NCBI RefSeq assembly: GCF_003293845.1
Contig: NZ_QLST01000014.1
Coordinates: 1 to 64,000 of the forward strand
Reading direction: 5' to 3'
DNA from: Flavobacterium tibetense
GTDB taxonomy: Bacteria; Bacteroidota; Bacteroidia; Flavobacteriales; Flavobacteriaceae
Length of the DNA: 64,000 bases
Within the stretch, counting starts at the first letter, position 1, and each line of letters begins with the position of its first letter. Positions 1 to 64,000 of this stretch are shown here, piece after piece. The translations under genes and the position numbers were made by a program. The notes under the pieces are model-generated. The model searched no databases. It saw only the letters and a list, made by a program, of their open reading frames with translations, and had not been told where the DNA came from.

Positions 1-838
1 TTCCTTTATTGTAAACGGGCACAAATCCAAAGCCAAGTAACGTAAAGTTAGAGGGTTTTCTAATCCCACTCTTTTCCTCGTTGATGGTTAGTTTGAGCTT
101 GTTCTTAAGGAACTTTTCAATCACTACGCTCGTAGCTTTCGCTTGATTATGGCTCTTGCAGTAGATACTAAAATCATCAGCGTAACGAACGAATTTATGT
201 CCTCTTCGGGTCATTTCTTTATCCAATTGATGGAGTAAGATGTTAGACAATAGTGGGCTTAAAGGAGAACCTTGCGGAACGCCTTTTCTTCGTTTTCGTA
301 GCTTTCCGTTGATTTTAATCGGTGCTCGAAGCCATTTGCGAATGAGTTGCATTGTGGTTTTGCATTTCACTTTTTGAAACAACAAATTCAGAAGTAAACA
401 ATGGTCAACTTCATCAAAGAAATTTTTCAAGTCAATATCCACAATGTGGTTCAGTCCTGAATGGATGTAGTCCCGTGCTTGTCCAACGGCTTGTCGGGCA
501 TTTTTGTTAGGTCTAAATCCAAAACTGCTGGGTTTGAATTCGGGTTCAAATAAAGGTGCGATGCTTTGTGAAACCGCTTGTTGCAACACTCGTTCGCTTG
601 TTGTGGGAACTCCCAATAATCGGGTTTTTCCGTTGCCTTTGGGAATTTCTATTCCTAAAATGGGTTGAATTTGATAATTTCCTTGTTTTATTTCCATAAT
701 TAACTGGTCTTTCTTTTCTGGGAATACCTTGCGGAGTTCTTTGATAGAAACGCCATCAACACCTGCACTACCTTTATTGGCAATGACGTGTTCCAATGCT
801 TTTTGAAAGTTGTATGGATGTACTACTTTTTCAATCAT
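1..838 (-). CDS. ltrA: Group II intron reverse transcriptase/maturase, 3' end beyond window
   Basis: This is the intron-encoded protein of a group II intron. Such proteins help the intron RNA fold and splice, and copy it into DNA during retrohoming. I translated the minus strand from the ATG at 838; the frame stays open to the window edge (279 codons), so the C-terminal part is missing here. Visible reverse transcriptase blocks are an N-terminal NKGSAGVDGV motif, RLLGVPTTSERVLQQAV, FGFRPNKNARQAV, VDIDLKNFFDEVDH, GVPQGSPLSPLLSNILL and the catalytic box RYADDFSIYC, which keeps both aspartates. The maturase region and any HNH endonuclease would lie outside the window. The gene sits inside intron RNA that begins near 1297. 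No frameshift is visible, so the protein looks intact as far as it can be read. Confidence 0.93.
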   Translation of the reverse strand, partial: MIEKVVHPYNFQKALEHVIANKGSAGVDGVSIKELRKVFPEKKDQLIMEIKQGNYQIQPILGIEIPKGNGKTRLLGVPTTSERVLQQAVSQSIAPLFEPEFKPSSFGFRPNKNARQAVGQARDYIHSGLNHIVDIDLKNFFDEVDHCLLLNLLFQKVKCKTTMQLIRKWLRAPIKINGKLRKRRKGVPQGSPLSPLLSNILLHQLDKEMTRRGHKFVRYADDFSIYCKSHNQAKATSVVIEKFLKNKLKLTINEEKSGIRKPSNFTLLGFGFVPVYNKG

Positions 839-1297
839 CTTAGTTTTGTTTTAACCTGTTTTCGTTAAGTAGGGCTATCTACCTAGGCAAGATTCCATTA
901 CTTATTGAAAACCTCTTTGCGTTCAGTCCTTCCTTGTTTGTGAGACCTGTGCGGTATCTATTCACACCTCGTTGCTTTCAAGTACTATGACCTCTGCTGA
1001 CTTCTCTTTGTGATTAACTCGTAATCTAAGAGACCTCCCCTAGTAACCGCTTTTTCCTTCCGTCTATTCCTGGTACATCTACATGACAGTAATCTGATTT
1101 AGTAGCATGTTCAGAACACTGTTTTGGACTTCGTATTGCTGTGGATACTCATCCTTACTGCTATGCCTCTTATGTACTTTCTGTTCGTCAGTACAGACTT
1201 TTGCCGTTTGACTTCCTTCAGTGCATACCTCGCGGTAAACCACCTTGTCACGTACTAAACCTTCGAGACGTTACTCTCGCGGTTAAGGGACTCACAC
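1..1297 (-). mobile_element. Group II intron, 5' part (3' part beyond window)
   Basis: The 459 bases ahead of the reverse transcriptase start look like group II intron domains I to IV. Read on the minus strand, the sequence begins GTGTGAGTCCCTTAACC at 1297, which fits the GUGYG 5' end of these introns. It continues with CGCGAGAGTAACGTCTCG, a helix typical of domain I, and later a GGGGAGGTCT stretch. The maturase gene then lies in domain IV. Domains V and VI and the 3' splice site are not in the window. The exact 5' boundary is inferred from the GTGTG match alone. The upstream exon, at higher coordinates, ends just after a long inverted repeat. Confidence 0.75.
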
Positions 1298-1311
1298 CCT
1301 CTGGAAAAATA

Positions 1312-1379
1312 ACACCCCGAAAATTAGTTTTTGTAGTCAAAATTTGTATTTTTGAACTATTTGAAAAGCTTTCGGGGTG
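1312..1379. repeat. Long-loop inverted repeat in the intron 5' exon
   Basis: The arms ACACCCCGAAA (1312-1322) and TTTCGGGGTGT (1369-1379) are exact reverse complements around a 46-base AT-rich loop. On the minus strand the second arm is followed by TATTTTT and then by the group II intron. This could be a terminator-like structure used as an insertion target, or part of the recombination site described next. Its function is not established. Confidence 0.6.
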
Positions 1380-1404
1380 TGTCCTGCATATGCAGGGCAC
1401 ACAC
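1375..1404. repeat. Palindromic hairpin CCTGCATATGCAGG
   Basis: A perfect 14-base palindrome (1383-1396) is extended on both sides by GTGTG and CACAC, with one T-G pair between. It directly abuts the inverted repeat at 1312-1379 and the attC-like arm that starts near 1406. It could be a protein-binding palindrome or part of a folded recombination site. Confidence 0.6.
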
Positions 1405-1405
1405 A

Positions 1406-1530
1406 GCGGTTTTGCACTATTGCGGAGATAGTGATTAAACAAACGGGAAAACAAGAGTAAAAAACAGTAAATTAACAAACGGAATTGCATTTTTTCCGCA
1501 ACAGATGCAAAGCCACAAAACGTTAACTGC
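1406..1530 (+). repeat. attC-like recombination site upstream of cassette gene (candidate)
   Basis: The left arm GCGGTTTTGCACTATTGCGGA (1406-1426, shown here minus its last base: GCGGTTTTGCACTATTGCGG) pairs imperfectly with the right arm at 1495-1516, which starts TCCGCAACAGATGCAAAG. The right arm is followed by the core-like CGTTAACTGC at 1521-1530, eleven bases before the ATG of the next gene. Imperfect arms ending in a GTT core just before a start codon are the layout of integron attC sites. The core GTTAACT departs from the usual GTTRRRY at one position. The call is inference from structure only; no integrase gene is visible. Confidence 0.4.
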
Positions 1531-1541
1531 AAGCTTAAAAA

Positions 1542-1973
1542 ATGAACATTCCAGAAACTTCAAACGACTTCAAAAATGAATTCTATTCTTCAATTGACTT
1601 AATTGAAAAAATTGGAGATTTAAGAATAAGACAACTGACTGAAAAACTGAACAAAGTGTCGGAAGAAATTATTGTTATTGGAATAATTGATATTTTTGAA
1701 AATACTGAAAGACCAACATCCCAATATACTGACCAAAAATTCGCTGGGAAAATATTAACCAAACTAAAACCTAAAACTGATATTAATTTAAGCGATATTC
1801 TAAAATCCACTCTTGGAAATTGGAATAAAAGCGTTGAAGAGTTTCCTTTTTGGCTAAAAGAAAATTACGGAATTGATTTACTCAAAAGCAAACTAACCGA
1901 ATTTCAAACTCAAAATTTAACTGAAATAGAACGAGACAAGCTCAATACAATGAAATGGTGGCTGAAAATATGA
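1542..1973 (+). CDS. Hypothetical protein, cassette-borne (143 aa)
   Basis: I do not recognise this protein. It is 143 residues, charged and soluble, without a signal peptide or membrane segment, and rich in lysine, glutamate and isoleucine. The segment at about residues 20-55 (IEKIGDLRIRQLTEKLNKV) looks helical, and the C-terminus ends in MKWWLKI. The start is the ATG 11 bases after a GTTAACTGC core. The stop lies 16 bases before GCAGTTAAC, the exact reverse complement of that core. A lone gene tightly framed by such sites fits a mobile cassette. Such cassettes often carry unknown or defence-related genes, but nothing in the sequence shows a function. Confidence 0.6.
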   Translation: MNIPETSNDFKNEFYSSIDLIEKIGDLRIRQLTEKLNKVSEEIIVIGIIDIFENTERPTSQYTDQKFAGKILTKLKPKTDINLSDILKSTLGNWNKSVEEFPFWLKENYGIDLLKSKLTEFQTQNLTEIERDKLNTMKWWLKI

Positions 1974-1989
1974 AATAGAATAAAAGCCA

Positions 1990-2018
1990 GCAGTTAACAG
2001 CGGTAACTATTGCACAAC
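1990..2018 (+). repeat. attC-like half site downstream of cassette gene (candidate)
   Basis: GCAGTTAAC (1990-1998) is the exact reverse complement of the core GTTAACTGC at 1522-1530. It continues as AGCGGTAACTATTGC, which resembles the left arm of the upstream site (AGCGGTTTTGCACTATTGC at 1405-1423). This suggests a second copy of the same site family closing the cassette. A matching right arm is not evident downstream, so the site may be truncated. Confidence 0.4.
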
Positions 2019-2124
2019 TACCATTTTTTAAAATAAAATTCCAAAAAACATAAAATTCCTACCTCGTTTAAAACCTCGCTAGCGTAAGCGTCTCACTCGT
2101 AAACATAAATTATAAAATGATAAA

Positions 2125-2304
2125 ATGAAATATTTAAGAATTACTGGAATTCGAATCCTATTAAGCTTTTTTTTAGCCAATATGGTAATTGCCTTGTTGT
2201 TTAAAAACCCAAGTTATACCTTTCCTAAAATCCTATTGCATTTATTATTTATGGGATTAGCTTATTATGGATTAACACTTTATGTAAATAACAATAAAAA
2301 ATAA
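2125..2304 (+). CDS. Small membrane protein (59 aa), hypothetical
   Basis: A 59-codon reading frame begins MKYLRITGIRILLSFFLANM and ends VNNNKK. Two hydrophobic stretches, at about residues 9-26 and 36-53, predict two transmembrane helices with a short loop between them. An Asn/Lys-rich C-terminus is typical of such small flavobacterial proteins. I know no family for it. It stands alone between the cassette gene and the zinc-ribbon gene, with no clear operon partner. Composition argues for coding, but the frame is short, so confidence is moderate. Confidence 0.5.
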   Translation: MKYLRITGIRILLSFFLANMVIALLFKNPSYTFPKILLHLLFMGLAYYGLTLYVNNNKK

Positions 2305-2349
2305 TCAAAACAAAAAAACACCAGTCCAAACTCAGGATTTACTATTTTA

Positions 2350-2369
2350 AAACCTGACAGGTTTGGATA
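2350..2369. repeat. Palindromic repeat AAACCTGACAGGTTTGGATA, copy 1
   Basis: AAACCTG and CAGGTTT form a perfect 7-base inverted repeat around a single A, followed by GGATA. A 19/20 match lies at 3105-3124, on the other side of the next gene. It looks like a dispersed intergenic palindrome of the genome. Confidence 0.6.
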
Positions 2370-2457
2370 CTCACTAAACGACACAATTGAATTGTAAATA
2401 ACGAAATACCTAAAATATTGATTCTTCAAATGCCATTTAATTTCAATTGCTTTTATC

Positions 2458-2465
2458 TATCTTTG
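2458..2465 (+). promoter_or_regulatory. Possible -7 box TATCTTTG
   Basis: TATCTTTG matches the Bacteroidetes -7 consensus TAnnTTTG and lies 80 bases before the next start codon. I see no TTG at the expected -33 spacing, so this is a weak call. Confidence 0.35.
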
Positions 2466-2545
2466 CCATCCATTTGAAACTGTGTTTAGAAGGGTTGTTA
2501 TAAAAACCGATTCATTCCAATTCAAAATATTAAAAACAACTAGTT

Positions 2546-3040
2546 ATGACAGTTCAAATTTGTTCGTGTGAAGGTTTAGATCCAAAATGTAAAAAATGCT
2601 TTGGAAGCGGCTATATGAATACCGAATTTCCAGAAAAATCTATAAAAGCAACTCCTAAAAAAGCGAATGTAAAACATGAATCTTTTCTTCCCGATGATTT
2701 ACATGCCTTATCAAAAAAAGAAGTTGAAAATATTGTTCCTAAAATTATGGATTCTTTAGATGTAAAATCGAAGAAGCAAATGCAACTGCTTCATTCTATT
2801 CCATTTAACACCACCACTTTTAGAAGGGATTTTAAAGCTAAATTTGAACTTCTACAAAAAATAGAAGACGAAAAACAAGCGTTACGAAAGGAACTTGATG
2901 TAATTGCTGCAGCGTTATCGACTTCAAAATACAGTATTGAATTCAATTTTGGTCATTTTTTATCGGATAAAGTTATTGATGTAACTTCTAACCGCGAATT
3001 GAAAACGTTACTTAGAGCATACAAAAAGCTGAAAAAATAA
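2546..3040 (+). CDS. Hypothetical protein with N-terminal CxC...CxxC zinc-ribbon-like motif
   Basis: The 164-residue protein begins with CSCEGLDPKCKKCFGSGY (residues 6-23). This resembles half of a DnaJ-type zinc-binding repeat (CxxCxGxG), so metal binding is likely. Residues 35-80 are lysine-rich and polar. Residues 80-140 look helical and may form a coiled coil (ELLQKIEDEKQALRKELDVIAAAL). The C-terminus is basic (ELKTLLRAYKKLKK), which could suit nucleic acid contact. It has no signal peptide. It is a single gene closed by a strong hairpin and flanked by two copies of the same palindromic repeat. I do not recognise a characterised family. Confidence 0.7.
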   Translation: MTVQICSCEGLDPKCKKCFGSGYMNTEFPEKSIKATPKKANVKHESFLPDDLHALSKKEVENIVPKIMDSLDVKSKKQMQLLHSIPFNTTTFRRDFKAKFELLQKIEDEKQALRKELDVIAAALSTSKYSIEFNFGHFLSDKVIDVTSNRELKTLLRAYKKLKK

Positions 3041-3050
3041 AAAACAAAAA

Positions 3051-3077
3051 AATCCCGAGCTCTCACACTCGGGATTC
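3051..3077. terminator. Bidirectional terminator between convergent genes
   Basis: AATCCCGAG (3051-3059) pairs perfectly with CTCGGGATT (3068-3076) around an 8-base loop. An A-run precedes it and a T-rich stretch follows. It sits between the stop codons of the zinc-ribbon gene and valS and can serve both. Confidence 0.8.
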
Positions 3078-3090
3078 ATTATTTTAAAAT

Positions 3091-3124
3091 CTGACAGGCT
3101 TCAGAAACCTGTCAGGTTTGGATA
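3091..3124. repeat. Palindromic repeat, copy 2 (composite)
   Basis: CTGACAGG (3091-3098) pairs with CCTGTCAG (3108-3115). The inner part AAACCTGTCAGGTTTGGATA (3105-3124) differs from the copy at 2350-2369 by one base. This version has an extra upstream arm, so the copy at 2350 looks like a collapsed form of it. Confidence 0.6.
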
Positions 3125-3126
3125 AT

Positions 3127-5754
3127 TTATTTCAAACTCGCTAAACTTTGTTCTAAAGTCGCAATTTTTGCCAAAGCGTCGGCTTCTTTTTTGCGTTCGT
3201 TGGCAATTACTTGTTCGGGTGCACCGGCTACGAATTTCTCGTTAGACAATTTTCCTTGCACTGAGCGTAAGAAACCTTTTGTGTAGTTTAACTCTTCGGT
3301 TAATTTTGCAATTTCTGCTTCTACATCAATGTTTCCTGTAATTGGAATAAAATACTCATTCGATTTCACACGATACGATAACGCACCATCTACTTTATCT
3401 GAAACATATTCTAAAGTCGTAACATTTCCTAACTTCTGAATCACCGAATCAAAATACGTTGACGCTTTTTCATTGTTCACCACTTTTAATTCCATCGCAT
3501 CTCTAAATGGAATATTTTTGTCTTTACGAATGGTTCTAATTCCAGAAATTACTTCAGTTGCAAAATCAAAATCGGTAATTAATTTTGTATCAAATGCTTT
3601 TGCTTTTGGCCACTCACCTACTATCAACGCTTGTTCTGGTGTTCTTTCAGCTATATAATGCCAAATTTCCTCGGTTAAAAACGGCATGAATGGATGTAAT
3701 AATTTCAAGTTGTTTTCTAACATTTCAATCGCTTTGTCAAACGTAGCGCGGTCGATGGGTTGTTGGTATCCTGGTTTAATCATTTCTAAGAACCACGAAC
3801 AAAAATCGTCCCAAACCAATTTGTAAATCGCCATTAAAGCATCTGATAAACGGTATTTATCAAAATTATCTTCAATTTCGGCTAAGGTTTGTTGCAACTT
3901 CGCTTCGTACCATTCAATCGCTACTTTTGATGCTTCTGGTTGTGCAATATCCGCTACTTCCCAACCTTTGATTAGTTTGAAAGCATTCCAAATTTTATTA
4001 GAAAACCCTTTTCCTTGGTTGCATAATTCTTCGTCGAATAAAATATCATTTCCTGCCGAAGCACTCAATAACAATCCCACACGAACACCATCAGCACCAA
4101 ATTTTTCAATTAGTCCAAGCGGTTCAGGTGAATTTCCTAAAGATTTCGACATTTTACGACCTTGCTTATCACGAACTAATCCCGTTAAATATACGTTTGA
4201 AAATGGTTTTTCACCTGCATATTCATAACCTGCAATAATCATACGCGCTACCCAGAAAAATAAAATATCTGGACCCGTAACTAAGTCATTTGTTGGATAA
4301 TAGTATTTAAAATCTTCACTTTCTGGATTTAAAACACCTCCAAAAACAGCCATTGGCCATAACCATGATGAGAACCATGTGTCTAATGCGTCAGCGTCTT
4401 GTTTTAAGTCGGAAGCTTGAAGCTGTATATTTCCTGTTCTTACTTTCGCAAACTCAACTGCTTTTTCGATGTTTTCAGCAACTACGAAATCTTCTTTTCC
4501 ATCACCAAAATAGTAAGCCGGAATTTGTTGTCCCCACCACAATTGGCGTGAGATATTCCAATCACGAATATTGTTTAACCAATGCGCGTAGGTATTGTTA
4601 AAACGACTTGGATATAATTTAATATCCTCTGATTCTAAAACGGCTTTGATAGCAGGTTTTACTAAATCTTCCATTTTTAAGAACCATTGGTCAGATAATC
4701 TTGGTTCGATTACCGCTTTCGTTCTTTCAGAAGTTCCTACTTTATTCAAATGTATTTCCGTTTTTGCTAACGCTCCAATCGATTCTAATTCTTTAGAAAT
4801 CTCCTCACGAACTACGAATCTGTCTTTTCCTTGATAATGCAATCCGAATGAATTCAAAGAAGCATCTTCGTTGAAAATATCGATGATTTCTAAATTGTGT
4901 TTATCACCTAACACTTTATCATTCGTATCGTGAGCTGGTGTTACTTTTAAACATCCTGTACCAAACTCTACATCTACATATTCGTCTTCGATGATAGGAA
5001 TAACTCTACCACAAATTGGAACAATTGCTTTTTTGCCTTTTAAATGCGAAAAACGTTCGTCATTTGGATTGATACAAATTGCAGTATCACCAAAAATAGT
5101 TTCTGGACGCGTAGTTGCAACGGTTAAGAAATCTTCCGAACCTTCTATTTTGTATTTGATGAAGTATAATTTCCCTTGACGTTCTTCAAAAATTACTTCT
5201 TCATCAGACAAGGTAGTTTTAGCTTCTGGATCCCAGTTTACCATTCGGTAACCACGATAAATCAAACCTTTGTTGTATAAATCTACAAATGAGTGAATTA
5301 CAGATGCTGACATGTCGTCATCCATCGTAAACTTGGTACGACTCCAATCGCAAGAACAACCCAATTGTTTTAATTGCTCTAAGATGGTTCCCCCGTATTT
5401 ATCCGTCCATTCCCAAGCGTGTTTTAGGAATTCTTCGCGTGTTAAATCGTTTTTATTGATGCCTTCTTCTTTTAGCTTCGCTACCACTTTAGCTTCGGTT
5501 GCGATTGAGGCATGGTCGGTTCCTGGTACCCAACAAGCGTTGAACCCTTTTAAACGCGCACGACGAATTAATACATCTTGAATAGTATTATTCAACATGT
5601 GTCCCATATGCAAGACTCCAGTTACGTTAGGTGGCGGAATTACAATGGTGTACGGCGTTCTGTGGTCGGGTTTGGATGTGAAATAATCGTTTTTCATCCA
5701 GTAGTCGTACCACTTTTGTTCTACTTCTTTAGCGTTGAATTGTGCGGGAATCAT
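3127..5754 (-). CDS. valS: Valine--tRNA ligase
   Basis: This class I aminoacyl-tRNA synthetase charges tRNA-Val with valine in the cytoplasm and edits mischarged threonine. The 875-residue length is normal for bacterial ValRS. The HIGH signature appears as [12 protein letters not shown] near residues 43-54, and the KMSKS loop as [10 protein letters not shown] near 530. The editing domain lies between them ([17 protein letters not shown]). The anticodon-binding domain follows. The last ~65 residues form the Val-specific coiled-coil arm ([22 protein letters not shown] to the end). The start [19 protein letters not shown] is the family's usual N-terminus. It is transcribed alone toward a shared terminator. 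Confidence 0.98.
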
Positions 5755-5832
5755 ATAATTTTAGATTTCAGATATTAGATTTTAGATTTCAGACTTATTC
5801 TGAATACTTAAAAAACGTTTGCAAAAATGCCT

Positions 5833-5942
5833 AAAGTTAGCTTTCTAGCCCCGATGGGAGCGGCACCTTGTATAGCGGACAGCGGGAAAATGGATTGCAA
5901 ATAAGTCCCGAGCCATTCGCTTCTAGATAAAAAAGTAACTTT
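5833..5942. repeat. Intergenic repeat-like element with terminal inverted arms
   Basis: The 310 bases between valS and the next gene hold no credible gene. AAAGTTA (5833-5839) and TAACTTT (5936-5942) are inverted, and the interior contains TAGCCCCGATGGGAGCGGCA and TATAGCGGACAGCGGG. From memory, sequences of this kind (AGCCC-GAT-GGAGCGGCA ... TATAGCGGA-AGCGGG) recur between genes in Flavobacterium genomes. The interior is clearly more GC-rich than its surroundings. Its role is unknown. Confidence 0.5.
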
Positions 5943-6064
5943 GGTATGTTTTTTGTATTAATTAAGTTGCAAAAGTAACGATAACCTAGAAAATAAAAAA
6001 AGGAATTTATTGGTACTTTGTGTGTAAAGTTATAATTTTACACGAACCTATTAATTTTATGATA

Positions 6065-6460
6065 ATGAAAAATGTATTACAATGGTTAACTGTTTTTTTA
6101 ATTGGTTTTACATCTTTTGCCCAAGAAGGTGCTAAAATTGAATTTAAAGCAGAAACCATCAATTATGGAACAGTTGTTAAAGGTGAAGATTCGGGTATTC
6201 GTTATTTTGAATTTACGAATACAGGTGATGCTCCTTTATTGATTACCAATGTGCGTTCGAGTTGTGGTTGTACGGTTCCAAGTTATCCAAAAACTCCGAT
6301 TGCTCCGGGAAAATCTGATAGAATTGAAGTGAAATATAACATGGCAAAAGGTCCGATAAGTAAAACCATAACAGTTGAAACTAATGCGGTTAATAAATCC
6401 AAAGGAATAGTTCCGTTACGTATAAAAGGAAATGTAATTGTAAAAGAAATTAAAAAATAA
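6065..6460 (+). CDS. DUF1573 domain secreted protein
   Basis: This exported protein of about 131 residues carries the DUF1573 fold, an immunoglobulin-like beta sandwich common in Bacteroidetes. I chose the ATG at 6065 because MKNVLQWLTVFLIGFTSFAQ is a clean signal peptide, while the upstream in-frame residues are not. The family hallmark SSCGCTVPSYPKTPIAPGKS is present, with the paired cysteines seen in these proteins. Its function is not known. A paralogue with the same signature sits in the nusB operon in this window. The gene is monocistronic, with a hairpin terminator right after the stop. Confidence 0.88.
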   Translation: MKNVLQWLTVFLIGFTSFAQEGAKIEFKAETINYGTVVKGEDSGIRYFEFTNTGDAPLLITNVRSSCGCTVPSYPKTPIAPGKSDRIEVKYNMAKGPISKTITVETNAVNKSKGIVPLRIKGNVIVKEIKK

Positions 6461-6465
6461 ATGAG

Positions 6466-6490
6466 AGCCTCTTAATTGAGGCTTTTTTTA
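6466..6490 (+). terminator. Rho-independent terminator
   Basis: AGCCTC (6466-6471) and GAGGCT (6478-6483) form a stem followed by seven T residues. It lies directly after the DUF1573 stop and overlaps the end of the convergent protease gene. Confidence 0.8.
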
Positions 6491-7801
6491 TAGTATTTTT
6501 TCTAGTTTGAACTTAAATTTTAAGATTTTACCTTTTCTATTAACTTCTATTGTTATGAGTTTGCCTTCTTCGGAAGTAAATAAATCGTTGAAATAATCAA
6601 TTTTTAAATTTGATGTTTTGCTTCCATTTATCTTTAATACAATATCCCCTTGTCGAAGTCCAGCATAATAAGCTGGTGAGTTTTCTCTCAATGCATATAT
6701 CTCATAAATTGGTTTTAACTCGTATTTATAATTGACTACTTTGTTGTAAAAATTAGTTACTTTGTCAACTTCATTACTCTTTCTGTCAATTGCATTAACC
6801 TCATATTTTACCCACTCAGAGCCTTTATGTTGAATTTCAATACCCGACATATTGTATTCAAATGGAGAATCAAATAATTTATTTCTTTTAAAATATACTT
6901 GATTATTTTTATAATCAAAAAACCAATTAAATCTTTTTAAAAGTTGTCCGCCTAAAGATCCATTTCTACCACTTGCGACTTTTATTCCTTTAAAAAAAAC
7001 AATTTCAGGATAGGATACTAATGCATTTTGAAATACATAATTTGATAGCTTAATTTCATTCACTTTTGATCTTTTACCAGAAATAAGACCAGACAAACCG
7101 AAACCTAACGTATCATCGAAATAATTGGTTTTACATTGTATAGAATCATTTTCAAACAACCACAAGCCATCAGACAAACCTGTATCAACTAATAATTTAA
7201 AAATATACTTCCTTTCATTTAAAAGAATTGGTAAATCAACATAGGGTTTCCTATTTTGAATTGTTATGGTTTCATTTGAATACTTCTTACTTTTTCTTGT
7301 AAGAACACCACTATTTTGATGCAAATAAATCTTTTTTGTTGCATAATTGATTTCTACTAAGAAATTTTCAAAAAAACTAGCTCCTAAAATTCCATTTATT
7401 TGCACTCCTGTTACATTAACAATATTGATTTCTTGATTAGGCACAATCAAAATATCAAAATTGGTATCAGTATACTCTTTAATTTTTAAAGTATTGCTTT
7501 TAGCAAAATACGCTTCCATTAAAGTGTCCTTCCCTACGCCTTTAATTTTAATATATTCCGCATTCTCCAAATAAATCGAATCTTTTTCAGGAACACTAAA
7601 TAAAAGATTTTGATCTGAACCAGAATCAAGAATCATTTTTAAATTAATTCCATTAAAATTAGCATCAACAATAATTAAATTGTGAGAAAGTTCAAAAGGG
7701 ATTTTAATTTTATCCTTTTTAGAATTCCAATAAACACTATTTTGGGCAAAAAAATTAGTAGTTATAAACAACGCTACTATTGCAAACAATAACCTCAGCA
7801 T
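6488..7801 (-). CDS. Secreted retropepsin-like aspartyl protease with C-terminal PDZ domain
   Basis: The 437-residue protein has an N-terminal signal peptide (MLRLLFAIVALFITTNFFAQ). It contains two aspartyl-protease-like halves: MILDSGSDQNLLF near residue 55 and LLVDTGLSDGLWLF near 205. Each half holds an Asp-[ST]-Gly triad, as in tandem retropepsin-type proteases. A PDZ domain occupies about residues 360-430, with AYYAGLRQGDIVLKINGS as its carboxylate-binding and core region. Proteins of this build are common in Bacteroidetes and are assumed to be periplasmic or surface proteases; substrates are unknown. It is a single gene convergent with the DUF1573 gene. Confidence 0.8.
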   Translation of the reverse strand: MLRLLFAIVALFITTNFFAQNSVYWNSKKDKIKIPFELSHNLIIVDANFNGINLKMILDSGSDQNLLFSVPEKDSIYLENAEYIKIKGVGKDTLMEAYFAKSNTLKIKEYTDTNFDILIVPNQEINIVNVTGVQINGILGASFFENFLVEINYATKKIYLHQNSGVLTRKSKKYSNETITIQNRKPYVDLPILLNERKYIFKLLVDTGLSDGLWLFENDSIQCKTNYFDDTLGFGLSGLISGKRSKVNEIKLSNYVFQNALVSYPEIVFFKGIKVASGRNGSLGGQLLKRFNWFFDYKNNQVYFKRNKLFDSPFEYNMSGIEIQHKGSEWVKYEVNAIDRKSNEVDKVTNFYNKVVNYKYELKPIYEIYALRENSPAYYAGLRQGDIVLKINGSKTSNLKIDYFNDLFTSEEGKLITIEVNRKGKILKFKFKLEKIL

Positions 7802-7923
7802 TTTTTTTAATCTAAGTTAATAAAAACTTAGGATAATAAATTTGATTTAACATATTTTAATGGGTTGTTTGATTAATATCTCCGAAAAAAATCGCAAATT
7901 TGCCAATCTTTAAATAAAACATC

Positions 7924-9123
7924 ATGCCTACAATATCAAGAAAAGGTTTAGAAATGCCCGAATCGCCAATTAGAAAATTGGTTCCATTTGCTGAATTAGC
8001 AAAAAAGAAAGGTCATAAAGTATATCATTTAAATATTGGCCAACCAGACATCAAAACGCCTCAAGTAGCTTTAGATGCGGTTAAAAATGCCAATATAGAG
8101 GTATTGGAATATTCTCATTCAGCTGGTTTTGAAAGTTATAGAGAAAAATTATCTCAATATTATAAAAATCAGAACCTACCTATTGATGCACAAAACATTA
8201 TTATAACTACTGGTGGTTCTGAAGCTTTGCTTTTTGCTTTAGGAAGCACTATGGACACGGATGACGAAATTATTATTCCTGAACCATTTTACGCCAATTA
8301 CAATGGATTTTCTGTAGCTTCAGGTGTAAAAATTGTTCCTGTAATATCATCAATTGAATCGGGCTTTGCACTTCCTCCAATTGAGGAATTTGAAAAATTA
8401 ATTACACCAAAAACTAAAGCCATTTTGATTTGTAATCCAGGAAATCCAACAGGATATTTGTATTCTGAGGGTGAAATTAATCAATTAGCTGAAATTGTAC
8501 AAAAGCATGATTTATTTTTAATTGCGGATGAAGTTTATCGTGAATTTACTTACGACGGATACCAACACCACTCAGTAATGAATGTAGCTGGATTAGAGAA
8601 TCATGCCATAATGATTGATTCTGTATCTAAGCGTTTCAGTATGTGTGGCGCAAGAATTGGATGTATTGTATCGAAAAACAAAGACGTAATGGCTGCAGCA
8701 ATGAAATTTGCTCAAGCTAGATTAAGTCCGCCAACGTATGCCCAAATTGCTAGTGAAGCTGCTTTAGATACGCCACAAAGTTATTTTGATGAAGTAATTA
8801 AAGAGTATAAAGAAAGAAGAGATATTTTAGTTTCTGAATTGGAAAAAATTGAAGGAGTTGTAGTTGCTGTTCCAAAAGGAGCTTTTTACTGTATCGCAAA
8901 ATTACCAATTGCTAGCGCAAACGATTTCGCTCAATGGTTATTAGAATCATTTGATTTAAATGGAGAAACGGTTATGGTTGCTCCAGCAGCTGGGTTTTAT
9001 TCATCACCAAATGTGGGCTTAGACGAAGTAAGAATTGCTTATGTTTTGAAAAAAGAAGATTTAATAAAATCCGTTCGTATTTTAAAAGAAGCTTTGGCCG
9101 TTTACCATCAATACTCAAATTAG
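7924..9123 (+). CDS. PLP-dependent aminotransferase, class I/II (aspartate aminotransferase-like)
   Basis: This cytoplasmic transaminase swaps amino groups between an amino acid and a 2-oxo acid using pyridoxal phosphate. At 399 residues it has the standard length of fold-type I subgroup enzymes. Seen features are VYHLNIGQPDIKTP near the N-terminus, the cofactor loop TTGGSEALLFAL, the motif CNPGNPTGYLYS, the cofactor-binding ADEVYREF, and the Schiff-base lysine in DSVSKRFSMCGARIG. A C-terminal arginine that would hold the substrate carboxylate is expected in VRIAYVLKKEDL. Aspartate is the likeliest substrate, but related enzymes use aromatic or branched substrates. It ends in a strong terminator. 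Confidence 0.92.
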   Translation: MPTISRKGLEMPESPIRKLVPFAELAKKKGHKVYHLNIGQPDIKTPQVALDAVKNANIEVLEYSHSAGFESYREKLSQYYKNQNLPIDAQNIIITTGGSEALLFALGSTMDTDDEIIIPEPFYANYNGFSVASGVKIVPVISSIESGFALPPIEEFEKLITPKTKAILICNPGNPTGYLYSEGEINQLAEIVQKHDLFLIADEVYREFTYDGYQHHSVMNVAGLENHAIMIDSVSKRFSMCGARIGCIVSKNKDVMAAAMKFAQARLSPPTYAQIASEAALDTPQSYFDEVIKEYKERRDILVSELEKIEGVVVAVPKGAFYCIAKLPIASANDFAQWLLESFDLNGETVMVAPAAGFYSSPNVGLDEVRIAYVLKKEDLIKSVRILKEALAVYHQYSN

Positions 9124-9132
9124 AGAAAAACA

Positions 9133-9170
9133 AAAATTCCCAAATAATTTAACTTATTTGGGAATTTTTT
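9133..9170. terminator. Strong bidirectional terminator
   Basis: AAAATTCCCAAATAA (9133-9147) is exactly complementary to TTATTTGGGAATTTT (9154-9168), with a 6-base loop and a following T-run. It serves the aminotransferase on the plus strand and probably the nusB-yajC operon on the minus strand. Confidence 0.88.
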
Positions 9171-9188
9171 ATTTGATGCAATCTAGCT

Positions 9189-9461
9189 TTATTTACTTTC
9201 GTGAAGCTTTGCACTTAATTCTGAAGAAATTGCTGATTTTTCCATTTTAATTTTACCTGCCATGGTTTCAATTACTACAGTAGTTTCAGCCATTTCAGCT
9301 ATTTTACCGTGAATTCCAGCTTTGGTAATTACTCTATCTCCCACTTTTAACCCTTTTTCAAAAGCTTTTTCTTTTTTGGCTCTTTGTTGTTGTGGACGAA
9401 TTAATAAAAAATAGAAAATGGCTATCATTAATAGCAACTGTATCGCTAAGGTTGAATTCAT
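9189..9461 (-). CDS. yajC: Preprotein translocase subunit YajC
   Basis: YajC is a small inner-membrane partner of the SecDF-YajC complex that assists protein export. The 90-residue protein has one N-terminal membrane helix (LAIQLLLMIAIFYFLLI) followed by the family signature RPQQQRAKKEKAFEKGLKVG and the cytoplasmic segment GDRVITKAGIHGKIAEM. It is the last gene read here in a three-gene run behind nusB and a DUF1573 lipoprotein, one base after the latter's stop codon. That order is common in Bacteroidetes. Confidence 0.96.
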   Translation of the reverse strand: MNSTLAIQLLLMIAIFYFLLIRPQQQRAKKEKAFEKGLKVGDRVITKAGIHGKIAEMAETTVVIETMAGKIKMEKSAISSELSAKLHESK

Positions 9462-9462
9462 A

Positions 9463-9918
9463 TTATTTGTTTTTTGGTGTTACTTCAGCTTTAATTGAAA
9501 AAGTTTCTGTCCCTTTTTCTGTATTTGTTGTTAATGTAATTGTTTTACTTTGTTGACCTGGCTTTCCATTAGAATCAAAAGAAACTTTAATAGGAGCTGA
9601 TTGTCCTGGAGCAATTGGTGCTTTTGGCCACTCTGGAACTGTACAACCACAAGTAGCTGTAGCATTTGAAATAATTAAGTCATTATCACCAGAATTAGTT
9701 ACGATGAACTCAGTCGTAGCAACTGTTCCTTCAGTAATTGTTCCAAAATCGTGTTCTACTTTATCTAAAGATACTTTTGGTAATTTAGTAGCTAATTCTT
9801 TTTCTGCTTCAATCATTTTCATATCTTCTTCAGTAATTTTTGCTGAACCAGCATCGTTACAAGAAATGGTTGCTAAAAGCATTGAAACAGCAACTAAACT
9901 TAAGGTTTTTCTTAACAT
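9463..9918 (-). CDS. DUF1573 domain lipoprotein
   Basis: The 151-residue protein starts with a lipoprotein signal (MLRKTLSLVAVSMLLATISC), the cysteine at residue 20 being the lipidation site. After an acidic linker comes the DUF1573 domain with the hallmark ATCGCTVPEWPKAPIAPGQS. It is a paralogue of the secreted DUF1573 protein encoded near 6.1 kb. It lies between nusB and yajC, 20 bases after the former and one base before the latter, so it is almost surely co-transcribed with them. Its function is unknown; the setting suggests an envelope or export role, which is only inference. Confidence 0.9.
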   Translation of the reverse strand: MLRKTLSLVAVSMLLATISCNDAGSAKITEEDMKMIEAEKELATKLPKVSLDKVEHDFGTITEGTVATTEFIVTNSGDNDLIISNATATCGCTVPEWPKAPIAPGQSAPIKVSFDSNGKPGQQSKTITLTTNTEKGTETFSIKAEVTPKNK

Positions 9919-9938
9919 AATTCAATTCAATTTTTAGT

Positions 9939-10880
9939 TTATAATAATCCTCTACCGGCTTTTGTTAGTCGGTTATTTTTTTGATAGTCTTTTACGATGT
10001 TATCTAAAATTCCGTTGATAAAAATACTACTTTTTGGTGTAGAATATTCTTTGGCAATTTCTAAATATTCGTTAATAGTTACTTTCACTGGAATAGATGG
10101 GAATTTCAACAATTCACAAATCGCCATTTTTAAAATAATGGTATCAATTTCTGCAATTCGCTCAGTATCCCAATTGGGTGTTTTGTCGATATATTCTTTT
10201 GAAAGTTCTACTTCGTTCAAAACCGTTTTTCTAAACAAATTTTTCACGTAATCTTTGTCATCTAAATCTTTGTATAATTTAGTTACCAAAAAAGTATCAT
10301 TTTCATTTTTAAGTTGTTTGATTTGCTTTAAAACTAATGTATTAATGGTTGGTAAATCATCCAACCAAGTTAATTTATAATCTTCCAAATAATCATAAAG
10401 TTTGTCATTTGGAGCAATCACTTCCGAAAACAAATCAGCAATAAAATTTTTATCGTCATTAAAACTTGAAGTTGTTGCATTCATATATTCTTGATACAAT
10501 TCACTAGTTTTAATTGCTTCCAATAGCAACAAAATCACATCATCGTTTCGTTTCCAATTGGAAATTGTTCGCTCATCAATAGCGTTTTCTAACGATTCGC
10601 TATTAGCTAAAAGTGTCAACAGCTTGTTTTCAACAAATTTTCTATTGGGATTTCGCTCTTCTTTGGTAGCCAAATGTTTTTTGGAAGCCAAATCTAAATA
10701 TTCTTCTTCTTTTAAACGAATTTCTAGTAAAGCCGATAACATTAAAAGATATAAATCATACATGTTTTCGATACTTTGAAATAAGAATTTTTCTTCTTTA
10801 TCAAGGTTTTCAGATTCGTGTTTGTGCATGGCGTAAATCCCTTGCATTACTTTAATTCGGATATGTCTTCTGTTTAACAT
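9939..10880 (-). CDS. nusB: Transcription antitermination protein NusB
   Basis: NusB binds boxA RNA with ribosomal protein S10 and keeps RNA polymerase going through rRNA operons. The 313-residue protein is about twice the proteobacterial size, as is usual in Bacteroidetes. It opens with MLNRRHIRIKVMQGIYAM, a typical N-terminus. The conserved C-terminal NusB part includes AEIDTIILKMAICELLKFPSIPVKVTINEYLEIAKEYSTPKSSIFINGILD at about residues 240-290 (quoted here in parts: KVTINEYLEIAKEYS and FINGILD). The middle section is a lineage-specific insertion. It heads the nusB-DUF1573-yajC operon. Confidence 0.95.
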   Translation of the reverse strand: MLNRRHIRIKVMQGIYAMHKHESENLDKEEKFLFQSIENMYDLYLLMLSALLEIRLKEEEYLDLASKKHLATKEERNPNRKFVENKLLTLLANSESLENAIDERTISNWKRNDDVILLLLEAIKTSELYQEYMNATTSSFNDDKNFIADLFSEVIAPNDKLYDYLEDYKLTWLDDLPTINTLVLKQIKQLKNENDTFLVTKLYKDLDDKDYVKNLFRKTVLNEVELSKEYIDKTPNWDTERIAEIDTIILKMAICELLKFPSIPVKVTINEYLEIAKEYSTPKSSIFINGILDNIVKDYQKNNRLTKAGRGLL

Positions 10881-10906
10881 ATTGGGTAAGAACTTTTAAA
10901 ATTAAG

Positions 10907-10936
10907 AAAGCGAAAGAAGATTTTTCTTTCGCTTTG
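10907..10936 (-). terminator. Terminator of the amino acid dehydrogenase gene
   Basis: AAAGCGAAAGAA (10907-10918) pairs perfectly with TTCTTTCGCTTT (10924-10935) around a 5-base loop. Read on the minus strand it follows the dehydrogenase stop and is succeeded by CTTAATTTT. It lies just downstream of a probable nusB -7 box. Confidence 0.8.
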
Positions 10937-10944
10937 CAAAAATA
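10937..10944 (-). promoter_or_regulatory. Probable nusB -7 box TATTTTTG
   Basis: On the minus strand TATTTTTG matches TAnnTTTG and lies about 57 bases before the nusB ATG. No clear TTG at -33 is seen. Transcription would begin within the hairpin of the upstream gene's terminator. Confidence 0.45.
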
Positions 10945-10963
10945 CAATTTTATTTAAAAGGAT

Positions 10964-12067
10964 TTACTTCTTTAACTCATTTTTTGCATCATCAATGCGT
11001 TTTTGAGCTACAGAGAAAGCCGCTTGATGCGTTGTGATATTATTATCATCGGCAAATTTGAAAATTTCTAAAGCGGTGTTATAGATATTTTCTGTTTTCT
11101 CCATAACCTGAGCATTCGTCCATTTTACCAACTCTGAATACACATTAATTACACCTCCAGCGTTGATTAAGAAATCTGGAGCATATAAAATTCCTTTTTC
11201 TTTTAATAATTTTCCATGTACTAATTCGTTAGCTAACTGATTGTTTGCTGCACCAGCAATAATCGACGCTTTAATTTTATCAATAGTGTTATCGTTAATT
11301 GTAGCTCCCAATGCACAAGGTGCATAAATATCTACTTCAGCGCTGTACAAATCATCACCCGTAAAAATTTTAGCTCCGTATTTTGCTCCAATTTGGTTTA
11401 CTCTATCTTGATTGATGTCTGAAATAGTAACAATAGCACCACTTTCTGTTAAGTGTTGCACTAAAACTTCACCCACGTGACCAATTCCTTGTACCAATAC
11501 TTTTTTGCCTTCTAAATTATCAGAACCAAATTTGTATTTAGCAGCTGCCTTCATTCCCATGAAAACACCGTAAGCTGTAACCGGAGATGGATTTCCAGAA
11601 CCGCCTCTTTCTACAGAAATACCAGCAACGTGTTTCGTAACTTCGTTAACTGTATCCATATCTTTGGTTTCCATTCCAACATCTTCTGCTGTAATATATT
11701 TTCCTGATAATGAATCTACAAACTGACCAAAACGACGCATTAATTCTGGTGTTTTTTGCGTTTTAGCATCACCAATAATCACTGCTTTTCCTCCTCCTAA
11801 ATTCAATCCTGAAATCGAATTTTTATATGTCATTCCGCGAGACAAACGTAAAACATCATTTAAAGCTTCCCATTCATTGGTATAATTCCACATTCTTGTT
11901 CCTCCTAATGCTGGACCTAAAACTGTGTTGTGCACACCAATAATTGCTTTTAATCCTGTATCTTTGTCGTGACAAAAAACAACTTGTTCATGTCCATCAA
12001 ATGAAACTTGACCAAAAACGGGATCTACTTTATGTAATTCGTTTGCTTTTAATAAATCTGCTGTCAT
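10964..12067 (-). CDS. Leucine/branched-chain amino acid dehydrogenase (Glu/Leu/Phe/Val family)
   Basis: The enzyme oxidatively deaminates leucine, valine or isoleucine with NAD to the 2-oxo acids, or runs the reverse amination. The 367-residue length matches leucine dehydrogenases. The glycine-rich catalytic segment GLNLGGGKAVIIGDA carries the active-site lysine. GKKVLVQGIGHVGEVLVQHL is the NAD-binding Rossmann fingerprint. The second catalytic part YITAEDVGMETKDMD is also present. Substrate choice (Leu versus Phe or Val) is inferred from overall similarity to leucine dehydrogenases. It is monocistronic, with a good upstream promoter and its own terminator. Confidence 0.92.
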   Translation of the reverse strand: MTADLLKANELHKVDPVFGQVSFDGHEQVVFCHDKDTGLKAIIGVHNTVLGPALGGTRMWNYTNEWEALNDVLRLSRGMTYKNSISGLNLGGGKAVIIGDAKTQKTPELMRRFGQFVDSLSGKYITAEDVGMETKDMDTVNEVTKHVAGISVERGGSGNPSPVTAYGVFMGMKAAAKYKFGSDNLEGKKVLVQGIGHVGEVLVQHLTESGAIVTISDINQDRVNQIGAKYGAKIFTGDDLYSAEVDIYAPCALGATINDNTIDKIKASIIAGAANNQLANELVHGKLLKEKGILYAPDFLINAGGVINVYSELVKWTNAQVMEKTENIYNTALEIFKFADDNNITTHQAAFSVAQKRIDDAKNELKK

Positions 12068-12103
12068 GTGTTTTGATTTTGAAAATTATTCAATATTGTT
12101 ACG

Positions 12104-12134
12104 CAATAATACGGATTAATTTAAAATGTTTCAA
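12104..12134 (-). promoter_or_regulatory. Promoter of the amino acid dehydrogenase gene
   Basis: On the minus strand TTG (12132-12134) and TATTATTG (12104-12111) are separated by 20 bases. They match the Bacteroidetes -33/-7 pattern with one mismatch in the -7 box. The 5' leader would be about 30 bases. Confidence 0.5.
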
Positions 12135-12256
12135 GAAATTATATTTATTTTAGCAATTCAATAAGTATTTTTAGCTTTTACAAAGAATATGATAATGTAA
12201 AAAGTTTAATAAATTACAATATTTAATAACAATACATCAGTTATTCCGAAATTTAA

Positions 12257-14017
12257 ATGAAAGAATTACAATATTTAAACAAATATTTCATCAAATACAA
12301 ATATCGATTTTTATTAGGAATCGTTATTACTATAGTCGCTCAGATATTTTCCCTTTTCACTCCAGAATTAATTGGAAACTCAATCAAAGTAATTGAAGAA
12401 TTTTCAAGACAATCAGACGCAACAATTGGCGATATAAAGTCGACATTACTTAAAAATATTTTATTGATTTTAGTGACCACAGTTATTGCTGGCTTTTTAA
12501 CTTTTTTAATGCGTCAAACATTAATCGTGATGTCGCGTTATGTAGAATTTGATTTAAAGAATGAAGTATACCAACATTACCAAGTACTAAGTCAAAGTTT
12601 CTACAAAAAGAATCGCACGGGTGATTTAATGAGTAGAATTAGTGAAGATGTGGGCAAAGTACGAATGTATGTTGGTCCTGCGGTGATGTATTCTCTAAAT
12701 ACATTAATTCGTTTTACGGTGGTGATTATTTATATGTACAATATATCTCCTACTTTAACCTTATATTCGCTTTTACCGCTTCCTTTATTATCGTATGGAA
12801 TTTTTAAAATTAGTTCTGAAATTCATATTAGAAGTGGGAAATTTCAGGAAAATTTATCTACTTTATCTTCCTTTTCGCAAGAAATTTTCTCTGGCATTCG
12901 AGTAATAAAAGCGTATGCTATTGAAAACCAAAAACAAGACGAATTTAGCGCATTAGCTCAAGATAGTAGGGATAAATCAATGAGCTTAGCCAAAGTAAAT
13001 TCTCTTTTTGGTCCGTTGATGATTTTATTAATTGGATTGAGCAATTTGGTAGTTATTTATGCTGGAGGAATGATGTATATTAATGGAGATATTCCAGATA
13101 TTGGTGTCATTGCTCAGTTTATTTTGTACATCAACATGTTAACATGGCCAGTAGCTTCTTTGGGTTGGGTTTCCTCATTAGTTCAAGAAGCAGAAGCATC
13201 ACAAAAACGTATAAATGAATTTCTGAAAGAACAGCCTGAAATCAAAAACAGCAATCCTAATTCGTCTGAAATTATTGGTAAAATTGAATTTAAAAATGTT
13301 GGCTTTACATATGAAGACACCAATATCAATGCGCTAAAAGACATTAGTTTTACTGTAAATCCTGGTGAAACAGTAGCGATTCTTGGGAAAACGGGTTCTG
13401 GAAAATCAACTATTTTAACTTTGATTAGTCGATTATATGATATTAAGAAAGGAAAATTATTAATTGATAATCAACCTATTCATGAAGTAAATTTAAATGA
13501 TTTACGCAATCACATTGGGGTTGTTCCGCAAGATGCCTTTTTGTTTTCCGATTCTATAAAGAACAATATAAAATTTGGAAACGAAGATGCCACCGATGAA
13601 GAAGTAATTGAAGCCGCTAAAAAAGCAGTTGTTCACGATAATATTATTACTTTTTCTAATGGCTATGACACTGTTCTAGGCGAAAGAGGAATTACACTTT
13701 CGGGCGGACAAAAACAAAGAGTTTCTATAGCTAGAGCATTAATTAAGAACGCTCCTATTCTACTTTTAGACGATTGTTTAAGTGCAGTTGACACCGAAAC
13801 AGAAGAAGCAATTTTAAATAATTTACTTGTTTTTTGTAAAGACAAGACCACTATCATAGTGAGCCATAGAATTTCTTCAGCCAAAAATGCGGATAAAATT
13901 ATAATTTTGGAAGAAGGAGAAATCATACAACAAGGAACTCATAATCAACTGGTAGAACAAGAAGGGTATTACAAAGAGTTGTACCTGAAACAACTTACCG
14001 AAAAAGAAATTAGTTAA
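12257..14017 (+). CDS. ABC transporter, fused permease-ATPase (exporter type)
   Basis: This half-transporter of 586 residues would dimerise in the inner membrane and export a substrate, likely lipid, drug or peptide, using ATP. Six hydrophobic helices lie in the first ~310 residues, beginning YRFLLGIVITIVAQIFSLF. The nucleotide-binding domain shows Walker A GKTGSGKST near residue 376, the Q-loop GVVPQDAFLF, the signature LSGGQKQRVSIARAL, Walker B PILLLDDCLS and the switch histidine in IIVSHRI. It resembles MsbA/LmrA/YheI-type exporters; the sequence does not tell the substrate. It is followed after 70 bases by the DUF3276 gene. Confidence 0.93.
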   Translation: MKELQYLNKYFIKYKYRFLLGIVITIVAQIFSLFTPELIGNSIKVIEEFSRQSDATIGDIKSTLLKNILLILVTTVIAGFLTFLMRQTLIVMSRYVEFDLKNEVYQHYQVLSQSFYKKNRTGDLMSRISEDVGKVRMYVGPAVMYSLNTLIRFTVVIIYMYNISPTLTLYSLLPLPLLSYGIFKISSEIHIRSGKFQENLSTLSSFSQEIFSGIRVIKAYAIENQKQDEFSALAQDSRDKSMSLAKVNSLFGPLMILLIGLSNLVVIYAGGMMYINGDIPDIGVIAQFILYINMLTWPVASLGWVSSLVQEAEASQKRINEFLKEQPEIKNSNPNSSEIIGKIEFKNVGFTYEDTNINALKDISFTVNPGETVAILGKTGSGKSTILTLISRLYDIKKGKLLIDNQPIHEVNLNDLRNHIGVVPQDAFLFSDSIKNNIKFGNEDATDEEVIEAAKKAVVHDNIITFSNGYDTVLGERGITLSGGQKQRVSIARALIKNAPILLLDDCLSAVDTETEEAILNNLLVFCKDKTTIIVSHRISSAKNADKIIILEEGEIIQQGTHNQLVEQEGYYKELYLKQLTEKEIS

Positions 14018-14087
14018 AAAATTGGTAAATACTTTTTTTTTTTCGACTTTTGAAGAACTATAAAACCATTAACTGAAAGATTGGATT

Positions 14088-14474
14088 ATGAACGAAAAAG
14101 AAATGTTAGACAAAGAAGACATCTTTTCTAAAGTGTTACGTGCGGGAAGAAGAACTTATTTCTTCGATGTTAGAGCTACAAAAGCGGATGATTACTACAT
14201 TACCATTACTGAAAGTAAAAAATTTACAGAAGAAGATGGTTCGTATCATTTCAAAAAACACAAAATTTATTTATACAAAGAAGATTTTGCTGCATTTGCT
14301 GAAATTTTAGAAGAAATGACTTCATTTGTAGTAAATCAAAAAGGTGAAGAAGTAATTTCAGAAAGACATCAGAAAGATTTTAAAAAGGAATCGTTCTTTT
14401 CAGAGGAAGACGAAGATGCGGTTACAACACCTTCAACAGAAAGTTTTACGAATGTAAGCTTTGAAGATATTTAA
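14088..14474 (+). CDS. DUF3276 family protein (PUR-alpha-like nucleic acid binding)
   Basis: The 128-residue cytoplasmic protein carries one PUR-type domain (residues ~12-85), starting DIFSKVLRAGRRTYFFDVRA and including YYITITESKKF and KHKIYLYKEDFAAFAEILEEM. Relatives include the Borrelia DNA/RNA-binding protein BpuR, and single-stranded nucleic acid binding is the likely activity. The C-terminal 40 residues are acidic and low in complexity. It is well conserved across Bacteroidetes, and its cellular role there is not settled. A short hairpin terminator follows. Confidence 0.88.
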   Translation: MNEKEMLDKEDIFSKVLRAGRRTYFFDVRATKADDYYITITESKKFTEEDGSYHFKKHKIYLYKEDFAAFAEILEEMTSFVVNQKGEEVISERHQKDFKKESFFSEEDEDAVTTPSTESFTNVSFEDI

Positions 14475-14490
14475 TCTACAAAAAACTATA

Positions 14491-14517
14491 AACCCGAAAC
14501 TCTTCGGGTTTTTTTAT
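14491..14517. terminator. Rho-independent terminator
   Basis: AACCCGAA (14491-14498) pairs with TTCGGGTT (14503-14510) around ACTC, followed by a T-run. It sits between the convergent DUF3276 and csaA genes. Confidence 0.85.
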
Positions 14518-14855
14518 GCAATTTCGGTACCGTTTGGCACTTGGAAATCGGTTGCCAACAAAATTACATCGCCTTTTGAAGGAACTGCACCGAGAATCAA
14601 ACATTCGCTTTGAAAATTGGCAATTTGCTTTTTGGGAAAATTCAATACGGCAACAATTTGTTTTCCTAATAAATCTTCTTTGGAATAGCGGTTGGTAATT
14701 TGAGCCGACGATTTCTTAATTCCAATCTCACTTCCAAAATCAATCCAAACTTGATATGCTGGATTTTTGGCTGCTTCAAAGTCTTTCACCTCGATAATGG
14801 TTCCGACATGAAGTGCTATTTTTTCAAAATCTGTCCAATTGATTTCTGTCTTCAT
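14514..14855 (-). CDS. csaA: CsaA-like tRNA-binding domain protein
   Basis: This 113-residue protein is a stand-alone tRNA-binding OB-fold domain, the length typical of CsaA. In Bacillus, CsaA has chaperone-like, export-related activity; in other bacteria the role is less clear. The sequence shows the family hallmarks KIALHVGTIIEVKDFEAAKNPAYQVWIDFG (split: ALHVGTIIEV, AKNPAYQVWIDFG), the basic patch GIKKSSAQIT and the C-terminal SECLILGAVP. No synthetase domain is attached. It is monocistronic and convergent with the DUF3276 gene. Confidence 0.88.
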   Translation of the reverse strand: MKTEINWTDFEKIALHVGTIIEVKDFEAAKNPAYQVWIDFGSEIGIKKSSAQITNRYSKEDLLGKQIVAVLNFPKKQIANFQSECLILGAVPSKGDVILLATDFQVPNGTEIA

Positions 14856-14968
14856 TATTTTCTTTTTTTCAAAAATAAGAAATTTCTATCTTTTTGTAAC
14901 TTTCTTTCCATGCTAACGTATAATCAATAAACCTTTCACCTATTACCTATTACCCAAAACCTAAAAAA

Positions 14969-15523
14969 ATGGCACAAACACCTTCAAATATGCTACCATT
15001 GGGAACTAAAGCGCCCAATTTCAATTTACCAGCAACCAACTTTAATGAAATCTTTTCATTTGAAGCAATAAAAGGCGAAAAAGGAACTTTGGTACTTTTT
15101 ATTTGCAATCATTGTCCGTTTGTTTTGCATGTGATTGATGAAATTGTGATGATTGCCAATGATTATAGAGTTCAAGGCATTGGAATAGTAGCTATTTCAA
15201 GTAATGACGTTGTAAAATATCCGCAAGATGCACCAGATAAAATGGCTAATTTTGCATTGGAAAACAAAATAGATTTTCCTTATTTGTACGACGAAACTCA
15301 AGAAGTTGCAAAAGCGTATGATGCTGCTTGTACTCCCGATTTTTATTTGTTTGATGCACAAGATAAATTGGTTTATCGCGGACAATTAGATGATTCTCGT
15401 CCTGGAAATGGTATTCCAATAAGTGGTAGTGATTTGAGAAATGCAATAGATGCCATTGTTTACAACCGAAAAATGAATCCCGAACAAAAACCAAGCATTG
15501 GTTGTAATATTAAGTGGAAATAA
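14969..15523 (+). CDS. Thioredoxin-fold / AhpC-TSA family protein
   Basis: The 184-residue cytoplasmic protein belongs to the peroxiredoxin-like thioredoxin-fold family. The N-terminal MLPLGTKAPNFNLPAT is typical, as is the active-site region LFICNHCPFVLHV, which has a CxxC pair. The conserved ISSNDVVKYPQDAPDKM and CTPDFYLFD segments are also present. The family is conserved among Bacteroidetes; thiol reductase or peroxidase activity is likely, but the partner is unknown. It has no signal peptide, which separates it from ResA/TlpA proteins. It ends 13 bases before the first gene of the opposing signalling cluster. Confidence 0.88.
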   Translation: MAQTPSNMLPLGTKAPNFNLPATNFNEIFSFEAIKGEKGTLVLFICNHCPFVLHVIDEIVMIANDYRVQGIGIVAISSNDVVKYPQDAPDKMANFALENKIDFPYLYDETQEVAKAYDAACTPDFYLFDAQDKLVYRGQLDDSRPGNGIPISGSDLRNAIDAIVYNRKMNPEQKPSIGCNIKWK

Positions 15524-15536
15524 AAGTGCTTGCTAA

Positions 15537-15932
15537 TTAAATTGCGTTTTTGCATTTCTCTTGAATAACTAATAAATCATCATTAGTCAATGGTTTGGTA
15601 ATAAAATGAATTACAAATTTATTTTTTGACGCTTTTGTAGCATCAATTTCATCGCTTGATGAAGAAATCATTACTACGGATAAATTGGAATTGGAAAATA
15701 AATTGGAAACCTCATCAAGAAATTGCCAACCGTTCATTACTGGCATGTTGATATCCAAAAAAATCAAATAACGCTCACTTGATTTGTACTCTTCTTTTAA
15801 AAAACTAATAGCGTCAGTAGCTTTTTCAAAAAATGTAGGACTTTGAAAAAACTGATTTCTTTCAAACATTTTTTTTAAAATAAAATGCGTGATTTTATCA
15901 TCATCAATTACTATTAACTTTTGTTCAATCAT
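15537..15932 (-). CDS. Single-domain response regulator
   Basis: The 131-residue protein is a receiver domain alone. It keeps the acidic pair (VIDDD, residues 8-12), the phospho-acceptor Asp60 in LIFLDINMP, the Ser/Thr switch in VVMISSSSDE and the lysine of HFITKPLTND. With no output domain it probably acts by protein contact or as a phosphate relay. It sits 8 bases after a receiver-PAS protein gene in the minus-strand run, so the two are likely co-transcribed. Confidence 0.92.
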   Translation of the reverse strand: MIEQKLIVIDDDKITHFILKKMFERNQFFQSPTFFEKATDAISFLKEEYKSSERYLIFLDINMPVMNGWQFLDEVSNLFSNSNLSVVMISSSSDEIDATKASKNKFVIHFITKPLTNDDLLVIQEKCKNAI

Positions 15933-15940
15933 TTGCTAAA

Positions 15941-16942
15941 TTAAGATTCTACTAATTTTGATTTGTTTATTATATCAGTAATGATTTCATCTAACTCTTG
16001 AGCTGATTTGGATAGATAACCTAGCATTTCTTTCTTTTCAGACTCTGAATTATTTTCATTTGATAAAATTTCTACCAAACCCATTAATCGCGCTAACGGT
16101 GAACGTACAATATGAGATTGTGTCCATGCGATTTCTTTTAAAACTTGATTTTGAAATTCTATTGCTTCTATATGCTTTAAATTTTCGGTTATATCATTAA
16201 TTAGAATTACTATTGCTTTTTGATTCTTGAAGTCAATCTCATTACTTCTTACATCAACTGTAATGATTTCGCCATTCTTTTTTTTGTGTTTACAGAGAAC
16301 TTGATTTTCAATTGTATTATCTTCTGTCTTGTTTTTCAATTCATTAATACATTCCAATGAAGTTATATTTTCAACTGTAAGTTGTAGAAATTCCTCTTTT
16401 GAATAGCCGTAATGATCAATAGCCGCTTTATTAACATCTAAAATACATAAGTTTTCTTTGTCGTAAACAAACATGGGTTGTGGACTTAATTGAAACAAAT
16501 CTGAATATCTATGTTCTGATTCTTTAAGCTGTACTAGATTTTTATTTCTTTCAATATTGTAGATGATACTTTTATAAAGTATTGTAGCTGTTAAATCGTC
16601 TTTAAGTAAGTAGTCGTAAACACCAAGAGATAATGTTTTTACAGCAAAACAAATATCTGAAAAACCAGTTAATGCAACAACTGGTAAACTAGGTGTTATT
16701 TTTAAAACATCTTTTACAAGAACTTCACCGTTTTTATCTGGCAAAGATAAATCAAGCAGCACAATATCAACTTCATTGAAATTACTATCAGTTTCATAAA
16801 ATTTGTAAAAATCTTTGTAACAATTAAAATGGTAAATTGTTGGAGCAATTACAGTTTCTTCTAAATAATCCTGTAACAATATAAAATCGCCTAAATTGTC
16901 TTCTACAACAGCAATTTTGTAGGTTCTGTTATCTTTAATCAT
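15941..16942 (-). CDS. Receiver-PAS protein ending in a dimerisation/H-box domain, no ATPase domain
   Basis: The 333-residue protein has an N-terminal receiver (Asp64 in IVLLDLSLP, lysine in DYLLKDD) and a PAS domain at about residues 145-255 (LFQLSPQPMFVYDKENLCIL). It ends with a short helical hairpin whose sequence AWTQSHIVRSPLARLMG (residues 272-288) resembles a histidine-kinase H-box, with His277. The chain ends at residue 333, where the ATP-binding domain would begin. It may serve as a phosphotransfer or scaffold protein phosphorylated in trans by a neighbouring kinase. The following gene overlaps no coding sequence, and no frameshift is seen. Confidence 0.85.
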   Translation of the reverse strand: MIKDNRTYKIAVVEDNLGDFILLQDYLEETVIAPTIYHFNCYKDFYKFYETDSNFNEVDIVLLDLSLPDKNGEVLVKDVLKITPSLPVVALTGFSDICFAVKTLSLGVYDYLLKDDLTATILYKSIIYNIERNKNLVQLKESEHRYSDLFQLSPQPMFVYDKENLCILDVNKAAIDHYGYSKEEFLQLTVENITSLECINELKNKTEDNTIENQVLCKHKKKNGEIITVDVRSNEIDFKNQKAIVILINDITENLKHIEAIEFQNQVLKEIAWTQSHIVRSPLARLMGLVEILSNENNSESEKKEMLGYLSKSAQELDEIITDIINKSKLVES

Positions 16943-16945
16943 ATT

Positions 16946-17377
16946 TTAATTTTTTGCTGGTAAAAGAACTAAATTAAGCCAAAATTGTTCAATTTTAGCC
17001 ATTGTAATATAAAAATCTTTAAGATCTACTGGTTTAGTAATAAAGCAATTGGCATGATTTAAATACGATATATTGATATCATTTTCAGACGATGAAGTAG
17101 TTAACATTATAATGGGAATTTGCATTGTTTCTTCATTATTTTTTATAGCTTTCAGAACCTCATAACCGCTTTTTAAAGGCAAATTAACGTCTAATAATAT
17201 TAAATCTGGTCGACTAGCTTTTTCAAATTTTCCATTATTAAAAACATAATCAATTGCATCTTTCCCGTTCTTAACAACATTTATTTTGTTAACTAGTTTA
17301 CTTTCTTCTAATGCTTCGGTAGTTAAAATAATATCTCCTTCATTATCTTCAACTAATAGAATTTCAAATTTTTTCAT
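16946..17377 (-). CDS. Single-domain response regulator, Rcp1-like
   Basis: This 143-residue receiver is of the type paired with phytochrome-like kinases in cyanobacteria and Bacteroidetes. It has the acidic pair in LLVEDNEGD, phospho-acceptor Asp63 in LILLDVNLP, the switch threonines in IIMLTTSSSEND and the lysine in CFITKPVDL. The C-terminal extension KIEQFWLNLVLLPAKN also appears, in variant form, in the receivers encoded near 35.3 and 37.7 kb. It lies between a kinase gene and the receiver-PAS gene, 3 bases from the latter, which suggests one operon. Confidence 0.93.
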   Translation of the reverse strand: MKKFEILLVEDNEGDIILTTEALEESKLVNKINVVKNGKDAIDYVFNNGKFEKASRPDLILLDVNLPLKSGYEVLKAIKNNEETMQIPIIMLTTSSSENDINISYLNHANCFITKPVDLKDFYITMAKIEQFWLNLVLLPAKN

Positions 17378-17439
17378 GTGTGTAGTTTATTTTTTTAAAT
17401 GTTGGGAATTGTAAAGTTAATTTTTTTTATCCAAAAAAC

Positions 17440-18381
17440 TTAATTATAAAATGATTGGCAATTTTTACTGATAGTAAAACAAAAGACACTTCCAACAGTT
17501 TTATCTGAAATTAACCAAATTCTGCCATTTAAATTAGTTATCATTCTTTTAACAATAGCTAAACCAATTCCTGTTCCTGTGAATTCTTCTTTATTATGTA
17601 ATCTTTGGAAAGGTATGAATATTTTTTCATAATAGGATTCCTCAATTCCAATTCCGTTATCTTTAATTGTAAACTTCCATTCGGTGTCTAAATTTTCAAA
17701 ATCTATGTAAATCACAGAAGGAACACCTTCTTTTTTAAACTTCAAAGCATTATCAATTAATTCATTGAATATTTCTTTTACGAAAGCTGGATTGGAAAAA
17801 ATTACAGGAAGTTCTTTATAATTTATAACAGCATTAGTTTCTGATATTATTTGGTTTTTTGATTTTATAATTTCTTCAATTAACTCTTTTATATTTATTA
17901 TTTCAAAATCTTTTTCTAAATTCTCAATTTTTGTATAATCGAGTAAAGCTAAAATAATTTTTCGCATTTGTTTGGCTCCTCCAACTGCAAAATTGATGTA
18001 TTTAGAAGCATTTTCATCTAATTTTGATTTGTATTTAGTTTGTAATTGGTCTAAAAAAGTAGTTACATTCCTTAAAGGTTCTTGCAAATCGTGCGAAGCA
18101 ATAAATGTAAAATATTCTAAGTCTTGGTTGGTTTGTTCTAATTTTTTGGCATGTATACGAAGTTCTTTAATTTTTTGATTTAATTTATTGTTATGTGATT
18201 TAAGCATTAAATACAGAAGAAGTCCGGTTGTTGTAACATAAAACAAACCTTTTATTGTTTGAAAATAGGACAAACTATTTATTTCTTTATCTATAAAAAG
18301 CAAGACAACTTGGTCGCTAGTTAAAATCCAAATGAACCCCACTAGCAAATAGATCAAAGTAATTTTAGTTTCTGCTTTCAT
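17440..18381 (-). CDS. Membrane histidine kinase with two helices
   Basis: The 313-residue kinase has two N-terminal membrane helices (residues ~6-31 and ~42-62) with almost no periplasmic loop, so it likely senses within the membrane or through partners. A coiled coil leads to the H-box FTFIASHDLQEPLRNVTTFL (His97). The ATPase domain carries an N-box NELIDNALKFKK, a G1 box IKDNGIGIEE and a G2 box GTGIGLAIVKRM. It follows a larger kinase gene by 11 bases and precedes the Rcp1-like receiver gene by 62 bases. The receiver is its probable partner. Confidence 0.93.
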   Translation of the reverse strand: MKAETKITLIYLLVGFIWILTSDQVVLLFIDKEINSLSYFQTIKGLFYVTTTGLLLYLMLKSHNNKLNQKIKELRIHAKKLEQTNQDLEYFTFIASHDLQEPLRNVTTFLDQLQTKYKSKLDENASKYINFAVGGAKQMRKIILALLDYTKIENLEKDFEIINIKELIEEIIKSKNQIISETNAVINYKELPVIFSNPAFVKEIFNELIDNALKFKKEGVPSVIYIDFENLDTEWKFTIKDNGIGIEESYYEKIFIPFQRLHNKEEFTGTGIGLAIVKRMITNLNGRIWLISDKTVGSVFCFTISKNCQSFYN

Positions 18382-18392
18382 TTTGTGTACGC

Positions 18393-19994
18393 TTATTTGT
18401 TATTCTTAGGTAAAGTAAAATAGAATGTTGTTCCTTCTTGTATTTTAGACTCCAACCAAACTTTACCTCCTAAATTTTCGATGGTTTTTTTAACAATGGC
18501 TAGTCCCACTCCTGTTCCAGAATATTCTCCTTTGGAATGTAAACGTTGGAATATTTCAAAAACTTTATCAAAATATTCTTCTTCAATACCAATACCATTA
18601 TCAGAAACGGCAAACTTCCAAAACTCATCTGATTCTGTACATATGATTTTTATGATTGGATTTACTTCAGATTTTGAATATTTTAATGAATTTCCAATTA
18701 AGTTCATAAAAACTTGTTGAATAGGGACTTGATAGGTATTCAAAAATGGTAAATCTCCATATTCAATTGATGCCTTTTTTTCAATTATGGTATTATTTAA
18801 TATTTTACAAACCTCATCTACAACTTGATTTAAATCAACTACTTTCATTGGTTCATCATATTTTCCAATTCTAGAAAACTCTAAAATATCTAAAATTATG
18901 GTTCGCATTCGTTTAGCACCATCAACAGCAAAATGAATATACTGTTTGGCTTTATCATCTAATTGATCGGCATATTTTTTTTCTAATTGTGTTAAAAAAT
19001 TATTTACCATTCTCAACGGCTCTTGCAAGTCATGTGATGCCACATAAGCAAATTGTTCTAATTCTTTATTTGAATTAGATAATTCTTGTGCTCTCTTTTC
19101 AAGAGTTTTATTAAGAATGGCTAAATCTTGTGTTTTTTCATCAACTAATTTTTTGAGTTTTACAGGTTGATTTATCAAGTTATAGAACAAAATAGCGAAA
19201 GTTATAGAGAACAAAATTCCTAAAATTGAAAACTGCAATGCTCTTTGTTTGTATTGAGGATTATTACTCATTACAAAAATTTCCCAATCTCCAGCAGATA
19301 AATTAGTAGTAAAAGAAACTGCAGAATCCCGATTTTCAATCGGTTCAAAAAAAGCATTTGAATTATTATCTTTTTTACTAATTTGGTACGAATAGGTTTC
19401 ATTCATTCCATTTTTGTTAATTCCTATTGCATTCAGTAAAGTTTCCTTTCGAATTATAACGGCTGCAAAACCCCATAAATTACCTTTTAGATAAATGGGT
19501 AATCGACCAACAATTCCTTCTTCACCTTGTTTTAATAAAAAAGGACCTTCAAAATATAATTTATTACGTAAAATTGCTTTGACCGCAGCCTTTTTATGAA
19601 TTGAATCTTCTAAAACCTCGTAGCCAATAACATTTTCATTTCCATCTAACGGAAAAGTTCTTATTATTTTTTTTCCTTCAACTAATTGTAAAGCATCAAT
19701 ATATTTATTTTCAAGAATTATATTTTTTGAAACCGAATCAAAATAGGTTTCTGCAAATTCGTTTTGGACTAAAAAGGCAATTATTTTTGAAGCACTTTCG
19801 CTATTATTCAATACATTTTCAAATTGATTTTTAACCTGTATGGCTTCTTGTTTTACTTGTAATTGTTCATTTTCCTTTACCACTTTATAAATTCTAAGTG
19901 CTACTAATTGCGTAACTACAACAGAAAATATAAAAGCAATACTTGCTACTTTTAATGGGTTAAAATTTGTGTAGTCTATATATTTGCTATTCAT
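18393..19994 (-). CDS. Membrane histidine kinase with CHASE-like periplasmic sensor
   Basis: The 533-residue kinase has a helix at residues ~16-36, a periplasmic domain at ~37-250, a second helix at ~253-274 and a coiled coil to ~315. The sensor contains DALQLVEGKKIIRTFPLDGN and GPFLLKQGEEGIVGRLPIY, which resemble CHASE-type ligand-binding domains. The H-box is YVASHDLQEPLRMV (His321). The ATPase boxes are NLIGNSLKYSK, VSDNGIGIEE and GTGVGLAIVKK. Its start overlaps the end of the giant kinase gene by 8 bases, so translation is probably coupled. Confidence 0.93.
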   Translation of the reverse strand: MNSKYIDYTNFNPLKVASIAFIFSVVVTQLVALRIYKVVKENEQLQVKQEAIQVKNQFENVLNNSESASKIIAFLVQNEFAETYFDSVSKNIILENKYIDALQLVEGKKIIRTFPLDGNENVIGYEVLEDSIHKKAAVKAILRNKLYFEGPFLLKQGEEGIVGRLPIYLKGNLWGFAAVIIRKETLLNAIGINKNGMNETYSYQISKKDNNSNAFFEPIENRDSAVSFTTNLSAGDWEIFVMSNNPQYKQRALQFSILGILFSITFAILFYNLINQPVKLKKLVDEKTQDLAILNKTLEKRAQELSNSNKELEQFAYVASHDLQEPLRMVNNFLTQLEKKYADQLDDKAKQYIHFAVDGAKRMRTIILDILEFSRIGKYDEPMKVVDLNQVVDEVCKILNNTIIEKKASIEYGDLPFLNTYQVPIQQVFMNLIGNSLKYSKSEVNPIIKIICTESDEFWKFAVSDNGIGIEEEYFDKVFEIFQRLHSKGEYSGTGVGLAIVKKTIENLGGKVWLESKIQEGTTFYFTLPKNNK

Positions 19995-22900
19995 TTGAGT
20001 AATTTTTAGGGATTATAAATGAAAAAATACTTCCTTGTCCTTCATTAGACTCGACCCATATTTTTCCACCCATGTTTTCCAGTATTTTCTTAACAATGGA
20101 CAAACCAATGCCTGTTCCGCTATAATCTTCTCTGACATGTAAGCGTTGGAAAATTTCAAATATTTTATCAAAATACTCACCGTTAATTCCAATACCATTG
20201 TCTTTTACGGAAAATTGCCATTCATTTTCCAATTCCTTTGCTCTAATCTCGATTAAAGGAGATTCGTCTGCTTTCGCATACTTAAGTGCGTTACTAATTA
20301 AATTTTGGAAAATTTGTTTTAGAGGTGTTTTATGATTGAAAATAACAGGTAGTTTATCAATCAATATGGTAGCATTCTTTTCCTTGATTATTTCGTTTTG
20401 AAACAGTACTACTTCGTTAACTATTTGTTCTAAATCAATAAAATCCTTGCGTTCATCAATTTTTCCAATTCTTGAAAACTCTAAAATATCTAAGATAATT
20501 TGGCGCATTCTTTTAGCTCCATCAACAGCATAATGAATATACATTTCAGCTCTTTCATCGAGTTGATCTTTGTATTTCTTTTCTAACTGACTTAGAAAAT
20601 TAGTTACCATGCGCAAGGGCTCTTGCAAATCGTGTGATGCTACATAAGCAAATTGCTCTAATTCTTTATTAGAAAAAGCTAAATCATCAGCTTGTTTTTT
20701 AAGAATTTCATTTAAAGACGTTAAGGAATTTTCATATTCTTTTCGATACGTTATATCTGTCATTGCTCCTATAGCTCTTGTGGCTCTTCCTTGATCGTTT
20801 CTAATAAATATAGCTCTATCCATGACATAAGCATACGTGCCATCTGCCTTTAAAAACCTGTATTCTTCATGCCAATTTACTTTGGAACTATCTTTAATAT
20901 ATTGTTTAATCTTTTTAGAAATTTTAACTCTATCTTCTGGATGTATGCATTGAATTAAAAAATCTAATGTAGGTTCTAACTCATTTAGATTGTAATGAAA
21001 AAGTGTTGAAAAACCTTTAGACCAAAATAGACTATTAATCTCTATATTATAATCCCAGATGGCATCATTAGTTGCTTCTGTTACCTTTTCAAATCGCTCA
21101 TTGGTTTCCTTAATTTTTTGTTCAGAAATTTTCTTGATACTTACATCTTTGAAGTATACCGATAATCCTTCTTTTGTTGGGTAAGCACTAACTTCAAACC
21201 ACAAATTTGAGGTAGGATAATATTCATCAAACGTAACACTTTGTTGTGTTTCTTTTGCTCTATGATATTCGGAATGAAATTTTAATTCTTTTGCATCTTC
21301 ATAAACTTCCCAAAGGTTTTTGCCAATTACATCTTCCCTTTTTTTATTGAGTGTTTCTTCTGCTTGTTTGTTCCAGTAGGTGATTATCCAATTGGCATCT
21401 AGTGCATAGAATCCATCACCAATACTTTCCAAAATATTATTTTTCTCTTTCAATATATTTTTTTGCTCTAAATCGGCTAACCTTGACTGTATATTTGCAG
21501 ATAAATGATATGTAATGTTAGATAAAAAGGATACCTCTTCATTTGACCAGACTCTTTCCGATGTACAATCGTCAAAACCTAAAAAACCATAGAATTTATT
21601 AAAAACAAACATTGGAAAAAACAAGAAAGATTTAACGCCTTGACTTTCCATTGTTGTTTTAAGTTTTGATGGTGGTAATTTTGAAGTTATTTCGGATATA
21701 ACTTCAGCTTTTTCTAACAACAAAAAATACTCCTGATATTCTTCTAAAACTAAATTTTGTAAAAGAGGGTTGTTTATTTCTGTTGTAATTCCTTCATTTG
21801 TCCATTCTACTCTTTGACTACAAGACATTAACCCATTAATTAAATTTTTATCAATTTCAAAGAAATAAATACGATCAACATTTACAGTTTTCCCCATAAT
21901 ATTAAAAATATTTTCTAGGGTTGTATCTATATCTGCCGAATTCATTAACTCTAAAATAATTTTTGTAATTGATAATTGATAACTATTTTTTTGTTCTAAT
22001 TGTAGTTGAGCTATTTTACGTTCACTTATATCTTGAAAACTACCAAATAATCTTATGCATTCTCCATTTCCAAATTCAGCATTTCCTATTGCTCTAACCC
22101 ACTTTTGTTTATTACTTGTTGTTACAATAATTGCCTCAATATCAAAAGATTTTCCAGTTTCAATGGCTTCAAATATACTGGTAGAAACAAGCTCTCTATA
22201 ATCTTCTCTGTAAAATTGCAGCACACTTTCCATTTCTGGTTGAAAATCTTCGGCAACTTCGGCAATTAATTTTGTCATTGGTGACCAATGCAATTTTTGG
22301 TTAATCACATCTATTTCCCATCCACCCACTTTTGCCAATTTAGAGGCATTTTCTAACAAATGTTGTAGTTCAATTAATTCTGTTACATCTCTACCATAAG
22401 CAAAAACATTTCCTTCTTCATCAAATAAGTCGGATGAACTCCAAGAAATCCATCTGTAGTTTCCAGATTTAGTTTGGTACCTGTTGATAAAATTAGACGC
22501 ACGTCGTTCTCCTGTTATAGTTTCTTCATACTCTACCTGAGTATTTATAATATCATTTGGATGAATGAAAGTTTCAAAAGGCATATATGTAATTTCATCT
22601 TCACTTCTTCCGAGTAACTTACATAAAGCAGGATTAACTTTAGTAAAGTAGCCATTGGGAGAAGCGATTGCCATAATTTCTGGCGCACTTTCAAAAAGCA
22701 AAAACATTTCTTCCTCTTTTTGTTTCCGCTTAATTTCTGCTCCTAGATAATTTTGTAATTCTGTAAATTTTTCAATATTACTCTCAACTTTGAATGCACT
22801 TAATTCGCTCATTAAAACAAGAACGCCAATAACTTTATTGTTATGATAAATAGGTAATCCTATAGCTGAAGTTAAATTTGTGTTTTTAGCTGCTTCTTTC

Positions 22901-24999
22901 CTTGTAAAAGCTTTAGTCTTTTTTATTTCATCCCAAACTTGCACTTTTTTGCTTTGGAAAGTTTTTCCAGGAAGTCCTTCGTTGATTTTTACTTTTAATT
23001 TAAGATTTGCTTTATTATAAAAACCATTAGCTTGTTTTGCTTTAGCATATTTTGCAACAAGATTAAGCTCTTTTTTATTACTGTTTGTTAACCAAATTTC
23101 TGCAATTGAAAAATTGTCAATTGTAGTTAAATGCTTCAATACATCTGATAAAACATCTTTTAAACCTTTGTCATCTTTAAAAAACTTTGAAATATCACTC
23201 AAGAGCTCTTTTTGAATGGCCATTAATTTAACTTGAGATATATCTCTTAAAACTCCGACCATTCTTATTGGCATTCCCGTTTTATCTCTTATGATATGTC
23301 CGTTCTCTTCTACGTAGGCAAATGTTTCATCGGCTTTTTTAAAACGAAATTCTTTAACCCAAAAATTGTGATTAGGATCAAATAAAAAAGAATCCCATAA
23401 ATTTTTGAATTTCTCATCATCGTCTGGATGCATTAAATCAACCCAATTTTGTAATGAAAATGAATCGTTTTTAAAGTCGTGTCCGAAAATAGTTTTAAAG
23501 CTATCGCTCCAATAAAAAATATCATTTTGAATATCCCATTCATAGATAGCATCTCTAGAAGCTTTATTAATTAATTCGTAACGCTCGTTACTTTTTTTAA
23601 TATCCTTTAAATATTCAAATTTCTCAATTATAATAGACAATAATCTTTGTGAACGTTCAAATGCCTGTTCTTCATATTTTGAAGGCATTCTAATAGTTTT
23701 ATAATAATTTGCAAATGTAGCAACAACCTCATTGTTTTTATTAAAAATGGGTTGTGACCAACAAGCCTTGAATCCATAAGTTATAGCTAGTTCTTTGTAC
23801 TTCGCCCATCTAATATCGGTTTCAATATCGGATACAATTACTCTTTGCTTTAAAAATGCAGCTGTTCCACACGAACCTTCATTTTCTCCAATCTCAACTC
23901 CATTAATTATTCTTATATAATCTTTTGGCAATGAAGGAGAAGCTAAATTTTTAAGTTTTCCTTTTTTTACTTCTAAAATTGAAGCCAACATATCTGGAAA
24001 AAGTACTTCTAGCTTTTTACTATAAAGCTCTAAAACCTCTTTGAGTTTAACTTGGTTTGACATGCTAAACTCCATTATTTCTTTTTCTATTTTCTCTAAT
24101 TCTTGGTAAAAATATTCAGAAGTAATATCCTTAATTGCACCAACAACTCGGAAAGCAATACCATTCTCATCACGTAAAATAACTGCTTTATCCACTATAT
24201 AAGCATAATCCCCACTCGACTTTAATAAACGATAATTTAAAGTCCATTCATTTTTAGAAACATCTTTTAAAGTTTTTCTAAAACTTCTTATCATTCGCAT
24301 TTTATCCTTTGGATGGATAAGTGAATTAATTAAGCTGTTGTTATGCTTGGGGTTTTTGCTTATGATACCAAAATTTTCATAAAAACCGTTACTTAGAAAA
24401 ATTTCATCTTTCTTGATATCATAATCCCAAATACTCTCAGAACCTGCTCGCATGATCATTTCAAAGCGTTCATTACTCTTGTTTAACGCTTGTTGAGCTT
24501 CAATTAAATCAGTAACTTCAATAGAGTTGATTACAATTCCTCTTACAGTATCATCATTTAATAAGTTTGTTCCTGTGCTTTGTACCCATGACCAACCCGT
24601 AAAAGTATTTTTAAATCTATAGACAGAGGATTTTATTCTTTTTTCAGTACTTAATTTTGAAAACTCTGTTTTAATTTTATCCAAATCATCAGGGTGAAAA
24701 AAATCAAAAGCATTCTTACCTATTAGTTCTTCTTCAGAAAGACCAAGGATTGTAGGATAGTTTGGACTAACATAAAGATACGTTCCATCTGGACTAACAA
24801 TAGCTGTTAAATCAGCTCCATGTTGTACCAAAGCTTTAAATCTTTTTTCACTTTGAGTTATTGCTTCTTCTATTATGACTTTTTCTGTTACATCTTGAAG
24901 GGAAACTACATAACTAGTTCCATCTTCCTCCTGAAGATTTATTTTTGCGGTATTGTATTCAAGAATTAACTTTTCGATTTTGCTTTTATTCAACTTCAT
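19987..24999 (-). CDS. Giant cytoplasmic multi-PAS/GAF histidine kinase (1670 aa)
   Basis: Without membrane helices, this soluble kinase strings together sensor domains. By eye these are PAS ~50-170, PAS ~175-305, GAF ~310-470, PAS ~470-600, GAF ~605-760, PAS ~765-880, PAS ~885-1005, GAF ~1010-1180, and PAS ~1185-1300 and ~1300-1425. Then come the H-box YVASHDLQEPLRMVTNF and the ATPase domain (NLISNALKYAK, VKDNGIGING, GTGIGLSIVKK). The first ~42 residues are the tail of another PAS domain (DGTSYVVSLQDVTEKV), whose front half is the C-terminus of the protein encoded just upstream in the same frame. The kinase core closely resembles that of the next gene. Its signals are unknown. Confidence 0.93.
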   Translation of the reverse strand: MKLNKSKIEKLILEYNTAKINLQEEDGTSYVVSLQDVTEKVIIEEAITQSEKRFKALVQHGADLTAIVSPDGTYLYVSPNYPTILGLSEEELIGKNAFDFFHPDDLDKIKTEFSKLSTEKRIKSSVYRFKNTFTGWSWVQSTGTNLLNDDTVRGIVINSIEVTDLIEAQQALNKSNERFEMIMRAGSESIWDYDIKKDEIFLSNGFYENFGIISKNPKHNNSLINSLIHPKDKMRMIRSFRKTLKDVSKNEWTLNYRLLKSSGDYAYIVDKAVILRDENGIAFRVVGAIKDITSEYFYQELEKIEKEIMEFSMSNQVKLKEVLELYSKKLEVLFPDMLASILEVKKGKLKNLASPSLPKDYIRIINGVEIGENEGSCGTAAFLKQRVIVSDIETDIRWAKYKELAITYGFKACWSQPIFNKNNEVVATFANYYKTIRMPSKYEEQAFERSQRLLSIIIEKFEYLKDIKKSNERYELINKASRDAIYEWDIQNDIFYWSDSFKTIFGHDFKNDSFSLQNWVDLMHPDDDEKFKNLWDSFLFDPNHNFWVKEFRFKKADETFAYVEENGHIIRDKTGMPIRMVGVLRDISQVKLMAIQKELLSDISKFFKDDKGLKDVLSDVLKHLTTIDNFSIAEIWLTNSNKKELNLVAKYAKAKQANGFYNKANLKLKVKINEGLPGKTFQSKKVQVWDEIKKTKAFTRKEAAKNTNLTSAIGLPIYHNNKVIGVLVLMSELSAFKVESNIEKFTELQNYLGAEIKRKQKEEEMFLLFESAPEIMAIASPNGYFTKVNPALCKLLGRSEDEITYMPFETFIHPNDIINTQVEYEETITGERRASNFINRYQTKSGNYRWISWSSSDLFDEEGNVFAYGRDVTELIELQHLLENASKLAKVGGWEIDVINQKLHWSPMTKLIAEVAEDFQPEMESVLQFYREDYRELVSTSIFEAIETGKSFDIEAIIVTTSNKQKWVRAIGNAEFGNGECIRLFGSFQDISERKIAQLQLEQKNSYQLSITKIILELMNSADIDTTLENIFNIMGKTVNVDRIYFFEIDKNLINGLMSCSQRVEWTNEGITTEINNPLLQNLVLEEYQEYFLLLEKAEVISEITSKLPPSKLKTTMESQGVKSFLFFPMFVFNKFYGFLGFDDCTSERVWSNEEVSFLSNITYHLSANIQSRLADLEQKNILKEKNNILESIGDGFYALDANWIITYWNKQAEETLNKKREDVIGKNLWEVYEDAKELKFHSEYHRAKETQQSVTFDEYYPTSNLWFEVSAYPTKEGLSVYFKDVSIKKISEQKIKETNERFEKVTEATNDAIWDYNIEINSLFWSKGFSTLFHYNLNELEPTLDFLIQCIHPEDRVKISKKIKQYIKDSSKVNWHEEYRFLKADGTYAYVMDRAIFIRNDQGRATRAIGAMTDITYRKEYENSLTSLNEILKKQADDLAFSNKELEQFAYVASHDLQEPLRMVTNFLSQLEKKYKDQLDERAEMYIHYAVDGAKRMRQIILDILEFSRIGKIDERKDFIDLEQIVNEVVLFQNEIIKEKNATILIDKLPVIFNHKTPLKQIFQNLISNALKYAKADESPLIEIRAKELENEWQFSVKDNGIGINGEYFDKIFEIFQRLHVREDYSGTGIGLSIVKKILENMGGKIWVESNEGQGSIFSFIIPKNYSNE

Positions 25000-25011
25000 A
25001 GTATCCTACGA

Positions 25012-26427
25012 TTAGTTTTTGCTTTTTTTAGAAATAATAATTTCTGCCTTTTCTTTTTTCAAAATGGCTTTTGATAATTGATTTAGAATTTCAACTTTTA
25101 ATTCTTCTTCTTTAAAGTTGAGTTGATTAGCATATTTCTTGATAAGTTCATCAAAAGATTTGTTCTTCTTGAGTAAATCAAATTGTTTATTGAATACTAG
25201 TAAACTTTCTGGAGTAAATTGTATTATATTTTCAATTGTATTAAGCAATTTTCTCTGTTCACTTAATAATATATTTCTTTGCGAAACATCGATACCAACG
25301 CCATATATGCATTTTTTTTCATAATAAGTAAATTTAGTAGCTATAAAAAGCATTGGTTTTTTTTTACCCGATTTAGAAATGAACTCTGTTTCTACTTCAA
25401 TATATCCATCTTTATCTATTTTCTGTAAATACTTTTCTAGAAATTGATTTTGTTGGAAATCAAAAAAATGAGATGGACTTAAATCTTTTGCTTCTTCGTT
25501 TGAATATTCGCTAAGTTCTATAAATTTATCATTCCATAATAATAGTCTACCTTTTTCATCGAAAAGAAAAACTACGTTAGGTAAATTTTGAATAAGATTG
25601 TTACTTAAATTTTTCTCTTCTTCTATTTTATTTAAGTACTCTTTGTCTTTATCTATATTCACTAATAAGCCTCTAAGAAAAGTAGGTTTTTGACCTTCCA
25701 TTATTACGGTTACTCGATCTTTTACCCAAACATATTGTCCGTCTTTTTTCAACATTCTATAATTAAAAGTATGATCTCTACCTTCTAATGTTTCCTTTTG
25801 AGAAAAGTTAACTGTTGCTTCTCTATCATCTGGGTGAATATGATTGAACCAAAAATCTTCCTCTTCTAACCATTCCTTAGCAGTAAAACCTAACAGCTTT
25901 TCAACTTGATTACTAACATAAGTAAAAGCAAAAGTAGCTGCATCAGCTTCCCATATCACTCCATCAATAGAATTTGCTGTAACTTCAATCAACGATTTTA
26001 AATTGGTTAATTCTTCATTGGCTTTTACAAATTCTGTTATATCTTGAAATACACCAACCAATTTATAAGGGTTATCATTTTCGTCTTTTAAAATTTTGCC
26101 TAGCGAGAGTATATGTTTAATTTCTCCTTTAATTGTAATAAATCGTTTCTGAATCTTATAATCTTTATTATTTTGAATAGATTCATTCATAGTAGCTAAA
26201 GCAATTTCTCTATCTTCAGGATGGATAACTTCTAATCCTCTTTCTAGAGTAACTGGAAAAGATTGTGGAGGATAATCTAATATTTTAAAAACACCGTCAG
26301 ACCAAAAAAGTTTATTAGTCTTTAAATCTAATTCCCAACTTCCTGTTTTTGCAATAGATTCTGTTTGCTCAAAAAGCAAAGTTAAATTTTTGTTTAACGA
26401 TTTTTTTCTATTGTCATTAGATGGCAT
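25012..26427 (-). CDS. PAS-domain sensor protein without kinase domain (471 aa), probably split from the giant kinase
   Basis: The protein carries PAS domains at about residues 15-135 (SIAKTGSWELDLKTNKLFW, SLGKILKDENDNPYKLVGVF), ~145-270 and ~275-390. A fourth begins at ~400 (IIQFTPESLLVFNKQFD) and stops short. No kinase, GGDEF or other output domain follows. Two stop codons (TAA and, two codons later, TAG) separate it from the ATG of the giant kinase gene in the same reading frame. The missing PAS half is at that protein's N-terminus. It is either a degraded front part of one larger kinase or a separate sensor subunit. It heads the minus-strand run of sensor genes. Confidence 0.85.
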   Translation of the reverse strand: MPSNDNRKKSLNKNLTLLFEQTESIAKTGSWELDLKTNKLFWSDGVFKILDYPPQSFPVTLERGLEVIHPEDREIALATMNESIQNNKDYKIQKRFITIKGEIKHILSLGKILKDENDNPYKLVGVFQDITEFVKANEELTNLKSLIEVTANSIDGVIWEADAATFAFTYVSNQVEKLLGFTAKEWLEEEDFWFNHIHPDDREATVNFSQKETLEGRDHTFNYRMLKKDGQYVWVKDRVTVIMEGQKPTFLRGLLVNIDKDKEYLNKIEEEKNLSNNLIQNLPNVVFLFDEKGRLLLWNDKFIELSEYSNEEAKDLSPSHFFDFQQNQFLEKYLQKIDKDGYIEVETEFISKSGKKKPMLFIATKFTYYEKKCIYGVGIDVSQRNILLSEQRKLLNTIENIIQFTPESLLVFNKQFDLLKKNKSFDELIKKYANQLNFKEEELKVEILNQLSKAILKKEKAEIIISKKSKN

Positions 26428-26709
26428 GGATAATTATCATTTTTAGTCTTGTAGTAAATTTATGAATTATTTTAATACAAAAGGATAAATAATTCTTAAA
26501 ACTGATTACTTAATTCCTATTAAATTAAGAAAAAAACAATAATATATTGCGAAACTTATCTGATTTGAACTGAAATAATAAATTTTAGAATCAAAAAAAT
26601 ACAAAATTTTCCCACTTATCATCTAATTCTAACACTTATTACTTTCCGATAGTGAGCGGCTTACATTTTAATCACCTTTGTTCTAGAATTCAGGCAAATA
26701 AAGAATAAA

Positions 26710-29700
26710 ATGGAAAGATATATGATGGGAAAATTACAACTTAAACTAGTATCAAAAATACTTTTGGTTTCATTTTTTGGAACATTTCAATTCATTTCAG
26801 CTCAATGTGTTGATAATTCTATTCGTCCTTCTGACACTTATTCTGTTGCGTCTTGGTCACCAAGATGTCATAATGGAAATGACGGTGAAATTAACGTTTT
26901 TAACATTGCTTCAACTTCAGGAAGTGATTTAATTAATCAATCGTATGCTGTAAGAATTTTAAGTGGTCCTAATGCTCCAATGCAGTTTCCTATTCCTACT
27001 GGAGCAACTAATTATACAATAACAGGTTTACAAGCAGGAAACTATATCATTGATATAATTGACGCATGTGGAGGAAATAGTGCTGATAAAAGCATCGTAA
27101 TTACAAACCCAATTCCAAATATTACTTCAACAATTGTTTTAAAAGATAAAACCTCAGAAGAAAACAGTCAGGCTTGTGGAACCAATTTAAAATTTAAAAT
27201 TTCGATGGTAGCTTCTGGTACAGGAGGAGATGCAACATACACATTTACAAATAATTTAGGAGAAGCTTTAAGTTTTACAAGAGTTATCCCTAGAGTAATG
27301 AATGCGGGTTATTTTAGTTATTCTTTAGACGCCGAAATACCTGAAGCATTTTTTAATGATACATCAATAAACTACACTTGTGAAAATTTATGTGGTATTG
27401 TTGGACAAGGTACTTTACAAAAACCAAATACACACAACATGATATGGGGACAACCTAATATGATGGATGCTCAAGATCCTAATAATCTTTGCAATATTGG
27501 TTATGATGTTAAGATTTTTAGAAGTTACATGACAAATCCTATAACAGTTACTGTTGAAGAAACAAATAATCCCAATAGCATCCCATTAAACTTTTTTGGC
27601 GAGCCAATAGCACCACAAACTATAAATTTAATTCACTTAAACGCAGCACCTATTGGAATGGCCACAGTTATTAGTTTAGGTTTAAAATACAATACACATT
27701 ACACATTGCATTTTGTTGATTCTTGCGGTCTTACTGCAACAGAAACTATAATAAAAGAAGCAACTGGTTTTAATCCTACTTTAGTTTGTGATGTTAATGT
27801 TGCTGTGGTTGATCCAAATGGTTATTTTGATGATGCATCATTATTTAAATTTAATGCACTTCCGTTATCTGCTCAATCAATTGGACCATTACAGGTCACT
27901 GTTAACTCTGGTCCAACTACTTATACAACATCTTCAGGAAGTGGCGATGCAATAACAACATCAACCATAACATATCCATACAGTTTCTTAATTGGAACAC
28001 CGTATGAAACAATTAATGCTCAAAACGATAATGTGCGTTCTTTCCCTCCAGGAAATTATAATTTCACAATAACTGACGGTTGTAACAAAACGTATACTTT
28101 CAGTCAACAAATGAATTGTGTTAGAAATAATAGCATTTCACATCAACTAAATACTTGTGCTAACGTTTCAAATTTAGTTAATACAAAAATTACTGTTCCT
28201 AGAGCTATGTTAGGTTCGAGAGCAACTATTTATAAAACAGACGGAACGGTACTATTTACAGGGCCAATTAGTACTGCTGCTCCTTTCAACTTTACCCTAT
28301 TTACTGGAGGCGCTTTTGGAAATATTTCTGTTGATTTACCAAACAACGAATCTTATATCTTTAGATATGGAGGAGTAAAAGCAAATGGAACTTTAAGCGA
28401 ACCCGCTCAGTTTGGTGGAACAGGTTCTTTAAATAGGTTAACTGACGGCTACTTATATGAATACATGTTTGATGTTGCTTTGGCTCCATTTCAATTTACA
28501 TCAATTATTGCTTGTGATAATGAAGTGGAAATGTCAGTTTCTGGTGGTACAGCTCCTTATAATTTTACGTTACTAGACAGTTCTGGAAACACACAATTAT
28601 TTCCTAATCAAAGTGCTGCAAATTTCACTGGATTATTATCTGGAATGAACTATATCGCAAAAGTAATTGATAGTTGCGGAAGAGAATTTAGTCAAGAATT
28701 TACAGTTCAGGAAAAACCAACTCCAGTTATTCAAAACATTATTCATCCTGCTTGTAATATTGCATTGGGAAGTATAACTTTCTCAAATTTACCAATCAAT
28801 TGGACACTAATTGACGCAGCAAATAGTCTTGAATTTAATGGAAATAGTAATGAGTTTACTATTGAAAACTTAAGTTCTGGTATTTACTCTTTCGTTTGTA
28901 TAGATAACGACACTCAATGTGCTGTAATTAATGAATTAAATGTAGAAATTGAAATTGCTCAACCTTGTCCAATTACAACATGTGATAATATCACTTTCAA
29001 TGTTGGAGAAGTTGTTCAAATAAATGTACTAGAAAACGATATTGATGGTGCAGAAATTGATGTAACAAGTGTTAGAATTTTAGAAGCATCCCTTTTTTCA
29101 TCTGTAAACTATGATTCAAATGATGAAATTATCACAGCAACAATTCTTGAAGAAGGAATTTGGAATGTTGATATAACAAGTGGTACAATACAATTTCAAC
29201 CTAATGCTGATTTTACAGACACACCGTCGCCAATTCAATACTACGGAAAAGATTTACAAGGCAATGTTTCAAACTATGCAACTATAACACTTGATTTATT
29301 ACCAATAGCTGTAGATGACCAATTAGTTTTTACAAATGACGCAACAATTACTTATAATGTCTTACAAAATGACACATTAGGTGATTTAGTAAATCCAGAG
29401 TCTTTAAGTTTTGTATTACCCGAAAATATTACTGGAATAACATATAATGTGAATACTTCTCAATGTATTGATGAATTAGTGGTTGCAAATGAAGGAACAT
29501 GGACAGTTTGTCCTACTACTGGAGCAATCTCATTTCAACCAGATACAAATTTCAATGGAGTTCCTACGGATAAATTCTATACTGTTAAAGATTTCCAAGA
29601 CAACATTTCTAATATTGCAAGGATTAGCTTTAATTCTTCTTGTGATTTTACTGTAATTTGTCCAACTGAAACAACAATTGAAGTACAATGCTACAATGAG

Positions 29701-30981
29701 ATACCTGAAAATTATTTTCTTTCAAATCATGATTTTGAAAATTTGGGAGGGCATATAGTAGGTAATAAATGTCAAAACGTATTAATCATTGCTGAAAACT
29801 CAAGTTACAATGGGTGTAATAGCGAAATAATAAGAACTATAACAATTGGTGAATTTCAGGATTCAAATGGTAATGGAATTATTGATGATGAAGAACAAAA
29901 TGTATTAAACATATATACTTGTACCATTACGTATGTTATAAATGATACAATTACACCTAAATTTATCGAAATATTACCTGAGAATATGGTTGTTTCTTGT
30001 AACTCTATTGAAGCTCCTATTCATTTAACAGCAACTGATAATTGTAGTACTGCCGATGTTAATTTTATAGAGTCTATTGAAAATGGTTCTTGCGAAAGTA
30101 ACTATATCATTACAAGAACATGGATTGCTACTGACGATTGTGGAAACGCAACGACACATACTCAAACTATTACTGTTCAAGATACCGAAGCACCACAGTT
30201 AATTACAGATGTACCTAGTACAATTGAAATTAGTTCAAATGACACCGTTCCAAGTGTACCTAGTTTAGTTTTTGTAGATAATTGCGGTTCAGTTACAGTT
30301 GATTTTAATGAAGAAATAATGGAAGGCGACTGTGAAAATTCATATGAAATTCATAGAACTTGGACAGCTACTGACTCTTGCGGAAATGAAAGCTATTTTC
30401 TTCAAATTATCTCAGTGATGGACACTACTCCACCTCGATTCACTTCACCTTTTCCAGCTGATATAACTGCGAGTTGCGATAACATTCCAGAAATTCCAAT
30501 ATTAATTGCTTTTGATGGCGTAAATGAAGTGGACGTAATTTTTGAAGAAGAAAGAATTGAAGGTGATTGTAATAGTCGAAATGAACTTCGAAGAACTTGG
30601 ACTGCAACTGATTCTTGTGGCAATTCAGCATCTTATACGCAAGTTATTAATTTAGTTTGTCATATCAATATTTACAATGCTTTATCTCTAAACGACGATG
30701 GAAAAAACGACATCTTCTTACTAGATGGCATTGAGTGCTTCCCTAATAACTCTGTTGAAATTTACAACCGTTGGGGAGCAAAAGTATTTGAGACAGCTTC
30801 TTATGATAACAAATATAGTGTTTTCAAAGGTGTTTCTTCAGGAAAAGGAACTGTTTCAAGAAACGAAAAATTGCCAACTGGAACCTATTTCTACATAATA
30901 AATTACCAATACAATCTAGATAATTCTAATCAATTTGAAAACGTTCAAAAAACAGGTTATCTATATATTGTTAGCAATTAA
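26710..30981 (+). CDS. Large T9SS-exported surface protein (adhesin-like) with gliding-motility-type C-terminal domain
   Basis: The 1423-residue protein has a signal peptide (ILLVSFFGTFQFISAQ, ending near residue 32). It ends with a CHU_C/gliding-motility-associated C-terminal domain: NIYNALSLNDDGKNDIF, VEIYNRWGAKVF and LPTGTYFYIINY. This is the class of C-terminal signal used by type IX secretion for large surface proteins. The middle holds beta-rich repeats. At about residues 1000-1320 there are tandem units of the form DNCxxxVxF...GxCxxxYxIxRTWxATDxCGN, the unit being ~85 residues. Cysteines are frequent in the extracellular part. It is followed by a PorP/SprF gene and an OmpA gene, as in SprB-like modules. 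Surface adhesion or gliding is likely. The start could be either this ATG or one of the next two in frame. Confidence 0.88.
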   Translation: MERYMMGKLQLKLVSKILLVSFFGTFQFISAQCVDNSIRPSDTYSVASWSPRCHNGNDGEINVFNIASTSGSDLINQSYAVRILSGPNAPMQFPIPTGATNYTITGLQAGNYIIDIIDACGGNSADKSIVITNPIPNITSTIVLKDKTSEENSQACGTNLKFKISMVASGTGGDATYTFTNNLGEALSFTRVIPRVMNAGYFSYSLDAEIPEAFFNDTSINYTCENLCGIVGQGTLQKPNTHNMIWGQPNMMDAQDPNNLCNIGYDVKIFRSYMTNPITVTVEETNNPNSIPLNFFGEPIAPQTINLIHLNAAPIGMATVISLGLKYNTHYTLHFVDSCGLTATETIIKEATGFNPTLVCDVNVAVVDPNGYFDDASLFKFNALPLSAQSIGPLQVTVNSGPTTYTTSSGSGDAITTSTITYPYSFLIGTPYETINAQNDNVRSFPPGNYNFTITDGCNKTYTFSQQMNCVRNNSISHQLNTCANVSNLVNTKITVPRAMLGSRATIYKTDGTVLFTGPISTAAPFNFTLFTGGAFGNISVDLPNNESYIFRYGGVKANGTLSEPAQFGGTGSLNRLTDGYLYEYMFDVALAPFQFTSIIACDNEVEMSVSGGTAPYNFTLLDSSGNTQLFPNQSAANFTGLLSGMNYIAKVIDSCGREFSQEFTVQEKPTPVIQNIIHPACNIALGSITFSNLPINWTLIDAANSLEFNGNSNEFTIENLSSGIYSFVCIDNDTQCAVINELNVEIEIAQPCPITTCDNITFNVGEVVQINVLENDIDGAEIDVTSVRILEASLFSSVNYDSNDEIITATILEEGIWNVDITSGTIQFQPNADFTDTPSPIQYYGKDLQGNVSNYATITLDLLPIAVDDQLVFTNDATITYNVLQNDTLGDLVNPESLSFVLPENITGITYNVNTSQCIDELVVANEGTWTVCPTTGAISFQPDTNFNGVPTDKFYTVKDFQDNISNIARISFNSSCDFTVICPTETTIEVQCYNEIPENYFLSNHDFENLGGHIVGNKCQNVLIIAENSSYNGCNSEIIRTITIGEFQDSNGNGIIDDEEQNVLNIYTCTITYVINDTITPKFIEILPENMVVSCNSIEAPIHLTATDNCSTADVNFIESIENGSCESNYIITRTWIATDDCGNATTHTQTITVQDTEAPQLITDVPSTIEISSNDTVPSVPSLVFVDNCGSVTVDFNEEIMEGDCENSYEIHRTWTATDSCGNESYFLQIISVMDTTPPRFTSPFPADITASCDNIPEIPILIAFDGVNEVDVIFEEERIEGDCNSRNELRRTWTATDSCGNSASYTQVINLVCHINIYNALSLNDDGKNDIFLLDGIECFPNNSVEIYNRWGAKVFETASYDNKYSVFKGVSSGKGTVSRNEKLPTGTYFYIINYQYNLDNSNQFENVQKTGYLYIVSN

Positions 30982-30992
30982 AGGCATTGAAA

Positions 30993-31345
30993 TTCATTTG
31001 GGGGAATGAATTTTAGTAATTATTGTCATTGGAAGGAGCTATGCTTCTTCCAGACAATAGTTAAAAAAAAGAAAGTAGTTAAGTTCATTTGGGGGAATGA
31101 ATTTGGTAATTATTGTCAAGGGAAGAGGCTTTGTTTCTTCCCAGACAATAATATAAAAAAGAAAGTAGTTACGTTCATTTGGGGGAATGAATTTGGTTAG
31201 TATTGTCATGGGGAGAAATCTATTTTCTTCCCAGACAATATCTTAAAAACTACAAAAAAAATAGTTGAGTTCATTTGGGGAAATGAATTTTGGTAATTAT
31301 TGTTAAGGGAAGAAACAAAAGAAACTTCTTCCCTGACAATAGTTT
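30993..31345 (+). repeat. Four tandem ~90-nt units, each with two conserved hairpins (candidate structured RNA)
   Basis: The 394 bases between the adhesin and the PorP/SprF gene hold four tandem units starting at 30993, 31084, 31174 and 31270. Each opens with TTCATTTGGGGGAATGAA (last copy one base different), a 6-bp stem with loop TGGGGG. Each then forms a longer hairpin closed by ATTGTC/GACAAT (31022/31053, 31112/31144, 31202/31234, 31299/31335) with an inner stem such as GGGAAGA/TCTTCCC. Inner stems differ between units but stay paired: GGAAG/CTTCC, GGGAAGA/TCTTCCC, and a G-U version in the third. An A-rich spacer ends each unit. A short frame across the first three units encodes a repeated peptide, but it breaks in unit 3, so I favour a non-coding role. 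Confidence 0.8.
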
Positions 31346-31375
31346 TAATTAAAAAAACTTAAATCTTTTTAGAAG

Positions 31376-32302
31376 ATGACTTTAAAAAATACAATCAAAT
31401 ACAGTTCTTGCTTATTGTTATTATTATTGAGTAATTTATCTTTTGCTCAACAAGATGCCCTATTTACTAACTACATGTACAATACTAATATTTTTAACCC
31501 TGCATATACAGGAACTAGAGAAGTAATTAGTGTATATGGAATGCATAGATCACAGTGGGCCGGACTAGATGGAGCGCCAAGTACAAGTGTTTTTTCTTTT
31601 CAATCTCCTTTGAATTCTAATTTAAGTTTTGGCATAAACTTTATCAACGATCAAGTTGGTCCTTCCGATGAAAATAATCTATCAGTAGATATTGCCTATA
31701 AATTTCCTATAAGCGAAACTGATTTCATTTCGTTTGGAGTTAAAACAACTGCTAATTTATTCAATGTTGATTACAGAAAGTTAAACATTGAAGACGGAAC
31801 TGATATTGAATTTCAAAATAATGTTGATAATAGATTCTCTCCTAATTTTGGTGCTGGCGTATATTGGTATTCCGAAAAACATTACTTAGGACTTTCTATT
31901 CCCAATTTTTTAGAAACCGAATATTATGACGGTGCTTCAACATCATTAGCTAAACAAAGAATGCATTATTATTTAATGGGTGGATATGTTTTTGATGTCC
32001 ATGAAAATATTAAATTAAAGCCAGCATTTCTTGCTAAACTTATATCAGGAGCGCCAGTACAATTTGACACTACATTAAATTTGTTATTTTATGAAAAATT
32101 CACATTAGGTTCTGCTTATAGATGGAACGCTTCGTGGTCTGGATTAGTTGGTTTTCAAATCTCTGATAGTTTATTTATAGGATATTCTTATGATACCGAT
32201 AATTCAAGACTAGCCAATTACAATTCGGGTTCTCATGAAATTTTTATCAGATTTGAATTTCTTTCTCAATACACTAAGATGCTTTCGCCAAGATTTTTCT
32301 AA
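31376..32302 (+). CDS. PorP/SprF family outer-membrane protein (type IX secretion)
   Basis: The 308-residue outer-membrane protein has a signal peptide (LLLLLSNLSFAQ). The family's opening QQDALFTNYMYNTNIFNPAYTGTRE leads into a beta-barrel-like C-terminus with alternating hydrophobic strands; the short quote NYMYNTNIFNPAYTG is the hallmark. SprF proteins are needed for surface delivery of the adjacent large T9SS adhesin in Flavobacterium. That makes the upstream 1423-residue protein its probable client. The start codon is preceded by the four structured repeats. The next gene follows after 11 bases, in one operon. Confidence 0.93.
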   Translation: MTLKNTIKYSSCLLLLLLSNLSFAQQDALFTNYMYNTNIFNPAYTGTREVISVYGMHRSQWAGLDGAPSTSVFSFQSPLNSNLSFGINFINDQVGPSDENNLSVDIAYKFPISETDFISFGVKTTANLFNVDYRKLNIEDGTDIEFQNNVDNRFSPNFGAGVYWYSEKHYLGLSIPNFLETEYYDGASTSLAKQRMHYYLMGGYVFDVHENIKLKPAFLAKLISGAPVQFDTTLNLLFYEKFTLGSAYRWNASWSGLVGFQISDSLFIGYSYDTDNSRLANYNSGSHEIFIRFEFLSQYTKMLSPRFF

Positions 32303-32313
32303 CTTAAATAATT

Positions 32314-33984
32314 ATGAAAAAAACTGCTATTTTTTATTTAATTCTATTACCCTTTACATGTACTCAAGCCCAACAAAAAAATATTGTAAAAGCTAATACT
32401 GCTTATGAAAATTATGCCTTCATTGATGCTATAAGTATTTATGAAAAAGTGGTAGAAAAAGGATTTGGAACTGCTTCCATTTACAAAAAACTGGCCGAGA
32501 GTTACTATGCCAATGCCAATTATAGTTTAGCTTCAAAATGGTATGAACTTTATTTTTCAAACAACACAAGTGCTATTGAAGCTAATACGTATTTACGTTA
32601 TTACCAATCCCTTAAAAGTATTGGAAATGAAAAAAAAGCAATCGAAATTTTAGAAATTTTCGCTCAAATTTACAAAGATGATTCTAGAGCAAAAATGTTC
32701 TTAAGCAATAAGAATTTTAATGAAAAGATTGACCTTAACAGCAATTCCTACGAAGTTAAAAATGAGGAAAATTTAAATTCTGAATTAAGTGATTTTGGAT
32801 GTTCATTTTTTAATGATAATGTAGTTTTTAGTAGTACTAGAAACACTAAAGAAAATAGCAAGTCTATAAACAAATGGAACAACCAACCCTACTCTAGCCT
32901 ATACATCCAACAATCCAATAGTGTCAAAGACTTCAACCTTGACAATACCCAAAAACACAACATATCCTCTGCTGTTTTTACTAAAGATGGTCAAACGGTT
33001 TATTATACCAAAAATGCTGTCAATAAAACAAAAAACGCCAAAATAGGGAATTTAAAAATTTATGCTGCAAAATATAAAAAAGGTACATGGTCTGAAGAGA
33101 AAGAACTTTCATTTAATGGAAACTACAACTGTGCACATCCTACTTTAGATCAAAATGAAAAATATCTTTATTTTGTATCTGATATGCCAGGAACTTTTGG
33201 GTTATCCGATATTTTTAAAGTAGAAATTGTATCCGAAAATACATTTTCAAATCCAATCAATTTAGGAAAATCAATTAATACCGAAGGACGAGAAACTTTT
33301 CCTTTTATTGCCGAAAATGGAACTTTATATTTTTCATCTGACGGACATTTAGGTCACGGCGGATTAGATATTTTTTATGGCGAATACAATTTAAATAATG
33401 GTGAATACGCTGTTTATAATATTGGAACTCCAATAAATTCTCCATTTGATGATTTTGCCTATTGCGAAAAAACAAATGCAAAATCTGGTTATTTCTCGTC
33501 AAATAGACCTAACGGAAAAGGTTTTGATGACATTTACTCTTTTACTCTTTTACAAAATGAAGTATTAAATGAAAACATCGATGATTTATTCCAAATAAAA
33601 ATTCAATCGGGTACCGATTTAGCTAAACTTTTTGAATTGGAAGATATTTATTTTGAAAAAAGTGAATGGGAAATAGCCGATGAAGAAATTTTTAAATTGC
33701 AAATTTTACTTGAAATTTTAGAACAAAATCCTAATTTAAAAATCGATATAAGAGCACATACCGATAGCAGAGCTTCGGAACAATACAACCTAAAATTATC
33801 TGAAAAAAGAGCCAGCGCTACAAAAAAATGGCTAATAAATAATGGAATAGATAGTAATCGATTATCTAGCAAAGGGCTTGGAGAAAGTCAACTGGTAAAT
33901 CATTGTTCAGATGGTATTTCCTGTTCGGAAGATGAGCATAAAATGAATCGCAGAAGCGAATTTATTGTTCATATGAAACAATAA
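32314..33984 (+). CDS. OmpA-family protein with TPR and WD40-like (PD40) repeats
   Basis: This 556-residue envelope protein has a signal peptide (FYLILLPFTCTQAQQ). TPR-like helices span residues ~22-130 (AYENYAFIDAISIYEKVVEKG). PD40 beta-propeller-type repeats span ~150-410 (YLYFVSDMPGTFGLSDIFKV, LYFSSDGHLGHGGLDIFYG). The OmpA peptidoglycan-binding domain covers ~445-556, with DIRAHTDSRASEQYNLKLSE and SSKGLGESQLVNHC. The trio of adhesin, PorP/SprF and this protein is common in gliding Bacteroidetes; the OmpA protein probably ties the surface machine to the cell wall. That role is inferred from context. Confidence 0.92.
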   Translation: MKKTAIFYLILLPFTCTQAQQKNIVKANTAYENYAFIDAISIYEKVVEKGFGTASIYKKLAESYYANANYSLASKWYELYFSNNTSAIEANTYLRYYQSLKSIGNEKKAIEILEIFAQIYKDDSRAKMFLSNKNFNEKIDLNSNSYEVKNEENLNSELSDFGCSFFNDNVVFSSTRNTKENSKSINKWNNQPYSSLYIQQSNSVKDFNLDNTQKHNISSAVFTKDGQTVYYTKNAVNKTKNAKIGNLKIYAAKYKKGTWSEEKELSFNGNYNCAHPTLDQNEKYLYFVSDMPGTFGLSDIFKVEIVSENTFSNPINLGKSINTEGRETFPFIAENGTLYFSSDGHLGHGGLDIFYGEYNLNNGEYAVYNIGTPINSPFDDFAYCEKTNAKSGYFSSNRPNGKGFDDIYSFTLLQNEVLNENIDDLFQIKIQSGTDLAKLFELEDIYFEKSEWEIADEEIFKLQILLEILEQNPNLKIDIRAHTDSRASEQYNLKLSEKRASATKKWLINNGIDSNRLSSKGLGESQLVNHCSDGISCSEDEHKMNRRSEFIVHMKQ

Positions 33985-34057
33985 ATAAAATAAGAAAAAA
34001 CCTATATAAAAATGCTAAGTCAATAAAAATTCTTACTTTTATAAAAAATTGAGATGT

Positions 34058-35248
34058 ATGATAAATGAAACTGAAATTAAAAGATTAAGAATTCTTGAAG
34101 AATACCATGTTTTAGATACTTTACCCGAAGAAATATTTGATGATATAACTTCTTTGGCTTCAACTATATGCGATATGCCCATTTCATTAATTTCATTAAT
34201 TGATGAAGGCAGACAATTTTTTAAATCGCATCACGGAGTTGAAATCAATGAAACCCCTATTGAGTTGTCAATTTGTAAACACGCTATCGAATCTAATGAT
34301 GAGGTCTTTGAAATTGTTGATTTAAGAGAGGATTTTCGCTTTAAAAACAATCCACTTGTAACCGTAGATCCAAAAATCATATCTTATTTTGGAATTCCTT
34401 TAAAATCAGCCAAAGGCATAGCTTTTGGAACACTATGTGTTATTAGCAAAGAAAAAAAGGTTTTAAATCAGCAACAAAAAGATACGCTTAAAGTACTTTC
34501 AAAACAAGTTATTAATTTATTAGAACTAAGAAAATCAAATTTTCTATTACAAACTTCCCAGAAAAAATTAGAGGAGTACATTCATGAAACAAGAGAATTC
34601 ACTTACATAGCAGCTCATGATTTAAAGGCTCCAGTTAGAGGAATAAATTCATTTTTAAAGCTAATTGAAAATAAGCATACCGATATTTGGGACGATAAAG
34701 ACAGGAAATATCTTAATGTGATTTTTGATAATGTATCAAGAATGGATAATCTGATTTTAGATTTGATGAATTATGCCAATTGCACATCAATCGAAGTAAG
34801 CAATGAAAATATAAATGTTGATACCTTAGTAAAAGATATTTTTGAAAATTTAATTAAAAACTTTAATATTCCAGAAGCAAAACTTACAACTAGTGAACTT
34901 CCAAATATGATGTATTCAAGTAACGCAATAAGTCTTATTTTTAAAAACTTAATTAATAATGCTTTAAAATACCAAACTAGTGAATCAATACCAGAAATTG
35001 AAATCAATTGTATTGAAAATAAAGTTGATTGGATATTTGAAGTGAAAGACAACGGAATTGGTATTGCTGAAGAACATTTTGAAACCATTTTTAAACCATT
35101 TAAAAGATTGCATCTTCAATCAGAGTTTGCTGGTAGTGGATTAGGATTAGCCGCCACTAAAAAGTTAATTCAAAATTTAAATGGTGATATTTGGGTAAAA
35201 TCAAAAGAAGGAGAAGGAACAAATTTTATATTTAGATTACCCAAATAG
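34058..35248 (+). CDS. GAF-domain histidine kinase
   Basis: The 396-residue soluble kinase has an N-terminal GAF domain (residues ~25-155: MPISLISLIDEGRQFFKSHH, SICKHAIES, YFGIPLKSAKGIAFGTLCVI). A short coiled coil leads to the H-box FTYIAAHDLKAPVRGINSFL (His187). The ATPase boxes are NLINNALKYQ, VKDNGIGIAE and GSGLGLAATKK. I chose the ATG at 34058 (MINETEIKRLRILEEYHVLD) because this N-terminus is standard for such GAF kinases; a TTG nine bases upstream is unlikely. It is followed after 2 bases by an atypical receiver gene, a likely partner. Confidence 0.93.
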   Translation: MINETEIKRLRILEEYHVLDTLPEEIFDDITSLASTICDMPISLISLIDEGRQFFKSHHGVEINETPIELSICKHAIESNDEVFEIVDLREDFRFKNNPLVTVDPKIISYFGIPLKSAKGIAFGTLCVISKEKKVLNQQQKDTLKVLSKQVINLLELRKSNFLLQTSQKKLEEYIHETREFTYIAAHDLKAPVRGINSFLKLIENKHTDIWDDKDRKYLNVIFDNVSRMDNLILDLMNYANCTSIEVSNENINVDTLVKDIFENLIKNFNIPEAKLTTSELPNMMYSSNAISLIFKNLINNALKYQTSESIPEIEINCIENKVDWIFEVKDNGIGIAEEHFETIFKPFKRLHLQSEFAGSGLGLAATKKLIQNLNGDIWVKSKEGEGTNFIFRLPK

Positions 35249-35250
35249 CC

Positions 35251-35685
35251 ATGTATACTAAAGAAGTTTTAACAATAACTAATGAAATTGATTTTTTAAA
35301 AATAAAAAAAATTGGAGAGGAAAACACTGTAAATATTAATTTTCACTATGCAAATACAGAAGAAGCTGCTATTACAATTTTAAAACTTTTTATTGAAACA
35401 AAAAACACTAATTTACCAGATTTAATAATTGTTGACATTAATTTCATTAACAAAAAAAACATCGATATTATATGGTTTTTTGAAAAAAATGTAACACTAA
35501 AAATTATTCCGCTGATTATTTTAGGTGAGTTCAATTCTTACTATAAACTAAGTAATTCTTTTAAAAAATATTCCAATTGTTGGTTGCCAAAACCAAATGA
35601 CGAAAAAGAATTTGAAAAAGTTATACAAAGTATTTTCTTTTTTTGGTTTAAAATTGCTAAATTACCTAATAAAAACTACATTTAA
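35251..35685 (+). CDS. Atypical single-domain receiver protein
   Basis: The 144-residue protein looks like a receiver domain: a predicted phospho-acceptor Asp62 in LIIVDINF and a lysine in CWLPKPND. The C-terminal tail FFFWFKIAKLPNKNY resembles the tails of the Rcp1-like receivers in this window (EEFWLKTAKLASQNY). The N-terminal acidic pair is not evident (LTITNEIDFLK), and the loop after the Asp lacks the usual MP/LP proline. It starts 2 bases after the GAF kinase stop, so it is co-translated with its likely kinase. It may have weak or no phosphorylation. Confidence 0.75.
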   Translation: MYTKEVLTITNEIDFLKIKKIGEENTVNINFHYANTEEAAITILKLFIETKNTNLPDLIIVDINFINKKNIDIIWFFEKNVTLKIIPLIILGEFNSYYKLSNSFKKYSNCWLPKPNDEKEFEKVIQSIFFFWFKIAKLPNKNYI

Positions 35686-35726
35686 ATTCATGTAGTAAAT
35701 AAAAATAGATTAAAAAAAACTTTCAA

Positions 35727-36482
35727 ATGAGATCAATAACAGCCGTAATCATTGAAAATGAAATTGATTCAATTCAAAAATTGAAACAATTTTCACATGA
35801 AAATAATCTAATTATTGAAGTAATCTCATTTCCAAATAATATAAAAGAAAGTATTGAAATTATAAAAGAACAGAAACCAGAACTAATTTTCATTAACGCT
35901 ACCGAAGATAATTTTGACAATTACAACCTCTTTCTAGAATTAGATTTTAATTTACCCAAAATGGTTTTTATGTCTAATGACCTAGAATTTGCGTATAAAG
36001 CCATGAAATTAAATGCGGTAGATTTTCTATTAAAACCTTTAAGTGAGAATGATTTTATCATTGCTATTTACAAAGCAATGAAGTTAATTGAAATGGAACA
36101 AATATTTCAAAACCAAAAGGTACAACAAATCAACACCATTAATTCACTTTACCAAAGCAATAACTATGTAGCGGTTGCCTCAATAGATAAAATTGAATTA
36201 CTTAAAACGGATGACATCATCTATTGTAAAGCCGAAGGCAAATACACTGAATTTCATCTTATAAATGGAACAAAAATTCTTTCTAGCAAAAATTTAGGAG
36301 AATATAAAAATATTTTAGAAAGTGGGTCTTTTTTTAGAATTCACCATTCCTATGTTATAAATATCAAACACATTTTAAAAATAACCAAAAAAGATGGTTA
36401 TTATTGTGAATTTATAAATGGAGACAAACTTCCTATAGCCAAAAGAAGACAAGATGAATTTTTAAAATTTATAAAACTCTAA
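35727..36482 (+). CDS. LytTR-family regulator with degenerate receiver
   Basis: The 251-residue DNA-binding regulator has a receiver-like domain (residues ~1-120) and a LytTR domain (~150-250: VASIDKIELLKTDDIIYCKA, GSFFRIHHSYVINIKHILKI). The receiver keeps the lysine (DFLLKPLSEND). The phospho-acceptor position is Asn57 (ELIFINATE), and the N-terminal acidic pair is reduced to IIENE. It is therefore unlikely to work by normal Asp phosphorylation. The LytTR half looks intact, so DNA binding is expected. The next gene, a normal receiver, begins 13 bases later. Confidence 0.88.
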   Translation: MRSITAVIIENEIDSIQKLKQFSHENNLIIEVISFPNNIKESIEIIKEQKPELIFINATEDNFDNYNLFLELDFNLPKMVFMSNDLEFAYKAMKLNAVDFLLKPLSENDFIIAIYKAMKLIEMEQIFQNQKVQQINTINSLYQSNNYVAVASIDKIELLKTDDIIYCKAEGKYTEFHLINGTKILSSKNLGEYKNILESGSFFRIHHSYVINIKHILKITKKDGYYCEFINGDKLPIAKRRQDEFLKFIKL

Positions 36483-36495
36483 TCTACCAAAACAA

Positions 36496-36885
36496 ATGAA
36501 CCCAAAATTTAAAAAAATAATGATTGTTGATGATAACGAATTTGACAGTTACATCACTACAAGACTAATCCAAAACAGCAATTTAGCTTCTGAAGTAATT
36601 GAATTTAATTCAGCTAAATTGGCTTTGGAATTTTTAGCTGAAAACCAAAACAACACTAAAATGCTTCCCGATGTAATTTTACTAGACATCTACATGCCAC
36701 TAATGGATGGATTTGAGTTTATTGAAAAATTCAAACAGCTTTCTCCTGAAGCAAATTCCTATTGTACAATTTGTGTAGTTTCTACAACTGTAAATGATTA
36801 TTACATTCACAAAGCTAAAATTGATGAAAACATTAGATTTACAAGTAAACCAATTACGACAGAGTTCTTGTCCAATTTAAATTAA
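36496..36885 (+). CDS. Single-domain response regulator
   Basis: The 129-residue receiver has the acidic pair (IMIVDDNEFD), Asp64 in VILLDIYMPLMDGF, the switch threonine in CVVSTTVND and the lysine in FTSKPITTE. It is co-oriented with the LytTR gene 13 bases upstream. Its stop codon region overlaps that of the convergent receiver-LuxR gene by 9 bases. Confidence 0.92.
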   Translation: MNPKFKKIMIVDDNEFDSYITTRLIQNSNLASEVIEFNSAKLALEFLAENQNNTKMLPDVILLDIYMPLMDGFEFIEKFKQLSPEANSYCTICVVSTTVNDYYIHKAKIDENIRFTSKPITTEFLSNLN

Positions 36886-37539
36886 GCCCATTTTTTTACA
36901 AGCCTGAATTAGTTCTTTGTCACTGCCTTTTTCAAAAATTAATTGTTTTTTCAATCTTGCTTTTCTTTTTTCTATTGCACTTAATGATAATGAGATTATG
37001 TCAGGTATCTCATTGGTTTTAAAACCTTCAGCTATAAGTTGAACAATTTTAACGTCAAATTCATCCCATTTTAAATTTGCTAGTGCTAATTGTTGCTGAG
37101 CTTCTAAAATAGATTCACTATAATACTGCTCATTATTAATAATTTTCAAACAAATTTCAGAAAAAGAATTAAAATCAATATCGCTCTTAGAAATAAATCC
37201 TTCTGGATCTATGGCCATTCTAATTTCATTCACAATTACAGGTTCAGAATGCATCGATAGCATGATAATTTTACACTTTGGATAAGTTGAACGAATTAAA
37301 ACTGCTAAATCTACTCCAGAATGTAATTTCATAGGTTCATATGGCGGTAAATTTATATCAACAAAAGCCATATCAAACCAATTTTCTTTAGAACTAATTA
37401 ATTTGTAAGCCGATTCACAAGAATTGGCAGTAAAAAAACTAAGATCAAAATCAGATAAACTAGCACTAATTAGATTAATATAAGCATCAACCGTCATAGG
37501 ATGGTCATCAATAATTAGTACGTTACAAATAACTTTCAT
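36877..37539 (-). CDS. Receiver-LuxR (NarL-type) response regulator
   Basis: The 220-residue regulator has an intact receiver (acidic pair in LIIDDHPM, Asp61 in MAFVDINLPPYEP, lysine in GFISKSD) and a LuxR-type helix-turn-helix at ~150-215 (FDVKIVQLIAEGFKTNEIPD, LSLSAIEKRKARLKKQL). NarL-type regulators pair with HisKA_3 kinases. The only such kinase in the window is the TPR kinase encoded at 39.3 kb, which makes it the candidate partner. Its promoter region is shared with the divergent receiver gene, where a perfect inverted repeat lies. Confidence 0.9.
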   Translation of the reverse strand: MKVICNVLIIDDHPMTVDAYINLISASLSDFDLSFFTANSCESAYKLISSKENWFDMAFVDINLPPYEPMKLHSGVDLAVLIRSTYPKCKIIMLSMHSEPVIVNEIRMAIDPEGFISKSDIDFNSFSEICLKIINNEQYYSESILEAQQQLALANLKWDEFDVKIVQLIAEGFKTNEIPDIISLSLSAIEKRKARLKKQLIFEKGSDKELIQACKKMGLI

Positions 37540-37563
37540 CTTTTTTCTATTTTACCTCAAATG

Positions 37564-37578
37564 TACGGTTTTACCGTA
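37564..37578. promoter_or_regulatory. Inverted repeat TACGGTTTTACCGTA, possible operator
   Basis: TACGGT and ACCGTA form a perfect 6-bp inverted repeat around TTT. It lies 24 bases upstream of the receiver-LuxR start and 118 bases upstream of the divergent receiver start. Dyads of this size suit dimeric regulators such as LuxR-type or LytTR proteins. The binding factor is unknown. Confidence 0.35.
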
Positions 37579-37695
37579 AAATTATATAAAAATAACGCTT
37601 TATCTTGCACATATATTATAACCCAGTTAGGTGATAATTTTAATTATTTGGTTTCTAGAGTTAATTCCTAGCTGTTTTATTAACCTAAAAAGGAA

Positions 37696-38139
37696 ATGGC
37701 CATGAAAAAAATTACTATTTTACACGTTGAGGATAATGAAGGTGACGTTCTTTTAGTAAGAGAAGCCTTTGAAAACAGTATCATTGTTAAAGAAATCAAC
37801 AATGTTTATGATGGAGAAAAAGCAATTCAATTTCTCAATAATATAATAATTGAAGGAGGAATTGATTTACCTAATTTAATCATTTTAGATATTAATTTAC
37901 CTAAAATAAACGGACATGAAGTACTTTCTTATATTAAAAACAATGACTATTTAAAGAAAATACCTGTTGTAATGCTTACTACTTCATCTTCAAGAACCGA
38001 TATTGATTTATCTTATTCCAACTTCGCTAATTGCTTTATAACCAAACCCGTTGATGTGGATGATTTCATGGAAGCAATTATGAAAATTGAAGAATTTTGG
38101 TTGAAAACAGCCAAATTGGCAAGTCAAAATTATAGTTAA
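37696..38139 (+). CDS. Single-domain response regulator, Rcp1-like
   Basis: The 147-residue receiver has the acidic pair in ILHVEDNEGD, Asp65 in LIILDINLPKINGHEV, the switch in VVMLTTSSSRTD and the lysine in CFITKPVDV. It has the same C-terminal tail (KIEEFWLKTAKLAS) as the receiver encoded at 16.9 kb, to which it is closely related. The start is this ATG or the one two codons later (MKKITILHVED). It is followed after 31 bases by a second LytTR gene. Confidence 0.92.
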   Translation: MAMKKITILHVEDNEGDVLLVREAFENSIIVKEINNVYDGEKAIQFLNNIIIEGGIDLPNLIILDINLPKINGHEVLSYIKNNDYLKKIPVVMLTTSSSRTDIDLSYSNFANCFITKPVDVDDFMEAIMKIEEFWLKTAKLASQNYS

Positions 38140-38170
38140 AAACATTAAAAGTAAAGTTGTTATCTAAATC

Positions 38171-38869
38171 ATGCAATATTCTTATGTTTTCATTCAAGGA
38201 GAAACTTCTTTGCCAAACTTAAACAATTATTTAAATGTTTACGATGACTTACTTTGCATAGGGAACTATGATAATTACGAAGAAGCATTAAACAAAATAC
38301 TTGAAAGAAAGCCAAATTTGGTGTTTTTTCAAGTATCTAATAAAATCCCCCTAAGTTTTATCAGCGAACTACTAGAATATGTAGATAAACTACCCTATTT
38401 CATTGTACTCAGTGAAAATACAGATTTAGCCTACTCTTGTATAAAAAAAGGAGTTGCAGACTATTTAACAACGCCTTTGTCTGAAATTGAAATCAGAAAA
38501 TCATATTTAAAATTCAAAAAGAAAAATGCTTCACTTGAGAAAAAAATCATTTGTATAAAATCTAATGGAGACTACAACTTTATTGAAGTAAATACTATTG
38601 TCTACTTAAAAGCAGATAATAACACTACCGATTTCTATCTAAAAAATGGTAAAATAATTACAGCATTTAAAACCTTAAAATGTTTTGAAGAAAGTTTGCC
38701 GTTTTATTTCTTCCGTATTCACAACAGTTTCATTGTGAATAGTAATTATGTTAGCAGAATTAACCTTGGAAAATCAAAATGTTATTTATCTAATAATGAA
38801 ATAATTGTTTCATTTTCAAGAACCTACAAAGAAAATATTGAAACTATAATTAGTAAAATCGCTAATTAA
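38171..38869 (+). CDS. LytTR-family regulator with pseudo-receiver
   Basis: The 232-residue regulator has an N-terminal receiver-like domain and a C-terminal LytTR domain (~130-230: IICIKSNGDYNFIEVNTIVY, FYFFRIHNSFIVNSNYVSRI). The phospho-acceptor is replaced by Gln54 (LVFFQVSNK), the conserved lysine by Thr101 (DYLTTPLSE), and the acidic pair is missing (VFIQGETS). It cannot be phosphorylated in the usual way. Its partner receiver may instead be the intact one encoded just upstream. A weak hairpin (TGTGCTT/AAGCACA) follows the gene. Confidence 0.87.
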   Translation: MQYSYVFIQGETSLPNLNNYLNVYDDLLCIGNYDNYEEALNKILERKPNLVFFQVSNKIPLSFISELLEYVDKLPYFIVLSENTDLAYSCIKKGVADYLTTPLSEIEIRKSYLKFKKKNASLEKKIICIKSNGDYNFIEVNTIVYLKADNNTTDFYLKNGKIITAFKTLKCFEESLPFYFFRIHNSFIVNSNYVSRINLGKSKCYLSNNEIIVSFSRTYKENIETIISKIAN

Positions 38870-38920
38870 TACAAAACTTCACTTTGTCATTCACTAGCAA
38901 AAAACAACCAGTTACTAGTA

Positions 38921-38945
38921 TGTGCTTGCTAAGTACTAAAGCACA
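38921..38945 (+). terminator. Possible weak terminator
   Basis: TGTGCTT (38921-38927) pairs with AAGCACA (38939-38945) around an 11-base loop. A T-rich run starts about 15 bases later. The distance to the T-run makes this uncertain. Confidence 0.35.
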
Positions 38946-38978
38946 CCTATTTTAACACCTTTTTTTGTTGAACTGATT

Positions 38979-38986
38979 TAGATTTG
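38979..38986 (+). promoter_or_regulatory. Possible -7 box TAGATTTG
   Basis: TAGATTTG matches TAnnTTTG and lies about 70 bases before the start of the small lipoprotein gene. The nearest TTGs upstream are too close for a standard -33 box. Confidence 0.4.
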
Positions 38987-39055
38987 TAATAGATAACAAA
39001 CAAATAATGAGTTTGTTACACTTAAAAAACAATGTCAAATTTAAATCTTACCAAC

Positions 39056-39220
39056 ATGAAAACTAAATTACTATTTGCAATGCTAGTATTAGCAACTTTC
39101 ACCATCACATCGTGTACTACTGATGATATGGAATCTACAAACATTGAAAACCAAACTCTGGCAAAAGAAGGTGATTCTGAAGAACCTGGAGATCCAGTAA
39201 TTCCGAAAGGAAGAGACTAA
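39056..39220 (+). CDS. Small secreted lipoprotein (54 aa), possible signal peptide precursor
   Basis: From the ATG at 39056 the protein reads as a lipoprotein signal (MKTKLLFAMLVLATFTITSC), then a ~34-residue acidic, unstructured mature part ending in GDPVIPKGRD. An upstream in-frame ATG at 39032 would add eight residues and weaken the signal peptide. A strong hairpin terminator lies 10 bases after the stop and before the TPR kinase gene. A tiny exported peptide next to a TPR kinase invites comparison with peptide signalling, but no sequence feature proves that. It could be an ordinary small lipoprotein. Confidence 0.75.
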   Translation: MKTKLLFAMLVLATFTITSCTTDDMESTNIENQTLAKEGDSEEPGDPVIPKGRD

Positions 39221-39230
39221 AAAACTATTA

Positions 39231-39260
39231 AAAAAAGCTAATTTCTATTAGCTTTTTTTA
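39231..39260 (+). terminator. Terminator/attenuator between lipoprotein and TPR kinase genes
   Basis: AAAAAAGCTAAT (39231-39242) pairs fully with ATTAGCTTTTTT (39247-39258) around TTCT and ends in a T-run. It lies between two co-oriented genes, only 20 bases before the second start, so it probably sets the ratio of the two products. Confidence 0.85.
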
Positions 39261-39278
39261 TATTTTTGAAAGAAAACT

Positions 39279-41291
39279 TTGAAAGCATATATTTTACTTT
39301 TTCTTTCTTCATTTATATTTTTTCTTTCTTGCCAAAAAGACACGAACGATTCCCTTGAAAAAAGTATAAACTTTGAAAAACTAAAAACCTTAGATAGGCA
39401 ATCTAGAATTAGAATTTTAGATTCTTTAAAAAGTAGCATTCAACCAAATCAAAAAGATACAGTTACTCTAAAATTGTTATTTGATTTATCTACTGAATAT
39501 TACTATCTTAACGAAAGTAAAAAATCACTCCAAGTTACTCTACAGGCATTAGATATTGCTACAAAAAATAATGATTCACTAAAAATTGCTAAAGCTTATT
39601 ACTACATAGGTGATAGTTATGAGACCAATCAAAAAGACAGCGCCTACTACTTTTATCTCAAAGCAGAAAAATTATACTTTAGATTGCAAAATTTCGAAAG
39701 AATTGCCCGTATGCAATTTAACAAAGGTTATATTTTGTTTTTTGAAGGAAATTATACCGAATGTGAGGTGGAATTAACAAAAGCCTTGTATAATTTAAAG
39801 GATAGTAAGAATAGTGAATTAAGATATTTTATTTATAATTTAATGGGGGTTTGCCAAGAGAAAATTGATGAATTCGACACTGCACTTAAATATCATAATT
39901 TAGCTTTAAAAGAAATTGAAAGTTTGAAAAAATTCAATTTTTCAAAAGAGAAAGTATCAAAATATAATTTCTCAACAATTACTAACATCTCAAATATTCA
40001 TGAGGCCAAAGGAGAACATTTAAAAGCAATTGAGCAACTAAATTCATTATTAAAAAGTATTTCTATTGAAAACAATCCTGATGCATACTTTAAAGCCATC
40101 AATAATTTAGCTTATTCTAAAATGAAATTGGGCGATTTAAAAAATGTGGAATCCCTTCTTCAATCAAGTTTAGATTTTGCTGAAAAAGAAAATAATAAAA
40201 CTGAAATTTTATACACCAAATTAAACTTAGGAGAATTCTATTTAATCAACAAAGATACTGCTAAAGCGAAAGAATATCTCAATGAGTCATTTACTGCGGC
40301 ATCAACCTTAGAAAGTAATAAAGAGATTTTAAGAGCATTAAAACTTCTAGCAATTGCGGATAAGAAGAATAGTTCTGTTTATAAGGGAAAATATATTGTG
40401 ATTTCAGACGAATTAGCAAAAAAACAACTTACCAATCGCAACAAATACGCACGTATTGAATACGAAACAACACGTATTGAAAATGAGAATAAAATTTTAT
40501 CAGAAAAAAATTTAAGACTAATTACAGGCGGAACTATCTTAAGCTTCATGACTATAATCTTTTTCTTTTACAGACATAATCTCGCTCAAAAAAGAGAATA
40601 CATTTTGGTTAAACTAAAAAAAGAAGCCGAAGAGCAAATGTTTAACTTAGTCAATAAACAACACTTAAAAGTGACTCAAGCTCGAGAAAACGAACAAAAC
40701 AGAATAGCAAAAGAGCTTCACGACAACATCATGAATAAAATTTACGCTATTCGCTTGCAATTAGGAATACTTAACCAAAAAACTGATGATGAAAGTTCCC
40801 AAAAAAGAATGCAAAACATCAATGAGCTTCAAAATCTTGAACTTGAAATAAGACGAATTTCGCATAATCTTAAAGTTGATGAATTGCATAAAAAAGTTGG
40901 TTTTCATGAACTACTTGTGGAACTCATTCAAACAGAAAATCGTATTGGAAAAACAAAATTTGAATTGAAAACGGATACACAAATCAATTGGAATGGAATA
41001 CCAACTTTACTAAAAGTGAATCTCTATAGAATCTTACAAGAAACACTAACCAATGTGGTAAAATATGCACAAGCTCAAAACTGTATTATCACCATCACAA
41101 AAGAAGTAAATGGCATTCAAATTACCATACATGATAACGGAATTGGTTTTAACGTAAATGAAACCAAAAAAGGAATTGGCATGAAAAATATTTTTGAAAG
41201 AGTAAAAGAACTTAATGGGAAAATTGAGCTAAAAAGTGATAAAAAATCAGGAACTCAATATAAAATTTCATTAAAAATTCAATCCAAATAA
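39279..41291 (+). CDS. TPR-containing sensor histidine kinase, lipoprotein-type N-terminus (NarL partner type)
   Basis: The 670-residue kinase begins with a lipoprotein-like signal (ILLFLSSFIFFLSC). TPR-type helices follow (~45-375, e.g. AYYYIGDSYETNQKDSAYYF), then one membrane helix (LITGGTILSFMTIIFFFY, ~405-425). A cytoplasmic HisKA_3 domain has NRIAKELHDNIMNKIYAI, and the ATPase domain has LYRILQETLTNVVKYA, IHDNGIGFN and KGIGMKNIFERV. It starts with TTG: no in-frame ATG or GTG gives a signal peptide, and a TGA closes the frame just upstream. Periplasmic TPRs probably bind a peptide or protein ligand. The receiver-LuxR regulator at 36.9 kb is the likely partner. Confidence 0.9.
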   Translation: MKAYILLFLSSFIFFLSCQKDTNDSLEKSINFEKLKTLDRQSRIRILDSLKSSIQPNQKDTVTLKLLFDLSTEYYYLNESKKSLQVTLQALDIATKNNDSLKIAKAYYYIGDSYETNQKDSAYYFYLKAEKLYFRLQNFERIARMQFNKGYILFFEGNYTECEVELTKALYNLKDSKNSELRYFIYNLMGVCQEKIDEFDTALKYHNLALKEIESLKKFNFSKEKVSKYNFSTITNISNIHEAKGEHLKAIEQLNSLLKSISIENNPDAYFKAINNLAYSKMKLGDLKNVESLLQSSLDFAEKENNKTEILYTKLNLGEFYLINKDTAKAKEYLNESFTAASTLESNKEILRALKLLAIADKKNSSVYKGKYIVISDELAKKQLTNRNKYARIEYETTRIENENKILSEKNLRLITGGTILSFMTIIFFFYRHNLAQKREYILVKLKKEAEEQMFNLVNKQHLKVTQARENEQNRIAKELHDNIMNKIYAIRLQLGILNQKTDDESSQKRMQNINELQNLELEIRRISHNLKVDELHKKVGFHELLVELIQTENRIGKTKFELKTDTQINWNGIPTLLKVNLYRILQETLTNVVKYAQAQNCIITITKEVNGIQITIHDNGIGFNVNETKKGIGMKNIFERVKELNGKIELKSDKKSGTQYKISLKIQSK

Positions 41292-41294
41292 AAA

Positions 41295-41798
41295 CTATTT
41301 CTTCTCCAAAACCACATCAATCGGATTATTGCTTCTAGGCCCAAAACTTCTAGCTTGACGTTCGTTTTCACTAGAACACAAAATATACATATTGAAAGCA
41401 CGTAATTGAACGATTCGCTCTTTGAAAATTCCTTTATTGTCTTCAATTTTAATAAAGAAATCTTCTGCTGGAAATGAAGTAGTTACCGAAAGTAAATACG
41501 TATCTCCAGAATAAGGAAAAAACCATTTTTCAGGTTCGTTAGGCTTATTAATCAAATGATTTCGAGTAAAAAGTAACGCTTGATTTCCGTATTTCCAACT
41601 GTATTTATTATTCTCGTTGATAATGGCTTCTCCATTTTCATTCGTAACAGTAATTTTTAAATCCGGAAGGTTTTCTGATTTTCCTTCTTCATGCACTTTA
41701 ACCACTAAATACGAAGTAAAATCAAATCCACAATGCGGTACTTGTCCGAAAGAGAATAAAGAGAAAAGAAGAAAGAATATCGTGATTTTAGTTTTCAT
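41295..41798 (-). CDS. Secreted hypothetical protein (167 aa)
   Basis: The protein has a clean signal peptide (MKTKITIFFLLFSLFSFGQ) and a ~148-residue mature part with predicted beta structure (SYLVVKVHEEG, DLKITVTNENGEAI). Two cysteines (PHCGFDF and YILCSSE) may form a disulphide in the periplasm. I recognise no family. The start overlaps the end of the upstream gene by 11 bases, so the two are probably translated together. Confidence 0.75.
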   Translation of the reverse strand: MKTKITIFFLLFSLFSFGQVPHCGFDFTSYLVVKVHEEGKSENLPDLKITVTNENGEAIINENNKYSWKYGNQALLFTRNHLINKPNEPEKWFFPYSGDTYLLSVTTSFPAEDFFIKIEDNKGIFKERIVQLRAFNMYILCSSENERQARSFGPRSNNPIDVVLEKK

Positions 41799-42300
41799 TT
41801 AATAAGTCATTATATTTGTCACAGTATGATAAATCAGTTTCACAAAGATTTTCATAGCAAGTTAAAAGCTTAAGTTTAATTTCATTATCAGGTTTAATAG
41901 CAAATGCTAATTCAAATTCTATTACAGCATTAGCAAAATCTTTGTTTTCAAAATACTGATTTCCTAATTCTTTTAAAATTAAAAAAGATTCAGCTTGAGT
42001 TGAAATGATGATTTCATTTTTACTGTTTTTATTGGTTACTTCATACTTTTTGAATCCTTTTATAAAAAAAAAGGCAAATCCGAAAAGAAAAATAACCAAC
42101 AAAAAAGCTAAAACCAAATTATACCTTTTCCTAATTGAAATTTTATTAATCGCCTCTTCTTTAGAATAAACACCCGATAAAAAACTAAAACGATTATTGA
42201 ATTTTGAATTATCAACATCAGCGCCTCGCTTTCTTGAGAAAGGTTTTCTTGCTTTTTGTGTAAAAATCCATTTTTGTAATCCAAATCCAGAATAACCCAT
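41788..42300 (-). CDS. Hypothetical single-span membrane protein
   Basis: I chose the ATG at 42300 because MGYSGFGLQKWIFTQKARKP is a recurring N-terminus of small flavobacterial proteins; a start 19 codons earlier would add an unlikely hydrophobic stretch. The ~170-residue product is basic at the N-terminus, with a membrane helix near residues 67-90 (LVLAFLLVIFLFGFAFFFI). It ends in a TPR-like segment (ESFLILKELGNQYFENKDFA, IEFELAFAIKPDNEIKLKLL). Its function is unknown. It overlaps the secreted hypothetical gene that follows. Confidence 0.65.
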   Translation of the reverse strand: MGYSGFGLQKWIFTQKARKPFSRKRGADVDNSKFNNRFSFLSGVYSKEEAINKISIRKRYNLVLAFLLVIFLFGFAFFFIKGFKKYEVTNKNSKNEIIISTQAESFLILKELGNQYFENKDFANAVIEFELAFAIKPDNEIKLKLLTCYENLCETDLSYCDKYNDLLNEN

Positions 42301-42343
42301 TCTTATCTTTTGGGGTAAAAATACAAAAACAATACCAAACAAA

Positions 42344-42370
42344 AAATCCCGAAACATAGTTTCGAGATTT
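42344..42370 (-). terminator. Hairpin terminator after the peptidyl-prolyl isomerase gene
   Basis: AAATC and CGAAAC (42344-42355) pair with GTTTCG and GATTT (42359-42370), with one mismatched base on each side. On the minus strand a T-rich run follows. It separates the isomerase gene from the membrane protein gene. Confidence 0.65.
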
Positions 42371-42405
42371 CTATACTTTGTACTTTATACTTTTAACTTC
42401 GTACT

Positions 42406-43338
42406 TTATTTCACATCCATTAATTCCACGTCAAAAACTAAAGTAGCATCTGGTGGAATTACACCTCCAGCACCTCTAGAACCGTACCCTAAATAAGATG
42501 GAATTACAAAACGCGCTTTGTCTCCCACTTTTAATAAAGCGATTCCTTCGTCCCAACCTTCAATCACTTGTCCAATACCTAAAGTGAAATCAATAGGTTG
42601 TTTTCTTTTGTATGAAGAATCAAATACTTGTCCATTTTCTAAAGCTCCTTGGTAGTGAACTGATACTTTCTTTCCTTTCTCAGCTTGTTTTCCGCTTCCT
42701 TTTTGGATAATTTGGTAACGTAAACCACTTTCAGTCTTTTGAAAACCAGCGGCTAATTTTTCCAAAGCTTCCTCTGCCATTTTTTTTTGTTCAGCTAATC
42801 GTTTTTCTCTTGAACCTTCAAAAGTTCTAAAAGCTTCAATAGCATTCCATTTTTGTGCCTCATCTCCTACTCTAACAATTTCAATACTTTCTAAAGCATC
42901 ATTTCCTGCAATAGCATCCACTACATCTTGTCCTTCAACAACGTGACCAAAAACAGTGTGTTTCCCGTCTAACCAACCCGTTTCTACGTGCGTAATAAAG
43001 AATTGTGAACCATTAGTTCCAGGTCCAGCATTAGCCATAGACAAAACTCCTGGTCTATCGTGTTTCAAACTTGGATGAAACTCATCGTCGAAGTTGTAAC
43101 CTGGTCCGCCCGTTCCAATTCCTTGTGGGCAACCACCTTGAATCATAAAATCAGGGATTACACGGTGAAATTTTAATCCGTCATAATATGGTTTTCCCAT
43201 TGGACGCGCTGAATTTTCTAATTGTCCTTCTGCTAATCCTACGAAATTACCAACGGTTCCTGGCGTTAAATCGTGTGTTAATTTTACTAAAATAGTACCT
43301 TTTGCAGTATTGAATTTAGCGTATATTCCGTTTTCCAT
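42406..43338 (-). CDS. Dual-family peptidyl-prolyl isomerase: cyclophilin fused to FKBP
   Basis: The protein combines two unrelated prolyl isomerase folds. The cyclophilin domain (~1-165) shows [36 protein letters not shown] and [15 protein letters not shown]. The FKBP domain (~215-310) shows [40 protein letters not shown] and [15 protein letters not shown]. Such cyclophilin-FKBP fusions are known from Flavobacterium and a few other lineages. I chose the ATG at 43338 ([14 protein letters not shown]) because an upstream in-frame TTG has no support. There is no signal peptide, so it acts in the cytoplasm. Confidence 0.92.
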
Positions 43339-43362
43339 GTTGAAATTTTTAAATTGAAAGTG

Positions 43363-43370
43363 CAAAAATA
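43363..43370 (-). promoter_or_regulatory. Probable -7 box TATTTTTG of the isomerase gene
   Basis: On the minus strand TATTTTTG fits TAnnTTTG and ends 24 bases before the start codon. A TTG at -33 is not clear. Confidence 0.45.
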
Positions 43371-43420
43371 CGGAATTTATTTTGAAATCGATAGCCCTAG
43401 CCCAGATTGTAGTGGATAGC

Positions 43421-43512
43421 TTTTTTAGTGTTTTATTTTAATTTTGTGCTCACTACAAAGCGACCTAAGAAGCTCTTGTAGTGGGCTACAAAACTTAGTA
43501 AACACTAAAAAA
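43421..43512. repeat. Nested inverted repeat between divergent genes
   Basis: An outer 13-bp stem, TTTTTTAGTGTTT (43421-43433) with AAACACTAAAAAA (43500-43512), encloses an inner stem, CACTACAA (43451-43458) with TTGTAGTG (43476-43483). The inner arm sequence TTGTAGTGG also occurs just outside at 43408-43416. It resembles a small mobile or REP-like element and occupies most of the gap between the isomerase gene and trmD. Confidence 0.65.
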
Positions 43513-43533
43513 CTAGGAACGAAAAGCTGGAAG

Positions 43534-43565
43534 TTGCTTCTAAAATAAATTATCGTTTATCTTTG
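43534..43565 (+). promoter_or_regulatory. trmD promoter, possibly giving a leaderless mRNA
   Basis: TTG (43534-43536) and TATCTTTG (43558-43565) are 21 bases apart and match the Bacteroidetes pattern fully. The trmD ATG follows only 4 bases after the -7 box, so transcripts would start at or beside the start codon. Confidence 0.6.
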
Positions 43566-43569
43566 CAGC

Positions 43570-44250
43570 ATGCGAATTGATATTATTACCGTTTTACCCG
43601 AATTAATGCGAAGTCCGTTTGAGGCTTCAATCATGAAACGTGCCATTCAGAAAGGTTTGGCAGAAGTCCATTTTCACAATTTAAGAGATTATACAACCAA
43701 CAAACAAAAAAGTGTGGACGATTATCAATTTGGTGGTGGTGCTGGTATGGTCATGACCGTTCAACCCATAGACGATTGTATTTCGAAACTAAAAAGCGAA
43801 AGAACCTACGACGAAATCATCTATATGACACCAGATGGCGAAACGCTAAATCAAAAAATGGCGAATTCCATTTCGATGTATGAAAACATTATGATTTTAT
43901 GTGGCCATTACAAAGGAGTTGACCAACGTGTGCGAGATATGCATATTACAAGAGAAATTTCGATTGGTGATTATGTGCTGAGTGGTGGCGAAATTGGCGC
44001 TATTGTATTTTGTGATGCTATTATTAGATTAATACCAGGCGTTTTAAGTGATGAGACGTCAGCCTTAACCGATAGTTTTCAAGACAATTTACTATCACAC
44101 CCTATCTACACACGACCTTCAGAATACAAAGGATTACGAGTGCCCGACATCTTATTAAGCGGAAATTTTCCTGAAATAGAAAAATGGCGCGAGCAAAAAG
44201 CATACGAACATACCAAAGAAAGACGACCTGATTTATTGGAAAACGATTAA
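43570..44250 (+). CDS. trmD: tRNA (guanine37-N1)-methyltransferase
   Basis: TrmD methylates G37 next to the anticodon, using S-adenosylmethionine in a trefoil-knot fold, and prevents frameshifting. The 226-residue length is normal. Hallmarks are [13 protein letters not shown] at the start, [24 protein letters not shown], the cofactor loop [13 protein letters not shown], and [17 protein letters not shown]. The catalytic Asp-containing segment [16 protein letters not shown] is also present. rplS lies downstream, the usual trmD neighbour, but here it has its own promoter. Confidence 0.98.
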
Positions 44251-44279
44251 TGGAATCCTATTTTCTGTTGTTCAGATTT

Positions 44280-44319
44280 TCCGAAAATCCATTATCCGAA
44301 AATCTATTGTCCGAAAATC
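44280..44319. repeat. Three copies of TCCGAAAATC at 15-bp spacing
   Basis: TCCGAAAATC starts at 44280, 44295 and 44310, exactly 15 bases apart, just after trmD and about 40 bases before the rplS -33 box. This may be a slipped tandem repeat or a set of binding sites. Confidence 0.6.
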
Positions 44320-44357
44320 GGAATATCCAAATTTTTAAATATTTTGGGATTTGAAAT

Positions 44358-44387
44358 TTGATTATTCGATTTTTTTTTATAATTTTG
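44358..44387 (+). promoter_or_regulatory. rplS promoter
   Basis: TTG (44358-44360) and TAATTTTG (44380-44387) are separated by 19 bases and match -33/-7. The predicted leader of ~65 bases is free of other genes and might hold an autoregulatory structure, which I did not establish. Confidence 0.6.
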
Positions 44388-44458
44388 CACCCACTTTGAA
44401 CCAACCTCTGGCGATAGACGTGTATGTTGCTTTGAATCAAATTATTATACTTAAAACT

Positions 44459-44818
44459 ATGTCAAATTTAGTTGATTTCGTTAATAACGAATTTGTTACA
44501 AAAAAAGATTTCCCTGAATTCGGAGCTGGTGATACTATCACTGTGTACTACGAAATTAAAGAGGGTGAAAAAACTAGAACGCAGTTCTTCAAAGGAGTTG
44601 TAATCCAAAGAAGAGGTACTGGAGCTACTGAAACTTTTACAATCCGTAAAATGTCTGGTGCTGTTGGTGTTGAGCGTATCTTCCCAGTTAACATGCCAGC
44701 TTTACAAAAAGTTGAAGTGAACCAAAGAGGTAAAGTACGTAGAGCTCGTATCTTCTACTTTAGAGATCTTACAGGTAAAAAAGCTAAAATTAAAGAAAGA
44801 AGATACAACAAAAAATAA
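44459..44818 (+). CDS. rplS: 50S ribosomal protein L19
   Basis: L19 sits at the interface of the ribosomal subunits. The 119-residue protein begins MSNLVDFVNNEFVTKKDFPE. It carries the family motifs GDTITVYYEIKEGEKTRTQ, FFKGVVIQRRGTGATETFT and the basic KVRRARIFYFRDLTGKKAKI. I chose the ATG at 44459 because the in-frame sequence upstream does not match the family and overlaps the promoter. A strong terminator follows. Confidence 0.98.
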   Translation: MSNLVDFVNNEFVTKKDFPEFGAGDTITVYYEIKEGEKTRTQFFKGVVIQRRGTGATETFTIRKMSGAVGVERIFPVNMPALQKVEVNQRGKVRRARIFYFRDLTGKKAKIKERRYNKK

Positions 44819-44837
44819 TCTTTCTTTTACCAAAAAT

Positions 44838-44869
44838 AAAAAGTCTCAATTTTCATTGAGACTTTTTTT
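44838..44869 (+). terminator. rplS terminator
   Basis: AAAGTCTCAAT (44840-44850) pairs perfectly with ATTGAGACTTT (44855-44865) around TTTC, with a T-run after it. Confidence 0.9.
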
Positions 44870-44988
44870 ATTCGCAAAAGTGAACCTCCAAAATTATCAT
44901 TTTCTTAATATTCAAAGCAAATTTTAAAAATTCCGTAAAACAATCGTTTTATAACGCCTAACTACTTCAAAATTACTACTTAAATTGC

Positions 44989-44996
44989 TATATTTG
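44989..44996 (+). promoter_or_regulatory. Probable icd -7 box TATATTTG
   Basis: TATATTTG fits TAnnTTTG and precedes the icd start by about 40 bases. No good TTG lies at -33. Confidence 0.45.
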
Positions 44997-45007
44997 CGCG
45001 AATTTAA

Positions 45008-47257
<2,250 letters not shown>

Positions 47258-47278
47258 AACCCAACTTACTAAAAATAC

Positions 47279-47308
47279 AAAAGGCGACTATTTAGTCGCC
47301 TTTCTTTT
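47279..47308 (+). terminator. icd terminator
   Basis: AAGGCGACT (47281-47289) pairs with AGTCGCCTT (47294-47302), extended by A-T pairs, then CTTTTTT. It also lies after the stop of the convergent gene. Confidence 0.9.
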
Positions 47309-47321
47309 TTCTATAAAAAAA

Positions 47322-48014
47322 TTATTGTGATTTATCTGAAGGTTCTTCTTTCTTTGGTTGTTTGAAGACAATAATTGTTGCTTTCACTCCTGTTAATAAG
47401 TTCCATTCGTTAGAAGTAATTAATACTCCATTTTCATCATAAACGGTAAAAGCAGCTGTATTTGGTCCTGATTCTCCTTGATTTAAAGCAAGAAAATCAA
47501 TTTTGTTAAATCCTTCTGATAAATCTAAGTAATATTCTGTCGCGGCTGATTGCAATAAAATACTATTAATCATGATTTTATCATTTACTAACACTCGAAC
47601 CCGATCTCCATCTGGATATTGATGGTCTCTACAAACAATTTTTATGTATTTAGCATCGGTTTTAAATTCTCCTAAAAACTGATTTTGTTTGAATTTTGGA
47701 TCAATAGCCACATCATCCTGTTGACGATTTAATTTCTTTTTAATTTCATCACCTGGATTTTTAAAATCACTGTTCGTTTCTAAAATGCTTTTTGAAGTTT
47801 CATTTTTCTTGGTAATCGAATAGCGTTTCATCGGATTATCATCTTTATCAAAAATACTTTTGTATTCAATGGATGGTCCAGAAGTGCTATTTTCTGTTTG
47901 ATTTTCAATAGGAGTTACCAACTGCAATTTGAGCGGCTGATTTTTCCGATCAATTTGAGCTGAAACACTTATGGAAACCAATAAAAACAAAAATATATAA
48001 CGCATCTGTTTCAT
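47322..48014 (-). CDS. Secreted hypothetical protein (230 aa)
   Basis: From the ATG at 48014 the protein begins MKQMRYIFLFLLVSISVSAQ, a clear signal peptide; an in-frame TTG three codons earlier is unlikely. Residues ~20-110 are polar and low in complexity. The C-terminal ~115 residues (FLGEFKTDAKYIKIVCRDHQ, PDGDRVRVLVNDKIM, YYLDLSEGFNKIDFLALNQG, NTAAFTVYDENGVLI) look like one beta-sandwich domain. I have seen similar secreted proteins in Flavobacteriaceae but know no function. Confidence 0.75.
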   Translation of the reverse strand: MKQMRYIFLFLLVSISVSAQIDRKNQPLKLQLVTPIENQTENSTSGPSIEYKSIFDKDDNPMKRYSITKKNETSKSILETNSDFKNPGDEIKKKLNRQQDDVAIDPKFKQNQFLGEFKTDAKYIKIVCRDHQYPDGDRVRVLVNDKIMINSILLQSAATEYYLDLSEGFNKIDFLALNQGESGPNTAAFTVYDENGVLITSNEWNLLTGVKATIIVFKQPKKEEPSDKSQ

Positions 48015-48131
48015 TTTACACAAACCTAAAGATTTTATTTTTCGAAAAGCAACAAATTAACCAATGATTAACAAGTATTCTGTAATAACTTTGGAAATAA
48101 ATTGCCAAATTTGTAAATCAAAAAACATACC

Positions 48132-50510
48132 ATGTTTCAAAATAAAAGAATTCTTTTCATATTTTCAATGTTTTTTTTCTTTTTAAACCTTCATGCACAA
48201 GAAAAATTTACATTGAGTGGCATAATAACCGATGAAATTAACGGAGAAACTTTAATTGGTGTCAACGTTATTATCAACGAATTAAAAACAGGAACAGTAA
48301 CCAATGAATATGGATTTTACTCCATTACATTACCAAAAGGAACTTATTCGGTTACTATTTCCTATCTTGGATTTGGAGATTTAAATGAAACCGTAATCTT
48401 AGAACAGAACATTAGAAAAAACTTCATTATAAAAGAATCTAATGTTCAGCTCAATGAAGTAGTTGTAACGGAAAATCCATACAAAATCAACATCAAAAAA
48501 CCAGAAATGAGTGCCAATCGTTTATCGATAGCAACCATTAAGCAAATGCCTGTTTTGTTAGGTGAAGTTGATGTAATCAAATCACTATTGTTTTTACCTG
48601 GAGTTACCAATGCTGGAGAAGGACAATCCGGTTTTAATGTTCGTGGTGGTGCTGCGGATCAAAATTTAGTGCTTTTAGACGAAGCTACTTTATACAACAC
48701 TTCACATGTTTTCGGATTATTTTCAGTTTTTAATGCGGATGCAATCAAAGATTTAAAATTGTACAAAGGCGGAATTCCTGCCAAATTTGGCGGACGAGTT
48801 TCATCCGTTTTAGATATTTACCAAAAAGACGGAAATAGCAACAATTTCAGCATGAATGGTGGTATTGGATTAATTTCTAGTCGCTTACTCGCTGAAGGCC
48901 CAATTGTAAAAGACAAAGCTTCTTTTTTAGTCGCGGGAAGAGGTTCGTATGCACATTTATTCTTGAAGTTAACGGATAATGAAAACACCGCTTACTTTTA
49001 CGATTTAAATACCAAAATCAACTACAAAGTCAATGAAAATAATAGTTTGTTCTTATCGGGATATTTTGGTAGGGATATTTTTTCTTTGAATCGTTCTTTT
49101 ACCAATACGTATGGAAACACAACGGTAAATTTGCGTTGGAATCACTTGTTTTCAGACAAACTTTTTTCTAATTTATCGTTTATTTACAGCGATTATTATT
49201 ACGGATTAACACTTGATTTCATTGGATTTAATTGGGATTCTGGAATTAAAAATTACAACTTAAAATACGATTTCAAACACTATATTTCGGATAAAATTAC
49301 CTTGAATTACGGAACCAATCTAACCAAATACGATTTGAATCCAGGAACAATTGAACCAATTAACGAGGATTCTTCCATTAATTTCAGACAATTGGACAAA
49401 AAATATGCATTGGAAACCGCTTTCTATGGAGATGTAGAACAACAACTTTCCAAAAAAATTGCTATTTCTTACGGATTTCGATATAGTATTTTCAATCGTT
49501 TAGGAAGTTCAACAGTTAATATCTATGAAAACAACCAACCGGTTTTGTACGACGAAGAGTTGAAAATTTACGAAAAAGCAACACCAATTGGTACTGAATT
49601 CTTTGGAAGAAACAAATCAATTGCTGAATATTCCAATTTTGAACCTCGTTTTACCGTTGCTTATGAATTGAATGAAAATCAATCCATCAAAGCCAGTTAC
49701 AACCGAATGGCGCAATATTTACAACTGATTTCCAATACGCAATCACCTACTCCATTAGATGTTTGGACGCCAAGTGATAATTACATCAAACCGCAAATTG
49801 CAGACCAAGTAGCTATTGGTTACTTCCAAAATTTTAAAGATGGTGATTATACTTTGGAATTAGAAAGTTACTACAAAAAAGTAAAAAACCGCATGGATTA
49901 TATTGATGGCGCCGATTTAATTGCCAACGAAGCCATTGAACAAGTAATCTTAAACGGACGAATGCGTTCCTATGGTTTGGAAATGTTATTCCGTAAAAAT
50001 AGCGGCAACTTAAACGGTTGGATTGCTTATACATTATCGCGCTCCGAACAACAAACACCAGGAAGAACACCAACAGAAATTGGTATCAACAACGGTAATT
50101 GGTACCGTTCCGCTTATGATAAAACCCATAATTTGGCAGTTACCGGAAGTTATAAATTAAACGAAAAATGGACTTTTGGAGCCAATTTCACCTTGCAAAC
50201 TGGGCAGCCCGTAACTTTTCCAACAGGAAAATATGTATTCCAAGGCGTAACCGTTCCAAGTTACAACTCAAGAAATGAAGACCGATTACCAGCGTATCAC
50301 CGCATGGATATTTCGGCAACTTTAACACCAAAACACAAAGAAAAACACAAATACAAACGCGAATGGGTTTTTGGAATTTATAATGTTTATAGTAGATATA
50401 ACGCTGCTTCTATCAACTTTAGACAAAATTCAGAAACAGGAAACAATGAAGCCGTACGATTGTCAATTTTTGGAATAGTGCCATCGGTTTCTTATAATTT
50501 TAAATTCTAA
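48132..50510 (+). CDS. TonB-dependent receptor with N-terminal carboxypeptidase-like domain
   Basis: This 792-residue outer-membrane receptor imports a substrate with TonB energy. A signal peptide (FFFFLNLHAQ) is followed by a CarboxypepD_reg-like domain (~25-105: TLSGIITDEINGETLIGVNV, GTYSVTISYLGFGDL). The plug spans ~110-230 (GQSGFNVRGGAADQNLVLLD, LKLYKGGIPAKFGGRVSSVL), and the rest is the 22-strand barrel ending in an aromatic residue. No SusD partner follows; instead a DUF4249 lipoprotein gene begins 4 bases later, a known pairing in Bacteroidetes. The substrate is unknown. Confidence 0.93.
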   Translation: MFQNKRILFIFSMFFFFLNLHAQEKFTLSGIITDEINGETLIGVNVIINELKTGTVTNEYGFYSITLPKGTYSVTISYLGFGDLNETVILEQNIRKNFIIKESNVQLNEVVVTENPYKINIKKPEMSANRLSIATIKQMPVLLGEVDVIKSLLFLPGVTNAGEGQSGFNVRGGAADQNLVLLDEATLYNTSHVFGLFSVFNADAIKDLKLYKGGIPAKFGGRVSSVLDIYQKDGNSNNFSMNGGIGLISSRLLAEGPIVKDKASFLVAGRGSYAHLFLKLTDNENTAYFYDLNTKINYKVNENNSLFLSGYFGRDIFSLNRSFTNTYGNTTVNLRWNHLFSDKLFSNLSFIYSDYYYGLTLDFIGFNWDSGIKNYNLKYDFKHYISDKITLNYGTNLTKYDLNPGTIEPINEDSSINFRQLDKKYALETAFYGDVEQQLSKKIAISYGFRYSIFNRLGSSTVNIYENNQPVLYDEELKIYEKATPIGTEFFGRNKSIAEYSNFEPRFTVAYELNENQSIKASYNRMAQYLQLISNTQSPTPLDVWTPSDNYIKPQIADQVAIGYFQNFKDGDYTLELESYYKKVKNRMDYIDGADLIANEAIEQVILNGRMRSYGLEMLFRKNSGNLNGWIAYTLSRSEQQTPGRTPTEIGINNGNWYRSAYDKTHNLAVTGSYKLNEKWTFGANFTLQTGQPVTFPTGKYVFQGVTVPSYNSRNEDRLPAYHRMDISATLTPKHKEKHKYKREWVFGIYNVYSRYNAASINFRQNSETGNNEAVRLSIFGIVPSVSYNFKF

Positions 50511-50514
50511 AATC

Positions 50515-51342
50515 ATGAAAAAGTCAATTTTATATATCGTTTTAGTTTTCGCTACAATAATTTTTTCAAGTTGTGAAAAAGTGATTGATGTTGATTTGAA
50601 TAACGCCGAACCAAAATTAGTTATCGATGCCGTTATTAAATGGCAAAAAGGGACAACTGGCGAAGAACAAGTCATTAAACTAAGTTTAACCAATGATTTC
50701 TTTACCAATGAAATTCTTCCTGCCAATGGCGCTTCGGTAACCATAACAAATTCAGTCGATGAAACATTTACATTCATTGAAGACGGAACCACAGGAAATT
50801 ACATTTGCTCTAATTTTAATCCCGTAATTGGTGAAATTTATACTTTAGTGGTTATTTATGATGGTGAAATTTACACGGCAACTAATCCGCTTATGGCAAC
50901 GCCAACAATTTTAAATATCCAACAAGAAACGGTTCCTGGTTTTGGTGGTGATGACCAGATTCAAATTAAGTTTTTCTATCAAGACAATGGAGCTGAAGAT
51001 AATTATTATTTATTGGGAGTAAAAAATCCAAACAAGCAAATTCCAGAATTTGGCGTTGTGAGCGATGAATTTTTCCAAGGAAACATCATGTTTGGATTCT
51101 ACGGAAGTAGCGAAACCGAACCTGGAATTACCTTAAAATTAAGCGTTCAAGGCATTACTTTCGGGTTTCATAATTACATGAATATTCTAACCACCATTGG
51201 CGGAAGCGGTTCAGGAAATCCGTTTGCAACGCCACCAGCAACTTTACGTGGCAATATTGTAAATCAAACCAATAGTAATAATTTCCCATTAGGCTACTTC
51301 CATTTATCAGAAATAGACGAAGTGGATTATTTGGTGCAATAG
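50515..51342 (+). CDS. DUF4249 family lipoprotein
   Basis: The 275-residue protein starts with a lipoprotein signal (SILYIVLVFATIIFSSC) and the DUF4249 opening CEKVIDVDLNNAEPKLVIDA. Beta-rich segments follow (GASVTITNSVDETFTFIEDG, NYYLLGVKNP). It lies 4 bases after the TonB receptor gene and is surely in the same operon. Members of this family are thought to be surface or periplasmic partners of the receptor, but their exact role is unknown. Confidence 0.9.
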   Translation: MKKSILYIVLVFATIIFSSCEKVIDVDLNNAEPKLVIDAVIKWQKGTTGEEQVIKLSLTNDFFTNEILPANGASVTITNSVDETFTFIEDGTTGNYICSNFNPVIGEIYTLVVIYDGEIYTATNPLMATPTILNIQQETVPGFGGDDQIQIKFFYQDNGAEDNYYLLGVKNPNKQIPEFGVVSDEFFQGNIMFGFYGSSETEPGITLKLSVQGITFGFHNYMNILTTIGGSGSGNPFATPPATLRGNIVNQTNSNNFPLGYFHLSEIDEVDYLVQ

Positions 51343-51432
51343 AAAGCAAGAACAAGTTCAAAAATCAAGTTCAACTTGAAACTATAAACAATAAACCAAA
51401 AACAACAAACCAAAAACCATAAACCTGAAAAA

Positions 51433-52095
51433 ATGTCATCACACCACATAGTTCGAGACGATCAAGAACCTGCTTTAATTATTGCCAATGGTGCTTCCTG
51501 TAGCGAAGAACTTATGGGACAATTATTGGAATGGTCGCCACTAGTAATTGTTCTCGATTCAGCAATTGAACGTGTTTTGGAATTGGGAATAAAAGTGGAT
51601 GTTTTGTTGGGCGATTTTGACCGAGGATTCAATCCTGATTATTATTTGGAAAAACAATATCCGCTAGAAATTGTTCACACACCTAACCAAGACAAAACTG
51701 ATTTAGAAAAAGCTTTGGATTATTTGGTAGCAAAAGGACATAAAGCAGTAAATGTGATTTGGGCAACAGGAAAACGCGCCGATCATACGATAACCAATAT
51801 CACCAGCATCGTAAAATTCAGAAATCAACTGAAAATTGTATTATTGGACGACCATTCCAAAATCTTTTTATTACCCAATGTTTACGAAAAATGGTATCCA
51901 AAAAACACGACTATTTCTTTAATTCCAATAGGAAAAGTCACAGGAATTCATTCCAAAAACTTATTCTATCCACTAAAAGATGACGAACTCACCATTGGTT
52001 ACCGAACCGGAAGCAGCAATCACGTTTCCGAAGACGGCATAGTTTCAATTGAACACGAGGAAGGTGATTTGTTGTTGATGGAATGTTGGGATTAA
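51433..52095 (+). CDS. thiN: Thiamine pyrophosphokinase
   Basis: The enzyme moves pyrophosphate from ATP to thiamine, making thiamine diphosphate. The 220-residue protein shows the catalytic-domain signatures ALIIANGASCSEELM, VIVLDSAIERVLELGIKVDV, LLGDFDRGF and HTPNQDKTDLEKALDYL, then WATGKRADHTITNI. The C-terminal thiamine-binding part has YRTGSSNHVSEDGIVSIEHE. It is slightly atypical in having DFDRGF rather than DFDSI. It lies alone upstream of a toxin-antitoxin pair. Confidence 0.9.
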   Translation: MSSHHIVRDDQEPALIIANGASCSEELMGQLLEWSPLVIVLDSAIERVLELGIKVDVLLGDFDRGFNPDYYLEKQYPLEIVHTPNQDKTDLEKALDYLVAKGHKAVNVIWATGKRADHTITNITSIVKFRNQLKIVLLDDHSKIFLLPNVYEKWYPKNTTISLIPIGKVTGIHSKNLFYPLKDDELTIGYRTGSSNHVSEDGIVSIEHEEGDLLLMECWD

Positions 52096-52112
52096 CTTTT
52101 TTCGTATCTTCG
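52086..52112 (+). promoter_or_regulatory. Possible promoter of the toxin-antitoxin pair
   Basis: TTG (52086-52088) and TATCTTCG (52105-52112) are 16 bases apart; the -7 box has one mismatch and the spacing is short. The antitoxin start follows 15 bases later. Confidence 0.35.
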
Positions 52113-52127
52113 TAAAAATATTCAGTT

Positions 52128-52358
52128 ATGAATACATTGGAGCTAAAAAATATTTTAAAATTCAAAATTGATTCTATAAACGATAAAAAGTTTTTGGAAG
52201 CACTAACGGTTTTGATTGAGTCTAAAACAAACCCAATTATCATGCTTTCTGAAGAACAAAAAAACAGTTTAGAAGCATCGAGAAATGAATATCTTATGGG
52301 AAATTTTGAAAACAACAATGTTGTTAACGAAGAAATGGAAAAATGGCTGAAAGAATAA
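52128..52358 (+). CDS. Probable antitoxin (76 aa)
   Basis: The small acidic protein has helical segments (MNTLELKNILKFKIDSI, KKFLEALTVLIES) and a C-terminal acidic tail (NNVVNEEMEKWLKE). Its end overlaps the start of a ParE/RelE-like toxin gene by 16 bases, the classical order for antitoxin and toxin. I see no obvious ribbon-helix-helix, so DNA-binding autoregulation is uncertain. Similar small proteins commonly precede ParE-type toxins in Flavobacteria. Confidence 0.75.
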   Translation: MNTLELKNILKFKIDSINDKKFLEALTVLIESKTNPIIMLSEEQKNSLEASRNEYLMGNFENNNVVNEEMEKWLKE

Positions 52359-52639
52359 TTGTTTGGTCTTCAAAAGCAAAATTAGATTTAAAAAATCTGT
52401 TTGAATTTTACAACATTAGAAACAAAAGCAAAATATACTCACTAAAACTTCATAGAAAAATTCAAAAAGAAATTCAACTTTTAATTCAACAACCCGAAAT
52501 TGGTAAAAAAACCAATAAAATTGGAGTTAGAGGTTTATTGATTGAAAATCATTTTATTTTCTATGAGATTTTCGAAAAACACATCGTAATATTAGCCGTT
52601 TGGCATACTAGCCAAAATCCTTCAAACTTAAAGTTATAA
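52343..52639 (+). CDS. ParE/RelE superfamily toxin
   Basis: The 98-residue basic protein has the fold pattern of RelE/ParE toxins. The N-terminus is IIVWSSKAKLDLKNLFEFYN. A helix KLHRKIQKEIQLLIQQPEIG and the core RGLLIENHFIFYEIFEKHIV then WHTSQNP follow. ParE members poison gyrase and RelE members cut mRNA at the ribosome; the sequence fits ParE better. It overlaps the antitoxin gene, and its stop directly abuts the uvrB start, so uvrB may be co-transcribed. Confidence 0.88.
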   Translation: MAERIIVWSSKAKLDLKNLFEFYNIRNKSKIYSLKLHRKIQKEIQLLIQQPEIGKKTNKIGVRGLLIENHFIFYEIFEKHIVILAVWHTSQNPSNLKL

Positions 52640-54631
52640 ATGAAATTTTCCGTTGTTTCCGATTATAAACCAACTGGTGACCAACCTCAAGCTATTGAAA
52701 AACTTTCAAAAGGCATTCTCAATGGCGAAAAATACCAAACGTTATTAGGTGTTACCGGCTCTGGAAAGACTTTTACAGTAGCCAATGTAGTCCAAGAAGT
52801 ACAAAAACCAACACTAGTTTTAGCGCATAATAAAACTTTAGCTGCCCAATTATATTCCGAATTCAAACAATTTTTTCCGAATAATTCAGTGCAATATTTC
52901 GTTTCGTATTACGATTATTACCAACCTGAAGCTTTCATTCCTGTAACTGGAACCTATATTGAGAAAGATTTATCGATTAATGAAGAACTAGAAAAACTGC
53001 GATTAAGCACCACTTCTGCCCTACTTTCGGGTCGTCGTGATATTATCGTGATTTCTTCGGTTTCGTGTTTGTACGGAATTGGAAATCCAGTAGAATTTCA
53101 GAAAAACGTAATTAATTTGGAAGTAAACCAACAAATTTCGCGTACCAAATTACTCCATCAATTAGTACAAAGTTTGTACTCCAGAACCGAAGCAGAATTT
53201 ACGCCCGGAAACTTCAGAATTAAAGGTGATATCGTAGAAATTTTTCCAAGTTATGGCGATGAACCGTTTCGAATTCACTTTTTTGGTGATGAAATTGAAG
53301 AAATTGAAGCTTTTGATGCACGAAGCGCTCAAGTAATCGAACGCTACGAAAAACTAACGATTTATCCAGCGAATATGTTTGTGACTTCTCCAGATGTATT
53401 ACAAAATGCGATTTGGGAAATCCAACAAGATTTGGTAAAACAAGTCGATTATTTCAAAGAAATTGGCAAACATTTGGAAGCAAAACGATTGGAAGAACGT
53501 ACCAATTTCGATTTGGAAATGATTCGCGAACTCGGTTATTGTTCAGGAATTGAAAACTATTCCCGCTATTTAGACGGAAGAGAACCTGGAACTAGACCAT
53601 TCTGTTTATTAGATTATTTTCCAGATGATTATTTAATGGTAGTTGATGAAAGTCACGTTACGATTTCTCAAGTGCATGCGATGTACGGTGGCGATAGAAG
53701 CAGGAAAGAAAACTTGGTAGAATACGGTTTCCGTTTGCCAGCAGCTATGGACAATCGTCCGTTGAAATTTGAGGAATTTGAAGCGTTACAAAATCAAGTC
53801 GTTTATGTTTCGGCAACACCAGCAGATTATGAATTACAAAAATCAGAAGGCATTTATGTAGAACAGGTTATTCGTCCAACAGGATTGCTCGACCCAATAA
53901 TAGAAATTCGTCCAAGTGCGAATCAAATTGATGATTTAATCGAAGAAATTCAAATCCGATGTGAAGCAGACGAACGTGTTTTGGTCACCACATTAACCAA
54001 AAGGATGGCAGAAGAATTGGCCAAATATTTAACTAAAGTGGCGATTCGTTGTCGCTATATTCATTCGGATGTGGATACTTTGGAACGCGTAGAAATCATG
54101 CAAGATTTACGTAAGGGAATTTTTGATGTGTTAATTGGTGTCAACTTGCTTCGTGAAGGTTTAGACTTACCTGAAGTTTCTTTGGTAGCCATTTTAGATG
54201 CAGATAAAGAAGGTTTCTTACGAAGCCATCGTTCGTTAACGCAAACCGTTGGTAGAGCCGCTCGAAATGTAAACGGAAAAGCTATAATGTATGCGGATAA
54301 AATTACAAATTCGATGCAAAAAACCATTGATGAAACCAATTACAGAAGAGAAAAACAAATCAATTACAACACCAAACACGGTTTAGAACCCAAAGCCTTG
54401 AACAAAAGTTTAGGAAGTGCATTAAGTGGTAATTCGGTGTCAACAGGCTATTTTGAAAAAGAAGCTTTGAAAGCTGCTGAACCTGAAAATTTGTATTTAA
54501 GTAAACCAGAAATAGAAAAGAAAATTCGCGACTTAAGAAAACAAATGGAAAAAGCCGCTAAAGAATTAGATTTCATGCAAGCTGCCAAATTTAGAGACGA
54601 AATTCAAGCGTTACAGGAGAAAATTAAATAA
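52640..54631 (+). CDS. uvrB: Excinuclease ABC subunit B
   Basis: UvrB is the damage-verifying helicase of nucleotide excision repair; it receives DNA from UvrA and recruits UvrC. The 663-residue protein shows the start FSVVSDYKPTGDQPQAIEKL, Walker A GVTGSGKTFT, the beta-hairpin YYDYYQPEAFIPVTGTYIEK, the DESH box VVDESHVTISQ, helicase motifs INLLREGLDLPEVSL and QTVGRAARN, and the C-terminal UVR domain DLRKQMEKAAKELDFMQAAK. Its ATG directly follows the toxin stop codon. Confidence 0.98.
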   Translation: MKFSVVSDYKPTGDQPQAIEKLSKGILNGEKYQTLLGVTGSGKTFTVANVVQEVQKPTLVLAHNKTLAAQLYSEFKQFFPNNSVQYFVSYYDYYQPEAFIPVTGTYIEKDLSINEELEKLRLSTTSALLSGRRDIIVISSVSCLYGIGNPVEFQKNVINLEVNQQISRTKLLHQLVQSLYSRTEAEFTPGNFRIKGDIVEIFPSYGDEPFRIHFFGDEIEEIEAFDARSAQVIERYEKLTIYPANMFVTSPDVLQNAIWEIQQDLVKQVDYFKEIGKHLEAKRLEERTNFDLEMIRELGYCSGIENYSRYLDGREPGTRPFCLLDYFPDDYLMVVDESHVTISQVHAMYGGDRSRKENLVEYGFRLPAAMDNRPLKFEEFEALQNQVVYVSATPADYELQKSEGIYVEQVIRPTGLLDPIIEIRPSANQIDDLIEEIQIRCEADERVLVTTLTKRMAEELAKYLTKVAIRCRYIHSDVDTLERVEIMQDLRKGIFDVLIGVNLLREGLDLPEVSLVAILDADKEGFLRSHRSLTQTVGRAARNVNGKAIMYADKITNSMQKTIDETNYRREKQINYNTKHGLEPKALNKSLGSALSGNSVSTGYFEKEALKAAEPENLYLSKPEIEKKIRDLRKQMEKAAKELDFMQAAKFRDEIQALQEKIK

Positions 54632-54641
54632 AGATTTATAG

Positions 54642-54662
54642 ATCCTGAAACAAATTCAGGAT
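54642..54662. repeat. Inverted repeat ATCCTGAA...TTCAGGAT
   Basis: The 8-bp arms at 54642-54649 and 54655-54662 are exact. The sequence lies just after uvrB and may act as a terminator without a T-run or as a dispersed intergenic palindrome. Confidence 0.55.
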
Positions 54663-54685
54663 GACAACAATTAATACATGAAAAA

Positions 54686-55159
54686 ATGAGTAAAATAAAC
54701 GAAATTGTAAACCTAGCAGACGAAATCGAAATCATCGAAGCGGTTGGCACTATTATTTGGAACAAAAAAGAAGAAACTGACGGCTTTACGGATTTATCTG
54801 AAGGCGAAAAAACGTTTGTACTAATCGATATTTTTGAAGGCGCTATGAATGAAGGCGGATTTCAGTTCTTCTTCGAAAATGAAACTGGCGATTATGCTAG
54901 AGAAATTGTAGAAGCGTACAAGAAAATTGGCGCAACAAAAACTGCTAATATCATTGCAAAAGCTATTGGACTCTTTGGAATCAACAATTTCTCAGAAGAT
55001 TTAGAAACTAGAATAATTACAATTGAAAATCTAGATGAGAAAGTATTTTCTGGTTGGGAAGATTTAGACGAAATTTTCTTCAGTGAAGAACAAGAAGAAG
55101 ATGTTGTCGCTTTAATTGTTGGGTATATCAAAAACAATAAAAGCGAGTTCAACTACTAG
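54686..55159 (+). CDS. DMP19/DUF4375-like protein
   Basis: The 157-residue acidic cytoplasmic protein carries the motif GAMNEGGFQFFFENETGDYA, characteristic of the DMP19/DUF4375 family. The rest is helical (IVEAYKKIGATKTANIIAKA). In Neisseria, DMP19 is described as a DNA-mimic protein. The acidic surface here fits, but the function of most family members is unknown. It is a single gene flanked by palindromic repeats on both sides. Confidence 0.75.
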   Translation: MSKINEIVNLADEIEIIEAVGTIIWNKKEETDGFTDLSEGEKTFVLIDIFEGAMNEGGFQFFFENETGDYAREIVEAYKKIGATKTANIIAKAIGLFGINNFSEDLETRIITIENLDEKVFSGWEDLDEIFFSEEQEEDVVALIVGYIKNNKSEFNY

Positions 55160-55208
55160 TTTTTTTTGTTTATTATTGGCTAAATACCAGATATTAAAAA
55201 ATATCTCA

Positions 55209-55288
55209 TTTGTCAGGTCGAGCGAAGTCGAGACTCTTTAATTGAACTTTTTATTAAAAAAAGTCTCGACTTCGCTCGACCTGACAAA
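55209..55288. repeat. Perfect 27-bp inverted repeat, TCGAGCGAAGTCGAGA type
   Basis: Two 27-base arms (55209-55235 and 55262-55288) are exact reverse complements around a 26-base AT-rich loop. The core GTCGAGCGAAGTCGAGA is GC-rich against its surroundings. I know this core from memory as a dispersed intergenic repeat in Flavobacteriaceae. It would also act as a bidirectional terminator for the two convergent genes around it. Confidence 0.85.
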
Positions 55289-55316
55289 AATGCAAATTCA
55301 AATATTTGAATTTCAA

Positions 55317-55718
55317 CTAATTATGCTGCTCACTAAAAATTGCCAACAAGATTTCGCCATCGACCATTCTTGTTGGTGATTCTTTCATCAATTGCAACAC
55401 ACGCTTCATCGCATACGGATTCAAGCCCATATTGATTCCAATTTCTTTCAGTTTCACATATTCTTTTTCATGAACGTATTCGTCAGCATGCATTAGCAAG
55501 GCCAAACGATAAAATTGACAAATGCGGTGAAATTCATCTTTAACCACTTTTTTGCTTTCTTTCTTCTCGAATAATTTATGTAAAGTAGGTTTGTCAATTT
55601 CCAATTCTTGTGCAATTATCGAGATGAAATCGTACTCTCTATCGTGCAATTCACCATCAACAAGTGCAAAACCAATCATTTCTTGCAACAAACTTATTTT
55701 ATCTTGAAACTCATCCAT
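55317..55718 (-). CDS. TerB-like helical protein
   Basis: From the ATG at 55718 (MDEFQDKISLLQEMIGFALV) the ~133-residue protein is all-helical. It has the acidic motif ALVDGELHDREYDFISIIAQ and a second copy-like segment ALLMHADEYVHEKEYVKLKE, both typical of TerB-type proteins. In-frame ATGs further upstream would add a hydrophobic stretch and reach the divergent gene. TerB-like proteins are metal-binding in some systems, but their role in Bacteroidetes is unknown. Confidence 0.75.
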   Translation of the reverse strand: MDEFQDKISLLQEMIGFALVDGELHDREYDFISIIAQELEIDKPTLHKLFEKKESKKVVKDEFHRICQFYRLALLMHADEYVHEKEYVKLKEIGINMGLNPYAMKRVLQLMKESPTRMVDGEILLAIFSEQHN

Positions 55719-55791
55719 AAAGCGTTTTCTTTTTGGTAAAAATAATAAATCTGAAATTAAATGAATACCTTTGAGCATAATTTTTACAAGT

Positions 55792-56241
55792 ATGACCAAT
55801 AACGATATTTTCAAAAAGCTTCGAGTTGCTTTACAATTGCGTGATGACCAAATAGTTGAAATCCTTGAATTAGTAGATTTTAGAATTTCAAAAGGCGAAT
55901 TAGGTAATATTTTCAGAAAAGAAGATCATCCAAATTACATGGAATGTGGCGACCAACTTTTGCGTAATTTCTTAAACGCATTGGTTATTCATTTGCGCGG
56001 AACCAAAGAGGAACCAAAAAACCCAATGGAAGTGATTCAATCGCACAAAAATCAAGCACCAAAAGAAACTGATGAGACTAGAAAGCCAATAGAAAAACCA
56101 ACAGAAAAGAAATTTTCTGATAAAAAACCAATAAACGCCAACACCAAAAAAGCTCCTGCCAAAAACTTTAAGAAAAAAACAGCAAAACCAGCACCAATCG
56201 TAGAAAAAGTAAGGTTTAAAAACGGAAAAAACAAGTCGTAA
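55792..56241 (+). CDS. DUF1456 family protein
   Basis: The ATG at 55792 gives MTNNDIFKKLRVALQLRDDQ, the standard start of DUF1456 proteins; an upstream in-frame start is unlikely. The family's two repeats appear as IFKKLRVALQLRDDQIVEIL and DQLLRNFLNALVIHLRG, each a small helical unit. The last ~65 residues form a lysine- and proline-rich tail (EKPTEKKFSDKKPINANTKK) that could contact nucleic acid. Its function is unknown. It is divergent from the TerB-like gene. Confidence 0.85.
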   Translation: MTNNDIFKKLRVALQLRDDQIVEILELVDFRISKGELGNIFRKEDHPNYMECGDQLLRNFLNALVIHLRGTKEEPKNPMEVIQSHKNQAPKETDETRKPIEKPTEKKFSDKKPINANTKKAPAKNFKKKTAKPAPIVEKVRFKNGKNKS

Positions 56242-56272
56242 GATTAGTTTTCCATTACTCAACTTCTTTTTG

Positions 56273-56280
56273 TATTTTTG
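56273..56280 (+). promoter_or_regulatory. Probable -7 box TATTTTTG
   Basis: TATTTTTG matches TAnnTTTG and lies about 35 bases ahead of the BatA-type gene. No clear -33 TTG was found. Confidence 0.4.
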
Positions 56281-56314
56281 AAAACTGAATCAACATTGAA
56301 GTAAAACTAAATAA

Positions 56315-58237
56315 ATGCAATTCAAACATCCCGAAATTCTGTATTTCCTTTTCGCATTGGTTATACCAATTTTGGTGCATTTGTTTCAATTACGTCGCTT
56401 TAAAAAAGAGTTGTTTACCAATGTCAAACTGCTCAAAGAACTTCAAACGCAAACCCGAAAAAGTGCTACCATCAAGAAATGGTTACTGCTTTTCACCCGA
56501 TTATTCTTGTTAGCTTGCTTGATTATCGCTTTTGCCCAGCCTTTTTTTACAGCAAAAAATTCCGTAGCAAAAAACAACGAATTAGTCATTTTACTCGACA
56601 ATTCGTTTTCCATGCAAGCCAAAGGTGAAAATGGCGAATTACTCAAAAGAAGCATTCAAGATATTTTAGAAAATTTCGATGAAAACCAACAATTTTCGCT
56701 ACTAACTACCAATGAAACTTTTTGGGATGTTGACGCCAAAACCATTCAAAACGAACTGCAAAAAATCACGTATGCACCGTTTTCATTTGAAGTCGATTAT
56801 TTGTTGACGCAAGTAGCTTCGAAAAAACCAAATGCAACTATCGATTATTTCATCATTTCGGACGCTGTGGATTTTTCTTCCAAAAAACTAACGCAAATTT
56901 CAGAAAATAATGCCGTTTATTTTTGGCAACCCAAAGCACAAAATACCAATAACATTGCGATTTCCAATGTTCGTTTGCTGCAATCACTTGAGAATTTGAA
57001 CGAAATTGAAGTCGAGCTACAACGTTTTGGAAATTATGAGGAAGCCATTCCGTTAGCGGTTTACCAAAATGATACCGTAATTGCCAAAGCCATTGTGCAA
57101 ATGCAATCCGAAAAAGAAACCGTAAAATTAGCACTTCCAAAAAAGGAAATTCAAGCTAAAGTTACCATTCAAGACAACAGTTTAAGCTACGATAACGACT
57201 ACTATTTCACACTTGGAAAACCACAAAAACCAAAAGTTACTTTCATTGGAACTGCTGCCAAAAATAAATTCCTAAATCGCATCATTACTACTGACGAATT
57301 TGAAGTAACTGATACTGAATTGGCCCAACTGAATTACAGTAAAATCGAAGAACAAAACACGATTATCTTGAACGAATTGGCAGAAATTCCGCAAGCGTTG
57401 CAAACCAATTTGAAAGCGTTCTACGAAAAAGGTGGAAACATTGTTTTAATTCCTTCTGAAGAAAATAATTTGGTAAATTTAAACCAATTCCTAAATACTT
57501 TTGGCAGAAATACTTTTGCTAAACAAGAAAAAAGCACCAAAAATATCACGAAAATTAGCTTCAAACATCCGCTTTTCAATCAAGTTTTTGAAAAAGAAGT
57601 GAGCAATTTTCAATATCCAAATACTACTTCATCACTGACGTTCAATGGCAATGCTGCTGGAATTTTACAATATGATGATGGTAGTAATTTCTTGGCTTCC
57701 ATTGGCAATCAATTAGGAAAAATCTATGTTTTTGCTACGCCAATTAACAAACAACAAACCAATTTTCAGAATTCGCCATTGATTGTTCCTGTTTTTTACA
57801 ACATGGCAATGACCAATGCAAATGCGAACAACCAAACATTTACCATTGGTGCCAACGAAAGTTTCCTGATTGAAGCAACTTTGAGTAAAGATGAAGTCGT
57901 GAGTATTCAAAATGCTTCGTCGAGTTTTATTCCAATGCAACAAATTTTGCCTACCAAAGTAAAAATCAATTTTGGCGATTATCCAGAACAAGCTGGAAAT
58001 TTTGCTATCAACCAAAAAAACAATACCATTGCTAAAGTAAGTTTCAACTATCCAAGAAACGAGAGCAATTTGAATACCAACACAACACTACCAAAGGTAA
58101 ACTATGTCAACAACTCCGAAACGGTTCTGAATACACTTTTAGCAGAACGAACCGATACAGTTTTGTGGAAATGGTTTCTGATGGCAACACTACTATTTTT
58201 ATTGATTGAACTACTAATCCAAAAATTCGTAAAATGA
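56315..58237 (+). CDS. BatA-domain membrane protein with VWA-like region
   Basis: The 640-residue membrane protein begins with the BatA N-terminal domain (MQFKHPEILYFLFALVIPIL, HLFQLRRFKKELFTNV). A second membrane helix follows (LFLLACLIIAFAQPFF). A von Willebrand-type segment has the metal-site-like VILLDNSFSMQAKGENG (DxSxS). The middle is periplasmic and beta-rich, and a final membrane helix lies at the C-terminus (FLMATLLFLLIELLIQKFV). Such proteins occur throughout Bacteroidetes; the role is not known. The next gene overlaps it by 4 bases (ATGA), so the two are translationally coupled. Confidence 0.88.
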   Translation: MQFKHPEILYFLFALVIPILVHLFQLRRFKKELFTNVKLLKELQTQTRKSATIKKWLLLFTRLFLLACLIIAFAQPFFTAKNSVAKNNELVILLDNSFSMQAKGENGELLKRSIQDILENFDENQQFSLLTTNETFWDVDAKTIQNELQKITYAPFSFEVDYLLTQVASKKPNATIDYFIISDAVDFSSKKLTQISENNAVYFWQPKAQNTNNIAISNVRLLQSLENLNEIEVELQRFGNYEEAIPLAVYQNDTVIAKAIVQMQSEKETVKLALPKKEIQAKVTIQDNSLSYDNDYYFTLGKPQKPKVTFIGTAAKNKFLNRIITTDEFEVTDTELAQLNYSKIEEQNTIILNELAEIPQALQTNLKAFYEKGGNIVLIPSEENNLVNLNQFLNTFGRNTFAKQEKSTKNITKISFKHPLFNQVFEKEVSNFQYPNTTSSLTFNGNAAGILQYDDGSNFLASIGNQLGKIYVFATPINKQQTNFQNSPLIVPVFYNMAMTNANANNQTFTIGANESFLIEATLSKDEVVSIQNASSSFIPMQQILPTKVKINFGDYPEQAGNFAINQKNNTIAKVSFNYPRNESNLNTNTTLPKVNYVNNSETVLNTLLAERTDTVLWKWFLMATLLFLLIELLIQKFVK

Positions 58238-59493
58238 CCACTGTTTTAATTAAAAAAGCAACTATAATCGACTCGGAAAGTCCGTTTCACAACCAACAAA
58301 AAGATATTTTAATCGAAAACGGAACCATTAAAAACATCGCTGATGATTTATCCAATGAAACACACGATACTTTGGTAACCATGGACGATTTGCACGTTTC
58401 TCAAGGTTGGTTTGACAGCTCGGTTTCTTTTGGAGAACCTGGTTATGAAGAAAGAGAAACTATTGCCAATGGTTTACAAGTAGCAGCCAAAAGCGGTTTT
58501 ACAGCAGTAGCATTGCAACCCAATAGTTTTCCGGTAATTGACAGCCAATCGCAAGTGAAATTTGTTTTGGAAAGGGCAAAAAACCAAGCTACTACATTAT
58601 TTCCAATTGGAGCATTAACCAAAAACAGCGAAGGAACCGATTTAGCCGAACTTTTCGACATGAAAAATGCAGGAGCCATCGCTTTTGGAGATTATAAAAA
58701 AGCGCAACAAGATGCTAATTTACAGAAGATAGCTTTACAATACGTGCAAGATTTTGACGGATTAGTCATCAGTTTTTGCCAAGACAATAGTTTAAAAGGA
58801 AAAGGTATTGTAAACGAAGGCGTTGTTTCTACCAAATTAGGTTTAAAAGGGATTCCAACATTAGCCGAAGAATTACAAATTGCCAGAAATTTATTTTTAC
58901 TAGAATATACTGGCGGAAAATTACATATTCCAACGATTTCTTCTGCCAAATCTGTAGCTTTAATCAAAGAAGCGAAAGCCAAAGGATTACAAGTAAGTTG
59001 TAGTGTTTCAGTGCATCATTTGGTTTTGAATGATGAAGTTTTGTCTGGTTTTGATACACGATATAAAGTGGCGCCACCGTTACGAGATGAAGCAACAAGA
59101 AAAGCATTAATCGCAGGCGTTTTAGATAGCACGATTGATTGTATCACTTCGGACCACAATCCGTTAGATATTGAATTGAAAAAATTAGAATTTGATTTGG
59201 CAAAAGACGGAACTATTGGTTTAGAAAGTGCTTTTGGAGCATTGGCAACCGTTTTACCATTGGAAGTTATAATCGAAAAATTAACTGCTGCCAAAACCAT
59301 CTTTGGAATTACGAAAAACAGCATAACCATTGGAAATAAAGCAGAATTATCCTTTTTCACAACCAAAGAAAATTGGACATTTCAAAAAGAAAATATGCTT
59401 TCCAAATCGAAAAATTCAGCCTTCCTTGGACAAAAAATGCAAGGAAAAGCTATTGGAATTTATAACAACGGTCAATTAATAAGTAATAAGTAA
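58234..59493 (+). CDS. Dihydroorotase-like amidohydrolase lacking the N-terminal metal-binding HxH motif
   Basis: The 419-residue protein has the amidohydrolase barrel and is homologous to dihydroorotase. Conserved parts are IIDSESPFHNQQKDILIENG, ETIANGLQVAAKSGFTAVAL, HIPTISSAKSVALIKEAKAK, VSCSVSVHHLVLND and ITSDHNPLDIELK. The signature DxHxHxRxPG, however, reads DSSVSFGEPG (residues 61-70): both histidines are serines and the arginine is glycine. Two zinc ligands are thus lost. It may be a structural or regulatory partner in pyrimidine synthesis, like the inactive PyrC' of some bacteria, rather than the working enzyme. Confidence 0.85.
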   Translation: MTTVLIKKATIIDSESPFHNQQKDILIENGTIKNIADDLSNETHDTLVTMDDLHVSQGWFDSSVSFGEPGYEERETIANGLQVAAKSGFTAVALQPNSFPVIDSQSQVKFVLERAKNQATTLFPIGALTKNSEGTDLAELFDMKNAGAIAFGDYKKAQQDANLQKIALQYVQDFDGLVISFCQDNSLKGKGIVNEGVVSTKLGLKGIPTLAEELQIARNLFLLEYTGGKLHIPTISSAKSVALIKEAKAKGLQVSCSVSVHHLVLNDEVLSGFDTRYKVAPPLRDEATRKALIAGVLDSTIDCITSDHNPLDIELKKLEFDLAKDGTIGLESAFGALATVLPLEVIIEKLTAAKTIFGITKNSITIGNKAELSFFTTKENWTFQKENMLSKSKNSAFLGQKMQGKAIGIYNNGQLISNK

Positions 59494-59547
59494 TTACAGT
59501 ACTTATTGATTCAACCTAACTACGAATAAGTGAAAATTTATTAGTTG

Positions 59548-59563
59548 GATTGTCCCCTCGAGG
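59548..59563. repeat. Perfect palindrome GTCCCCTCGAGGGGAC
   Basis: This 16-base palindrome is followed by TTTAGGGGTGT. It lies between the dihydroorotase-like gene and the next start codon. From memory, this GC-rich string recurs between genes in Bacteroidetes; it stands out from the AT-rich surroundings. Confidence 0.6.
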
Positions 59564-59622
59564 GGACTTTAGGGGTGTTAAAACTCGAACTGAAAAAAGT
59601 ATTAATAAAAAAGACATTAAAT

Positions 59623-59946
59623 ATGAACGATATTCAAAAAGGAAAACAAGCGGCAACATTCAGTTATTTAACCATTATTGGAACAGTTATTGCCATTTTT
59701 ATGAACCAAGAAGAAAACAAAAGCGAGTTTGCGAGTTTCCATATTCGTCAGGCTTTAGGGATTTTCTTGACTTTCTTTTTATTAGGTTATCCTATTGGCT
59801 ACTTTGATAGTTGGATGGTTTCAACTGCTTTTTGGTTGTTTATTTTTATTCTTTGGATTTATGGCTTTTTAGGTTGTTTGAATGGTGAAAAGAAAATTGT
59901 TCCCATTGTAGGCGAATTTTACCAAAATCTATTTAAAAATTTATAA
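59623..59946 (+). CDS. DUF4870-like small membrane protein
   Basis: From the ATG at 59623 (MNDIQKGKQAATFSYLTIIG) the 107-residue protein has three hydrophobic helices: ~12-27, ~45-62 (ALGIFLTFFLLGYPIGYF) and ~68-88 (FWLFIFILWIYGFLGCL). The motif EFASFHIRQALGIFLTF between helices one and two is typical of DUF4870/Tic20-like small proteins. Its function is unknown. A start upstream would put coding sequence over the 16-base palindrome and is less likely. It precedes the esterase gene by 9 bases, so they form an operon. Confidence 0.82.
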   Translation: MNDIQKGKQAATFSYLTIIGTVIAIFMNQEENKSEFASFHIRQALGIFLTFFLLGYPIGYFDSWMVSTAFWLFIFILWIYGFLGCLNGEKKIVPIVGEFYQNLFKNL

Positions 59947-59955
59947 TCCAACAAC

Positions 59956-60594
59956 ATGCAATTACACTATTTAGTTCGCGAACCTAAAGTTATTTTAGAC
60001 AAAAATCCAGTTTTGATTTTATTACATGGTTATGGCAGTAACGAAGAAGATTTGTTTTCATTTGCTAATGAATTACCAGAAGAATACTATGTAATTTCAG
60101 TTCGTGCGCCTTATGATTTACAACCTTATGGTCACGCTTGGTATGCCATTTATTTTGATGCCGATGAAAACAAATTTTCAGATGACGAACAAGCCAAAAC
60201 ATCAAGAGATACCATCGCTAATTTCATCGACAGCATTTGTGAAAAATATCCAATTGATAGTACAAACGTAACTTTAATTGGTTTCAGTCAAGGTGCCATT
60301 TTGAGTTATGCTACAGCGCTTTCTTATCCTGAAAAAGTGAATCGTGTAGTTGCATTGAGCGGTTATTTGAATGAAAAAGTAATTAAGGAAGATTTCCAAA
60401 CCAAAGACATTAATTCCTTAAAATTCTTTATTTCTCATGGAAGTGTTGACCAAGTAATTCCTGTAGATTGGGCAAGAAAAGCAAAACCGTTTTTAGAAAA
60501 CTTAGGTTTAGAGGTAGCGTATAAAGAATATCCTGTTGGACACGGTGTAGCGCCTCAAAATTTCTTTGATTTTAAGAATTGGTTGGAGAAATAA
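59956..60594 (+). CDS. Phospholipase/carboxylesterase family alpha/beta hydrolase
   Basis: The 212-residue cytoplasmic hydrolase cleaves ester bonds of unknown natural substrates. It shows the oxyanion region LILLHGYGSNEEDLFSFANE, the nucleophile elbow IGFSQGAILSYATAL (Ser), the acid in SHGSVDQVIPVDWA, and the catalytic histidine in YPVGHGVAPQNF. The length and motifs fit the YpfH/acyl-protein thioesterase-like family. It follows the small membrane protein gene and is closed by a terminator. Confidence 0.93.
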   Translation: MQLHYLVREPKVILDKNPVLILLHGYGSNEEDLFSFANELPEEYYVISVRAPYDLQPYGHAWYAIYFDADENKFSDDEQAKTSRDTIANFIDSICEKYPIDSTNVTLIGFSQGAILSYATALSYPEKVNRVVALSGYLNEKVIKEDFQTKDINSLKFFISHGSVDQVIPVDWARKAKPFLENLGLEVAYKEYPVGHGVAPQNFFDFKNWLEK

Positions 60595-60600
60595 AATAAG

Positions 60601-60630
60601 AAAAGCTCCTGATACAATCAAGAGCTTTTC
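60601..60630. terminator. Terminator between convergent genes
   Basis: AAAAGCTC (60601-60608) pairs with GAGCTTTT (60622-60629) around a 13-base loop. It serves the esterase gene and possibly the fasciclin gene on the other strand. Confidence 0.75.
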
Positions 60631-60657
60631 TAAACAAAAAACTAAACTAAACAACTA

Positions 60658-61227
60658 TTATGATTTCGGTAGTACAACAGTATCGATTACGTGGATTACG
60701 CCGTTTTTTTGGTTTACATCAGCGATAGTTACTTTTGAACTATTTCCGTTTTCATCTGTAATATAAACATCTTTTCCTTTCATCCAAGCGGTTAATGTAC
60801 CACCACTTACGGTTTTGAAACTGTATTTTCCATTTCCTTTTTTGATGGCTGCAACAATATCAGCAGCACTCCATTTTCCAGCGGCTACGTGGTATTTTAA
60901 GATCGTTTGTAAAGTGCCTAAATTTTCAGATTTAAGTAGAGTTTCAACGGTTCCAGCTGGTAATTTGGCAAACGCATCATTGGTTGGGGCAAAAACGGTA
61001 AATGGACCTTCTGACATTAAAACTTCTACTAAACCTGCAGCTTTTACAGCAGCTACTAAAGTGGTGTGGTCTTTAGAATTAACAGCATTTTCTACAATAT
61101 TTTTACTTGGATACATAGGAGCGCCTCCTACTTCAACAGTTTTTTCTTTTTTCTGTGCAACGGCATCAGTTGAAAATAACATTCCTAATGATAAAAGAGC
61201 GATAGCTACAATTTTGTTGGTTTTCAT
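60658..61227 (-). CDS. Secreted fasciclin (FAS1) domain protein
   Basis: The 189-residue protein has a signal peptide (IVAIALLSLGMLFSTDAVAQ) and one FAS1 domain (~45-187). The two conserved blocks are GPFTVFAPTNDAFAKLPAGT (H1) and GVIHVIDTVVLP (H2), with ILKYHVAAGKWSAADI between them. FAS1 proteins mediate adhesion or matrix contact in many organisms; in Bacteroidetes they are usually secreted or surface proteins of unknown target. It is monocistronic. Confidence 0.93.
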   Translation of the reverse strand: MKTNKIVAIALLSLGMLFSTDAVAQKKEKTVEVGGAPMYPSKNIVENAVNSKDHTTLVAAVKAAGLVEVLMSEGPFTVFAPTNDAFAKLPAGTVETLLKSENLGTLQTILKYHVAAGKWSAADIVAAIKKGNGKYSFKTVSGGTLTAWMKGKDVYITDENGNSSKVTIADVNQKNGVIHVIDTVVLPKS

Positions 61228-61555
61228 GATTTTAATTTTTTAAGTTATAATGGCATTTACGACAAGAGTTTTACTTTGGTTTTTAAAAACTAGATTTTTT
61301 TATTTAAAAACATTTTGGAATTAAGTTTAATCAACTTTATTTGCCACTGATTACAAAGATTAGCACAGATTAAAAAAAGTAATCCGTGTAAATCCTTTAA
61401 TCCGTGGCTTTAAAAATAAATCATCTTGGTGACTTCGCGACTTTGCGAGCTAAAAAATTAATTGTACAAATAACTTACTTACTACTAATTTCTTTAGAAT
61501 TCCCGTTAGAACATTTCAATAAAATTGCTTACTTTTGAAACTTAAAAAAAATACT
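61228..61555. other. Gene-free spacer with dispersed-repeat-like text
   Basis: I see no gene in this 328-base gap between the divergent fasciclin and tpx genes. The middle reads GCCACTGATTACAAAGATTA and later GTAATCCGTGTAAATCCTTT and AATCCGTGGC, so GCCACtGATTA and TAATCCGTGGC form loose inverted arms (61341-61351 and 61397-61407). Text of this type is frequent between genes in Flavobacteria. A separate GACTTCGCGACTTTGCGAGC lies at 61432-61451. Confidence 0.5.
61530..61537 (+). promoter_or_regulatory. Probable tpx -7 box TACTTTTG
   Basis: TACTTTTG fits TAnnTTTG and lies 18 bases before the tpx ATG, giving a short leader. The -33 element is not clear. Confidence 0.5.
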
Positions 61556-62053
61556 ATGGCAACAATAACTTTGGGAGGAAATCCCGTAAATACAAATGGT
61601 GAATTACCAAAAATAGGTTCAAAAGCAACTGATTTTTCAATGATTCAAACTGATTTATCAACGGCTACTTTAGCAACTTTCGCTGGAAATCGTTTAGTTT
61701 TAAATATTTTTCCTAGTATTGATACGGGAACTTGTGCTACTTCTGTTAGAACATTCAACGAAAAAGCTAGTCAATTAGCAAACACAAAAGTATTGTGCAT
61801 TTCTAGAGATTTACCTTTTGCTCAAAAACGTTTTTGTGGTGCTGAAGGTTTAGAAAATGTAATCAATTTATCTGATTTCAATACAGGAAGCTTTGGAAAA
61901 AACTACGGTTTAGAAATTGTAGATGGTCCTTTAGCAGGTTTACACTCTAGAGTTGTTATTGTTTTAGATGAAAACGGTACTATTTTACACACCGAACAAG
62001 TGAGTGAAATTGCAAACGAACCTAATTACGAAGCCGCTTTAGCCGTACTATAA
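61556..62053 (+). CDS. tpx: Thiol peroxidase, atypical 2-Cys peroxiredoxin
   Basis: Tpx reduces hydrogen and organic peroxides with electrons from thioredoxin. The ATG at 61556 gives the canonical start MATITLGGNPVNTNGELPKI; an in-frame TTG seven codons earlier is not needed. The 165-residue length is standard. The peroxidatic site is SIDTGTCATSVRTFNEKA, and the resolving cysteine lies in RDLPFAQKRFCGAEGLENV. It overlaps the dgkA start by one base (TAATG), so the two are coupled. Confidence 0.97.
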   Translation: MATITLGGNPVNTNGELPKIGSKATDFSMIQTDLSTATLATFAGNRLVLNIFPSIDTGTCATSVRTFNEKASQLANTKVLCISRDLPFAQKRFCGAEGLENVINLSDFNTGSFGKNYGLEIVDGPLAGLHSRVVIVLDENGTILHTEQVSEIANEPNYEAALAVL

Positions 62054-62427
62054 TGAAATTTGAAAAAGACAATTCTTTCTTCACCGGACGTTTTAAAAGT
62101 ATTGGATTTGCTATAAAAGGCGCATTTAAGTTGGTTACCACCGAACACAGCGTAATGGTGCAATTCAGTATTGCTATTTTGATAACAATCGCTGGGATTT
62201 ACTTCAATATTACCAAAGAAGAATGGCTGATTCAAACCTTAGCTATTGGTTTGGTTTTAGCCATTGAAGGATTAAATACCGCTGTTGAAAAAGTAGCTGA
62301 TTTTGTACATCCCGATTTTCACGAAAGAATTGGCTTTATTAAAGATATTGCTGCTGGTGCTGTGTTTTTCGCGGCACTTACAGCTATTGTTATTGGAGCA
62401 ATAATTTATATTCCCTATTTAGTTTAA
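62053..62427 (+). CDS. dgkA: Diacylglycerol kinase, prokaryotic type
   Basis: The small integral membrane kinase phosphorylates diacylglycerol or undecaprenol. The 124-residue protein has three membrane helices: ~32-50 (VQFSIAILITIAGIYFNI), ~56-72 (WLIQTLAIGLVLAIEGL) and ~97-120. The family signature is AIEGLNTAVEKVADFV, followed by HERIGFIKDIAAGAVFFAAL. Its ATG overlaps the tpx stop codon. In Bacteroidetes the substrate is often undecaprenol, which cannot be told from sequence. Confidence 0.95.
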   Translation: MKFEKDNSFFTGRFKSIGFAIKGAFKLVTTEHSVMVQFSIAILITIAGIYFNITKEEWLIQTLAIGLVLAIEGLNTAVEKVADFVHPDFHERIGFIKDIAAGAVFFAALTAIVIGAIIYIPYLV

Positions 62428-62433
62428 TTTCGT

Positions 62434-62441
62434 TATTTTTG
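62434..62441 (+). promoter_or_regulatory. Possible ftsK -7 box TATTTTTG
   Basis: TATTTTTG matches TAnnTTTG and ends 17 bases before the ftsK ATG. A -33 TTG is not seen. Confidence 0.4.
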
Positions 62442-62458
62442 TAAATAACAGCATATTC

Positions 62459-64000
62459 ATGGCAAAAAAGAGCAACGAAACCACAGCAAATACGACTACT
62501 GAAAAAGTATCAAAATCTTGGAAATTAAACAGGCAGCAAAAGTTCGCAATTGGCGTGCTTTTTGTTTTGTTTGCTGCTACCCTATTGCTTTCTTTTGTTT
62601 CTTATTTTATCACAGGTAATTTCGACCAAAGTCACGCTGGAGAATTTCTGGATAGAAACGCCACGGTTGATAATTGGCTTGGGAAATTTGGTGCTTATTT
62701 GGCTCATTTTTTCATGTATAGTGGTTTTGGTGTAGCCTCATTCCTATTCATTCGCGTGATTTTTATGATTGGTGCTTATCTGATCTTAGACATGGTATTA
62801 GGCAAATTGAAAAAAACCTTATTTTGGGATTTTTACATCATCATTGTACTTTCCATTTTACTAGGATTCTTTTGGGATTTTATTCCACAATTATCAGGAG
62901 TAGTTGGTTACGAAATGAACTTATTTGTTCAAGATTATATTGGTAAAATTGGTACTTTATTCACCTTAATTTTTGCTGTAATTCTATTTTTAATTTTCAA
63001 AATCAATCTATCACCTGACGGAATTAAAAATTTCTTCGAAAAGTCCAATGCTAAAATTACTGATGAATTTAAATCCGCTGAAAATAATCCGATACCAACT
63101 TCAATTGGAACCAATGAAGAAGACGAACTAACTGCAGAAGAAGAGGCAGAATTAGCCAATTTTAGCATCACTGAAACGCATCCAAAAGACGATTTTATTA
63201 TTCGTGAAGATGAAGAAGCCATTTCAAAAATCGAAATGAAACCTACTTCTACTTTCGAAATTAATAAAGAAGATTTAAAACCAACAATCGCAAACGCTTC
63301 TGAATTGAGTTTGGAACCAAAACCAAAAGTGGAAGAAGTTATTCCAATGGCAACAACAAATGCTGTAGAAGAAGAACCAAGTGATTTTGTGGTGGAAAAA
63401 ATGGTGGAAGAAGAAGTCATGGAAGAGAATTTAGCCGCTCGTTTGGTGCAAGATTTTGGCGAATTTGATCCAACATTAGACTTATCCAATTACCAAATGC
63501 CTCCGATTGATTTATTGAAAGAATATACTTCAGGTGGTATTACCATTGACCAAAACGAATTAGAAAACAACAAAAACCGTATTGTTGAAACTTTACGCAA
63601 TTATAGTATTGGGATTTCCCAAATCAAAGCGACTGTTGGTCCAACTGTTACATTATACGAAATTGTTCCCGATGCAGGAATTCGTATTTCAAAAATCAAA
63701 AACTTAGAAGACGATATTGCGCTTTCATTAGCCGCATTAGGTATTCGTATTATTGCGCCAATTCCAGGAAAAGGAACTATTGGTATTGAAGTCCCAAACA
63801 ACAAACCTACTATGGTGGCAATGAAATCGGTAATTGCATCGCCGAAGTTTCAACAAGCCGAAATGGAACTGCCAATCGCACTTGGAAAGACGATTTCCAA
63901 TGAAACTTTCGTAGTCGATTTGACTAAAATGCCTCACTTATTGATGGCTGGTGCAACTGGACAAGGAAAGTCGGTAGGATTGAATGCGATTTTGACTTCG
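62459..64000 (+). CDS. ftsK: DNA translocase FtsK, 3' end beyond window
   Basis: FtsK anchors at the division septum and pumps the chromosome terminus apart. I read it from the ATG at 62459 (MAKKSNETTANTTTEKVSKS); 514 codons stay open to the window edge. Membrane helices lie at about 28-52, 78-112, 122-142 and 162-182. An acidic, low-complexity linker follows (~190-340; ELTAEEEAELANF). Next comes the alpha domain (YSIGISQIKATVGPTVTLYE, IRIIAPIPGKGTIGIEVPNN), then the Walker A loop LMAGATGQGKSVGLNAIL just before the edge. The Walker B and gamma domains are outside. Confidence 0.97.
   Translation, partial: MAKKSNETTANTTTEKVSKSWKLNRQQKFAIGVLFVLFAATLLLSFVSYFITGNFDQSHAGEFLDRNATVDNWLGKFGAYLAHFFMYSGFGVASFLFIRVIFMIGAYLILDMVLGKLKKTLFWDFYIIIVLSILLGFFWDFIPQLSGVVGYEMNLFVQDYIGKIGTLFTLIFAVILFLIFKINLSPDGIKNFFEKSNAKITDEFKSAENNPIPTSIGTNEEDELTAEEEAELANFSITETHPKDDFIIREDEEAISKIEMKPTSTFEINKEDLKPTIANASELSLEPKPKVEEVIPMATTNAVEEEPSDFVVEKMVEEEVMEENLAARLVQDFGEFDPTLDLSNYQMPPIDLLKEYTSGGITIDQNELENNKNRIVETLRNYSIGISQIKATVGPTVTLYEIVPDAGIRISKIKNLEDDIALSLAALGIRIIAPIPGKGTIGIEVPNNKPTMVAMKSVIASPKFQQAEMELPIALGKTISNETFVVDLTKMPHLLMAGATGQGKSVGLNAILTS

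Follow-up and report, generated by a model that had tools for sequence, protein, structure and literature searches.

The closest described counterparts of the element treated here are the stem-loops of malE-malF, puf and menBCE, stable hairpins that lie behind a first gene and mostly lack a U-tract. According to the part of PMC5927463 used here, U-tract-less hairpins between operon genes in E. coli shield the mRNA of the upstream gene and adjust stoichiometry; of 34 gene pairs with upstream stabilisation, 26 end at a stable hairpin of this sort, and several protective hairpins can come in succession in one operon. Within the genus Flavobacterium, a precedent for uncoupling two operon genes is Rfp18 of F. 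psychrophilum, which acts on the fpp2-fpp1 intergenic region (PMC9723704, in the sections drawn on here). Rfp18 is a trans-acting sRNA, unlike the cis-acting element proposed below, and we compare the two by position and not by sequence. The need for balanced expression is documented in F. johnsoniae, where two type B substrates of the type IX secretion system (T9SS) depend on a cognate PorP/SprF shuttle whose gene follows immediately; the shuttle is scarce, and stoichiometric production of the two is inferred by the authors (PMC12618676, from the portion consulted). Our literature search, with many subscription journals outside its reach, found no account of how such operons arrive at this balance and no report of an element like the one described here.

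The window analysed, a stretch of 64,000 nt from one contig of the 2.74-Mb genome of Flavobacterium tibetense (G000), contains on its plus strand a gene for a T9SS substrate or adhesin (26710..30981), in which Pfam recognises CshA repeats, HYR_4C, Big_9 and a CHU_C type B C-terminal domain. It is followed by a gene for a PorP/SprF-family shuttle protein (31376..32302; PF11751) and by one for an OmpA and PD40 protein (32314..33984; Pfam), which we call PorE-like by analogy with operons described in the consulted part of PMC12618676. The three genes are consecutive and co-directional, and from this layout we presume that they form one operon. The 394-nt gap between adhesin gene and porP is filled by four two-hairpin units of about 75 nt each, and porP is preceded by a short, A/T-rich leader (31346..31375) without the CCCC tract that most relatives have at this place. 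Upstream of the adhesin gene lies a gene for a 1670-residue histidine kinase with multiple PAS and GAF domains (19987-24999, minus strand).

With a score of 408, the array ranks first among the tandem repeats found in the window. All four units lie on the plus strand: unit 1 at 30990..31063 (small hairpin 30993-31010, large hairpin about 31019-31061), unit 2 at 31081..31154 (31084-31101 and about 31109-31152), unit 3 at 31171..31244 (31174-31191 and about 31199-31242), and unit 4, with the interrupted U-tract behind it, at 31267..31345 (31270-31287 and about 31296-31343). The 18-nt small hairpins thus begin at 30993, 31084, 31174 and 31270, a spacing of 91, 90 and 96 nt. In each unit the small hairpin, UUCAUUU-GGGG-RAAUGAA, is joined to the large one by a U-rich spacer. 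The predicted fold of the whole gap has an energy of -138 kcal/mol, against -76.5 +/- 5.1 kcal/mol in 100 shuffled sequences (z = -12). A sequence-only reading of this DNA had described four tandem units with these periods and with two hairpins each, and coordinates and folds agree with it. Both of the hairpins it described are real, and their details are refined here. In the small hairpin we count seven pairs, the seventh being U-G in units 1 to 3 and U-A in unit 4, which leaves a loop of GGGG; the sole change in this hairpin across the units is the G to A in unit 4 that keeps this pair. In units 2 to 4 the outer and inner stems of the large hairpin are separated by an asymmetric internal loop of 2 nt on one side and 1 nt on the other, and unit 1 differs from them by one base at this loop.

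The variation among the units follows the pairing. In a structural alignment of all four units, unit 1 included, that we set by hand, 110 of 115 cells pair, and 11 of the variant pair types keep pairing while 5 break it; with assumed null chances of 0.17-0.33 this outcome has a probability of 6e-6 to 0.004, the 16 variant types not being fully independent. Divergence is 15.7% in paired columns and 33% in unpaired ones. It is lowest in the small hairpin, where 3 of 108 comparisons differ (2.8%); the GGGG loop of this hairpin differs in none of 24. G-U cells outnumber A-C cells by 15 to 3 among the 115, as expected if the selected form is the RNA of the coding strand. Single units fold better than their shuffles on the plus strand (z = -5.3 to -7.6) as well as on the minus strand (z = -3.9 to -6.2). 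A two-hairpin covariance model, R1, scores the units at 74-99 bits on the plus strand and 20-33 bits on the minus strand, a difference that carries the bias of a model built from the plus strand of units 2-4.

Neither the whole array used as a DNA query against 40 genomes nor R1 run with strict filters against 299 genomes reported any genome other than that of F. tibetense. The gaps beside the nearest PorP orthologues, however, hold a single related hairpin in each of three genomes, G179, G255 and G023. The hairpin of G255 (L030) was a weak R1 match under default filters (35 bits, E = 5e-5), and those of G179 and G023 were recognised by reading the gaps. A second model, R2, made from these three hairpins and units 2-4, added G082 and G203 in a search of 299 genomes and G395 when the sample was extended to 398. 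The large hairpin is therefore found in 7 of 398 sampled genomes of the genus, F. tibetense included, and in all seven an adhesin frame precedes it and PorP follows, the link to the porP/sprF gap for which the sequence-only reading had proposed a search. The flanking proteins were both identified by Pfam in F. tibetense, G179, G023 and the further genome G047 discussed below, and by open frames and blast in the other genomes. Each of the six relatives has one copy, in a gap of 132-148 nt. In the seven species this hairpin, placed behind the adhesin stop codon, has an outer stem of 8-9 bp, a 2x1 internal loop and an inner stem of 9-10 bp whose 5' arm is purine-rich. The window adhesin is 39-45% identical to the adhesins of G179, G255, G023, G082, G203 and G047 over 1210-1422 residues, and the adhesins of the relatives are up to 86% identical to one another. 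The sequence-only reading had allowed for a very recent structured repeat; this description suits the copy number and does not suit the hairpin, which is common to species with adhesins as divergent as these. R2 matches in G008, G482 and G488 were rejected, since none lies between adhesin and porP genes; that of G482 is inside an open frame. The latter two genomes were the two further weak matches from a family-wide sample of 249 genomes in 235 genera.

Covariation was assessed in an alignment of nine sequences, the six relatives and units 2-4; unit 1 was excluded, as MAFFT aligned its inner stem out of register. A further alignment, again lacking unit 1, gave a similar picture. In this alignment 99.4% of 159 cells are paired and 9 of 18 pairs have changed on both sides, compared with 1-2 in controls in which the pairing was slid. 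None of 500 shuffles reached the observed covariation score, while the count of further pair types was reached by 432 of them and does not stand out. G023, G082, G203 and G395 are close relatives, and the two-sided changes mainly mirror the split between F. tibetense and the others. Together with the 11 against 5 pair types among the units, these changes across species support the earlier proposal of selection for RNA structure. The small hairpin is less widespread. As good a hairpin 5' of the large one arose in 0 of 300 shuffles for F. tibetense, 6 of 300 for G255 and 4 of 300 for G047; it is not convincing in the other five genomes, where 100-226 of 300 shuffles did as well (134 for G179), and in the single-copy relatives it does not have the G-loop form.

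A phylogenetic tree of PorP (33 rows) placed the seven element-bearing PorPs such that two label changes are needed, a value that none of 500 shuffles matched. These seven and the PorPs of G009, G095, G210 and G047 are separated from the rest by a branch supported at 99/96; inner grouping is weak (83/72), and F. tibetense and G047 are long branches whose placement is unsure. The adhesin-porP gaps of G009 and G095 are 4 and 10 nt long, and in G210, where the frame chosen by our script was wrong, reading the sequence gives roughly 10 nt between the adhesin stop and porP. These three genomes have no room for the element, which is therefore dispensable in the clade.

G047 has a second tandem array. 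Its adhesin-porP gap of 764 nt (L096, 1723-2486, minus strand) contains six tandem units of 124-130 nt, the last being cut off by porP; TRF also reports the repeat. The unit has a small-hairpin sequence UAAAUUUC-GUGGG-GAAAUUUA, folded in five of the six units, and a large hairpin, and its sequence is unlike that of the window's units: it is not among the R2 matches, and no G047 unit is paired with a window unit by blastn. The blastn result says little, because the accepted relatives mostly go unpaired too, with only a 12-nt and a 20-nt match, both in G179, between them and the window. With one G047 unit as query, 64 other genomes had matches, which we rejected; among those listed, none covers the hairpin part and most fall on the A-rich linker. 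The G047 array may be either analogous or anciently related to the window's, a likeness of layout and position that falls short of proof of homology.

We also surveyed other adhesin-porP gaps, using 59 picked by hand from the PorP matches listed, themselves part of all matches. Three without an upstream frame and six without a CHU-like end, as judged by a short sequence pattern and not by Pfam, were set aside. Among the remaining 50, 14 are under 30 nt, one is 39 nt and 35 are at least 40 nt long, and 17 of these 35 have z <= -3 (from 12-30 shuffles each). In only one of the 17 is the hairpin followed by at least five T within 8 bases, and nine belong to one sequence family, ATGGCTTAG...CTAAGCCAT. 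This short-hairpin family, with differing loops, occurs in other species at L119, L127, L128, L130, L132, L134, L142, L146 and L150. The start of porP was taken as the ATG nearest the match, so that several gaps run into porP codons (L111, L118, L121 and L131 among them), and L111 is counted among the 17. In the separate set of gaps read beside the nearest PorP orthologues, the rows for L028, L031, L032, L036, L044, L047 and L049 call for care, as the choice of frame or start gives a wrong gap or one that is not between adhesin and porP; for L031 the distance is 764 nt to the first in-frame ATG, against 803 as computed. As a control we took 13 other co-directional gaps in the window; 4 likewise have z <= -3, so the counts do not establish a general enrichment of hairpins in adhesin-porP gaps. 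The F. tibetense genome has seven PF11751 matches. Three of its other adhesin-porP gaps were read, and judged by energies alone, without shuffles, two hold hairpins of -21.5 and -19.0 kcal/mol and the third holds none. In contigs C10, C13 and C18 of the same genome (L170-L173), PorP copies with an identical C-terminal end are followed by identical OmpA-type frame ends in four places, of which two open a contig and two follow the ends of different adhesins; this looks like a duplicated shuttle cassette.

A comparison with 4227 Rfam families gave no gathering-level match in the gap; there were 15 weak matches up to E = 10, the best (0.016) lying below its gathering score, and there were no matches in L087, L089 and L096. 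Elsewhere in the window we observed two matches to the Flavo-1 RNA (5843-5893 and 43395-43537, the second with a long insertion in the terminal loop), a group II intron D1-D4 match (1046-1239, minus strand, 109.6 bits) and an L19-Flavobacteria ribosomal leader match (44402-44429). Exact matches to the 18-nt small hairpin came from 19 stretches of public genomes and from 2 viral contigs. We rejected these 21 matches by their context, judged by eye on about 140 nt, and four of them (L056, L058, L072 and L073) were also searched with R1. L058 reached 30 bits (E = 5.5e-4) but is inside the frame of an ABC transporter, and L056, from a Flavobacterium MAG, is a lone site of 19 bits. In L053, L061 and L071, which are Clostridium and Intestinibacter records, the 18-nt sequence is found within a longer conserved palindrome.

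The array is a real, conserved RNA element, most likely of the coding strand, and the explanations that compete over what it does draw on different parts of the evidence. That it is a DNA-level repeat, REP-like, MITE-like or prone to recombination and with no function as RNA, would account for units that are tandem and palindromic and whose copy number varies between species. REP and BIME elements are likewise palindromic, extragenic and repeated, but they are dispersed in many intergenic places, and the array is confined to one gap. With up to three mismatches the small hairpin occurs in the F. tibetense genome at the four exact sites of the array and at 15 others, each with 2-3 mismatches, and a reversed control pattern occurs at 10 sites. 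Outside the four units, the only R1 matches in this genome better than E = 1 are on the array's own reverse strand, and strong plus-strand matches are found at the array only, one locus in 2.74 Mb; the scattered, REP-like matches that the sequence-only reading had named as evidence against it did not appear. Phage and plasmid records held no match to the array at E = 1e-5, and the G-U bias and compensatory changes also speak against a DNA-level repeat, which we consider very unlikely. An even less probable explanation, and in our view a highly improbable one, is a small coding repeat. A 64-residue open frame with repeated peptide motifs (31006-31200) runs through units 1 and 2 into unit 3, but it stops early in unit 3, unit 4 by our reading is not open in that register, no counterpart peptide was seen on reading the gaps of the relatives, and the variation follows pairing; the frame is probably due to chance. 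The strong hairpins in an intergenic gap might instead act as an attenuator or partial terminator and so reduce porP transcription, or they might give rise to processed small RNAs, and many 3' and intra-operon transcribed regions are reported for F. psychrophilum (PMC9723704, in the part used here). Unit 4, the last before porP, has 5-6 T in the 8 bases behind it (TTTTAATT), so that weak termination may occur there, and the hairpin of G082 has 6. The T run of unit 4 is broken by AA, however, and hand counts over 8 bases give no more than 3 T for units 1-3, 2-4 for the other five relatives and 0-1 for the G047 units, low counts which suggest that the element as a family is probably not a terminator. 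A terminator scan of 30900-31400, confined to loops of 3-8 nt and thus blind to the long loop of unit 4, returned no site. The exact promoter box TAnnTTTG is missing from both strands of eight gaps, and the window gap has nine sites with one mismatch. These results give no support to the family of independent small RNAs that had been suggested earlier, and we regard attenuation or small-RNA production as quite improbable.

Two further explanations turn on the G-rich strands. In one, translation of porP would be controlled by long-range pairing between a GGGG strand on the 5' side of the hairpin and a CCC(C) strand just ahead of the porP start; the resulting helix would close around the hairpin, and the small hairpin, sharing a strand with it, would compete and so form a switch. 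The helix CAAUUUUUGGG/CCCAAAAAUUG of G179 was equalled by 1 of 500 shuffles and GGGGAAAU/AUUUCCCC of G047 by 10 of 500, and in both genomes we read the small hairpin and the long helix as overlapping. Pairing of UAUUUUGGGG with CCCC...RAAAUA in G023, G082, G203 and G395, where the G395 slice starts 3 nt late in a gap of truly 133 nt, was equalled by 28-43 of 500, in species that are closely related. Against this, the window does not have the helix (278 of 500 shuffles did as well), G255 does no better than chance (213 of 500), all of these shuffles keep base composition only, and the G179 small hairpin is itself at chance level, so that we consider translational control unlikely. In the other, the G-loop hairpins would be a multivalent platform for an RNA-binding protein, in the manner of a CsrB/RsmZ sponge or a repressor-binding leader. 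We take CsrB/RsmZ-type RNAs to be alike in having repeated hairpins with G-rich loops; the window's array differs in being embedded between genes and in having a large second hairpin. The very low divergence of the small hairpin relative to unpaired columns agrees with binding, as does the G-loop hairpin of G047, the other species with a tandem array, but the single-copy relatives are without the G-loop form. CsrA (PF02599) has no match in the F. tibetense genome, with matches in 3 of 14 control genomes, and a CsrA sponge is for this reason unlikely. A binding platform as such appears distinctly unlikely.

We tentatively prefer, at somewhat less than an even chance, a cis-acting intercistronic RNA element of the adhesin-porP mRNA, and our best guess at its role is differential expression or control of mRNA stability. 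It would work like the intercistronic structures of malE-malF or puf, by analogy with which the folded RNA would block 3'-5' exonucleases, mark a cleavage point, or both, and the output of the adhesin, shuttle and PorE-like genes would be kept at a set ratio. Both the place and the strand of the element suit such a role. More copies would add to the strength of the barrier, and the copies presumably arose by tandem amplification in place. The element is thus of a known general kind and, as far as we searched, new as a family; unlike the stem-loops of malE-malF, puf and menBCE, it is a two-hairpin unit and a covarying family tied to one T9SS gap, with tandem copies, and the unusual feature is tandem amplification in two species. 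A further proposal, which we consider unlikely, is that it serves as a copy-number rheostat, a module by which single-copy relatives would fix the adhesin-to-shuttle ratio and which would have been amplified at least twice independently, to four units here and six in G047. Natural versions with one, four and six copies between the two genes make the question of balance directly testable. If the rheostat proposal is true, gain and loss of units by recombination would adjust the secretion of surface adhesins while leaving genes and promoters untouched.
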